Origin: Flavobacteriales bacterium
GTDB taxonomy: Bacteria; Bacteroidota; Bacteroidia; Flavobacteriales_D; Crocinitomicaceae
Direction: 5' to 3'
Length of the DNA stretch: 43,169 nucleotides
Assembly: GCA_947475275.1 (NCBI GenBank)
Contig: CANJNE010000011.1
Span: 1 to 43,169 of the forward strand
Below, one piece after another: positions 1 through 43,169 of the stretch; the stretch's first letter is position 1; the number at the start of each line of letters is the position of its first letter. Both the position numbers and the translations under genes were made by a program. The notes under the pieces were generated by a model. It had not been told where the DNA came from and made no database searches. It was given only the letters and a program-made list of their open reading frames with translations.

Positions 1-1811
1 GCCTGGCCATTTAATGTAACTGTAACACCTTGACTTTGGGTAACATTACCAATATTTGCACTGAATGTAAACGCTTCATTATTAACTGAAGAATTCAAAC
101 TTGATGGGCTAATTGTGGAAATTGTAGGTGCTGTGCAATTTAAGTAATTGAGGCTATAAGACTCAGAAATACTTCCACAAGAATTAACTGCACTAACATT
201 AATCGTGTTGTAACCAGGAGATAAAGTTAGTGTTTTCGAAATCTGTCCATTTGCAGTATTAAAGGTTACGTTACTAACAACTTGGCCGTTCAAAGTAACT
301 GTAATTCCATTAACAGAACTGACATTTGCAACGGTACCGAGGAGATTGAATTGACTCGAAGTTGTGGTGCTACCTGATGCTAAAGCGTTTGAAAGTAAAA
401 TCGCTGGAGCATTACATGTTAAACGCTCGATAACATAGGTTTTGCTAATTGAACCACAATTGTTTTGAGCGTAAACAATAAGAATGTTCGATCCCAGATT
501 TAGGTTAAAATTTGCACTTACCTTACCTGTTGCAGATTGAAAATTAAAATTGGATAAATTCTGACCATTTAAATTAAGTGTTACGTCCTGTTGACCGATT
601 AAATTCGTTATTGTCGCCTCAAAATTAAAAGTGGTTGTATTAACTGAAGAAATATCAGTTACCGGATTAATTGAAGAAATTACTGGTAAATTACAAGTTT
701 GATAATTAACAGCAATTGTTTGGGTTACCGTCCCACAATCATTTGTTGCTCTCAAAATAATAGTATTTACTCCAGGAATTAGAACAAAGTTACCAAAGAC
801 AGCGCCTGTTGACGAATTGAAGTTGAAATTTTGAACGTTTATTCCATTGATGCTTAAAGTAATTCCAGATAAATTAACTACATTCAATACTTGAGCAGAA
901 AATGCAAGATCAGAAGAAAAAACCAAGCTGTTATTCGCAATTGAATTGATATTTACGATTGGATTAACACATTCCCTTGTATAATTAACTGTGTAAGTTT
1001 GAGAAGTAGCTCCGCAAGCATTTGTTGCTGTAATTACAAAAGTATTCAAGCCTGGATTTAAAAACACAGCCTTATCTATCTGTCCCGTAATCGAATTATA
1101 ACTGAAATTTGTCAACTGCTGATTGTTCTGCGTAATCGCAATTTGATTGCTTGAAGCGTAATTAAGAATTGCGGAAAAATTGAAGGATTGAGATGAGACA
1201 GTTATTCCGTTTGCGTTCAATGCATTTGAATAAATTGTCGGAGATAGACATCGTTCGTATTTCACATATGAGGTAGAAACCACACTTCCACAATCATTCG
1301 ATGCGTTTATTGTAAATGTATTCTCTCCTGTAGATAAATAAACTGTGAAACTCAATGATCCCGTGGTTGGGTCAAGATAATAGTTATACACTTGATTATT
1401 GTTGTGCATTACTGAAAGTTGACCTCCATTCAAATTTGAAATAGATGCTTGAACAGTATAGGTTTGATTTTCAACTACAGTACCAACAATGGTTGGATTT
1501 GTAAAGGCTACTAATGGAGCAAAACATTGGTTGTAAACTAATTGCGTTGTTTCTTGATCCTGCCCACAGCTATTTGTTGCTGTAAGTTGTATATTGTTGG
1601 CTCCTGGGGAAAGATAAACGTTGGCTTCAAAATAATCCATTTCAGGATTGAAGGAAAAATTATTGATATTAACGCCATTTACTGTAAAGGATAGTCCTTG
1701 CGAAGTTTCCAAATTTTTTACCGATGCTTTAACAGTGTAAAGACCACCATTGGTACTAACAATTGAGGTATTGTTAAAAGGTGCTGTAAAAACTATTTCA
1801 GGCGTCAGACA
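1..1811 (-). repeat. Tandem coding repeats of 276-279 bp (Ig-like units)
   Basis: The motif encoding N-x-CG, seen on the plus strand as CCRCAR-like hexamers, recurs at 175, 454, 733, 1012, 1288 and 1564. The spacings are 279, 279, 279, 276 and 276 bases. Each unit also starts with a Cys codon and contains an (I/V)NG or LNG turn and an F-x-F/FN motif before an LxxGxN strand. Units are clearly homologous in protein sequence but diverged in nucleotides, so this is a domain array inside a gene and not a DNA repeat in the CRISPR or satellite sense. The array continues beyond the left edge. Confidence 0.85.
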
Positions 1812-2684
1812 ATTCGAGTTATAGTTGTTTATGTTGTTAACGTTGTTATTGTTAACATTGGTGGAGCTAGTTCCTCTCGCACGGAAACGAAAATTTATAT
1901 AAAAGGAAGTGTAGTGATACCAGTCATTTTTTGAACGAATTGCTGATTTAAACCCATCATAATCATCCCTGAGTGTAAAAGTTGTCTTATGTTCAATTCC
2001 TATTGTGGCTCTTTTACCAACACGGTATCCAAGTCCGAATCCAAGAGAGGGCATGAAATCTATATTCCATTTATCAATGTCAGCACTTGTCCCTTCCAAA
2101 TTGGTTTCATATTGGCCGTCATGAAGATTAAAGTAGTAAGAGGAGCTTCCAACTTGATTGGGATCATAATTATAGATGCCCCCGGAACCGCCGATAGAAT
2201 CTCCGAAGCGCAAATCACCATAAGTTTGATTCCATACCAACCCAATTCCTCCAAAAATATATGGATCAAAACCTGTCTTTTCAGTGATTCGGTTTGCATG
2301 TAAAACCAATTCAAGACTGACTTCATGATTTTGAGCCTGAAAATTGTTAACACCAAATCCAAGTGAATCCATGTAAGGCTTTAAGGTGTTGCCTGTATAA
2401 CCTGCCGAATCCGTTTTAGATAAATCCTGGCCATACCAATAACCCCCCAAATATCTTCCACGAATATCAAAGCTGAAAGGCTTCCCGTAGGAATAATTGT
2501 ACGATTTGCCCAATGTAAAACCGTAACCAACATGTGTTTTATTAGTTACGTCAGATGATTGCCAAGTTCCACCGAGATTTAGCCCTAAAAACCACTTAGA
2601 ACTAATGTCGTAATCCACTTTTTGTGCATCTAAACCAAAGGTTAAAAGCATGAAAAAGCATAGGACATAGTAAAATTTCTTCAT
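1..2684 (-). CDS. Outer-membrane beta-barrel protein with tandem Ig-like repeats, partial (C-terminus outside window)
   Basis: An open frame runs from an ATG at 2684 to the left edge without a stop, giving 894 residues so far. Residues 1-21 look like a signal peptide (MKKFYYVLCFFMLLTFGLDAQ cut into a hydrophobic core ending in DAQ). Residues of about 22-270 show Gly/aromatic-rich alternating strands typical of an OmpA-like or porin-like outer-membrane barrel, ending in the strand YHYTSFYINFRFRARG. An Asn-rich linker (residues 276-291, 11 of 16 Asn) follows. From Cys292 onward there are tandem Ig-like units of about 92-95 residues, each with a Cys at its start and a second Cys in an N-x-CG motif, and a central VNG/LNG turn. 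Six units are complete and a seventh is cut. The function is unknown; surface adhesion is inferred from the architecture. The gene is divergent from the T9SS type B gene. Confidence 0.85.
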   Translation of the reverse strand, partial: MKKFYYVLCFFMLLTFGLDAQKVDYDISSKWFLGLNLGGTWQSSDVTNKTHVGYGFTLGKSYNYSYGKPFSFDIRGRYLGGYWYGQDLSKTDSAGYTGNTLKPYMDSLGFGVNNFQAQNHEVSLELVLHANRITEKTGFDPYIFGGIGLVWNQTYGDLRFGDSIGGSGGIYNYDPNQVGSSSYYFNLHDGQYETNLEGTSADIDKWNIDFMPSLGFGLGYRVGKRATIGIEHKTTFTLRDDYDGFKSAIRSKNDWYHYTSFYINFRFRARGTSSTNVNNNNVNNINNYNSNCLTPEIVFTAPFNNTSIVSTNGGLYTVKASVKNLETSQGLSFTVNGVNINNFSFNPEMDYFEANVYLSPGANNIQLTATNSCGQDQETTQLVYNQCFAPLVAFTNPTIVGTVVENQTYTVQASISNLNGGQLSVMHNNNQVYNYYLDPTTGSLSFTVYLSTGENTFTINASNDCGSVVSTSYVKYERCLSPTIYSNALNANGITVSSQSFNFSAILNYASSNQIAITQNNQQLTNFSYNSITGQIDKAVFLNPGLNTFVITATNACGATSQTYTVNYTRECVNPIVNINSIANNSLVFSSDLAFSAQVLNVVNLSGITLSINGINVQNFNFNSSTGAVFGNFVLIPGVNTIILRATNDCGTVTQTIAVNYQTCNLPVISSINPVTDISSVNTTTFNFEATITNLIGQQDVTLNLNGQNLSNFNFQSATGKVSANFNLNLGSNILIVYAQNNCGSISKTYVIERLTCNAPAILLSNALASGSTTTSSQFNLLGTVANVSSVNGITVTLNGQVVSNVTFNTANGQISKTLTLSPGYNTINVSAVNSCGSISESYSLNYLNCTAPTISTISPSSLNSSVNNEAFTFSANIGNVTQSQGVTVTLNGQ

Positions 2685-2779
2685 AATAATTGATTTAAAT
2701 TCTATTAAATAGAACGATTTTTATGCCAAAATTCCTTAATTTCAGTCAATAAAGAAAATAAAATGGCACTTTTCTCGAT

Positions 2780-2787
2780 TATATTTG
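2780..2787 (+). promoter_or_regulatory. Bacteroidota -7 element (TATATTTG)
   Basis: This is a perfect match to TAnnTTTG, 19 bases before the ATG of the T9SS type B protein, within the 122-base divergent intergenic region (2685-2806). No clear upstream TTG element at the usual distance was found, so it is supported by the -7 motif only. Confidence 0.4.
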
Positions 2788-2806
2788 GATTTGCTTTTCT
2801 GAAGTT

Positions 2807-4099
2807 ATGAATTTAAGACTCTTTTTAACTTCTTTCTTTTCCCATATTATTTTGGCTTCAAACAGCTGGGCACAGCCAATTAACAATGATTGCGTCAGTG
2901 CAATAGAACTTTGCCCTAATACTATCGGAAACTATACTAACTCTGGATCAAATGTGACCTTTTGTCCAGATTGTGAGGATGATTTTTCATTTTGTTTTTC
3001 ACCAAATAATTCAATTTGGTTTACTTTTACAACCAATGCTGCGGGAGGAGATGTTGAAATTGCATTTAACAATTTAATATTCGAAAACAATCCTGGTCAA
3101 GATAACGCTATTCAGGCAGCTGTATTAGAGGCAATTGTTCCTTGTGATGCTGCATCGTACAGCTTGGTGAGCAATTGCGTATCTAATGGATTAGGGTCAT
3201 TTATCTTAACCGCACCTGCCTTAACTCCATCAACAACTTATTATATTGTGATTTCTGGTGATCAAAGTGGTCCTGGAATTACAATACCGGCTGCTTGTAC
3301 ATTCAATCTGGAAATAACCGGATTAGGAATAGAAAGACCAGTTCCATCAATCTCTTTAACCACAAGTTCAACGAACATTTGTAAAGATGATCCCGTTACG
3401 GCAAATTGTGAAACAGTAAATTGTCCAGGTAGCGGTATTTATCAATGGTATATTGATGGGAATTTGGTTGCAACCACTACTGATACTTTTTTTATGACTT
3501 CTAATATTTCTGATGGTTCGATAATTACCATTGAAACGGACTGCTATACTTTGTGTACTGAAATTGTAAGTGCAAGCTCGGGAGCTTTCGATGTTTTTGA
3601 TTTCATTCTGGATGCGGGAAGTGATGTTATCGTTTCTGGAGATAATTCAGTTCAGCTAAATGGAACAACAAGTGCCGCATCATACTTATGGAGTCCAGCT
3701 TTTGGTTTGAGTGATCCGACAATTTTAAATCCAATTGTAAATATTAACGAGACAACCACATTTTCTTTAACGGCCACAGAGAATGGTTGTACACAAACAG
3801 ATCAGGTTACTGTTACTGTTGATGATGTTTTATTTTTTCCAACAACCTTCTCTCCGAACGGAGATGACATAAATGAAAAATGGATAATAGAGGGAATTGA
3901 AAAATACCCCAATTGTTTGGTTCGCATCTTCAATCGTTGGGGCCAAGAAATTTATCAATCAACCAACTATAATGAAAGCAAAGCATGGGATGGATCAAGT
4001 AACGATAAACCCATGGCTGAAGGTGTATATTTTTATACCGTAGATTTGAATGAAGACAACTTCCCTCTTTACAAAGGAAGTATAACGGTTATTAGGTGA
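2807..4099 (+). CDS. Secreted protein with T9SS type B sorting domain
   Basis: The 430-residue protein has an N-terminal signal peptide ending around NSWAQ. The middle (about residues 25-170) is Cys-rich with NDCxxAIELCP and a WFTF strand, a layout common in Bacteroidota surface proteins. An Ig/PKD-like part follows, with VTVTVDD closing it at about residue 340. The last 85 or so residues are the gliding-motility-associated C-terminal domain (CHU_C): it opens with FFPTTFSPNGDDINE, contains VRIFNRWGQEIYQS and AWDG, and ends GVYFYTVDL...YKGSITVIR. This domain is the type B signal for export through the type IX secretion system. The stop overlaps the start of the PorP/SprF gene, so the two are probably co-transcribed and translationally coupled, a frequent pairing in this phylum. 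The substrate or ligand is unknown. Confidence 0.9.
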   Translation: MNLRLFLTSFFSHIILASNSWAQPINNDCVSAIELCPNTIGNYTNSGSNVTFCPDCEDDFSFCFSPNNSIWFTFTTNAAGGDVEIAFNNLIFENNPGQDNAIQAAVLEAIVPCDAASYSLVSNCVSNGLGSFILTAPALTPSTTYYIVISGDQSGPGITIPAACTFNLEITGLGIERPVPSISLTTSSTNICKDDPVTANCETVNCPGSGIYQWYIDGNLVATTTDTFFMTSNISDGSIITIETDCYTLCTEIVSASSGAFDVFDFILDAGSDVIVSGDNSVQLNGTTSAASYLWSPAFGLSDPTILNPIVNINETTTFSLTATENGCTQTDQVTVTVDDVLFFPTTFSPNGDDINEKWIIEGIEKYPNCLVRIFNRWGQEIYQSTNYNESKAWDGSSNDKPMAEGVYFYTVDLNEDNFPLYKGSITVIR

Positions 4100-5037
4100 T
4101 GATTGGCAGGAAGAAGTTTATTTTAGTTTGCTGTATACTTTCACTAATTGGGCGGTCTGTTTTCGCACAACAAAACACCCAATTTTCTCAATGGAATTGG
4201 CATCAATTTCCTTTAAATCCTGCACATGCAGGAATTAAATCCTATATGGAAATTCATTGTCTTTACCGATTGCAGTGGGTTGGATTTGATGGAGCACCAA
4301 GAAGTGGGTTCATTGGCTTATCCGCACCTCTATATGCCAAACGCAAAAAATACTTGAGTGCGAGGCATGGATTGGGATTCCGAATGGAATCAGATCGCAT
4401 AGGTCAATTCAACACTACCCGTTTCAATCTTGCCTATGCTGGGCATTTTAATTTCACTAAAGATACAAGGCTTTCTTTGGGGTTATATGGTGGATTGATG
4501 CAATTTGGCTATGACCCATCTGGATCTACCACAAATAGCCCTGACCCAACGGTTATGAAAGAAAGTTCTGCGATTTTACCTGATGCATCTTTTGGAGCAT
4601 GGTGGAATGGTGAAAATTATTACATTGGATTGGTTTGTGATAATTTATTGGCATCTCGGTGGGATGATTTGGGGAGCGATTCGAGACAACGATTTCATAC
4701 ATCACTGACTGCAAGTTATCGCATGCAAATCAATTCAGTGCTTACATTTTTACCCGCGGTAATGGTTAAAATCCCTCCAAAAGGAAAAGTTTCAGCTGAT
4801 GTATTAGGTGTTTTGAATTACAGAAATCTTATAGACTTCGGGTTGGGGTTTCGAACAGGAGATGCAATAATAGCGCAGTTTGGAATAAAGGTTACAAGTC
4901 GTTTTGCACTCTTTTATTCGTATGATGCGGGGATTTCTGCTTTCAGATCTAACCACAGTGGTTCGCATGAAATTTCCATCGTATTCAATAACGGAATTCA
5001 GGCAAATGGTCCTGGAACTAAATGCCCAATGTTTTAG
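4099..5037 (+). CDS. PorP/SprF family type IX secretion membrane protein
   Basis: The protein has a signal peptide ending in SVFAQQ, then the family's start QFSQW...FPLNPAHAGI, and a series of alternating beta strands with FNLAYAGHFNF, SLGLYGGL and the late YSYDAG. Length (about 312 residues) is usual for PorP/SprF. These outer-membrane barrels are associated with T9SS; SprF is needed for type B cargo such as SprB in Flavobacterium. A GTG at 4096 is in frame, but the ATG at 4099 gives a normal start and overlaps the preceding TGA by one base. The immediate upstream neighbour carries a type B signal, so this is probably its dedicated partner; that is an inference from context. Confidence 0.88.
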   Translation: MIGRKKFILVCCILSLIGRSVFAQQNTQFSQWNWHQFPLNPAHAGIKSYMEIHCLYRLQWVGFDGAPRSGFIGLSAPLYAKRKKYLSARHGLGFRMESDRIGQFNTTRFNLAYAGHFNFTKDTRLSLGLYGGLMQFGYDPSGSTTNSPDPTVMKESSAILPDASFGAWWNGENYYIGLVCDNLLASRWDDLGSDSRQRFHTSLTASYRMQINSVLTFLPAVMVKIPPKGKVSADVLGVLNYRNLIDFGLGFRTGDAIIAQFGIKVTSRFALFYSYDAGISAFRSNHSGSHEISIVFNNGIQANGPGTKCPMF

Positions 5038-5095
5038 GTTTTTAAGCATGCATAGACATTATCCAAAATGAGGTGTTTATAATTCTTAAACTAAC

Positions 5096-5129
5096 TTTGA
5101 AAAGCGTTTCATTAGTTTAATCATATTTG
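5096..5129 (+). promoter_or_regulatory. Possible promoter for the OmpA lipoprotein
   Basis: TTTG at 5096-5099 is followed after 22 bases by CATATTTG at 5122-5129, a one-mismatch version of TAnnTTTG. The spacing is close to the roughly 19-base spacing of Bacteroidota promoters. It lies 25 bases before the ATG at 5155, which supports that start over the TTG at 5131. Confidence 0.35.
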
Positions 5130-5154
5130 CTTGTTAACGATTAAACATACTAAT

Positions 5155-6117
5155 ATGCGCATACTCATTTATTCAACAGCTATTTTTTTAATCACGTCTT
5201 GTGTGCCTATTAAAAAATATAATGAATTATTAGCCAAGGAACAGGCCTGTTCAGAGGAACTAGATAAATATAAAAACAGTTCTTTGGATTGCGATGGAAA
5301 ATTAAAGGATGCCGAGGCCGATTTGAGTTCAGCAAAGGAAAAATTGACACAACTGGCAAAAGATACTGCATCATTGGGGTTGAAAATTAGAGATTTAACA
5401 ACACAAAAAACCAAGTTGACCACTGAAAAGGAATCCTTGAACGCTGAATTGGAAAAATTAAGGGATAAAGGTGCTAAGCAAACAGCTACGCTACAAGCTG
5501 AATTGGATGCCAAAAACCTGGAATTACAGCGCAAGGAGGATGAATTGCTTTTACTTGAAGCAGAATTGAAGAAAAAAGAAGAATTGCTTGCGGAACGTGA
5601 ACAACGTGTCAATGAACTTGAAGAATTGTTGAAGAGGAAGGATGAGGCTGCTCAATTGTTAAAATCAAAAATTGCAAATGCATTAAAGGGTTTTGAAAAT
5701 CAAGGATTGACAGTCGTTGAAAAAGACGGTAAAATTTATGTCAGTATGGAGGCAAAACTACTTTTTGCGTCGGGAAGCACTGCAGTTGAAGCAAATGGCA
5801 AAAAAGCATTAATTGAGCTGGCTAAAGTTCTTGAATTGGAGAAAGATATTGAAATCATCGTTGAAGGACACACTGACACGGATAAATTGGCAAGTAGCTC
5901 ACATCCAAAGTCGAATTGGGAACTTTCTGTACTAAGAGCTACAGCTGTTGTTGACATATTAATATCCAATTCAAAAGTGAATCCGGCACAATTAATGGCC
6001 GCAGGAAGATCAGAATTTCATCCTGTTGACGCTTCAGACAAGGCAAAAAACCGTCGCATCGAGATTATTCTCTCTCCAAACTTAAATGAGCTTTACGAAC
6101 TTATTAATCAGGATTAA
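5155..6117 (+). CDS. OmpA family lipoprotein with long coiled coil
   Basis: The start chosen is the ATG at 5155, because it places a short hydrophobic signal directly before the lipobox ITSC (Cys about residue 17). An in-frame TTG at 5131 would only add a polar extension. Residues of about 25-180 are rich in Glu, Lys and Leu with heptad spacing, predicting a long coiled coil. The last 120 residues are an OmpA-like peptidoglycan-binding domain: LLFASGS, VEGHTDTD, NWELSVLRA and KNRRIEI are its conserved motifs. The protein probably tethers the outer membrane to peptidoglycan across an extended periplasmic spacer. Length is about 320 residues. It follows PorP/SprF by 117 bases and probably has its own promoter. 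Confidence 0.88.
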   Translation: MRILIYSTAIFLITSCVPIKKYNELLAKEQACSEELDKYKNSSLDCDGKLKDAEADLSSAKEKLTQLAKDTASLGLKIRDLTTQKTKLTTEKESLNAELEKLRDKGAKQTATLQAELDAKNLELQRKEDELLLLEAELKKKEELLAEREQRVNELEELLKRKDEAAQLLKSKIANALKGFENQGLTVVEKDGKIYVSMEAKLLFASGSTAVEANGKKALIELAKVLELEKDIEIIVEGHTDTDKLASSSHPKSNWELSVLRATAVVDILISNSKVNPAQLMAAGRSEFHPVDASDKAKNRRIEIILSPNLNELYELINQD

Positions 6118-6134
6118 GACTTAAATATTAGCAA

Positions 6135-6671
6135 TTAAGTCCAATCGTTGATAATTTTTTTGGTGATTTGTTTACGGAATTTTTTAAGTACCGATTCGCG
6201 ATCAGAAACGTTTCCGCACTTCACAATGTCTGATCCAACGCATTGTCCATTTCGATAAAAAATAAATTCAAAACTTACCGATACAATTTCATCACGATAC
6301 ATGGGAAAAAGATTCCCCACACTCAACGCTTGTTGTAAATCGTCCTTACATGATGAAGGCTTAAATTTTTTGTCATATCCACGAACGCTTACAAGCATGT
6401 AGGTGTCTACACCCATTGTCCTTGCAATTTCTTGAATCGAGTCGGTTGCTAAAATTGAGGCATCGTTCCCTAATTTTAAAATATTAAGTGAGGGCACAGC
6501 TTTAATTCCTGATGTGGAAAGCAACTCGGTAAGATTTATTTCAATTGAAAATCGGTCTTCTTCTTGATCTAATTGCGCGATAACGAGTGCATTTTTCAAT
6601 TTTAAGTTTTCTAATTGCGCGAAAAGACTACAAGAAGAAAAAAGGAGTATTCCAAAAAGGTGGTTTTTCAT
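6135..6671 (-). CDS. Hypothetical exported protein
   Basis: The 178-residue protein has an N-terminal signal: a hydrophobic stretch followed by SSCSLFAQ. This can be cleaved after FAQ by signal peptidase I, or be a lipobox with Cys14. I do not recognise a family. The mature part is mixed alpha/beta with two further Cys (SSCKDDL and GQCVG, then VKCGNV) and a basic C-terminus (KKFRKQITKKI). It starts 9 bases after the metF stop on the same strand, so it is probably the last gene of the metF transcript, and it converges on the OmpA lipoprotein gene. Confidence 0.7.
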   Translation of the reverse strand: MKNHLFGILLFSSCSLFAQLENLKLKNALVIAQLDQEEDRFSIEINLTELLSTSGIKAVPSLNILKLGNDASILATDSIQEIARTMGVDTYMLVSVRGYDKKFKPSSCKDDLQQALSVGNLFPMYRDEIVSVSFEFIFYRNGQCVGSDIVKCGNVSDRESVLKKFRKQITKKIINDWT

Positions 6672-6680
6672 AATTAAATT

Positions 6681-7631
6681 TTAAAATATTTCTTTTGCAA
6701 TGGCTTTGACCATAGAAGAATTTGACATGGTGTAATAATGAATACATGGCACCCCTGCTTCCTTTAACTCTTTGGATTGAGCGATGCCCCATTCAATTCC
6801 CAATTGTTCAACATCTTTATTGTTTTTACATTTCAGCAATTCGGTAGATAAAGCATTTGGGTAATCAATTTTAAAGAATTTTGGAAGGAAGGTAATATGA
6901 TCCAAAGTTTTGATGGGTTTAAGCCCTGGAATAATTGGCACTGTTATTCCAATTTCTCGGCAAGCATTAACAAAATCAAAATATTTTTTATTGTCAAAAA
7001 ACATTTGGGTAACAATATATTCTGCACCTGCATCAACTTTTGCTTTGAGGTATTGAAGGTCGGTTGTCATATTCATCGCTTCGAAGTGCTTTTCTGGATA
7101 TCCAGCGGTACCAATGCAAAAATCTGTAGGTTCTAATTGCACATCGTCCATCATATAACTTCCGCTATTAATGTCTGATATTTGACTAATGAGTTCCACT
7201 GCATATTTATGTCCATCGGTATGAGGACGAAAGGTACTTTCAGTTTTGATAGAATCTCCTCTTAATGCTAGAACATTGTCAATACCTAAAAAATGTAAAT
7301 CAATTAAGGCGTTTTCCGTTTCTTCTTTACTAAATCCTCCGCAAATTAGATGAGGAACTGCATCGACTTGATATTTATTCATAATTGCTGCGCATATCCC
7401 AACGGTTCCGGGACGTTTGCGAATGGCTATTTTTTCTAGTAAACCATTTTCTCTTTCCTTATAAATAAATTCCTCACGGTGGTAAGTTACATTGACAAAC
7501 CTAGGTTTGAATTCCATCAGAGGGTCTATTCCATCAAAAATAGACTGAATACTTTTTCCTTTCAATGGAGGAAGAATTTCAAAAGAAAACAAGGGTTGTT
7601 TTGCGGCTTTTAAATGTTCTGTAACTTTCAT
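6681..7631 (-). CDS. metF: Methylenetetrahydrofolate reductase
   Basis: This enzyme reduces 5,10-methylene-THF to 5-methyl-THF for methionine synthesis in the cytoplasm, using FAD and NAD(P)H. The 316-residue length fits the bacterial single-domain TIM-barrel enzyme. Visible family motifs are FSFEILPP near the N-terminus with the catalytic Glu18, VNVTYHREE, PHLICGG, DNVLALRGD, FCIGTAGYPEKH and GAEYIVTQMFFDN. The FSFEILPPLKGKS form is typical of Bacteroidota. It follows ispD by 69 bases and has its own TATCTTTG element 19 bases upstream, so it is probably transcribed independently. The hypothetical exported protein follows 9 bases downstream. Confidence 0.96.
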   Translation of the reverse strand: MKVTEHLKAAKQPLFSFEILPPLKGKSIQSIFDGIDPLMEFKPRFVNVTYHREEFIYKERENGLLEKIAIRKRPGTVGICAAIMNKYQVDAVPHLICGGFSKEETENALIDLHFLGIDNVLALRGDSIKTESTFRPHTDGHKYAVELISQISDINSGSYMMDDVQLEPTDFCIGTAGYPEKHFEAMNMTTDLQYLKAKVDAGAEYIVTQMFFDNKKYFDFVNACREIGITVPIIPGLKPIKTLDHITFLPKFFKIDYPNALSTELLKCKNNKDVEQLGIEWGIAQSKELKEAGVPCIHYYTMSNSSMVKAIAKEIF

Positions 7632-7650
7632 TATTTCAAATCGTGAAGTG

Positions 7651-7658
7651 CAAAGATA
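7651..7658 (-). promoter_or_regulatory. Bacteroidota -7 element (TATCTTTG) for metF
   Basis: A perfect TAnnTTTG on the minus strand ends 19 bases before the metF ATG. It predicts a leader of roughly 15 bases. Confidence 0.45.
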
Positions 7659-7700
7659 AATTAGAATTTGAAATTCATAGATTTAACTAATTCATCAATA

Positions 7701-8384
7701 TTATTTTTGGATCTTTAATTTCGTTAAGGCTTCAGCAAAAAGTAAGTCCATCTGCGTTGTAATCTTTATATTCTCCTCATTTCCCTGAACACAATGAATG
7801 CTGTAACCTGCTTCTTCTATTAAAGATGCATCATCAGTAATATTATGATGGAATGGCAGACTGTATGCTTTTGTAATTGATTCCTTTAAAAAACATTGTG
7901 GTGTTTGCACATGAACATATTCTGACCTTGAAACAGCCTGTGTTAGTTCGTCATTTATTTTTCTTAATGATTCCTTTAAAGGAATTACAGGAATTACTTG
8001 ACCAAATTGTTTCACTGCGTCGAAACACTTTTTAATTGTGTCATTAGAAACTAATGGCCTTACTCCATCATGAACAGCAATAAATTCACCTTCAGAAAAT
8101 TCCAGGGCGTTTTTAATAGAATCATACCGTTCTTTTCCACCATCAACGATTAAATGAGAAATCTTACATTCGTGTTTCATTAAAAGCTCATTCCAGAAGC
8201 TTTTCCAATCTGAAGGAAGGGTTAAAATCAATTGAATACTCGGGTCAAAATCATAAAACTTCTCAATTGTATGAAGTAATATGGGTTTATCATTCAATTT
8301 AAGGAATTGCTTTGGAAGATCGCTTACCATGCGTTTTCCAATACCACCTGCGGTAATAATGACCGTAAATTGGGTTTTTGCCAT
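7701..8384 (-). CDS. ispD: 2-C-methyl-D-erythritol 4-phosphate cytidylyltransferase
   Basis: IspD transfers CMP from CTP to MEP in the non-mevalonate isoprenoid pathway. The protein is 227 residues, the usual size. The nucleotide-binding motif AGGIGKRM is at residues 12-19 with the catalytic Arg18 and Lys25 (PKQF). Further motifs are GGKERYDSIKNAL, VHDGVRP, and RSEYVHVQTPQCF, which holds the MEP-binding region. It indicates that isoprenoid precursors are made by the MEP pathway. The gene lies between a well-formed terminator upstream (8401-8428) and metF downstream, so it may start its own transcript. Confidence 0.96.
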   Translation of the reverse strand: MAKTQFTVIITAGGIGKRMVSDLPKQFLKLNDKPILLHTIEKFYDFDPSIQLILTLPSDWKSFWNELLMKHECKISHLIVDGGKERYDSIKNALEFSEGEFIAVHDGVRPLVSNDTIKKCFDAVKQFGQVIPVIPLKESLRKINDELTQAVSRSEYVHVQTPQCFLKESITKAYSLPFHHNITDDASLIEEAGYSIHCVQGNEENIKITTQMDLLFAEALTKLKIQK

Positions 8385-8400
8385 TGATTAAAGTTAGCAT

Positions 8401-8428
8401 AAAAAAAGGTTGCTGGAAACCAACAACC
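8401..8428 (-). terminator. Rho-independent terminator
   Basis: Read on the minus strand, a 9-bp stem (GGTTGTTGG with CCAGCAACC, one G-T wobble) closes a TTT loop and is followed by seven T. It lies just after the stop of the 60-residue membrane protein and before ispD. Confidence 0.85.
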
Positions 8429-8451
8429 TCATAAATGTTATATGACTAAAC

Positions 8452-8634
8452 TTATTTAAGTTGATTCGGATTTTCTTCAGCGCGCTTGTTGAATTTGCGT
8501 TGCCAATTTAACCAATAAAACAGACCAATAAATCCTAAAACGATAACAGCATTGTTGAAAATATTACCTACAGACTCAAAAAACCCAAAGGTCCAAGTCA
8601 AAAAATCTCCTATTGCGTAAAAAAATGTACTCAT
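8452..8634 (-). CDS. Small membrane protein of 60 residues
   Basis: The protein has an aromatic amphipathic N-terminus (FFYAIGDFLTWTFGFF), one transmembrane segment at about residues 28-45 (VIVLGFIGLFYWL) and a charged tail RKFNKRAEENPNQ. The layout resembles the short DUF6341-type proteins of flavobacteria, but I cannot confirm membership by eye. The gene is supported by a good terminator 24 bases after its stop and by lying on the coding strand between rsmA and ispD, with spacing that leaves no overlap. Function is unknown. Confidence 0.65.
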   Translation of the reverse strand: MSTFFYAIGDFLTWTFGFFESVGNIFNNAVIVLGFIGLFYWLNWQRKFNKRAEENPNQLK

Positions 8635-8709
8635 ATCAATCTTTTTATCTGGTACAAAGAAAATAATTTTTCTTTAAAAGAGCATCATAAACAAGAATAA
8701 TTCATCCTT

Positions 8710-9495
8710 TTATTCGTGTAAGCGAATTTGTTCAATTGCCAAGGTAAGTTCTACAAATTGCTCTACAGAGAGCACTTCAGGTCTCAAATTGAGGTAAGGA
8801 TGTTCAAAATTGGGATTAGCGATTATTTGTTTGAGTGAATTTCTGATTGTTTTTCTTCTTTGATTGAAAGCCATTTTTACAACTTGAATAAAGAGTTTTT
8901 CATCACAAAGTAATTTTTCTCTTGTGTTTCTTACGCAACGTATAACTCCAGATTTCACTTTTGGTGGAGGATTAAATACATGTTGGTCAACTGTGAAACA
9001 ATAATTGATTGTATAAAATGCCTGCAGAAGGACACTCATAATACCATACGTTTTCGATCCAGGTTTTTCTGCAACACGTTCAGCAACTTCTTTCTGAAAC
9101 ATGCCCATAATTTCGGGAATCTGATCACGGTAGTCTAGACACTTAAAAAGTATTTGAGACGAAATATTATATGGAAAATTCCCTACCACAGCAAATGGTT
9201 CAGTTCCCATAAGGTCAAAAAGATTCAGTCTTAAAAAATCTCCTTCAAAAATACGTCCGTTGAGTTGAGAAAAATTCGATTTTAAAAAAGCTATAGAATC
9301 TTTATCTACATCTATGACATAAACGTCTAAATCACCTCTTTTAATTAAAAATTCTGTCAAAGCCCCCATACCCGGGCCAATTTCTAATACCTTTTTACAA
9401 TTGTTGTGATTTCCGTATTGACTGCTAATTTTTTCACAAATATTTTTATCCGTAAGAAAATGTTGGCCGAGATGTTTTTTTGCGCGAACAGACAT
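8710..9495 (-). CDS. rsmA: 16S rRNA (adenine1518-N6/adenine1519-N6)-dimethyltransferase
   Basis: RsmA (KsgA) dimethylates two adjacent adenines in the 3' terminal helix of 16S rRNA during 30S maturation, using S-adenosylmethionine. The start chosen is the ATG at 9495, which gives the family N-terminus RAKKHLGQHFL and lies one base after the DUF4286 stop. An ATG at 9513 would overlap DUF4286 and add six residues outside the family pattern. The SAM-binding loop LEIGPGMG is at residues 37-44 and the catalytic NFPY at 106-109, where most members have NLPY. NQRRKTIRNSL is the C-terminal rRNA-contact motif. Length of 261 residues is normal. Confidence 0.96.
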   Translation of the reverse strand: MSVRAKKHLGQHFLTDKNICEKISSQYGNHNNCKKVLEIGPGMGALTEFLIKRGDLDVYVIDVDKDSIAFLKSNFSQLNGRIFEGDFLRLNLFDLMGTEPFAVVGNFPYNISSQILFKCLDYRDQIPEIMGMFQKEVAERVAEKPGSKTYGIMSVLLQAFYTINYCFTVDQHVFNPPPKVKSGVIRCVRNTREKLLCDEKLFIQVVKMAFNQRRKTIRNSLKQIIANPNFEHPYLNLRPEVLSVEQFVELTLAIEQIRLHE

Positions 9496-9496
9496 A

Positions 9497-9808
9497 TTAC
9501 TTGAATTCTTCAATTACATTAAGAAGCGTGCGAAAAGCAGCAAAACGTCCTTCAAATTTTTCTGAATGCTCTTTCTGAAGTTTAGGTGCGTGGGTAGTCC
9601 GATATTTTTCTAGCAATTCTGTGTTATTACACAAATAAGTAATTGCATAACTATTAGCCTCATCTTCTTCAGTTTGCACTTTTGAAAATCTACTTTCGAT
9701 AAAACACCCGGTTGCCATAACGTCAGGAATATGAACGGACCTCATCCAATTCAACCACTCTTCTTCAACTGAAGGATCAATAGCAACAGTAACATTGTAT
9801 AAAATCAT
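9497..9808 (-). CDS. DUF4286 family protein
   Basis: The 103-residue protein starts MILYNVTVAIDP and contains WLNWM...HIPDVMATGCF and SYAITYLC, which fit the DUF4286 family found beside rsmA in Bacteroidota. The fold is probably a small ferredoxin-like alpha/beta domain. No catalytic residues are evident and no function is established. It is the first gene of an operon with rsmA (one-base spacing). A TACCTTTG element sits four bases before the ATG, so its mRNA may be almost leaderless. Confidence 0.85.
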   Translation of the reverse strand: MILYNVTVAIDPSVEEEWLNWMRSVHIPDVMATGCFIESRFSKVQTEEDEANSYAITYLCNNTELLEKYRTTHAPKLQKEHSEKFEGRFAAFRTLLNVIEEFK

Positions 9809-9812
9809 TTTA

Positions 9813-9820
9813 CAAAGGTA
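9813..9820 (-). promoter_or_regulatory. Bacteroidota -7 element (TACCTTTG) before DUF4286-rsmA
   Basis: A perfect TAnnTTTG on the minus strand ends only four bases before the ATG at 9808. If transcription starts at the usual distance, the transcript begins at or next to the start codon. Confidence 0.45.
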
Positions 9821-9921
9821 ATGTTATTACAATTCTGATTCATTAAGATAAATGATTGACAGCCAAAAGAAATAATCAATTATGATTAAAATCCTTACTT
9901 TTACTCGAAAGTACATCGTAT

Positions 9922-10788
9922 ATGGTATTATCAATGACAGGTTTCGGTAAATCTACCGGTACTTTCAACAACAAAAAAGTTAGCATAGAAATACGCGCTT
10001 TGAACAGTAAATCGTTAGATTTAAGTTTCCGTTTACCTAATAATTACAGAGAACTCGAGCCGTCATTTCGCAATATTATATCGGCCAATTTAGAAAGAGG
10101 TAAAATAGATTTCATTCTTTCGATTGAAGGAACCGGAGATACACAAAATTATGTTATTAATAAAGATTTAGCATCTACATACCATAAAGATTTAAAGGAA
10201 TTAAATGCTATTATTAATGGGAAAACTGAAGATTACTTATCGTTAATTCTCAGGATGCCTGATATTTTCATCAACGACAAACAAGAGTTAGGTGCAGAGG
10301 AAAAGGATTGGATAATTGAATTAACATCGAACGCATGTGCAAGAGTTAATGATTTTCGTAAACAAGAAGGTCAAGCGTTAAATGATGAGTTTACCAACAG
10401 AATTAATGACATTCAATATTTATTGGGTCAGGTTCCTCAATACGAACAAGAGCGTGTCACGAATATCAAGGAAAGATTGAAACGTGGCCTTGAGGAATTT
10501 GCAGGCACAAAATACGATGAGAATCGTCTTGAACAGGAGTTGATTTTCTACATCGAAAAACTGGATATTTCTGAGGAGAAAATGCGTTTAAGCAATCATT
10601 TGAGTTATTTTTTAGACACTTTAAAAGTTGAAGCTTCAGGAAAAAAACTAGGTTTTATTTCACAAGAAATTGGTCGTGAAATAAACACATTAGGAAGCAA
10701 ATGCAACCATGTTACGATGCAGAAATTGGTCGTGGAGATGAAAGATAACCTGGAAAAAATAAAAGAACAAGTTCTCAATACTTTGTAG
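9922..10788 (+). CDS. yicC: YicC/YloC family endoribonuclease
   Basis: The 288-residue protein has the family N-terminus MVLSMTGFGKSTG and the C-terminal signature GSKCNHVTMQKLVVEMKD...IKEQVLN. It also has RALNSKSLDLSFRLP and the LEQELIFYIEKLDISEE segment. Members were recently shown to be endoribonucleases (RNase YicC of E. coli); the cellular targets are incompletely known. The stop overlaps the alternative GTG start of gmk, and nadD follows, a gene order common in Bacteroidota. The three probably form one operon. Confidence 0.92.
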   Translation: MVLSMTGFGKSTGTFNNKKVSIEIRALNSKSLDLSFRLPNNYRELEPSFRNIISANLERGKIDFILSIEGTGDTQNYVINKDLASTYHKDLKELNAIINGKTEDYLSLILRMPDIFINDKQELGAEEKDWIIELTSNACARVNDFRKQEGQALNDEFTNRINDIQYLLGQVPQYEQERVTNIKERLKRGLEEFAGTKYDENRLEQELIFYIEKLDISEEKMRLSNHLSYFLDTLKVEASGKKLGFISQEIGREINTLGSKCNHVTMQKLVVEMKDNLEKIKEQVLNTL

Positions 10789-10796
10789 TGTCTAAA

Positions 10797-11369
10797 ATGG
10801 AATCTAAAGGTAAGTGTATCATTTTTTCTGCGCCATCCGGTGCCGGAAAAACCACTATTGTTCACGCCTTGTTGGGCAAAAATCTTGGTTTATCATTTTC
10901 TGTTTCAGCTTGCAGTAGAGAGGCTCGTCCAAATGAAGTAAATGGTAAAGACTATTATTTTCTAGGAATAGAAGGATTTAAGCAACAAATTGAAAATGGG
11001 GCTTTTATCGAATGGGAGGAAGTGTATACCAACAATTTTTATGGTACACTTAAAGATGAAATCAATCGGATTTGGGACAATGGCAAGGCCGTAATCTTTG
11101 ATGTTGATGTGATAGGCGGATTAAATCTTAAGAAAATCTTTGGTGATGATGCATTGGCAATATTTGTTCAACCTCCAAGTATCGAGGAATTGGAAAATCG
11201 TTTAAGATTAAGAAGTACGGAAAGTGAAGACAAGATCAATCAACGAATGACAAAAGCAAGAAAAGAATTAGAATACGCTTCTCAATTCGATAAAATTTTG
11301 GTCAATGAAAATTTAGAAATTGCCATAGACAACGCTAAAAATTGGGTGGGACAATTTCTTAAAGTATGA
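10797..11369 (+). CDS. gmk: Guanylate kinase
   Basis: Gmk phosphorylates GMP to GDP with ATP. The P-loop SAPSGAGKTT lies at residues 11-20, followed by the GMP-binding SACSREARPNEVNGKDYYF and the WEEVYTNNFYGT segment. RLRLRSTESEDKINQRM is the lid region. The start is either the ATG at 10797 or the GTG at 10788 that shares a base with the yicC stop; both keep the P-loop intact. The ATG is preferred here because it is the standard codon, but the GTG would give tighter coupling to yicC. The stop overlaps the nadD start (ATGA). Confidence 0.96.
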   Translation: MESKGKCIIFSAPSGAGKTTIVHALLGKNLGLSFSVSACSREARPNEVNGKDYYFLGIEGFKQQIENGAFIEWEEVYTNNFYGTLKDEINRIWDNGKAVIFDVDVIGGLNLKKIFGDDALAIFVQPPSIEELENRLRLRSTESEDKINQRMTKARKELEYASQFDKILVNENLEIAIDNAKNWVGQFLKV

Positions 11370-11968
11370 AAATTGGATTGTACTTTGGAACGTTCAACCC
11401 GATTCATGTTGGACACCTTATCATAGCTAACTACTTTGCAAATGAAACCGATTTGGATCAGGTCTGGTTAGTAGTTTCTCCTCATAATCCATTAAAAGAC
11501 AAAGCAACTTTATTAAAGGATTTTCACAGATTAGAGATGGTAAAAGAAGCTATTGAGGATAATCCCAAATTAAAAGCGAGTGATATAGAATTTAAATTGT
11601 CCCAACCAAGCTATACCGTTACAACCTTGGCACATATCAAAGAAAAATATCCAAATAACGAATTCTGTTTGATAATGGGAGAAGACAGTTTACGAAGCTT
11701 GAACAAATGGTACAATTACGAGGTAATACTTAAGAATTATAAGATTTACGTTTATCCTAGAGCCGTTTTAATGAGCGAAATAGTTATAAATCAAGATAAT
11801 GAAAATGCAATAATTGAACATCCCAATGTGATAATGATGCAAGATGTTCCGATAATGAAGATTTCGGCGAGTCACATCAGAAAAGCAATTAAAAGCGGAA
11901 AGGATATTCGATACTTAGTAACTGAACCTGTTTTTAAATACATAGAAGACATGCACTTCTATCGATAA
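11366..11968 (+). CDS. nadD: Nicotinate-nucleotide adenylyltransferase
   Basis: NadD adenylates nicotinate mononucleotide to deamido-NAD in NAD synthesis. The 200-residue protein shows the nucleotidyltransferase motif GTFNPIHVGH (HVGH at residues 14-17) and the C-terminal ISASHIR (166-172), the ISSTxxR equivalent that binds ATP phosphates. FCLIMGEDSLRSLNKWYNY is the substrate-binding part. It overlaps gmk by four bases (ATGA), so it is translationally coupled. It converges on the downstream minus-strand membrane protein gene with only 17 bases between them. Confidence 0.95.
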   Translation: MKIGLYFGTFNPIHVGHLIIANYFANETDLDQVWLVVSPHNPLKDKATLLKDFHRLEMVKEAIEDNPKLKASDIEFKLSQPSYTVTTLAHIKEKYPNNEFCLIMGEDSLRSLNKWYNYEVILKNYKIYVYPRAVLMSEIVINQDNENAIIEHPNVIMMQDVPIMKISASHIRKAIKSGKDIRYLVTEPVFKYIEDMHFYR

Positions 11969-11985
11969 AGAAAGATTTTCTGTAA

Positions 11986-13731
11986 CTATTCAATAATGAT
12001 TTTTTCAAGCTTAATTTTTCCATTAAGTTTTCTAGGATTCCAAATGTAAATTTTGGTTTTTCCGTCACCGTGAAGTACAAAAGACCCATTAAATTGCTCG
12101 CTGGCTTTTAAATCTGTAAAAGTGTATGATGCGCCATTATTATGATCATAAACCAATGCAAATCCATCATTATTTGTCTTAATGGATAACTTTAGCTTCA
12201 GTGCTTTATTTGATTTTGGAAAAAATGCATTCAAGCCTGAGTATTCTTGATCCGCCTTTATAGTTATTACACTATCTGAACCTTGAAAAGTTTTAATGTT
12301 GGGTTTGTATTCCAAAATAATTACACCTTCCTTCTCATTGAGTGCATCAGGAATCTGTTCACTGCATAAATATTCTTTAACGATTTGCAAATCTGGATGG
12401 TCTTTAATTTTACTTAATGGTAGAAGCATTTCCAGGGGTCCAAAATGGCTATCCCTAACTATTAAATCACCGGGTTTCAAAATAGTTCTTAAATCATTAT
12501 CTAAGTTCGAAAATGTATAATAGATTAACTTTTTATTTTGTTTTAAAGGGTTTTCTCCATACTCATATGCAAGCAATGGTGCGTGATAATATACCTTTCT
12601 ATTTCTCAAGTTTTGATTTTTCAAATAATCAGCAGTTTTCATAATTTCAGCCTCCAGTAGTTCTATTTTTTTAGGATAATACTTTGTGGTAACAAGGGCG
12701 TATGCAATTCCTAAAGCAAAACAATAACTCAACCATTTCGCAACTACATTCTTACTCCATGGAACATTATGAATCGCGATCAGGTTCATAATTATAAATA
12801 CAGGAACCCCTTGGGTTGCAATTCGGGTTAGCCCTAACGAGCCATTTTGCCCTGTTGCCCAGAAATAGCTGTGTGCTATGAGGATTCCGAAAAAAACACC
12901 GTAGCTGAAAATCCATAATCGCCAATCAATAATTACCTTTTTCCATAGCATATAGAAGAAAGATGGAATTGCCAAAATAAAAAGATACAATCCTGGATTT
13001 CCTATATAATTTTTATAGGATAGTAAATAGTGGTCCCAGGTTCCTGATCCATAAATATTGTTGCTCATTTGATATGGACTTTGGGTAAAATACCAAAAGA
13101 AATCCCTGTAAACAAAAAACCCTACTATTCCATATATAAGAAAGGTACTTGCAAGCAGCGGAATGTATTTAAATTGCTTTGCAAAAAGCAATACCATAAG
13201 CCCTATTAGTAGTGGTAGCTGTCCTTCACTTCTCAAAAAAGGCATTGTTGATAAGACAAGGGCAAACCAAAAATATTTTTTTTCACTGAGAAAGAATAAT
13301 GCAGCCATCAAGCTTAAATTAAACAGAGGTTCTGTCATCCCGCCCAAGATTGTGTTTGCTATATCATGTGCCTTAAGAAGAACCAAGGGTAAAAGTATTT
13401 GTAAATAAATGGGTACACTATATTTACGAAGTAATTTAAATCCTATGATTACCGTAAAACAAAAAGCGAGAAGATTGAAAACAACCATTCCATAAAACCC
13501 AAATTGGGCAAAGGAGGAAGATAAGAGTATGAAAAATGGTTTACCCCAATGGTGCAAAAAAAGTTCTGGATTTTCCCAAGAAGCATTTGAAATAAAATAA
13601 TGCATAATTCCATCCCCAACATCATTTGGGACGGGACTTTTAAGCATCATATAAATGATCCAAGCAGAACAAAAAAGCAGGGAGGTACCAAGAGTGATGG
13701 TTTCGCGAAACTGCTTATTTTTTGATGGCAT
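11986..13731 (-). CDS. Large membrane protein, GT-C glycosyltransferase-like
   Basis: The 581-residue protein has about ten hydrophobic segments within residues 15-360, with loops rich in Trp, Tyr and short charged patches such as MPFLRSEGQLPLL. A soluble stretch follows (about 365-475), and then a C-terminal beta-rich region of about 100 residues. The overall plan resembles polyprenol-dependent GT-C glycosyltransferases (mannosyltransferase-like proteins), but I see no decisive catalytic motif and give the family as tentative. The start ATG shares a base with the scoB stop (TAATG), so it belongs to the CoA-transferase/acyltransferase operon. The substrate is unknown. Confidence 0.6.
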   Translation of the reverse strand: MPSKNKQFRETITLGTSLLFCSAWIIYMMLKSPVPNDVGDGIMHYFISNASWENPELFLHHWGKPFFILLSSSFAQFGFYGMVVFNLLAFCFTVIIGFKLLRKYSVPIYLQILLPLVLLKAHDIANTILGGMTEPLFNLSLMAALFFLSEKKYFWFALVLSTMPFLRSEGQLPLLIGLMVLLFAKQFKYIPLLASTFLIYGIVGFFVYRDFFWYFTQSPYQMSNNIYGSGTWDHYLLSYKNYIGNPGLYLFILAIPSFFYMLWKKVIIDWRLWIFSYGVFFGILIAHSYFWATGQNGSLGLTRIATQGVPVFIIMNLIAIHNVPWSKNVVAKWLSYCFALGIAYALVTTKYYPKKIELLEAEIMKTADYLKNQNLRNRKVYYHAPLLAYEYGENPLKQNKKLIYYTFSNLDNDLRTILKPGDLIVRDSHFGPLEMLLPLSKIKDHPDLQIVKEYLCSEQIPDALNEKEGVIILEYKPNIKTFQGSDSVITIKADQEYSGLNAFFPKSNKALKLKLSIKTNNDGFALVYDHNNGASYTFTDLKASEQFNGSFVLHGDGKTKIYIWNPRKLNGKIKLEKIIIE

Positions 13732-14384
13732 TATAATTTCATTTCAGGAACGAATTCCGGAACCACCAAGTCTCCTTCTGTTTTTGCAATTATTTCTTCA
13801 ACAGAAACACCTGGTGCTCTTTCAATTAAGTGGAATTTATTGTCTTTTATTTCGAGTACTGCCAATTCAGTAACGACCTTTTTTACGCAGCCCACACCAG
13901 TTAAAGGAAGGGAACATTCCTTCAATAATTTTGATTCACCTTCACGGTTGCTGTGCATCATTGCCACAATGATATTATCAGCGGAAGCAACAAGGTCCAT
14001 TGCGCCACCCATACCTTTTACCATTTTACCTGGAATTTTCCAGTTTGCAATATCTCCGCTTTGTGAAACCTCCATTGCTCCGAGAACAGTTAATTGAACA
14101 TGTTGACCACGAATCATGGCAAAAGACATTGCTGAATCGAAGAATGCTGCCCCTTTTCTTACCGTAATCGTTTGTTTCCCTGCATTGATAAGATCTGCAT
14201 CTTCTTCACCTTCAAATGGAAAGGGTCCCATTCCTAAAACACCATTTTCAGATTGAAATTCAACGTCAACTCCTTCAGGAATGTAATTAGCAACTAGTGT
14301 AGGGATACCAATACCGAGATTGACATACCAACCGTTTTTAAGTTCTTGTGCAATACGCTTCGCTATTCCGCTTTTGTCTAACAT
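13731..14384 (-). CDS. scoB: 3-oxoacid CoA-transferase subunit B
   Basis: This is the beta subunit of a family I CoA-transferase, which moves CoA between succinyl-CoA and acetoacetate or a similar acid. The catalytic glutamate lies in SENGVLGMGPFP, near residue 50. LGIGIPTLVANYIPEGV, GAMEVSQSGDIANWKIPG, KGMGGAMDLV and the late SLPLTGVGCV are other family motifs. Length of 217 residues is normal. Subunit A is encoded upstream on the same strand, but a membrane acyltransferase gene lies between them, which is unusual. The exact acid substrate cannot be read from the sequence. Confidence 0.93.
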   Translation of the reverse strand: MLDKSGIAKRIAQELKNGWYVNLGIGIPTLVANYIPEGVDVEFQSENGVLGMGPFPFEGEEDADLINAGKQTITVRKGAAFFDSAMSFAMIRGQHVQLTVLGAMEVSQSGDIANWKIPGKMVKGMGGAMDLVASADNIIVAMMHSNREGESKLLKECSLPLTGVGCVKKVVTELAVLEIKDNKFHLIERAPGVSVEEIIAKTEGDLVVPEFVPEMKL

Positions 14385-14434
14385 ATGATCTAATAATTGT
14401 TTAAAAATACGATTTTATTTGCTGCCCATATTTT

Positions 14435-15604
14435 TCACCTATTGTTCGGAACGACTGAAAATCGGTCTTTAAATTTAAGAATAGGTTTTTCAATAATTTC
14501 AAAACTCATTATAGAAATTAGAATAATTACGCTTAAATAAATTACCCAAAACCACCAAAATCCTTCTAACTTAAATGGCCAAATAATTTTTTGAAATAGC
14601 AATCCAAAAAATATATTATGATATAAGTATATTCCAAAAGAGATTTTTCCAAGATAATGTAGCGGATTCTTCTTTTTAAAATTGAATCTCACATTTGGAT
14701 TAAAAAGGTAATTAATTAAAATAAAAGCAAAAAGCAGTGTAAAAATTAAGCGCAAAAATATGGCGCTAAATACATTGTTAACTTGGTGGGAATCAACAAA
14801 ACACATAAGAACTAAAAAAGTAAAAAATACTGAAAATCTAACCCATCCTGGGAATTTAAAAACTGGTTGTTTGTTAACAACGGAATATGCAATCCATCCA
14901 CCTATTGCCAGTGTATCCATTCTACAAAGCGAATTGAGCTTTAAATGAAAATCCCCGTTCGGATAATATTGAAAATAATACCATTTAAAGAAAAAAGACA
15001 AGCCAATAATTCCAATAAAAAGACTACGGAGCTTACTTCGAGGTGTTAAATAAATTAGAATTGGCCAAAAAATATAGAAATGTTCTTCAATACAAATAGA
15101 CCATAAATGGGCTAATCCTGATTCGAATTGTGAATGGATGATAGCAGAATAATTATTTAAAAAGAAAATATTCCACCAATAATTGGGATGTGTTGATTCT
15201 GTCCAATCGATTATAAATGGGGTAAGCCCAATTATTAAAAAATACAATGGCCAGATTCTCAAAATTCTGCGCATGTAAAATTTAAGTATATTCAATTTAC
15301 CTGAAGACTTCAATTCTGCTAATAACAGGTAAGTAATTAGAAAACCAGAAATTAGAAAGAAAAATTCAACGCCTAAATCAAAATTGTCAATTAGTCTTTT
15401 AAAAAATAGACCCATATGATTTAAATTGTCATCTTGGTAAGTCTTGTTAACAGGATTTTTCAAAAGCACATTTGGAACCTGTGTCCACTCTAAAACAGCT
15501 CTGTAACCATGCATGAATACGATCATAAAAGCTGCAAAAAACCTTAGAATGTCAAGATTGAAAAAGTGAATACGTTGGTTGTCCTCACCAAGCCTTGATT
15601 CCAT
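14435..15604 (-). CDS. Acyltransferase family 3 membrane protein
   Basis: The 389-residue protein has about ten transmembrane segments and the acyltransferase 3 N-terminus NLDILRFFAAF, with conserved Arg21 and His32 (VFMHGYR). FFFLISGFLITYLLL in the next helices is also typical, as is GKISFGIYLYH near the C-terminus. Such proteins O-acylate sugars or lipids of the envelope; the target here is unknown. It lies between scoA (18 bases upstream) and scoB (50 bases downstream), so it splits a gene pair that is normally adjacent. Confidence 0.9.
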   Translation of the reverse strand: MESRLGEDNQRIHFFNLDILRFFAAFMIVFMHGYRAVLEWTQVPNVLLKNPVNKTYQDDNLNHMGLFFKRLIDNFDLGVEFFFLISGFLITYLLLAELKSSGKLNILKFYMRRILRIWPLYFLIIGLTPFIIDWTESTHPNYWWNIFFLNNYSAIIHSQFESGLAHLWSICIEEHFYIFWPILIYLTPRSKLRSLFIGIIGLSFFFKWYYFQYYPNGDFHLKLNSLCRMDTLAIGGWIAYSVVNKQPVFKFPGWVRFSVFFTFLVLMCFVDSHQVNNVFSAIFLRLIFTLLFAFILINYLFNPNVRFNFKKKNPLHYLGKISFGIYLYHNIFFGLLFQKIIWPFKLEGFWWFWVIYLSVIILISIMSFEIIEKPILKFKDRFSVVPNNR

Positions 15605-15622
15605 TTTGTATAATTCGAAAAA

Positions 15623-16321
15623 TTAATTTCTCGTCCTTACTGTTCTCTGCTCGATTCGTTTTTCAAAGTGCTGACCTTTGAAAATGCGTTGAACAAAAAT
15701 ACCTGGTGTATGAATAAAATTGGGATCCAATTCGCCAGCCGGAACCAATTCTTCTACCTCAGCTATAGTAATTTTTCCTGCCATTGCCATCATTGGATTA
15801 AAATTTCTGGCGGTAGCTTTAAAAACGAGATTCCCTTCAGTATCTCCTTTCCATGCTTTTACAATTGCAAAATCTGCTGTGAGCGCTTCTTCAAGAATGT
15901 GTGGTTTACCATTATACATTCGCACTTCTTTTCCTTCTGCCACCTCTGTTCCGAATCCTGCAGGTGTAAAAAACGCAGGGATTCCTGCTCCCCCAGCACG
16001 GCAACGTTCTGCTAAACTTCCTTGTGGTATAAGATCTACAATTAATTCACCTGAAAGCATTTGTCTTTCAAATTCAGCATTCTCACCAACATATGAACTG
16101 ATCATTTTTTTTATTTGTCGGTTTTGAAGTAATAAACCTAAACCGAAATCATCAACCCCAGCATTATTTGAAATACAAGTAAGATTCTTCACTCCAAGTT
16201 TAACAAGTTGTGCAATTGAATTTTCTGGAATACCACAGAGTCCAAAACCACCAAGCATAAGTGTCATACCATCCTGAATTCCTTCAAGGGCCTGTTCTAC
16301 ATTATTAACTACTTTATTCAT
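15623..16321 (-). CDS. scoA: 3-oxoacid CoA-transferase subunit A
   Basis: This is the alpha subunit of a family I CoA-transferase. The glycine-rich [14 protein letters not shown] at about residues 20-33, [47 protein letters not shown] and [10 protein letters not shown] are family signatures. The 232-residue length is normal. The ATG lies one base after the PBP1A stop, so it is probably part of the same transcript as the cell-wall genes, even though its role is in ketone-body or short-chain acid metabolism. Confidence 0.94.
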
Positions 16322-16322
16322 T

Positions 16323-18878
16323 TTATAATCCTAAGTCAGTTTCTTCAACGGTATTTTCATCAGGGGGAGGCGGCAGTGTTACTGGCTGTTCTGTATTTGA
16401 AGTGTTTGATGATGAACCTCCACCATCACCTCCTGAACAGTTAAACATTGTCTGATCATAGTCATTCGGTTTTTGAAAATCAACCGTAGCCAAAGCAATA
16501 TTTGGATCTTTATATACTTTTTGCATGTAGTAACCATAAATTGGTAGCGCCATTCTCGCTCCTTGTCCCCAATTCATTGAGCGGAATCTAACCGAGCGGT
16601 CTTCAGCACCTACCCATACTCCTGTTACTAAATCAGGAGTTAAACCCACAAACCAACCATCTGAATTACTTTGTGTTGTTCCAGTTTTCCCTGCAGTTGG
16701 CCAAAGTACATTACCCCAAGATTGGCCTCCACGTAAGCTTCCTGCTGTTCCTTGCGAAACAACCTTTTTCATCATCAAAAGTGTTTCATAGGCAACAGTA
16801 GGGTGGTAGACAGGAACTGGTTTTTGATCAGCTTCATAAATCGTTTTACCATTTCTGTCTTCAATACGAAGAATTGCTGTTGGAGGCAAGAAAGTTCCAT
16901 TATTTGCAAAAACACACTGCGCGCCAACCAAATCATATAACGAAAGATCCATAATCCCAAGGCAAAGTGATGGTACTTCTTGTTCTGGGGTTAGGAAAAT
17001 ATTCATTTTCTTCAAATGTTGAGAAACCGTTTTGGGGCCTTGATATCCCCCCATTTCCTTCATAACTGCAACTGTAATATTGTTCATTGATTGCGCTAAA
17101 CCAGTTGATACAGAGACAGAACCTGCACCAGATCCACCTGCATTTTTTGGACACCAAATCCCATCAACTTTTCCGCTTGCGTCCATCAAATCAACACAAT
17201 ATGAAACATTGGCAAATTGATCACAAGGACGAACTACTTTCATTTGCATGGCAGTAGCGTAAACAAAAGGTTTGATTGTTGAACCAACCTGACGTTTCCC
17301 TTGCCTAACATGGTCGAAAGCAAAATGTTTGAAATCAGCACCACCAACCCAAGCCTTAATAAATCCAGTTTTAGGATCAATAGAAACCAATCCGGCATGC
17401 AAGAATGATTTATAATACCTGATGGAGTCATTTGGTGTCATAACAGTATCTTCTTCACCCTTCCAAGTGAACACTCTCATTTGAGCAGGTGAATTAAAGT
17501 TCTCGTTTATCTGAGACTCTGTTAAACCCATTTTAGATAATGATTCGTATCGCAAAGAATTCTTCCTTGCATTTTGCATTATTTTCTCAATTTCATCTTT
17601 TGTAATATCATTTGAAAAAGGGAAATTTTTAACTGATTTGTTATTGTCATCAAAGGCTCTTTGCAGGTTTTCTTTTAAATGACGCTGTAATGCTTTTTCA
17701 GCGTGATATTGTAAATTGGTATCGATTGATGTATAAATCTTCAAGCCATCACGATAAATATCGTAAGGTGTGCCATCCATTCGATGGTATTTGAAAGATC
17801 CGTCCGCATTTTTTTGCATCAAAAGTGTTGAAACTTCCTTTCGAAGAGATTCTCTGAAATAAGGCGCCATTCCTTCTTTGTGATCCACAACTTGATAGTT
17901 AATGACCAGCGGTTTGTTTTTTAGTTGGTCGTAGTCGGCACGCGAGAGTTTCATTCTAAGGGCTTCATTTCCAGCTTCGCTATTTTTCAACCACTGCATA
18001 AGTACCTGATTCCGACGTGAAACGGCTCTTAAAGAGTCAGATGCTCTCGCCTCTTTAATTTCACTAGCCGTAACATTTTTCACATCCTTTTTATTCTTTT
18101 TGGCAATGTCTAAGCTGTAATTCTTTACTTTGAAGCTGTACGGATTGTATAACGTTGGATTTTTACACATTCCAACTAGTGTAGCGGCCTCTTCTTTGGT
18201 TAAATCTATGGGTTTTTTATTGAAATAAACTTTGGAAGCATTTTCAATACCTACAGCGTTGTATAAGAAATCAAATTGGTTGAAATACATTGTGATGATC
18301 TCTTCTTTTGTATATCTTTTTTCAAGGCGAGATGCAATAATATTTTCTCTGGCTTTTTCATTTATTCGTTTCATCATGCGGCCAATCTTTCCAAGATTTT
18401 CATCTCCAACTTGACCCCCGCTTGCTCTGATTAGTGCTTCTCTCTCACGTTGCTCAAGAGTAAACAAGAGCTTAGCCAACTGTTGTGTGATGGTTGATGC
18501 ACCACCTGAACCACCAACACTAAATACAGCTCTTCCTAAGGCTTGAAAATCCACACCAGAATGCTCATGAAAACGTTCATCTTCAGTGGAAATTAAAGCA
18601 TCAACAAGGTACGGTGAAAGGTCTTTGTATTTTACACTGGTTCGGTTAACTTTAAAGTACTTGCCAAGTTCTGTTTTACCGTCATCAGCATAAATTATAG
18701 ACGCTTGCAATTCTGGAGGATTGTCAAGCATTTCAACAGGAGGAAGGTCATCCTCTGACTGAAAGAGCAATAAAGAGGCTACAAACAAAAAAGGAAGAAG
18801 TGAGAAAGACCAAAAACTTATGGTCATAATTTTCTTGACACGATCTGAGAGTATGATTGAATTTTCTTTTTTCGCCAT
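16323..18878 (-). CDS. Penicillin-binding protein 1A (bifunctional transglycosylase/transpeptidase)
   Basis: The protein polymerises glycan strands and cross-links peptides in peptidoglycan. One N-terminal transmembrane segment (about residues 17-40) anchors it in the inner membrane. The GT51 domain follows, with [12 protein letters not shown] (catalytic Glu99) and [12 protein letters not shown]. The transpeptidase domain has the SxxK motif STIK with nucleophile Ser533, then an SMNN motif, and KTGT at residues 731-734. The C-terminal tail is Gly/Ser/Pro-rich. Length is 851 residues. It follows rodA by 64 bases, and scoA starts one base after its stop. Confidence 0.95.
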
Positions 18879-18942
18879 TAGGTAACTTCGAATTGATTAT
18901 GTAAAAATAAAGAAATCTTTGTTTTAAAAATGTACTTTTCAG

Positions 18943-20340
18943 CTATTGTAATATATCTCTACGTTGGCTATCTAATTTTAACAAAATAAAGAGCATTATT
19001 GAAAACGACATTAAAGAAGATCCGCCGTAGCTGAAAAAGGGAAGTGGTATGCCTATTACTGGAGCAAAGCCGATATTCATTCCGATGTTAATGGCAAAAT
19101 GATAAAAGAAAATCATGGCTACAGCGTAAGCGTATACCCTATTGAATGTTGCTCTTTGTCTTTCCGCAATAATAATAATTCGAATAAGCAAAAAAAGATA
19201 AAGAAAAATAAGTGCCAAGGAACCTATAAACCCCCATTCTTCGGCAAATGGACAAAAAATAAAATCCGTTTCGCTTTCGGGAACATGATTACTTTCTACA
19301 CTTGAAACCGATGCGTTTTGATATCCTTTACCCAGCATTCCCCCTGAACCAACAGCTGCCATAGCCCTATTTCGATTATAATCTTCGCCGTCAGGGTCCT
19401 CTTTCAATCCTAAAAATAATTCTATACGGTCTTTTTGGTGATCTGCAAGGCCTTTAAATCCAAAATTTACAATAGTTGACCAACCTGCAGTTAACAAAAA
19501 TCCGATTAAAATTATTATCAAAACCCTATTCCGGTCACGTTTTGCTGACAAAAATCTAAGAACAAAATACCCCAAAACAGCGAAAATTGCCAGGGACAAA
19601 ATAATTATCCAGATGCCATTGACTGGGGTATCTGGTGCTATTTGAAACGTTATAGATTCATTACTCATAAGTAATGTTATCAGGCTCAAAAAAACGATAA
19701 TGAACAAGATGGGAATAAAATGGCTTCCAACCCAAGTATGTTTAAATCGCACCCCCGGAATTGCATTAACGAGCCTTAGTACCAAAGGGTCATAAGTTAT
19801 CCCTTCACGGTACATTACAAACAAGAAAGAGGTGAACACAACAAACGTTCCGGCATCAGGCTGCAGTAAAATTAAAACCATAGGAACGAGAATAATTGCA
19901 TTGGCCGTAAGAACAGTATTTATTGTTTGTTGCTTGACGTTAACATTACTTATGAAATGTGCTAAAAGAAGCGCGGCTCCAATTTTCGAAAATTCGGCTG
20001 GTTGAATTCCTAAGCTCCCTATACCTAACCAAGCTCTGGCCCCATTAACTGCAGGCATGAATAAAACAATTACCAATAAAATCAAGGTAAAAAGATAAAT
20101 CGGAATACAAAACTTTCTATATACATCTGATTCTATAAGGAATACAATCAATCCAAGAAACAATGAAATCGAAATCCATATTAACTGTTTACCATATTTT
20201 TGAGAAAAATCATAAATATTTGGATGATCTTCATTATAAGCTGTTGAATATACAGTTGCTAGGCCCATCGCCAAGAACACCAAATAAATCCCAAAAAGAA
20301 TCCAATCAAAATTTGCCAATAAGGTTTGACCTTGTCTCAT
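18943..20340 (-). CDS. rodA: Rod shape-determining protein RodA (SEDS glycosyltransferase)
   Basis: RodA is the lipid II polymerase of the elongasome and works with its transpeptidase partner PBP2. The protein is 465 residues, longer than the roughly 370 of E. coli RodA, with about ten transmembrane segments. It shows the SEDS motifs ARAWLGIGSLGIQPAEFSK, PDAGT and, late in the protein, ESETDFIFCPFAEEWGF and GIPLPFFSYGGSS. The extra length lies in the middle, where additional hydrophobic segments surround residues of about 205-285. It starts 3 bases after the PBP2 stop, in the standard mreBCD-mrdA-rodA order. Confidence 0.95.
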   Translation of the reverse strand: MRQGQTLLANFDWILFGIYLVFLAMGLATVYSTAYNEDHPNIYDFSQKYGKQLIWISISLFLGLIVFLIESDVYRKFCIPIYLFTLILLVIVLFMPAVNGARAWLGIGSLGIQPAEFSKIGAALLLAHFISNVNVKQQTINTVLTANAIILVPMVLILLQPDAGTFVVFTSFLFVMYREGITYDPLVLRLVNAIPGVRFKHTWVGSHFIPILFIIVFLSLITLLMSNESITFQIAPDTPVNGIWIIILSLAIFAVLGYFVLRFLSAKRDRNRVLIIILIGFLLTAGWSTIVNFGFKGLADHQKDRIELFLGLKEDPDGEDYNRNRAMAAVGSGGMLGKGYQNASVSSVESNHVPESETDFIFCPFAEEWGFIGSLALIFLYLFLLIRIIIIAERQRATFNRVYAYAVAMIFFYHFAINIGMNIGFAPVIGIPLPFFSYGGSSLMSFSIMLFILLKLDSQRRDILQ

Positions 20341-20343
20341 GAG

Positions 20344-22200
20344 TTAGTATGAAAATTTTGCGTTCAAAATTGTTTCTTCTCTTTCTGTTTCGGTTACTTT
20401 GCCGTTAATATATTTCTCAATCATTAACGATGCAGTTGGAGCCGCCCATAATCCCCCTCCTCCTTTTGCATTTTCGATAAAAACTGCAATAGCGATTTTA
20501 GGTTTATCCATAGGTGCAAATGCCAAAAATACAGAATGGTCTTCACCATGTGGATTCTGAACAGTTCCAGTTTTACCACAAATAACAATATCTTTTAGAA
20601 GCGCTCTTTTACCCGTTCCACCTGATTCATAAACAACTCTTCGCATTCCTTCAATTATTATTTCGAAATGTTTGGTGTCAACCATAGTGGAATTTTTTTT
20701 CGTAAATCTTTCCAAGGGACCATTTTTACCAATGGATTTAACAAAATGTGGCGTAATGTACCATCCCTTATTAGCTATAATTGCTCCGATATTAGCGATT
20801 TGTAAAGGGGTAAGCATAACTTCTCCCTGACCAATTGAAATAGAGCGAATTGTTGAAAATGCCCAATTGTAATGACCATACCATTTATCATAATACAAAG
20901 CATCAGGTATCAATCCAGGTCTGATTCCAGTAATATCCGTTTCAAGTTTTTTACCAAGACCAAAACTATGCATGTATTTCGCCCATAGATTAAGCCCAAT
21001 TTCGGCGTCTTCTGTCAATTTTTTCTTTTCCTTTTGCTGAATAATGCGCCTTGTTACAGCATAAAAATATGGATTGCAAGAATGTTTGATGGCATCAGCC
21101 AAGTTTCCGGCACTTGCATGATTATGACAGCCGACAACCGACTTATCGCATGCAAATCCAGAATTTTTTGTTATCACGCCTTCTTGCAAACCTATTAGGG
21201 AATTGATCAACTTAAATGTAGAACCTGGAGGATATTCCGCAGCCAAAGGTCTCGGGAATAATGGTTTGCTTTCATCCTTTGCCATTAAGCCATAATATTT
21301 TGAAACATTTCGCTTTCCAATAAGCAAGTTTGGGTCATAAGTAGGAGAAGAAACCAAAGCTAAAATTTCTCCTGTTTCGGGTTCGATAGCAACAATACAA
21401 CCACGCTTATTTTTGAGAAGTTTTTCACCATAAGCTTGCAATTCGATATCAACTCCTAAATGGAGGGCATCACCTTGTAAGGCTGTAGTATCAAATTTAC
21501 CTCCCGCATAAGGCTCAATGGCGTTATTTAGTGCAGAAGTAACTATATATTTGATTCCTTTTCTACCTCTCAACTCCTTTTCATAATACCTCTCCAGACC
21601 CGCTCTTCCGATATTATTTCCCGGTCTATAAAATTTATCTTTATCAATTTCTTCCTGATTTACCTCAGAGAGATACCCCACAATATTCGCTGCATTGGCA
21701 AAAGGATAACTTCTCATGCTAGTTGCATCTTCATAAAAACCTGAGAATTCCTCCAGCCTAGGTGCAATATGCATAACCTCTTCAAGTGTAAGTTCTTTAA
21801 GAAATGGATAGGGTTTGAATTTCTGGTAATTCGGTGTCGTTTTTCCAGTTCTTTTATTTTTATAAACCCCTTCACCTTCTCTAATTTCCTTAAATCTATT
21901 GGTAACTTGAGCTGGGGTCCAACCGATAAGTTTAGCAAATGCAACGGTGTCAAAATCTTTCATATTACTTTCTACAACCATCAGATTATAATATGTTTTA
22001 TTGGTAACTATTTTCTTACCATCCCGGTCATAAATAACTCCTCTGGGCGGGGTGATTTCCCTTCTTTTTTCTGCAATTTGTTGTGCCCTTAGTGCCCAAG
22101 AATCATCAACGACTTGCATATAAAAGAGTCGAAAGGAATAAATAATTCCAACCAGGATTACAAATGCAATTAGAACGTATTTTCTCGCATCGACATTCAT
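20344..22200 (-). CDS. mrdA: Penicillin-binding protein 2 (elongasome transpeptidase)
   Basis: This class B PBP cross-links peptidoglycan during cell elongation. The 618-residue protein has one N-terminal membrane segment (residues about 8-28), then the dimerisation domain with RGVIYDRDGK. The transpeptidase domain has STFK with nucleophile Ser327, an SxN motif in HSCNPYF, and KTGT in ICGKTGTVQNP. It lies between mreD (1 base upstream) and rodA (3 bases downstream). It forms a complex with RodA and the Mre proteins. Confidence 0.95.
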   Translation of the reverse strand: MNVDARKYVLIAFVILVGIIYSFRLFYMQVVDDSWALRAQQIAEKRREITPPRGVIYDRDGKKIVTNKTYYNLMVVESNMKDFDTVAFAKLIGWTPAQVTNRFKEIREGEGVYKNKRTGKTTPNYQKFKPYPFLKELTLEEVMHIAPRLEEFSGFYEDATSMRSYPFANAANIVGYLSEVNQEEIDKDKFYRPGNNIGRAGLERYYEKELRGRKGIKYIVTSALNNAIEPYAGGKFDTTALQGDALHLGVDIELQAYGEKLLKNKRGCIVAIEPETGEILALVSSPTYDPNLLIGKRNVSKYYGLMAKDESKPLFPRPLAAEYPPGSTFKLINSLIGLQEGVITKNSGFACDKSVVGCHNHASAGNLADAIKHSCNPYFYAVTRRIIQQKEKKKLTEDAEIGLNLWAKYMHSFGLGKKLETDITGIRPGLIPDALYYDKWYGHYNWAFSTIRSISIGQGEVMLTPLQIANIGAIIANKGWYITPHFVKSIGKNGPLERFTKKNSTMVDTKHFEIIIEGMRRVVYESGGTGKRALLKDIVICGKTGTVQNPHGEDHSVFLAFAPMDKPKIAIAVFIENAKGGGGLWAAPTASLMIEKYINGKVTETEREETILNAKFSY

Positions 22201-22201
22201 A

Positions 22202-22711
22202 CTACCTAGGTTTTGTCACTAGTAAAATTTGTAAAATAAATGCCATTAAAAAGGAAACCGGTACACTAAGAACTGTTTTTTGTAAAACGAATAAAATTTC
22301 ATCAAATCTAAAAACCTCCATATAAAAAAACCAGAAATGATGCAATGTTAATAAGCCTCCATAAACCCACAAAAACCATAAAAATCCCATTTGGTAGCTA
22401 TCTCCTTCTTTAATGTTTTCATAACCATCTCTAGGGGAAAAAATCTTTAGAAACAAGGGACGACAATATGCAAAAAACAAAAGTGAAGATGCGTGAAGAC
22501 CGAAGGTATTCGATATGGCATCAATACTTATACCCAACACAAATGCGAAAATCAATAACGGAATTGTTCCAAGATCTATAGGTAGCAAAAGAATAAATAA
22601 GGGATACACCATCGCCTGAATTCCTAACCCAATTTCCAATTGATTCAATAACAATATTTGAACTAAGCCTAGAATTAAAAATCGGACGCTATGTTTAATA
22701 ATTAAGTTCAT
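22202..22711 (-). CDS. mreD: Rod shape-determining protein MreD
   Basis: The 169-residue protein consists of about five hydrophobic segments with few charged residues, the usual plan for MreD, a membrane member of the elongasome. Sequence identity across the family is low, so the call rests largely on context: it overlaps mreC by four bases (ATGA) and is followed by mrdA one base after its stop. Confidence 0.88.
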   Translation of the reverse strand: MNLIIKHSVRFLILGLVQILLLNQLEIGLGIQAMVYPLFILLLPIDLGTIPLLIFAFVLGISIDAISNTFGLHASSLLFFAYCRPLFLKIFSPRDGYENIKEGDSYQMGFLWFLWVYGGLLTLHHFWFFYMEVFRFDEILFVLQKTVLSVPVSFLMAFILQILLVTKPR

Positions 22712-23544
22712 TTTTCGTCGGATGGAATAGCAAATTCAATTTTTTCTAATTCTTTTTGTAATCTGTTTTTAACAACATAAATGTTTTGTAATTTTCTGTA
22801 ATCTTCTGAAAAATCAATGTGCACATCCCAAAGTGGTTTACCTTCAACCGTTTCGATTTTCTTGACCTTGCCTACTGGAAGTCCTTTCGGAAAGACACCA
22901 GAGCCAGATCCCGTAATTACCTGAGAACCATTTTTAATTTTATAATCATTTGAAATGCCCGAAATATATCCAACATTAGGGTTATTTCCATCCCATTTCA
23001 AAATTCCTTTAATACCTGCTGGTTGAATGACAACATCAATATTTATATTTTCGGAAAGCACAGACTTTACAAGAGCATAATGTTCACTAACATAAAAAAC
23101 CCTACCTACAATTCCATTGTCTGAGAATACTCCCATTTGGGTTTCTATCCCCTGAATGGAGCCAAGATTAATGGTGAAATAATTGTTTTTTCTTGTTAAG
23201 GTTGCATTTACAATTTCCCCTGCAATATAATCGTATTGTTCTTCATAAATTGTGTCATTAATCTTAAAAGTTTCATTCTCAATTTTCATAAAACTTTCAG
23301 GTAGCCTTCTACGCAATAAGATATTTTCTAATTGCAAGGCTTTATTGTTGGCCTCCAAATTAAAATGTTTAACAACATTATTTCTTGCTGACAGGAGTGA
23401 GCCAGAAATTGAATTGGTTGTGGTTAAAAATTGAGACTTTGGATAGGCAATATAGGAGAAGTAGCTGTAAAGCGCAATGACCTGCAGGATAACAAAAATT
23501 AAAAAAACTCTGAATCGCCTAAAAAAGGCAAACAAATTGCGCAT
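22708..23544 (-). CDS. mreC: Rod shape-determining protein MreC
   Basis: MreC links cytoplasmic MreB filaments to periplasmic wall synthases. One membrane segment lies near residues 12-30, followed by a short coiled coil (NKALQLENILLRRRL) and a beta-barrel periplasmic domain with YIAGEIVNATLTR and NYFTINLGSIQGI. The start chosen is the ATG at 23544. A TTG at 23550 would add two residues, but the TATCTTTG element at 23548-23555 overlaps it, so initiation there is unlikely. About 278 residues. A hairpin separates it from mreB. Confidence 0.93.
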   Translation of the reverse strand: MRNLFAFFRRFRVFLIFVILQVIALYSYFSYIAYPKSQFLTTTNSISGSLLSARNNVVKHFNLEANNKALQLENILLRRRLPESFMKIENETFKINDTIYEEQYDYIAGEIVNATLTRKNNYFTINLGSIQGIETQMGVFSDNGIVGRVFYVSEHYALVKSVLSENINIDVVIQPAGIKGILKWDGNNPNVGYISGISNDYKIKNGSQVITGSGSGVFPKGLPVGKVKKIETVEGKPLWDVHIDFSEDYRKLQNIYVVKNRLQKELEKIEFAIPSDEK

Positions 23545-23547
23545 GTA

Positions 23548-23555
23548 CAAAGATA
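23548..23555 (-). promoter_or_regulatory. Bacteroidota -7 element (TATCTTTG) before mreC
   Basis: A perfect TAnnTTTG on the minus strand ends three bases before the mreC ATG. It predicts a leaderless or nearly leaderless transcript starting mreCD-mrdA-rodA separately from mreB. Confidence 0.45.
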
Positions 23556-23558
23556 GAA

Positions 23559-23585
23559 AAGTCCGAACAATTTAGAGCCGGACTT
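23559..23585 (-). terminator. Hairpin between mreB and mreC, possible terminator or attenuator
   Basis: AAGTCCG (minus strand, 23585-23579) pairs with CGGACTT (23565-23559) around a 13-base loop and is followed by TTCT. The U-tract is short, so read-through is likely. It lies just after the mreB stop and directly before the mreC -7 element. Confidence 0.45.
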
Positions 23586-23593
23586 CATGCATT

Positions 23594-24619
23594 TTAATCA
23601 CGTATAAGGAACTGAAACTTATCGATGTTTTTTAGTGCAATACTTGTTCCTCTGGCAACTGCTCTAAGCGGGTCTTCAGCAATATGAACTGGTAATTTGG
23701 TTTTGGCAGAAATACGTTTATCCAACCCACGCAGCATAGAGCCCCCACCTGCTAAATAAATCCCTGTTTTATAGATGTCTGCAGAAAGTTCAGGAGGAGT
23801 CATTTCAAGTGCACTAAGGATAGCCTCCTCGATTTTCGAAATGGTTTTGTCCAAAGCATGTGCAACTTCGGCGTATGAGATGATAATTTCTTTAGGAATT
23901 CCAGTCATTAAATCACGACCTCTAACGGCGAAATCTTCAGGTGGGTTGTCTAATTCTGGCAACGCGGCCCCCACCTCAATTTTTATTTGTTCAGCTGTAC
24001 GTTCACCAACAAGAATGTTGTGTTGACGGCGCATATATTCTTCAATATCATTAGTAAAATCATCTCCTGCAATACGAATAGATTTGTCACAAACAATTCC
24101 ACCTAGGGCGATTACTGCAATTTCTGAGGTACCTCCACCGATATCAATAATCATATTACCCATCGGTTCTTCTACATCGATTCCAATTCCAATTGCCGCG
24201 GCCATTGGTTCATGAATCATGTAAACTTCTTTCGCGCCAGCGTGCTCTGCGGAATCTCGAACTGCGCGTTTTTCTACCTCTGTAATTCCCGATGGAATGC
24301 AAATAACCATTCTCAATGTTGGATTGAAAAGTGACCTGCCAGGATTGATCATCTTAATCATTCCACGAATCATTTGTTCTGCACTTTGAAAGTCTGCAAT
24401 TACGCCATCTTTTAGGGGACGAACTGTTTCAATCAATTTGTGGGTTTTACCGTGCATTTGTTGTGCTTTTTTACCAATAGCCACAACTTTTCCGGATTGA
24501 ATATCTTTTGCGACAATTGAAGGTTCATCCACCACAACCTTATCATTTAAGATAATTAAAGTATTTGCGGTACCTAAATCAATCGCTATTTCCTGAGTCA
24601 AAAAACTAAATAATCCCAT
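23594..24619 (-). CDS. mreB: Rod shape-determining protein MreB
   Basis: MreB is the bacterial actin homologue that organises the elongasome under the inner membrane. The 341-residue protein has the nucleotide-binding phosphate-1 motif IAIDLGTANTLI near residue 12, IDIGGGTSEIAVIALGG (phosphate 2), and the adenosine motif YLAGGGSMLRGLD. The N-terminal MGLFSFLT can form the membrane-binding amphipathic helix. It follows purH by 98 bases on the same strand and is followed by mreC. The 98-base gap contains no clear TAnnTTTG match. Confidence 0.97.
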   Translation of the reverse strand: MGLFSFLTQEIAIDLGTANTLIILNDKVVVDEPSIVAKDIQSGKVVAIGKKAQQMHGKTHKLIETVRPLKDGVIADFQSAEQMIRGMIKMINPGRSLFNPTLRMVICIPSGITEVEKRAVRDSAEHAGAKEVYMIHEPMAAAIGIGIDVEEPMGNMIIDIGGGTSEIAVIALGGIVCDKSIRIAGDDFTNDIEEYMRRQHNILVGERTAEQIKIEVGAALPELDNPPEDFAVRGRDLMTGIPKEIIISYAEVAHALDKTISKIEEAILSALEMTPPELSADIYKTGIYLAGGGSMLRGLDKRISAKTKLPVHIAEDPLRAVARGTSIALKNIDKFQFLIRD

Positions 24620-24717
24620 TTTTTGTAATATCGTTCTTGCTTAATCACTAAAATCGTGACCGCTTGTTAATCGTAAAATTCGACTTTTTGTTTCAATTAT
24701 TAATAAATTTTCTACAA

Positions 24718-26250
24718 TTAATGTTTAAAATGTCGTGTGCCTGTAAAAACCATCGCTAATTTATGGTCATTACAATAATTTATTGACAAATCATCCTTAA
24801 TGGATCCTCCTGGTTGAATAACGGCTGTAATTCCAGCATTATCGGCAATTTCAACACAATCAGGGAAGGGGAAAAATGCATCTGAAGACATGCTCGCACC
24901 ATTCAGGTCGAAACCGAATTGCTTTGCTTTATGTATCGCTTGATTGAGCGCATCAACACGTGAAGTTTGACCAGTTCCGCAAGCCAACATTTGATCATTT
25001 TTTGCCAAAACGATAGTGTTTGATTTGACATGTTTAACTATTTTGTTGGCAAATAACAAATCTTTCTTTTCATTTTCTTCTGGAGAACGATTGGTGACTA
25101 CAGTCAAATCAGACTCTCCTTCCGTTTTTAAATCTTTATCCTGAACTAAAACACCGTTCAGTGCAGAACGGAATTGTTTGTTAGACAAATCTTGAGGATG
25201 TTGTATTAATAATATGCGGTTTTTCTTCGTAGTCAAAATGTCTATGGCGGCTTGTTCAAAAGATGGAGCTATGAGTACTTCAAAGAACAAATCATTCATA
25301 AGCATAGCAAGGTCTTTTGAAACACCTTTGTTTGCGATAAGAATTCCGCCAAATGCACTAACCGGATCGGCTTGTAAAGCAGCATTGTATGCCTCTTCAA
25401 TTGTATTACGCCTAGCTATTCCACATGGATTATTGTGTTTTAGAATGGCAAACGTTGGATTATCATTTTTAAATTCTCCAATCAAATTCACCGCTGCATC
25501 AACATCTAACAAATTGTTGAACGACAACTCTTTGCCGCTAATCTTGCTGAACATAGCATCCAGATTACCAAAGAAAAATCCTTTTTGATGTGGGTTTTCG
25601 CCGTATCTCAATACATTAGACTTTACGATGCTTTGCTTGAAATATTTAGCATCTTCCTCGCAGAAATAATTATGAATTAAAGTATCATAATGGGATGAAA
25701 CGTGAAAAGCATCACCAGCAAAAACTTTCCTTTGGATTAAAGTTGTGCAGCCTTCTTGATTTTCGAGGATTTCAACTAGGTTTTCGTATTGTGATTGCAT
25801 AGCAATGATTACAACATCATTGTAATTTTTTGCGGCGGCGCGAATTAATGAAATACCGCCAATATCTATTTTCTCAATAATTTCATCATTTGAAGCGCCT
25901 GAAGCTACAGTTGCCTCAAAAGGATACAAATCCACAACGACCAAGTCAATTTCAGGAATCTCAAATGTTTTTAATTGTGCCGCATCTTCAGCGTTATCAC
26001 GACGGTTTAAAATTCCACCGAAGATTTTGGGATGAAGTGTTTTGACACGTCCGCCCAAAATGGAAGGATAAGATGTTAAATCTTCAACCCTTACTACAGG
26101 AACCCCTAGATCTTCAATGAATGCTTGTGTTCCACCGGTAGAATAAATTACCACATTATTCTTATGAAGTGTTTTTATCAAGGGTTCTAAGCCCGTTTTA
26201 TCAAAGACAGAAACTAATGCTGAATGAATCCGCTTATTGTCGTTAGCCAT
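24718..26250 (-). CDS. purH: Bifunctional AICAR transformylase/IMP cyclohydrolase
   Basis: PurH catalyses the last two steps of IMP synthesis. The start chosen is the ATG at 26250, giving 510 residues and the family N-terminus RIHSALVSVFDKTGLE. A start at 26328 would add 26 residues absent from the family and would span the promoter element at 26268. The cyclohydrolase domain has the STGGT and GGRVKTLHPKI motifs. The transformylase domain has LRYGENPHQKG, LKHNNPCG and SDAFFPFPD. The position next to mreB is common in Bacteroidota. Confidence 0.96.
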   Translation of the reverse strand: MANDNKRIHSALVSVFDKTGLEPLIKTLHKNNVVIYSTGGTQAFIEDLGVPVVRVEDLTSYPSILGGRVKTLHPKIFGGILNRRDNAEDAAQLKTFEIPEIDLVVVDLYPFEATVASGASNDEIIEKIDIGGISLIRAAAKNYNDVVIIAMQSQYENLVEILENQEGCTTLIQRKVFAGDAFHVSSHYDTLIHNYFCEEDAKYFKQSIVKSNVLRYGENPHQKGFFFGNLDAMFSKISGKELSFNNLLDVDAAVNLIGEFKNDNPTFAILKHNNPCGIARRNTIEEAYNAALQADPVSAFGGILIANKGVSKDLAMLMNDLFFEVLIAPSFEQAAIDILTTKKNRILLIQHPQDLSNKQFRSALNGVLVQDKDLKTEGESDLTVVTNRSPEENEKKDLLFANKIVKHVKSNTIVLAKNDQMLACGTGQTSRVDALNQAIHKAKQFGFDLNGASMSSDAFFPFPDCVEIADNAGITAVIQPGGSIKDDLSINYCNDHKLAMVFTGTRHFKH

Positions 26251-26267
26251 TTTAGAAATTTGAGCTA

Positions 26268-26275
26268 CAAAGGTA
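26268..26275 (-). promoter_or_regulatory. Bacteroidota -7 element (TACCTTTG) for purH
   Basis: A perfect TAnnTTTG on the minus strand ends 17 bases before the purH ATG at 26250. It lies inside the longer frame that starts at 26328 and so argues for the shorter protein. Confidence 0.45.
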
Positions 26276-26367
26276 CTATTTTTAATAGCCTTATTTGTAA
26301 TCAAAAAGTTAAAAATAAGGTTTTTCATTTTACGTCTTAAAATCGTATTTTCGTTTAAATAATTTTG

Positions 26368-27057
26368 ATGGATAGGGTTTGTATAGTTGAGGACGAAAAA
26401 AGCTTGGCCGATTTGATTGCTTTGAACTTAGAGCTTGAAGGTTATGAGGTTATGGTAATTCCCAGTGGTCGTAAAGCCATAGACATGATTCCTGAGATGC
26501 ATCAATTCGATCTTATTATTCTGGATGTTATGCTTCCTGAAGTCAGTGGATTTGAAATATGCAAAGCAATACGTGAAAAGCATACAATTCCAGTATTGTT
26601 TTTATCCGCTAAAGGCACAACAGAGGATCGTGTTGCCGGATTAAAACTTGGAGCCAATGATTACCTCAGCAAACCTTTCGATTTAGAAGAACTTTTGTTG
26701 CGGGTTCAAAACCTCATTAATTTGAACCGAAAAGAGAAGGTGTCAGGTGTTATAATAGGTAATAAAAAAATAAATTTTTCCACCTTTGAAGTTGATGACC
26801 TCGATTTTAAAACCAGACTAACGATTTCCAAAAAAGAAAAAGAACTTTTAAAACTATTTATAGAAAACGAAGGTAAAGTCATTTCTAGAGATGAATTATT
26901 GGACAAAGTTTGGGGAAAAGATCAATTTCCAACGAGCAGAACCGTAGATAACTATATTTTGGCGCTTAGAAAAATTTTCGAACCCAATCCCAAAGAGCCC
27001 ATTTATTTTCATTCTATACGTTCGGTGGGTTACAAATTCACCAACTTGACATCCTAA
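26368..27057 (+). CDS. OmpR/PhoB family response regulator
   Basis: The receiver domain begins VCIVEDE with acidic residues at 8-10, has phosphoacceptor Asp53 in IILDVMLPEVSG, the Thr/Ser position in FLSAKG, and Lys in YLSKPFDLEEL. The C-terminal winged-helix DNA-binding domain has TISKKEKELLKLFIENEG, SRDELLDKVWG, SRTVDNYILALRKIF and RSVGYKF. The start is the ATG at 26368; a TTG three bases upstream would add one residue. No histidine kinase lies next to it, so it is an orphan in this window. The genes beside it are purH (divergent) and the 2OG-Fe(II) oxygenase (convergent, 4 bases apart). Confidence 0.93.
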   Translation: MDRVCIVEDEKSLADLIALNLELEGYEVMVIPSGRKAIDMIPEMHQFDLIILDVMLPEVSGFEICKAIREKHTIPVLFLSAKGTTEDRVAGLKLGANDYLSKPFDLEELLLRVQNLINLNRKEKVSGVIIGNKKINFSTFEVDDLDFKTRLTISKKEKELLKLFIENEGKVISRDELLDKVWGKDQFPTSRTVDNYILALRKIFEPNPKEPIYFHSIRSVGYKFTNLTS

Positions 27058-27061
27058 AATA

Positions 27062-27622
27062 TTAAATGACAAAACAATTCGAACGAAGGATATACTTGTG
27101 ACCTTCTTCAACAAGTAAAGCTTCGTGATGGTGTTCATGACCAAAAATCACCGCGCCACCTTTCGGAGGTTTTACGTTCATTCCAAAATCATTAAAATGT
27201 GTTGCTCCCCCTATAAAATCATCTGTAAGATAAACAACCAGTGTAAAGACGGAGGACACTTCACCAATAACAGAAGCAGCATCAGAATGCCTTGCGATAT
27301 AATCTCCAGGGTTATACTTATACACTTCTACATTGGTAGGATGCATTTTAATGGAAAATGTGTTTTGACCATCACTCAAGGTAATTTCAGCTAACTTTTT
27401 ATTCATTTCTTGAATGATTAACTGATCTTGGACAAAAACTTCCTGGTTGTGTCTTCCTTGCTCAAATTGACGCGCCTGTTTAAAGCCTTTTTGATAAACC
27501 GTTTGAATAATATCATCACAACTTTTATCATCAATGAGTTCAGGAACAACCCAAATTTTATTTTCAGAGACAAATGTTTTTTTCTTTGGAGTCTCCGAAA
27601 AGAATCTTCTGATGTTAAACAT
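27062..27622 (-). CDS. 2OG-Fe(II) oxygenase family protein
   Basis: The 186-residue protein has the prolyl-4-hydroxylase-type double-stranded beta-helix. The iron ligands are visible as His112 and Asp114 in ARHSDAA and His166 in HHEALLVEEGHKYILRSN; Arg180 or Lys176 is placed to bind 2-oxoglutarate. YLTDDFIGGATHF is the typical strand and loop before the distal His. The predicted reaction is hydroxylation of an amino-acid side chain or another small substrate. Its ATG overlaps the stop of the radical SAM gene by eight bases, so it is translationally coupled to that gene and likely acts in the same pathway. I do not know its substrate. Confidence 0.88.
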   Translation of the reverse strand: MFNIRRFFSETPKKKTFVSENKIWVVPELIDDKSCDDIIQTVYQKGFKQARQFEQGRHNQEVFVQDQLIIQEMNKKLAEITLSDGQNTFSIKMHPTNVEVYKYNPGDYIARHSDAASVIGEVSSVFTLVVYLTDDFIGGATHFNDFGMNVKPPKGGAVIFGHEHHHEALLVEEGHKYILRSNCFVI

Positions 27623-28751
27623 TTAGCAGCTCTTCAGTTTTTTCAACAATACTATCTACAATTATCTTTCTGCTGTATTTACAATACTTTGTTTCGGTAC
27701 TAGCAAAACTTCCATTTTCATAAAGTTTATTACTAGGAGCACCTCCTCCACAAACATCAAAATAATCACAACTGTCTTTACACATTTTTATACCCGCCAT
27801 AATTTCAGTAAACATTCTTTGAAATTTTGGTGTATCGAGTGCAGACATGAAGCCCGAATCATTAATGTTACCAAGAGAAAAATCGCCATATTTCTCATCT
27901 GTCATTCCTAATAACTCTGGAGAGAATGTAGAGAAGTTTCCATCCGTATCCAATGAAATGATTTTTAGCGGTCTCAACATTTGGCCAAGGTGAAACTGAT
28001 TTCCTTCAAAATTATTTTTCAAAAACATTTCATTAAAGCCGAATATTTCACGGATGTGAATATAATTTTCGGGCTCCAATTGCAGATTATAAATGGTTTT
28101 CCAGAAATGTTTCAATTTAACTTCTTGTTCACTTTGAATGGTGCTTCGTACATTTACTCCATCTTCTTCATCGATATTAAACCCTAGTGATCTGCATCCC
28201 AATTCTTTGAAAAACTCATAAATTTCGTTCGGATAATCAAGAGCAAATGAAGTCAAAACTGCAATTGCGCTAAAACTTATATCATTTTTCTTCAAGAATT
28301 CAACACCTTTCATGGTGCTTTCAAAAGTTCCTTTACCTTTTCGATTCAATCTGAATTTATCATGAATGAATTGAGGTCCATCACAACTGATACCCACAAT
28401 CATTCCTGTTTCTTTAAAAAAATCACACCATTCCTGATTAATCAAGGTAGCATTGGTTTGAATATGCTGCCGAATTCTAATCCCCTCAGGTGTAATTTCT
28501 TTCAGCCTTTCGTAAATTTCTCTGTAAAAAGGTAATTTTACCGCCATGGGCTCGCCAGCGTGCCAAACGATGCTGAATTCGTCCTTAACCAAATTTTCAT
28601 CAAACAGGGTTTGAACGGATTTGATTACAGTATCCGTGGATATTTTTTTAGTACTTGCCCTATCCGGTAAATAACAATAGGAACAATCTATATTACAAAA
28701 TGATGATCCTTGAATAATCAATAAATCAATCGGTCCAACAGGTATTTTCAT
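27615..28751 (-). CDS. Radical SAM/SPASM peptide maturase, GrrM/OscB-like
   Basis: The N-terminus PIDLLIIQGSSFCNIDC has the radical SAM cluster motif C19-x3-C23-x2-C26 followed by YLPD, and WHAGEP at residues 63-68, both typical of the GrrM/OscB group of cyclophane-forming maturases. The C-terminal SPASM-type cluster region has Cys324, Cys328, Cys334 and Cys357; the CGGGAPSNKLYENGSF motif and STETKYC closely resemble the GrrM pattern. Known members crosslink aromatic residues in glycine-rich peptide repeats. Here there is no adjacent Gly-rich precursor. The gene is the middle of a three-gene cluster and overlaps the downstream oxygenase by eight bases. Assignment to the group is by recalled pattern. 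Confidence 0.88.
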   Translation of the reverse strand: MKIPVGPIDLLIIQGSSFCNIDCSYCYLPDRASTKKISTDTVIKSVQTLFDENLVKDEFSIVWHAGEPMAVKLPFYREIYERLKEITPEGIRIRQHIQTNATLINQEWCDFFKETGMIVGISCDGPQFIHDKFRLNRKGKGTFESTMKGVEFLKKNDISFSAIAVLTSFALDYPNEIYEFFKELGCRSLGFNIDEEDGVNVRSTIQSEQEVKLKHFWKTIYNLQLEPENYIHIREIFGFNEMFLKNNFEGNQFHLGQMLRPLKIISLDTDGNFSTFSPELLGMTDEKYGDFSLGNINDSGFMSALDTPKFQRMFTEIMAGIKMCKDSCDYFDVCGGGAPSNKLYENGSFASTETKYCKYSRKIIVDSIVEKTEELLNV

Positions 28752-28776
28752 GGTTATATTTAGATTAAGCTTAATG

Positions 28777-29616
28777 CTATCCGAACAAATTTAAAAAAAA
28801 TCTTTTTGGAAGTCTAAAATGACCTCTAACTGCTAAATTAACATCAGGGGATGCGGTTCCAATAGTTGATCCATCGTGGATGATGTTTTCGGTGGGTGCA
28901 ATGTAAACTTCCATGGGGTCAATTCTCACCCTTGTTACGGGGTATTCTGGATATTTATCAAAAAAAGCGTGCATTACAGGATAAGGATTTTGACCACCTA
29001 AAACAGGTTGTGAACCAAAGAGATTAGCAATTTTATCAAATTGAATATTGATGAACAATAAGTATCTGGGTTCGAGTCCAAGATTGATACAAAAACGATT
29101 TCTGGCAATCAGTTTATCTGGAGTTTCTCGAGACTCGAAGCTATCTAAATGAAGACCAATAAAAAATTCATCCCGTTTATTGAAAGTCGTAGTTGTCAAG
29201 TTAGCATCACCCAAAAAAATATTATGTGGAATGGCCGTGCCTATCTGAGGGGATGAACGCTCAAAATAATTTATGGTATCATTCACCAAGTTCTTGTATT
29301 TTGGGGTTTGAGAAATTCTTTCAAGTTCCTGTCGTGTTCCATGAGCCCCCATATTCAAAGCTTCAAATCTTTGACGCAATTTTTTAGGCAATTTAACCAA
29401 GGCCACATCATTGAATGTTGACCTATCTTTCTCTGGAAGAACGAGCAATTTCATTTCTTCGTCGCTAGGTAATCGCCATTCTCCTTTAGGCAGAAAACAA
29501 CGGTTTTTACACGGCCATCCATTGATTTCTTTTACCTCTTGGGTTCCAAGACTCAACTCAATGCGATTGCTTAAACCTTTATCGACAAAAATTCTAATTC
29601 CTTGTTGCAGATTCAT
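28777..29616 (-). CDS. Unrecognised protein, possible divergent Fe(II)/2OG oxygenase
   Basis: I do not recognise this 279-residue protein with confidence. It has no signal peptide or membrane segment. The N-terminal part contains a close Cys pair (Cys36, Cys40), a Trp-rich stretch and GEWRLPSDEE. The middle holds FFIGLHLDSF with His156 and Asp158, and the C-terminal part has YIAPTENIIHDGST with His247 and NLAVRGHF with Arg264. The order HxD, distal His, Arg is what a Fe(II)/2-oxoglutarate double-stranded beta-helix shows, so an oxygenase fold is inferred. It is the first gene of the cluster (25 bases to the radical SAM gene) and is preceded by a perfect TATGTTTG element. Confidence 0.75.
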   Translation of the reverse strand: MNLQQGIRIFVDKGLSNRIELSLGTQEVKEINGWPCKNRCFLPKGEWRLPSDEEMKLLVLPEKDRSTFNDVALVKLPKKLRQRFEALNMGAHGTRQELERISQTPKYKNLVNDTINYFERSSPQIGTAIPHNIFLGDANLTTTTFNKRDEFFIGLHLDSFESRETPDKLIARNRFCINLGLEPRYLLFINIQFDKIANLFGSQPVLGGQNPYPVMHAFFDKYPEYPVTRVRIDPMEVYIAPTENIIHDGSTIGTASPDVNLAVRGHFRLPKRFFLNLFG

Positions 29617-29640
29617 TTGGAGAATAGGCGTTTAATTATA

Positions 29641-29648
29641 CAAACATA
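29641..29648 (-). promoter_or_regulatory. Bacteroidota -7 element (TATGTTTG) for the modification cluster
   Basis: A perfect TAnnTTTG on the minus strand ends 24 bases before the ATG of the 279-residue gene. It suggests that this gene, the radical SAM gene and the oxygenase are transcribed together as their own unit, separate from the upstream hydrolase. Confidence 0.45.
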
Positions 29649-29708
29649 AAATAAATTCAGTATTAACTTTTTTAGCTTAATTTAAATTTTGAAGAATATT
29701 TGAAAATA

Positions 29709-31109
29709 TTATTGTCCTATTAATGTAATCCACTCCACCATTTTCAGCATCACCTCTTCAGCGAATGTTTCTTCTAGGGTTGCGTATTCTTCAATGTTGC
29801 ATTGCTGACAATTCTGAAACAAATGATTTAATCCCGGCAATAATAATGCTATAGAACTGTCATTTTTGGATTGCTTCATCCATTTTAAAAATGCCTTATT
29901 ATTCGAGGCTGCAGGAACCTGGATATCCTCACCACCATTTATAGCTAATACTGGAACATGGCATTGAGAAAAATAATCTTTTGTTTGGTATTCCAAAAAC
30001 TCCCTTCCCCAATCATTGTTCAATAGCATATTCATGGACATTTTAACTGTCATAATAGAACTAGATTCTTTAACTTTTTCTGGAGCTTTATTCCATTTTC
30101 GATCAATAAAATCACTTATTGCGATACCTGCTTTTTCTTTGTCTTCTACTTTTTCTACAATTCTACAAACCCCTTTAAAAAGTGATTTATTCCATTTGGC
30201 ATGATCTTCACCTAATCCACTTTTGAGCGGTATAAGGTATTGTTGTTCAAGCAAGACCTTTTTACCACATGATCCAACACTCGCCAGCTCAATAATGAAA
30301 TCAATGCTATCATTTTGTGAAGCCGCAATCAATGCGTGCATACCTCCTTCAGAATGACCAGCAACACCAATTTTGTAATTTACAAAACGATTATCCAATG
30401 CAATAAAATCGACACAATGGCTAACATCATTTGCAAAATCATTTAAAGATGCTTGAAAATAACCTGCTGTGCTTCCACCTGTTCCGCGATCGTCAAAACG
30501 CAATGTAGCTATTCCATTTCTTGCCAAATAATCTGCAATTACCCAAAAAGGTTTGTGTCCAAGCAATTCGCCATCTCTATTTTGAGGACCTGAGCCCGAC
30601 GCGAGAACTACAACAATATTTTTATTCAAAGAATCGGCAGGTGTTGTCAAGGTCCCAGTAATTTTATATTCACCATTGGGTATGGTCACTTCTTCCGTTT
30701 GATAGTTAAATGGCGCTTTGGGCTCCTGAGGACGTTGAATCATAATCGGCTCTTGGTCCACTTTTGTATAAAGCGCTTCCCATTCAACACCATTTTGAGT
30801 CATGGTTCCGATTATTGAATCTTTTTCAGAATTAATTTTTCCCCTGTAATTCAAAGCGCCTTTTTTCCAATTAAAAATTAATAGGGAATCTGAAACTTCA
30901 ATGGCAGCAACCTGAAAGGCTTGTTTACTAGGTTTATCGGGATCACTCAGAAAAATGGTTTTTACGCCGTTTGAATCGGCGACTTCCATATCCATTCTTA
31001 GCGCTTTACCCATAACAGTAAAACTGGCATGCCAAATTCCATCTACTTGTGCTGTCAATTGTTGACCAATTAAACAGATTAGTAAGAACACATAATTTTT
31101 ACGCTTCAT
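29709..31109 (-). CDS. Exported alpha/beta hydrolase
   Basis: The 466-residue protein has a signal peptide (MKRKNYVFLLICLIG, cleaved near TAQ). An N-terminal beta-rich domain of about 110 residues follows, with DGIWHASFTVMGKALRMDMEV. The hydrolase domain has VVLASGSGPQNRDGE (oxyanion strand), LRFDDRGTGGS, the nucleophile elbow GHSEGG with Ser253, the acid in INGGEDIQVP and the catalytic His in LPGLNHLF. This is the serine aminopeptidase/esterase type common in Bacteroidota. The substrate is unknown. It overlaps the upstream glycosyltransferase by 11 bases. Confidence 0.88.
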   Translation of the reverse strand: MKRKNYVFLLICLIGQQLTAQVDGIWHASFTVMGKALRMDMEVADSNGVKTIFLSDPDKPSKQAFQVAAIEVSDSLLIFNWKKGALNYRGKINSEKDSIIGTMTQNGVEWEALYTKVDQEPIMIQRPQEPKAPFNYQTEEVTIPNGEYKITGTLTTPADSLNKNIVVVLASGSGPQNRDGELLGHKPFWVIADYLARNGIATLRFDDRGTGGSTAGYFQASLNDFANDVSHCVDFIALDNRFVNYKIGVAGHSEGGMHALIAASQNDSIDFIIELASVGSCGKKVLLEQQYLIPLKSGLGEDHAKWNKSLFKGVCRIVEKVEDKEKAGIAISDFIDRKWNKAPEKVKESSSIMTVKMSMNMLLNNDWGREFLEYQTKDYFSQCHVPVLAINGGEDIQVPAASNNKAFLKWMKQSKNDSSIALLLPGLNHLFQNCQQCNIEEYATLEETFAEEVMLKMVEWITLIGQ

Positions 31110-32217
31110 TGATCAGTTTTATTATGATTTCGCATTGCGACTTTGTGTTGAAATGTTCGGACATGAAACTTTTCCGATTTTCATATTCCGCTGATGATAA
31201 TGGCTTTTCTTTAAGCTCTATGAATCGTCTCGCGAAATTTTCAGATTCATTTTCAATAATACAAAACGCCTCCAAACCATCATATCCCAGCATGTTTTCA
31301 TTGCACAGTATATGTCCATTTGTGGCTAACACATTCATCAATTTTAACTTCATTCCTGACGGAGCTTCTGAATAAAAAACATGTATATGAGCATTTACCT
31401 GCAATTCTTTCAGTTCGATGTCGGATGGATTTGCGACCAATTTTATGATTTCATTTTTTTCCAATTGCATCAATTTGCTTCCAGGATTTTTACCTGCAAC
31501 AATGAGCGGAAAGGATACTGAAAGTTCTTGCTCTAATGCTTTGACCAACCATATTGCTGCACTTTCATTTTCTGGCACAGACAAGTTACCATGAAAAAGT
31601 GCATAAGGCTGAGTTATCAATTTTTCAAAACTTGGAAACTCAAAACAAGCCGGCAAAAGAAAACATGATGGGTTAATTTTTTCAAAATATTCACGATCAC
31701 TTTCCTTGATGGCCAATATTGCATTTGCCTTTTTTAGTATTGGGGTATAGCGTTTTAATTTATGGGCTTCAATTAGAAAAAACAAACGTTTTAAAAAAGG
31801 TGCATTTTTCGCCAACTCTCGATAATAATCATGCTCAATGTTATGCATTCGCACCATTGTCAACCGCTTGGACAGATCATCATGCTCAAGGATTACCGAA
31901 GTGTGCAGGCCTTCCATCAGAATTGGAGAGTCATCCTTGAGTAAATTATCAATTAATTCCTTTGAAAGGCGGGATTGAACAATGAAAGGCCGTTTGCTGA
32001 ATAAGTGAAATATAGAGCGCTTTCTTTTGTAGTAATGAACGGTTCCGTAATTTTCCAATTCAGGCTGTTGACCACGACCGTATTCAAATACATGTAAAGT
32101 CAATTCAACACCTAATTCATGTAAAGTTTTGATACGGTAAAACATGTCTATTGCTCCTCCGTAATCGGCAGGAAACGGAACATCCAGAGCAATAATATGT
32201 AATTTTTTATTGGTCAA
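31099..32217 (-). CDS. Glycosyltransferase, family 4-like
   Basis: The protein of about 372 residues has a GT-B layout: an N-terminal domain opening LHIIALDVPFPADYGGAIDM with the glycine-rich nucleotide-sugar acceptor loop, RMHNIEHDYY in the middle, and a C-terminal domain with ALFHGNLSVPEN, IVAGKNPG, and SEAPSGMKLKLMNVLATN in the donor-binding position. The start is a TTG at 32217; no ATG occurs before residue 25, and starting there would remove the FPADYGG motif. It overlaps the upstream glycosyltransferase by 11 bases. It probably adds a sugar to an envelope polysaccharide or lipid; the sugar is not predictable. Confidence 0.85.
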   Translation of the reverse strand: MTNKKLHIIALDVPFPADYGGAIDMFYRIKTLHELGVELTLHVFEYGRGQQPELENYGTVHYYKRKRSIFHLFSKRPFIVQSRLSKELIDNLLKDDSPILMEGLHTSVILEHDDLSKRLTMVRMHNIEHDYYRELAKNAPFLKRLFFLIEAHKLKRYTPILKKANAILAIKESDREYFEKINPSCFLLPACFEFPSFEKLITQPYALFHGNLSVPENESAAIWLVKALEQELSVSFPLIVAGKNPGSKLMQLEKNEIIKLVANPSDIELKELQVNAHIHVFYSEAPSGMKLKLMNVLATNGHILCNENMLGYDGLEAFCIIENESENFARRFIELKEKPLSSAEYENRKSFMSEHFNTKSQCEIIIKLINEA

Positions 32218-33337
32218 CTTTTGGATATATTTCTTCTAGGATTTCACATTCTTTTTCCCAATTTTCAAGAAAAGCTGCTTTTTCGCAATTTGCTTTCAAT
32301 TGGTTTAGGCGTCCCACATTATTTACCAGTGCGTTTATCTTTTCAGCAAGTTTGGAAGCATTAAATTCTTCCATCACTTCTCCGACATCATGTGTAATGA
32401 CTATACGAATTACTTCAACGAGATTTGTACAAATGATTGGCGTAAAGGCATGAATGTAATCAAAAACTTTATTGGGTAATGAAAATTGATAATTGATATT
32501 GTTGGATTTATCGAGTGTTAATCCAATATCGGCGTGATAGGTAAATTGCATCATTTCTTGATAAGGTCGTTTACTGAAAAACAACACTTTTTCCTCTAGG
32601 TTTTCTCTGCTTACGGTTTCCCTCAAGGCTGGAATTACGTCACCATCGCCTACAAAAATCAAAACTGCATTTTCAATATATTTCATGGCCTCAACAGCCT
32701 CTTCTGCTCCGCGATGTATATTTATTCCTGCTCCTTGGAGGATAATGATTGTTTTATGCTCGGGAATTCCGAGTTCTTGTTTTGATTGAAGATTTTGAGG
32801 ATTCCATTTTGGCGATACATTGCGAACGACAAATATTTTTTTCTTGTATTTTTCCTCGTACAGTTTTGCAATGGACTCATTTACTGTATAAACAGTTTTC
32901 AATTTTGGGAAAATCCAAGACTCAATTCCCTCCCAAGTGCGCTTCACCCTTTTTCTTCCCTCCAATTCCGGTACCTCCGTAAAATATTCATGGGAATCAT
33001 AAACCAAACGGCATTTCGGCTTTAATTTGCTGGCCGCATAATTTCCGAGTAGCGTGTCCAAATCATTAGAAACCAACAAATCTGCTTTACGAAAAGCCAA
33101 AAACCAAAACAAGCGGAAATTGAAAGCCGCATAAAATAAAGCACCTTTATCAAAACTCAACTTCATGCGCTTCGTTTTGTAAATTCTCTCAGGAAGTGGT
33201 TGACTTGTCTTTCTTAATCGACCAACTAGCGTGACATCATAGCCTTGATTAACCAAAAAAGTACATACTTTATCAACACGGTTGTCTGTGTAGAGATCGT
33301 TGGTTACGGATACAATGGCTTTTTTCTTTTTTCCCAC
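32207..33337 (-). CDS. Glycosyltransferase family 4
   Basis: The 376-residue GT-B enzyme opens with AIVSVTNDLYTDNRVDKVC, a typical start for Bacteroidota GT4 proteins. It has DLLVSNDLDTLLG, YDSHEYFTEVPE, and in the C-terminal half IILQGAGINIHRGAEEAVEAM, LIFVGDGD, and SLPNKVFDYIHAFTPIIC, which is the donor-binding region. The start is a GTG at 33337, since no ATG lies near. A TAAATTTG element sits four bases upstream, so the message may be leaderless. It heads a tight unit with the next glycosyltransferase and the hydrolase. Confidence 0.9.
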   Translation of the reverse strand: MGKKKKAIVSVTNDLYTDNRVDKVCTFLVNQGYDVTLVGRLRKTSQPLPERIYKTKRMKLSFDKGALFYAAFNFRLFWFLAFRKADLLVSNDLDTLLGNYAASKLKPKCRLVYDSHEYFTEVPELEGRKRVKRTWEGIESWIFPKLKTVYTVNESIAKLYEEKYKKKIFVVRNVSPKWNPQNLQSKQELGIPEHKTIIILQGAGINIHRGAEEAVEAMKYIENAVLIFVGDGDVIPALRETVSRENLEEKVLFFSKRPYQEMMQFTYHADIGLTLDKSNNINYQFSLPNKVFDYIHAFTPIICTNLVEVIRIVITHDVGEVMEEFNASKLAEKINALVNNVGRLNQLKANCEKAAFLENWEKECEILEEIYPKVDQ

Positions 33338-33341
33338 AAGC

Positions 33342-33349
33342 CAAATTTA
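33342..33349 (-). promoter_or_regulatory. Bacteroidota -7 element (TAAATTTG) before GT4
   Basis: A perfect TAnnTTTG on the minus strand ends four bases before the GTG start at 33337. It implies a leaderless or near-leaderless transcript for the glycosyltransferase-hydrolase unit. Confidence 0.4.
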
Positions 33350-33377
33350 ACCAGAAATCAGACTTTAAAAAGCAATT

Positions 33378-34934
33378 CTATTTTTGGATAATCAGTTTTT
33401 TAAGTGATGAGCCATTGGCAGTTTTAACACTCACAAAATAAATTCCATTCGCTTGGTTTAACTTGATGCTTGCAGTTTTGCCATTGACACTTTCTTTGAA
33501 TACAACACTGCCAAGCGCATTTTTTACTTCAAGATCAAAAGATTCATTTTGATTGATATCAATATTGAATGTTCCATTTGAAGGATTGGGATAGAGTTCA
33601 AAAGCAATTCCATCAGTTAATTCTTGAAAGGAAACGTTGTTTTGAGATTGGCATGGAAAACCACTTGAAATATCATATGCATTTTGGAGCATTTCAGCAA
33701 TATTAATGACATTTTGAACATTGGTCAATCTTGAGCCGCTTCGGTCATAAATAAAAGCAAAGTCAGCACAAATGCTACCTCCAGCCGGCAACGTTGGTTC
33801 TGCGATGGTCAATAAACCTCTTCGGTCACCAGCAGGGTTGTTATTGCTTTGTTCGTGCCAAGCGTTGGAATCATTGGGGTTTCCGGAATACATAAAATTC
33901 GTTGCGGAATTGGTAACCGGATTGATCCAGTCCGTGCTGTCACTCCATTGGCTGTTCATCATTAACCATAACGTAGTATCCAAATTGTATTGGGTATTGG
34001 TGAAATATCCTGCATTTTCAAGTTGGTGGGATAAGGCCACGACTCCTTGACATGGTGGGTTGTTCCCGTAACCAGCTTGACCGTTTGCCGGTTCATCCGT
34101 ATCATCGCCGTTATATCCAAAAAGCACATTGTTAGGCGCATTGCAACCAATGTAATCATCAGCATAATTACCGATGTCAAAATCCATAAATAAAGCTTGG
34201 CGATAATCGGTATAATTCATATTGCTCCTGTTGTACACTTTGGTATTGAGGAATGTCGCATTATTGAGATAATTACTTGACACGAATTGGTAGAACATGG
34301 CGTGTAATTCAATTCCCAATTGGTTTCCGTCTGGATTAAAGGATTCATCATTCATGATGATATAAACAGCTTGGTCTCCTCTGATATCTGGATAATCGCC
34401 CATTGCGGGTTCATAAATGCCGTTGTTGTTCATATCAATAAATGGTGCCAACTGGCTTGCTACACCCAAATTCACATCCCCATTTCCAGGCCAGGTTAAA
34501 ATCGCATTTGGCATGGTATAACCCGTATTTTGATAATTCGCAATATGATTTTGGATTTCAGCTGAGCTGACTTTCCAAAGCGCATTTTGATATAAATTGG
34601 AATAATTCGTTGATCCGTAAGCAATCGACTCCGCCAATGGACCTGAATGAAAAGCACTTCCTGAACCGCCCGTGCTGTAGGTTGTGCCTGAAACGTGTAA
34701 ATTGCCAAATGCATCCTTAGCACCAATCCAATAACTTCCTGCATAAATTGTGTTTAGGCCACTACCTTTGGGAATTTCATATCCTGAGATACCTGCTGAA
34801 GCATTGTAAAAGAACCCGCCTTCGTCGTTTAAAATGGTTTTGACGTTGTTGTAGTCCAAAATTACATTGTTGAGGACTTGAGCATTATTGAAATATCCAA
34901 CAAAAAATAAGAGAATGGTTAAAAATTTATTCAT
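33378..34934 (-). CDS. Secreted protein with T9SS type A sorting domain
   Basis: The start is the ATG at 34934, which gives a signal peptide MNKFLTILLFFVGYFNNAQ; an in-frame ATG at 34952 would add six residues before it. The body of about 425 residues is rich in Asn, Tyr and Gly, with DMNNNGIYEPAMGDYPDIRG and FAFIYDRSGS, and looks like a large secreted beta protein. The final roughly 75 residues are a type A sorting domain: LYPNPSNGTFNIDI, then the strand pattern ending GIYFVSVKTANGSSLKKLIIQK. It is exported through the outer membrane by T9SS. The function of the body is unknown. It lies downstream of mfd on the same strand. Confidence 0.9.
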   Translation of the reverse strand: MNKFLTILLFFVGYFNNAQVLNNVILDYNNVKTILNDEGGFFYNASAGISGYEIPKGSGLNTIYAGSYWIGAKDAFGNLHVSGTTYSTGGSGSAFHSGPLAESIAYGSTNYSNLYQNALWKVSSAEIQNHIANYQNTGYTMPNAILTWPGNGDVNLGVASQLAPFIDMNNNGIYEPAMGDYPDIRGDQAVYIIMNDESFNPDGNQLGIELHAMFYQFVSSNYLNNATFLNTKVYNRSNMNYTDYRQALFMDFDIGNYADDYIGCNAPNNVLFGYNGDDTDEPANGQAGYGNNPPCQGVVALSHQLENAGYFTNTQYNLDTTLWLMMNSQWSDSTDWINPVTNSATNFMYSGNPNDSNAWHEQSNNNPAGDRRGLLTIAEPTLPAGGSICADFAFIYDRSGSRLTNVQNVINIAEMLQNAYDISSGFPCQSQNNVSFQELTDGIAFELYPNPSNGTFNIDINQNESFDLEVKNALGSVVFKESVNGKTASIKLNQANGIYFVSVKTANGSSLKKLIIQK

Positions 34935-34985
34935 AGCGACTTCGATTATCAAGACAAGTTATGAAAAATTTCTATCAAGTTACAT

Positions 34986-37900
34986 TTACTCCAAAATTCG
35001 CTGCACCTGCTCAAAGGCATCTTTGATGTGTTTCACTTCAGCAAAGACGATACGCAATCTGTCGTTTTGTTCGCTCAGTTTACATCCTACTGCGTTGCGA
35101 TGGATGTGATTCAGTACTTGGGTGAACGTTTCCGTTTCGTAAAAAGGAGATTGCGGACTTGAAATAAAAAATCCAACCATTTTCCCAGACTTGATTACCA
35201 AACGTTCTAGTCCCATTTTTTCAGCAAGCCAACGTAATTTAAAGGACAATATCAATTCCTTAACTTGTTTTGGAAGTGGGCCAAAACGGTCTATTAAACG
35301 ATTAGAGAAAGCTTCCAACTCTTCCTCATTTTTTAAGCTATCCATTTCCTGGTATAAACTTAAACGCTCAGCTACGTTGTTCACATAATCATCTGGAATT
35401 CTCACTTCTAAATCCGTTTCAAGGACACAATCCTTAACGTAGTTCAGTAAAGAGTCGGTATTGCGGTCATCAAAGAGCGATTTGAATTCATTTTCACGCA
35501 ATTCATCTATGGCTTCATTCAGGATTTTCTGATACATTTCAAATCCGATTTCGGATATAAAACCACTTTGCTCTCCTCCTAACATGTTTCCGGCACCTCT
35601 AATATCCAAATCTTTCATTGCGATGTTGAATCCAGCCCCTAAATCTGAAAACTGGACAAGTGCTTCCAAGCGCTTTCTGGAATCAGAAGTCATAATCGAA
35701 AATGGTGGTGCGATGAGGTAACAAAATCCTTTTTTATTGCTTCGGCCAACGCGACCACGCAATTGGTGTAAATCACTCATTCCGAAATTATGTGCATCGT
35801 TAATGATAATGGTATTGGCATTGGAAATGTCTATACCGGACTCGATAATCGTTGTTGCCAACAATACATCGTATTCACCATTGATGAAATCCATCATGAT
35901 TTTTTCCAACTGTTTGCCATCCATTTGACCATGACCAATTCCCACGCGAACACCGGGGCAAAGTCGAGAAATCATCCCGGAAACCTCTTTGATATTGGAA
36001 AGACGATTATGTACAAAGAAAACTTGTCCGCCCCGACTAACCTCATATGCGATAGCATCTCGAATGGTTTCTTCATTAAAGTGAATGACTTCCGTTAATA
36101 CCGGTTGGCGATTTGGAGGAGGTGTATTGATAATACTTAAATCTCGTGCGCCCATCAATGAAAACTGCAAGGTTCTTGGAATTGGGGTAGCAGTTAGCGT
36201 TAAAGTATCAACGGTAGCTCGTAAAGTCTTTAATTTATCTTTCACGGCGACACCGAACTTTTGCTCTTCGTCGATAATCATTAGGCCCAAATCCTTAAAT
36301 TTTACCCTTTCTGCTGCGAGCGCATGGGTTCCGATAAGTATATCAATTTTACCCTCGGCCAATCGTTTTAATGTATCGGTTGTTTCTTTAGCTGATTTAA
36401 AACGATTCAAATAATCTACTGTAACTGGAAATTCTCTCAAACGCTCGGAGAAACTTCGATAATGCTGCAAAGACAAAATAGTTGTAGGAACCAAAACGGC
36501 CACCTGTTTTCCATCTGTTGCTGCTTTGAATGCTGCTCGAATAGCTACTTCTGTTTTTCCAAAACCAACATCACCACAAACCAAGCGATCCATTGGTGTT
36601 GCTGATTCCATATCTTCCTTAACAGCCTGAGTTGCTTTCAATTGGTCCGGGGTATCTTCATACATAAAAGATGCCTCCAACTCATTTTGCAAATAGGTGT
36701 CTTGTTGAAAAGCAAAACCAGGTTGACTCTTACGTTTTGCGTATAATTGAATGAGATCAAAAGCGATCTCCTTGATTTTACTTTTTGTCTTGTTTTTAAG
36801 AGTCACCCATGCTTGGGTTCCCAGTTTATTCATTTTAGGAACAGTACCTTCCTTTCCTGTGAATTTTGAAATGCGGTGCAAGGAGTGAATTCCAACATAC
36901 AACACATCCCCGTCTTTATAAATCAAACGAATAGCCTCTTGGGGTTTCCCATTCACGTCAATGGTTTCCAAGCCAGAAAATTGTCCTACGCCGTGGTCAA
37001 TATGCGTAACATAATCCCCTTTTTGAAGATTATAAATTTCTTTAAGCGTTAATGCTTGCTTGGCTTGTCTAAAACCTTCCTTCAACCGGAATCGATGGTA
37101 GCGCTCAAATAACTGATGATCTGTGTAACATACGAGTTTCAAAGATGGCGCAATAAAGCCTTCATGAAGCGCCAGATGCATAGGGGTAAATGCAACATCA
37201 CCACCTATATCTTCAAAAATTTGGTAAAGCCTATCTATTTGTTTGGGCTGATTTGAAAAAATTAAATTGGAATAGTTTTGCTTTGTTCTCTCCTTTAAAT
37301 CACTCCGCAACATTTCAAAATTTTTATTGAAACTTGGTTGAGGTAAAAAATCGAATGTAAACTGATGTTCGGTTTTAAAATGATACTCTGGCCCCCATTC
37401 TATCAATGATCTCGATATTAATGCTTTACTTATTTCAGTTGGATGAACATACAATGCTGAAGGAAGGGTATGTTTTACAGTATCAGAAAGTTTATTATAA
37501 GCTTCAACAGATTTATCATATTCCTTCTGAATTGTTGAAGTAAGTTGTTCATATGAGGATAACCAAACCGTACATTCATTCCCAAGAAACTCAAAAAAAC
37601 TGCCATTTGCCTCTAAATTTAAAGCACCTTGTACATTCGGTATTACGTTAAAAAAACGATGGGTTGCAATGGATAATTGACTTCCTGCATCAAATGTTCT
37701 AATCGAATCCACCTCATCACCAAAAAATTCTATTCGGAAAGGATTGTCGTTAGAATAGGAATAAACATCAACAATACCACCTCGGATAGAAAATTGTCCT
37801 GGTTCATAAACGAAATCAACTCGGTCAAAATGGTATTCCAGTAACAATTCATTTATAAAATCAATGGAATAAGATTTTCCTACCTCAATCCGCAAAGTGT

Positions 37901-38321
37901 TGTCTGCAAGTTTTTTTTGTGTAGGAACTTTTTCAAATAATGCCTTCGGATAGGTCACCACCCAAACATTTTTTCCATTGTTGATGCGATCCAGTACTTC
38001 TGCTCTGGCGACCACATTTGCATTGTCCGTTTCCTCCAATTGATAGGGGGCGCGATAAGATGCAGGATAAAACAGCACCCTATTGTCATCCGGATATAGG
38101 CCTTCCAAATCATTCAAAAAATAAGCCGCCTCTTCCTTATCACTTAAAATAAATAGATGATGTCCAGGAACTTGCTCTGCCAAAGATGCAGCAGAAATGC
38201 TTCTGGAAGATCCCACCAATCCCTTCCAATGTATATTTCTTGGTGTTTTGCTTAGAACCGCTGCAGTTTGATCAATAGCGGCTAGCGCTCCCCACTTTTT
38301 TAAGAATTCTGAAGTTTTCAT
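34986..38321 (-). CDS. mfd: Transcription-repair coupling factor
   Basis: Mfd removes stalled RNA polymerase and recruits UvrA for repair. The start is the ATG at 38321, giving 1111 residues and MKTSEFLKKWG; a start at 38366 would lie upstream of the TACCTTTG element at 38331. The N-terminal UvrB-homology region has PASYRAPYQ and GGIVDVY. The RNA polymerase-interacting CarD-like domain has GDYVTHIDHGVGQFSG. The translocase has Walker A GDVGFGKTEVA, DEEQKFGV, TATPIPRTL, and TTIIESGIDI with LRGRVGRS. The C-terminal UvrA-binding (TRCF) domain follows. Confidence 0.97.
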   Translation of the reverse strand: MKTSEFLKKWGALAAIDQTAAVLSKTPRNIHWKGLVGSSRSISAASLAEQVPGHHLFILSDKEEAAYFLNDLEGLYPDDNRVLFYPASYRAPYQLEETDNANVVARAEVLDRINNGKNVWVVTYPKALFEKVPTQKKLADNTLRIEVGKSYSIDFINELLLEYHFDRVDFVYEPGQFSIRGGIVDVYSYSNDNPFRIEFFGDEVDSIRTFDAGSQLSIATHRFFNVIPNVQGALNLEANGSFFEFLGNECTVWLSSYEQLTSTIQKEYDKSVEAYNKLSDTVKHTLPSALYVHPTEISKALISRSLIEWGPEYHFKTEHQFTFDFLPQPSFNKNFEMLRSDLKERTKQNYSNLIFSNQPKQIDRLYQIFEDIGGDVAFTPMHLALHEGFIAPSLKLVCYTDHQLFERYHRFRLKEGFRQAKQALTLKEIYNLQKGDYVTHIDHGVGQFSGLETIDVNGKPQEAIRLIYKDGDVLYVGIHSLHRISKFTGKEGTVPKMNKLGTQAWVTLKNKTKSKIKEIAFDLIQLYAKRKSQPGFAFQQDTYLQNELEASFMYEDTPDQLKATQAVKEDMESATPMDRLVCGDVGFGKTEVAIRAAFKAATDGKQVAVLVPTTILSLQHYRSFSERLREFPVTVDYLNRFKSAKETTDTLKRLAEGKIDILIGTHALAAERVKFKDLGLMIIDEEQKFGVAVKDKLKTLRATVDTLTLTATPIPRTLQFSLMGARDLSIINTPPPNRQPVLTEVIHFNEETIRDAIAYEVSRGGQVFFVHNRLSNIKEVSGMISRLCPGVRVGIGHGQMDGKQLEKIMMDFINGEYDVLLATTIIESGIDISNANTIIINDAHNFGMSDLHQLRGRVGRSNKKGFCYLIAPPFSIMTSDSRKRLEALVQFSDLGAGFNIAMKDLDIRGAGNMLGGEQSGFISEIGFEMYQKILNEAIDELRENEFKSLFDDRNTDSLLNYVKDCVLETDLEVRIPDDYVNNVAERLSLYQEMDSLKNEEELEAFSNRLIDRFGPLPKQVKELILSFKLRWLAEKMGLERLVIKSGKMVGFFISSPQSPFYETETFTQVLNHIHRNAVGCKLSEQNDRLRIVFAEVKHIKDAFEQVQRILE

Positions 38322-38330
38322 GAATACCTG

Positions 38331-38338
38331 CAAAGGTA
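38331..38338 (-). promoter_or_regulatory. Bacteroidota -7 element (TACCTTTG) for mfd
   Basis: A perfect TAnnTTTG on the minus strand ends nine bases before the mfd ATG at 38321. The leader would be about five bases. Confidence 0.45.
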
Positions 38339-38487
38339 CGATAAAGAATAGTGAAGACCGAAACATTAAGTATCGAAAAGCACTTGTTATTTAACATTTA
38401 TCATTTAAAACTGCCCCAATCCAAGTAGAACTACGTAATCTCTTTGCGTGCAATAACTGATTTTGCATGTGCTGCACATCGATTTTC

Positions 38488-38518
38488 TTTTGTGCCGGGG
38501 AAAATGCGCACAACTTTG
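38488..38518 (+). promoter_or_regulatory. Probable promoter of the SprB-repeat gene
   Basis: TTTTG at 38488-38492 and CAACTTTG at 38511-38518 (one mismatch to TAnnTTTG) are separated by 18 bases, which fits the Bacteroidota sigma-A spacing. It would give a leader of about 43 bases with the A-rich stretch typical of well-translated genes in this phylum before the ATG at 38568. Confidence 0.45.
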
Positions 38519-38567
38519 TCTCAACCAAATAAATGAAACAATTAAAAAACCTTTAAAATTTAAGATT

Positions 38568-39191
38568 ATGAAAACGAATAACTTTTTCCGCTCTTTAACA
38601 CTCATCGCAGTTACTACCTTAACTTCAGTTGCAGCGATGGCACAGCAGCTTTCACTTCAAGTGGATTACACCAACCCATCTTGTTTTGGTTTAAACAACG
38701 GTGAGGTAGTAATCGATATCTCAGGGGGAGCTGAACCATATTTTGTGAATGGCCTTCAGATTGTAGGCACTCAATTTATCGCTGGTTATCTTGCTGAAGG
38801 AAACTTTACTTTCAGTGTAGTAGACGATGCTAACAACTCAACTTCCGCTGATGTAACATTGGTCGCTCCACAAGCATTGAACGTGCAAGGAGTTGTGAAC
38901 AATGTTACAGCATTCGGAGGAAATGATGGTACTGTAGATGTTACTTTAGCTAACGTTCCTCTTACTTTGTCTTGGACTACATTTGATGGTGCTGGGCTCG
39001 TTGCTGGTCAAGTTGACCAAACTGGTTTGACTGCTGGAATTTACAACCTTACACTTACTGAAAGCAATGGTTGTCAGTCTTTCAGAAGGTTCATCGTAAC
39101 TGAACCGGTTAATCCAGCTAACTTCTTCAATCCAAACCTAAACCCGAATACACAAGGTTCAGGAGGCGGAAGCTCAACTTCAGGAATTTAA
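38568..39191 (+). CDS. Small exported protein with two SprB-like repeats
   Basis: The start is the ATG at 38568, giving 207 residues with a clean signal peptide MKTNNFFRSLTLIAV...AAMAQQ. An upstream in-frame ATG at 38463 lies before the promoter and would bury the signal peptide. Two SprB-like repeats are visible: the first has NPSCFGLNNGEVVIDISGGAEPYF and an AEGNFTFSVVDDANN strand; the second has NVTAFGGNDGTVDV and AGIYNLTLTESNGC. The tail is Asn/Pro- then Gly/Ser-rich (NPNLNPNTQGSGGGSSTS). No T9SS sorting domain is visible, so how it would reach the surface is unclear. It has its own promoter and a strong terminator, so it is a single-gene unit. Confidence 0.85.
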   Translation: MKTNNFFRSLTLIAVTTLTSVAAMAQQLSLQVDYTNPSCFGLNNGEVVIDISGGAEPYFVNGLQIVGTQFIAGYLAEGNFTFSVVDDANNSTSADVTLVAPQALNVQGVVNNVTAFGGNDGTVDVTLANVPLTLSWTTFDGAGLVAGQVDQTGLTAGIYNLTLTESNGCQSFRRFIVTEPVNPANFFNPNLNPNTQGSGGGSSTSGI

Positions 39192-39228
39192 ATTTTCATA
39201 TATCGCTTAACAGTTTAGTTTTAGGTTA

Positions 39229-39257
39229 GGGGCTTTCGGAAGAAAGTCCCTTTTTTT
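39229..39257 (+). terminator. Rho-independent terminator
   Basis: A 9-bp stem (GGGGCTTTC with GAAAGTCCC, one G-T wobble) closes a GGAA tetraloop and is followed by seven T. It lies 37 bases after the stop of the SprB-repeat gene. Confidence 0.9.
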
Positions 39258-39359
39258 ATTTAATGGTTGACCAACAAATCAAATAGATAAGTGAGAAGAT
39301 AAAAATTAATTGTTTTTTGAATAGCCCTAATAGTGTAATTACAAGGTCAATTTTTACTC

Positions 39360-39367
39360 TATCTTTG
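39360..39367 (+). promoter_or_regulatory. Bacteroidota -7 element (TATCTTTG) for fbp
   Basis: A perfect TAnnTTTG lies 19 bases before the fbp ATG. No good upstream TTG was seen at the usual spacing. Confidence 0.45.
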
Positions 39368-39386
39368 TTATTAAATACAATTACTT

Positions 39387-40388
39387 ATGTCCAAAATCAC
39401 CACACTCAATGAATTTATTCTGGAAAGGCAAGCTGATTTCCCATTTGCCACAGGTGAGCTTTCTAGAATTCTCAATGATATTGCATTTGCCTCAAAAATT
39501 GTAAGTCGCGATGTGAGACAAGCTGGATTGGTTGATCATATCCTTGGCGCACAAGGAGGTCAAAATGTTCAAGGTGAAGAACAACAGAAACTCGATGTTG
39601 TAGCTGATTTGGCATTTATCAAAGCCTTCGAAAATGGTGGTGAGGTATGTGGAATTGCCTCAGAGGAAAATGATGAATATGTTGCATTCACAAGCGAAAC
39701 CGCCAAAAATGGACACTACGTCGTGTTATTTGATCCGCTTGATGGTTCATCAAACATAGATGTTAATGTTTCAATCGGAACAATATTTTCAATTTATAGG
39801 AGAACCTCTCCCGTTGGTGGCTTAGCAAACGAAAAAGATATGCTTCAATCTGGCGACGCTCAAGTTGCGGCAGGATACGTATTGTATGGTTCATCTACAA
39901 TGCTGGTTTATACAACAGGTAAGGGTGTCAATGGATTTACATTAGACCCTTCAATAGGTGAGTTTTGTTTATCTCATCCCGATATGAAAATGCCTGAAAC
40001 TGGACGATTATATGCCATGAATGAAGGCAATCTAAATATTGTTGAGCCAGGTTTAGTGGACTACATTGAATATTGCAGGAGCAACGAAAATGATAAAGGA
40101 GGACCTTATTCTGGTAGATATATTGGGTCATTGGTTGCTGATTTTCATCGCAATTTAATTAAAGGAGGCATATATATTTATCCGGAAACAACAACAGCAC
40201 CAGAGGGAAGATTACGTTTACTTTACGAATGTAATCCATTAGCATTTATTGCTGAGCAAGCGGGCGGTTTAGCAACTTCAGGAAGGAAACGCATTTTAGA
40301 TATCGAACCAAAGCGACTTCATCAACGCGTTCCTTTTTATATAGGATCAAAACAGATGGTTGAAAAGGCCATGAGCTTTTTAAAATAA
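39387..40388 (+). CDS. fbp: Class 1 fructose-1,6-bisphosphatase
   Basis: Fbp hydrolyses fructose 1,6-bisphosphate to fructose 6-phosphate in gluconeogenesis. The 333-residue length is standard for class 1. The metal-binding motif DPLDGSS lies at residues 116-122, with the upstream acidic EEN near residue 94. Other signatures are [38 protein letters not shown], and [20 protein letters not shown]. It follows a strong terminator and has its own -7 element, so it starts a new transcript, which may include the two downstream genes. Confidence 0.97.
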
Positions 40389-40436
40389 CAAAATTCAAGG
40401 TTCTGAAATTGCTCTTTAAATTTAATAAAAGAATTC

Positions 40437-41567
40437 ATGAGAAGTAAACTTCCAAATGTAGGAACAACCATTTTTACTACGATGTCAAAAATGGCACTTG
40501 ATCATGGTGCAATCAACCTATCTCAAGGGTTTCCAAATTTTCCTGTAGATCCCAAGCTTATATCCATATTAGAAAAAAAAACACTGGAAAACGTTCACCA
40601 ATATGCACCAATGCCAGGAAACCCAGAATTATTGGAAAATATTGGCCAGCTTATTTATAAAACATACAATCGCAATAACAATCCTTCGTCAGAAATTTTA
40701 ATATGTGCAGGGGCAACAGAAGCAATATTCGCTTCCATCCAAGCATTTGTTTCAAGTGGAGAGGAAGTCATAATGTTTGATCCAAGTTATGATTGTTATG
40801 AACCTCCAATTATACTTTCTGGTGCCAAGCCAATTAGAATTCCAATGACGGATACTTTGAAACCTGATTGGAATATTTTAAAAGATAGGATTTCTCCCAA
40901 AACGAGGATGATAATTATTAACAACCCTCATAATCCTTCAGGACGCATTTTAGAAGAAGAGGATTTCTCCATTTTAGAAGATGTTCTTAAGGAAAGGCCA
41001 GACATAATTTTACTTTCAGATGAAGTATATGAATTTATAACATTTGAGAAAAAACATATATCCATTAATTCTAGGAAAAATTTAGTAAATCAAAGTGTAA
41101 TTGTGTCTTCTTTCGGAAAAACATTTCACATTACAGGTTGGAAAATCGGATATTTAATCGCCCCGGATTCTTTGCTTAAGGAAATTAAAAAGGTACATCA
41201 GTTTTTGGTTTTCTCTGTAAATAGTTTGGCACAAGCTGTAATAGCAGAATATTTGAAACATATTGATGTAGCTGATTTAGGTCCATTTTACATGAAAAAA
41301 AGAGACCATTTTAGAAAGCTCATGCAAGAAAGTAAATTTGAACTGCTACCAAGTGAAGGCACCTATTTTCAATTAGCTAAATACAATGAGATTTCGAATG
41401 CGTCAGATGTTGTTTTTTGCGAAAGTTTGGTAAAAGAATTTGGCGTTGCCGCGATACCACTCTCTGTATTTAATAAAGACAGTAAAGATTTAAAACTCAT
41501 ACGTTTTTGCTTTGCAAAAGATAATACAACGCTCGAACTAGCCGCAGAAAAATTATGCAAGATTTAA
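40437..41567 (+). CDS. Methionine aminotransferase (YbdL-like, PLP class I)
   Basis: The 376-residue enzyme is a fold-type I aminotransferase of the kynurenine/methionine aminotransferase group. It has AINLSQGFPNFP, HQYAPMPGNPELLE, NNPHNPSGR, Asp195 in SDEVYE, and the PLP lysine Lys228 in SSFGKTFHITGWK. HQYAPMPG is a hallmark of this group. It overlaps by 13 bases the omega-amidase gene, the usual partner: the aminotransferase makes 2-oxo acids from methionine or glutamine, and the amidase removes 2-oxoglutaramate. Together they recycle methionine from 4-methylthio-2-oxobutanoate, using glutamine as amino donor. Confidence 0.93.
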   Translation: MRSKLPNVGTTIFTTMSKMALDHGAINLSQGFPNFPVDPKLISILEKKTLENVHQYAPMPGNPELLENIGQLIYKTYNRNNNPSSEILICAGATEAIFASIQAFVSSGEEVIMFDPSYDCYEPPIILSGAKPIRIPMTDTLKPDWNILKDRISPKTRMIIINNPHNPSGRILEEEDFSILEDVLKERPDIILLSDEVYEFITFEKKHISINSRKNLVNQSVIVSSFGKTFHITGWKIGYLIAPDSLLKEIKKVHQFLVFSVNSLAQAVIAEYLKHIDVADLGPFYMKKRDHFRKLMQESKFELLPSEGTYFQLAKYNEISNASDVVFCESLVKEFGVAAIPLSVFNKDSKDLKLIRFCFAKDNTTLELAAEKLCKI

Positions 41568-42340
41568 AAGTTGCAATCGTTCAAGCCAATCAAGCTTGGG
41601 AGAATAAAAATGTTAATTTGAAATGTTTTGAAGAATTACTTGAACCTGTGACTAAGAATCAGGTTGATTTAATTGTTTTACCCGAAATGTTTCATACAGG
41701 TTTCAGCATGTCTTCGAAAACCCTTGCCGAAGAAATGAATAACTCATTTGGATTAAATTGGTTAACATCTTTGGCGCAAAGTAAAAATGCTGCAGTTTAT
41801 ACCTCTTTGATTATAAAGGAGGGCTATTCATTCTATAATAGAGGAGTTTTTGTTTATCCGGATGGGAAAATCTCGACCTACGATAAAAGAAAACTTTTCA
41901 CCTTAGCTGAAGAAGATAAACATTATTCATCTGGTAATAAACTTGTCATTGTTGATTTCAAAGGTTGGAAGATCCAACTGCAAATATGTTATGATTTGAG
42001 ATTTCCAGAAATAAGCAGAAATTATATTAATGACTCTGGAGAACCTGCATTCGATTTGTTATTATACGTTGCCAATTGGCCTGAAAAAAGGTCAAAACAT
42101 TGGAAAAATCTATTGATTGCACGAGCTATTGAGAACCAATGTTATGTCGTTGGTGCAAATCGGGTAGGTACAGATGGAAATGGTCTAAATTATTCGGGAG
42201 ACTCATGCTGTATTGATCCTCTTGGAGAAATTTATTCCTGCGAGCCCAGCACAGAACAGCTGTTTTACGTTACCATTTCATGGGATAACTTAATTCAAGT
42301 TAGGCAATCTCTGCCATTTTTAAAGGATATTTCTTGTTAA
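41555..42340 (+). CDS. Nitrilase-family omega-amidase (YafV-like)
   Basis: The 261-residue protein has the nitrilase-superfamily catalytic triad: Glu44 in VLPEMFHTGFSM, Lys111 in YDKRKLF and Cys145 in LQICYDLRFPE. The family usually has YDKxHLF; here the His is replaced by Lys113. VANWPEKRSKHWKNLLIARAIENQCYVVG is also typical of the omega-amidase branch, shown here only as a partial reading. It hydrolyses 2-oxoglutaramate and 2-oxosuccinamate produced by aminotransferases. The 13-base overlap with the aminotransferase supports translational coupling and a shared salvage role. Confidence 0.92.
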   Translation: MQDLKVAIVQANQAWENKNVNLKCFEELLEPVTKNQVDLIVLPEMFHTGFSMSSKTLAEEMNNSFGLNWLTSLAQSKNAAVYTSLIIKEGYSFYNRGVFVYPDGKISTYDKRKLFTLAEEDKHYSSGNKLVIVDFKGWKIQLQICYDLRFPEISRNYINDSGEPAFDLLLYVANWPEKRSKHWKNLLIARAIENQCYVVGANRVGTDGNGLNYSGDSCCIDPLGEIYSCEPSTEQLFYVTISWDNLIQVRQSLPFLKDISC

Positions 42341-42377
42341 ATAAGTCATTGAAGTGTAATTAAAGCAAGTTTTGAAA

Positions 42378-42385
42378 TATATTTG
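42378..42385 (+). promoter_or_regulatory. Bacteroidota -7 element (TATATTTG)
   Basis: A perfect TAnnTTTG lies 23 bases before the ATG of the right-edge secreted protein. A TTG at 42349-42351 is 26 bases upstream, a little far for the -33 element. Confidence 0.4.
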
Positions 42386-42408
42386 TTAATCTAAAAATAA
42401 CCAAGACG

Positions 42409-43169
42409 ATGAAAAAAGTATACTTAAGTTTATTTTTTGCGGGGTTAGGAGTGGCATATACTTCGGCTCAAATTACGCAAAAAGCACTGCCTTCCGCCGA
42501 GATGAGCAGAACACTTCCTAAGCCAGCTACTGAATTACCAACTCAAAAAGCATTGGGAACAACATTCTGGCAGAATAGTTTTGATAGCCCTGCAGATTGG
42601 TCAATTGACAACAGTGGTCAAGCTGGGGGTCAATTCGGTTGGACGATTGATGCAACTTCTGATGGTTGGTATGCAAACGGTATCAATTCAACTTCTGGAG
42701 GAAATTATGCTGAGGTTTCTAATGGTGATCCAACCTTAACAACTCCTTCTCAAGCGTTGGGTGTAACATACACAATGACTACCGCTCAGCCGATAGATTT
42801 AACAACGAGTGGAACCAACATTACCTTGTCTTTTCAACAGTTTGGAGCTCGATTTAATGACTTACAAGAAATTCAAGTTTCTACAAATGGAACAACTTTC
42901 TTTGCAGTAGGTGATAATATGGATAAACCTGTATTGTCAGCAGCAGGTGGTGCAGCATATTCCAATCCAGATTTGAAAACAATAAATCTTGGAGGTATTC
43001 TTGCTGGTGCAACACAAATTTGGATACGATTTAGCTGGACGACAGCATATCCTTCTCAAGGTACAAATGCTAACGTATGGATTACTTATGGTTGGTATAT
43101 TGATGATGTAAAATTAACTACCAATGCTGATTATGATCTTGAATTACAATCAAATTACTGGGGTACAGC
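42409..43169 (+). CDS. Secreted protein with jelly-roll-like domain, partial (C-terminus outside window)
   Basis: The frame is open from the ATG at 42409 to the right edge, giving 253 residues. A signal peptide is seen (KKVYLSLFFAGLG, cleaved near YTSAQ). The mature part starts with a short Pro/Leu/Thr stretch, then a beta-rich domain from about residue 50: FWQNSFDSPADWSIDN, FGWTIDATSDGWY, VTYTMTTAQPIDL, and YGWYIDDVKL at its end. This is the layout of MAM or choice-of-anchor-J type domains common in T9SS cargo proteins. A C-terminal sorting domain would be expected beyond the edge but is not visible here. Confidence 0.85.
   Translation, partial: MKKVYLSLFFAGLGVAYTSAQITQKALPSAEMSRTLPKPATELPTQKALGTTFWQNSFDSPADWSIDNSGQAGGQFGWTIDATSDGWYANGINSTSGGNYAEVSNGDPTLTTPSQALGVTYTMTTAQPIDLTTSGTNITLSFQQFGARFNDLQEIQVSTNGTTFFAVGDNMDKPVLSAAGGAAYSNPDLKTINLGGILAGATQIWIRFSWTTAYPSQGTNANVWITYGWYIDDVKLTTNADYDLELQSNYWGT

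Follow-up and report, generated by a model that had tools for sequence, protein, structure and literature searches.

A candidate triceptide-type modification cassette in a Crocinitomicaceae genome: a GrrM/OscB-type maturase between two 2-oxoglutarate oxygenases, with no neighboring precursor gene

In total, the observations outlined below are consistent with a model in which three adjoining genes form a triceptide-type modification cassette: three iron enzymes, encoded in one operon, that modify peptides or proteins and whose substrate would be encoded elsewhere; we hold this reading to be somewhat likelier than its negation. The robust finding beneath the model is a pairing, that of a GrrM/OscB-type radical SAM maturase with a 2-oxoglutarate (2OG) oxygenase resembling MicC. 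The variant described here is odd in two respects, as it carries a prolyl-4-hydroxylase (P4H)-type oxygenase as a further partner and its precursor is missing.

Layout of the locus

The window, by which we mean the whole analyzed stretch of 43,169 nucleotides, contains the following features.

28777..29616, minus strand: MicC-like 2-oxoglutarate/Fe(II) oxygenase, 279 aa, first gene of the cassette (phmmer to PDB 9vkm)
27615..28751, minus strand: GrrM/OscB-type radical SAM/SPASM maturase, predicted to form cyclophanes, 378 aa (TIGR04261)
27062..27622, minus strand: prolyl-4-hydroxylase-type 2OG/Fe(II) oxygenase, 186 aa (PF13640 and P4H structures)
29641..29648, minus strand: weak TAnnTTTG-like promoter element, 24 bases 5' of the first start codon (sequence)
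29617..29708, no strand: 92-base gap upstream of the cassette (open reading frame list and profile scan of window open reading frames of at least 25 aa)

The three minus-strand open reading frames lie where a sequence-only reading of this DNA had placed a three-gene cluster, and the overlap of 8 bases that it described between the last two is there (27615-27622); 25 bases separate the first two. All three genes are intact, overlapping or nearly abutting, and the base composition of the cassette is that of its surroundings. Upstream, 92 bases lie between the cassette and the end of an esterase gene; on the opposite strand, a response regulator gene ends 4 bases past the last cassette stop codon. 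Both are so close that no space is left for another ordinary gene in the cassette; the upstream gap of 92 bases is itself too short for a usual precursor gene. The same reading had put a promoter element before the group. The word TAnnTTTG, which we take to be the Bacteroidota -7 word, is indeed present at 29648-29641, but it is weak evidence for a promoter because it occurs 55 times in the window (22 and 33 occurrences on the two strands). Elsewhere in the window there are CHU_C, PorP/SprF, SprB, and Por_Secre_tail genes, which fits Bacteroidota.

Identity of the three enzymes

The middle gene encodes what the sequence-only reading had recognized as a GrrM/OscB-pattern radical SAM protein, and this assignment holds. 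The 378-residue protein scores 437 bits against TIGR04261 (cut-off, 310) and 326 bits, under the cut-off of 425, against the AmcB model, and the quoted motifs are all present: C19, C23, and C26, WHAGEP from residue 63, CGGGAPSNK from residue 334, and STETKYC from residue 351. The three cysteines of the CX3CX2C motif are kept in 40/40 GrrM rows (the window protein and 39 relatives), and the C-terminal cluster cysteines C324, C328, C334, and C357 are kept in 39 of these 40, a count from which three more distant radical SAM rows had been dropped beforehand and in which four matches shorter than 220 residues (L036, L037, L045, and L051) were never included. The window protein is 34-45% identical to those of the 37 closer loci. 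In a tree that gave warnings of long branches and odd letter make-up, its nearest rows are L002 and L005, and no starred set holds it, so that the tree fixes no position for it within GrrM. Weak matches to PADLOC viperin models (E 1e-7) were taken as superfamily matches.

The first gene encodes the 279-residue protein that the earlier reading could not assign, and it proves assignable. It matches chain A of PDB 9vkm, a solved structure named alpha-ketoglutarate-dependent non-heme iron oxygenase MicC, at E 1.6e-29 over query residues 4-267 (phmmer), and this is its sole PDB sequence match at E 10 or better. The homology, although distant, thus extends across nearly the whole protein. Eleven positions are invariant in an alignment of 16 MicC rows. 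They include H156, D158, and H247 (16/16), which we predict to be the iron ligands of the window protein; the roles of MicC residues in binding iron and 2OG are assigned by analogy with the superfamily. The protein thus keeps the HxD...H set, and an AlphaFold2 model of it built from 13 rows (pLDDT 84.6) resembles 2OG oxygenases. Foldseek pairs the model with FtmOx1 and KdoO (E about 3e-4), and the TM-scores are modest, 0.34-0.40 in the first ten rows; VIA-align matches it to KdoO (6a2e; Z 9.7, 197 residues aligned, rmsd 4.2) and to the halogenase WelO5 (Z 9.7); 9vkm is not among the fold matches listed. No Pfam model reaches its cut-off on this protein, and NCBIfam, PADLOC, and PHROGs give no match; literature searches, largely confined to papers outside subscription, found no paper on a MicC oxygenase. 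Based on the 9vkm match, we newly assign it as a MicC-like enzyme, the second 2OG oxygenase of the operon, whose predicted order is for that reason oxygenase, crosslinker, oxygenase.

The last gene had been read as a prolyl-hydroxylase-type oxygenase, and here too we agree. The 186-residue protein scores 34.1 bits against PF13640 (gathering cut-off, 27), matches the P4H structures 3itq and 5hv0 at E 2.4e-8 (phmmer), and has the HxD...H residues H112, D114, and H166. Its matches to a PADLOC Cas-associated "2OG" model (E 1e-14) and to phage 2OG oxygenases in PHROGs were taken as superfamily matches.

Recurrence of the GrrM-MicC pair

Of 40 GrrM loci fetched separately, six have MicC nearby (L005, L012, L013, L014, L028, and L033), with E values of 2e-47 to 9e-28 from a profile that contained no row from these loci and left out G268; this count is a floor, because contig ends truncate several of the loci and three (L036, L037, and L040) are only remote radical SAM relatives of 23-27% identity. 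In all six, MicC is within about 1.6 kb of GrrM, on the other strand in L033. A further locus (L011) has a weak, degenerate-looking MicC relative (E 4e-7) in which no ligands are seen by eye. The MicC query also led to a plasmid of Nostoc sp. TCL26-01 on which a 68-aa W/N-rich small open reading frame, grrM, and MicC are consecutive.

Closer to the window, the pair is rare. A search of 240 genomes from the window's family found MicC in two, and a search of 399 genomes from its order found GrrM in two; the samples are not identical, and in both cases the genomes are the window's own and G604. In G604, consecutive genes encode a precursor of 212 aa with YSDFSNYSDF repeats, GrrM, a second radical SAM protein, and MicC. 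In the phylum sample, GrrM at E 1e-50 is found in 1 of 395 genomes, the window's own, and two further Bacteroidota GrrM loci (L002 and L010) come from another collection. MicC matches occur in 4 of the 395: the window's own genome, G153, G200, and a fourth, G268 (E 8.9e-4), that we judge to be a chance match to a 442-aa open reading frame resembling, by eye, another enzyme. G153 and G200, both of the window's class, have a small open reading frame and a YhhB-like maturase, whose scores of 343 and 355 bits stay below the model's cut-off of 445, followed by two and three tandem MicC genes, respectively. Taken beside the GrrM loci, these two show that MicC recurs with cyclophane-type radical SAM proteins of two kinds.

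MicC is not bound to such maturases everywhere. Of four plasmid records with MicC, GrrM is known in that of Nostoc alone. In the one of two Methylocystis records that was examined, the genes around MicC are those of TonB and of iron ABC transporters; for the Streptomyces record, no radical SAM gene is listed within 6 kb of MicC. The gene tables of both are incomplete. MicC was not found in the phage records searched, and the viral contigs searched held no relative of MicC or GrrM.

Is the three-gene arrangement itself conserved? The sequence-only reading had proposed looking for co-occurrence of all three proteins in Bacteroidota genomes. What recurs is the GrrM-MicC pair, also outside that phylum; the P4H gene does not go with it regularly. 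It accompanies GrrM in 1 of the 40 other loci and is absent from the GrrM-MicC cluster of G604, and on the former count we reject a conserved three-gene unit. (Matches to a first P4H profile in L034 and L041 are glycosyltransferase-like and were not counted.) The single case, L010 from Dyadobacter sp. CY261, resembles the window in that a Bacteroidota GrrM adjoins a P4H-type domain, but there the domain is fused to a glycosyltransferase-like one, a 73-aa precursor is present, and no MicC was found in the fetched locus.

Search for a precursor

Among eight GrrM-MicC loci outside the window, six (L005, L013, L014, L033, L105, and L107) have a precursor-like gene, rich in W, F, or Y, directly 5' of GrrM; in L012 and L028 no small precursor was seen beside the pair. 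The window lacks the nearby precursor with an aromatic-x-N/D-like core that marks triceptide clusters: neither the list of open reading frames nor a profile scan of window open reading frames of at least 25 aa yielded one in the cassette or elsewhere in the window. Searches of the whole genome with TIGR04260 and with a profile of 15 GrrM-locus precursors likewise found none. A His-Asp repeat pattern, taken from a truncated open reading frame upstream of the L002 grrM, gave three single matches in the genome and one in the control, and so yielded no useful candidate.

How much weight can this empty result bear? The 15 aligned precursors share one invariant arginine and a second, nearly invariant, five residues on, and at the C terminus most have a core with many W, F, or Y residues together with N, D, or Q. 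In leave-one-out tests with direct scoring, the profile recovers 13 of these precursors at E 10 or better; the two that it misses are those of L033 and of G604, the closest related genome that has a cluster; the genome search, moreover, puts its own first filter ahead of profile scoring. The empty search is for these reasons only moderately informative, and the window enzymes may have a divergent, unlinked precursor.

History of the site

GrrM is absent, at E 0.001, from the 25 other genomes of the genus. In that of the closest sister species (G001, 64% complete), the same site is recognizable from its flanks, an esterase and a response regulator each 82% identical to those of the window, with a WG-repeat gene between them. 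Between the WG-repeat gene and the regulator, in the right orientation, lies a stub of 22 codons, MNLQHGILTNVGKGLSNQIDFT-stop, 13 of whose residues are identical to the first 22 of the window MicC, start to start. By tblastn, the match has an E value of 0.002 without composition correction. The stub has a score of 60; first-order resampling of the stretch, repeated 1000 times, never exceeded 54, and the highest value among 643 control windows from genus loci was 48. The signal is weaker in a plain DNA alignment, which scores 33 where the best of 1000 shuffles gives 30. The simplest account of these sequences would be that micC, at least, was already present here in the common ancestor and was then lost from the sister. 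With all but the stub gone there, the cassette may be in the course of being lost.

Proposed mechanism

OscB has been described as joining C7 of Trp to the beta carbon of an Asn or Asp, and C4 of Phe to the beta carbon of an Asn, in each case two residues on (PMC11002830). The window GrrM, as a member of the same family, should crosslink like OscB, making three-residue cyclophanes in which a C-C bond ties an aromatic ring to the beta carbon of the residue two positions further along. We posit that MicC would use 2OG and O2 with Fe(II) to oxidize residues of the same substrate, and that the P4H-type enzyme would probably do likewise. Hydroxylation would be the simplest, default outcome of either oxidation, but for MicC the product is not fixed as such, because the fold neighbors of its model include WelO5, the halogenase, and FtmOx1, which forms an endoperoxide. 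In this model, the substrate would be encoded away from the cassette.

Alternative readings

The missing precursor invites the question of whether there is still a substrate at all. The three enzymes could be orphans of a lost precursor gene, decaying as in the sister species, and the absence of an adjoining precursor from a cassette whose counterparts have one in six of eight loci, the lone 22-codon stub at the same site (score 60), and the lack of GrrM in the other 25 genus genomes all point this way. Against such decay, all three reading frames are full length with their ligands intact, and their composition matches that of the surroundings; we regard a relic as rather unlikely. The lack of a precursor in window and genome searches would equally be expected if the target were not a dedicated small peptide. 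A precedent may be seen in L012 (Burkholderiales), which has GrrM and MicC, no small precursor in sight, and a divergent 1178-aa RTX-repeat neighbor that starts MSWGWGNWYNWYNWSNY, a core-like motif at the N terminus of a large protein. L012, however, is a single example known from genes alone, neither feature was seen in L028, and six of the eight other pairs do have a small precursor-like gene before GrrM, so we find modification of an ordinary cell or surface protein decidedly doubtful. Framed more widely, as a cassette lacking a precursor, in which the radical SAM enzyme and two different 2OG oxygenases together act on a cell or surface protein, perhaps an ordinary one, that is encoded elsewhere, crosslinking and hydroxylating it, the idea seems to us quite doubtful; if it were true, the cassette would serve post-translational protein modification and not the making of small peptides.

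Two narrower possibilities carry far less weight. The core could sit in the C-terminal tail of the window MicC itself, RLPKRFFLNLFG, which lies beyond the conserved domain, holds F-L-N, and has a pLDDT under 50 at residues 273-279; the tails of the other 15 MicC proteins differ in length and have no such motif in common, and we reject this very improbable substrate. The radical SAM protein could instead be a sulfatase maturase or another non-peptide enzyme with unrelated oxygenases as neighbors. Anaerobic sulfatase-maturating enzymes are its closest PDB relatives by sequence, but the sulfatase maturase model TIGR03942 gives 179.2 bits (cut-off, 349.45), far from the GrrM result, and this alternative, which the sequence-only reading had raised, fails; we give it next to no credence.

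Relation to known systems

With the triceptide (OscB/GrrM) pathways, the proposed cassette shares the maturase subfamily, as judged from a TIGR04261 score above cut-off and conserved Fe-S cysteines; it differs from them in having no adjoining precursor gene and two 2OG oxygenases in the operon. Cluster 41 of PMC9062424, "H(Y)NR," is comparable by description only: that paper lists a radical SAM protein, a putative alpha-ketoglutarate/Fe oxidase, a peptidase, and a YNR/HNR precursor, and states that the function of the oxidase is unknown. A cyclophane-type radical SAM protein and a putative alpha-ketoglutarate/Fe oxidase are thus common to both, whereas the peptidase and the precursor are present in cluster 41.

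The little-described MicC family recurs beside GrrM and YhhB-like maturases in Bacteroidota, Cyanobacteria, and Pseudomonadota, and this recurrence points to peptides that are both crosslinked and oxidized. Small complete clusters of precursor, GrrM, and MicC make the unexplained role of the Fe/2OG oxidase directly testable. The window version poses a separate question: what do such enzymes do without a neighboring precursor?

The P4H-type gene has associations of its own. Among the 240 genomes of the window's family, relatives are found in 10 others. The eight whose surroundings were read (L113-L120) all lie beside KptA-like RNA 2'-phosphotransferase genes, and seven of them are also beside a calcineurin-like phosphoesterase gene; these neighbors were checked with Pfam in L113 and read by eye in the others.

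Gene content of related maturase clusters

The Burkholderiales GrrM locus L012 carries two features:

L012:2268-5804, divergent gene, RTX-repeat protein with the N-terminus MSWGWGNWYNWYNWSNY
L012:7134-9611, adjoining GrrM, single open frame in which a MicC domain comes after a tryptophan halogenase (PF04820, 450 bits)

At this locus, it would be possible for a large protein to be crosslinked, halogenated, and oxidised. A glycosyltransferase-2-like gene follows GrrM in two Actinomycetota (L034:6929-7978 and L041:6918-7931), and in Dyadobacter glycosyltransferase-2-like and P4H domains form one fused gene (L010:7108-8505); glycosylated, hydroxylated cyclophane peptides are possible products of loci of these types. 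P4H-type oxygenases in genomes of the window's family form small gene groups with KptA-like RNA 2'-phosphotransferase and calcineurin-like phosphoesterase genes (L113-L120).

Two Pseudomonadota loci have a PF00590 (TP_methylase family) gene between GrrM and MicC (L013:7290-8270 and L014:7189-7983), and both precursors bear C-terminal repeats of the FNQFSNFNQFSNFNNFNNK kind. In the GrrM-MicC cluster of genome G604, the two genes flank a second, distinct rSAM/SPASM gene (L105:1239-2432), for which the top NCBIfam model is PapB at 108 bits, under the cut-off. A planctomycete GrrM is adjoined by a degenerate MicC relative whose iron ligands are, by eye, missing (L011:2013-3182). Two clusters with YhhB-like maturases hold tandem MicC paralogues: one has two of them and an aspartyl-protease-like gene (L051:6806-11243), the other three, with a C39-peptidase ABC exporter nearby (L052:7496-16634).

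MicC beyond maturase clusters and the window's surroundings

Some MicC proteins may work outside peptide crosslinking, given that a relative on a Methylocystis plasmid (L108:5815-6828) has as neighbours genes for a TonB receptor, for iron ABC transporters, and for nitrogenase-component-like proteins. The cassette site of the closest sister species is taken up by a WG-repeat protein gene (L106:1630-3510), which adjoins a MicC stub. Within the window, positions 2807-5037 encode components of type IX secretion that are expected in Bacteroidota, namely PorP/SprF and a protein with a CHU_C sorting signal.
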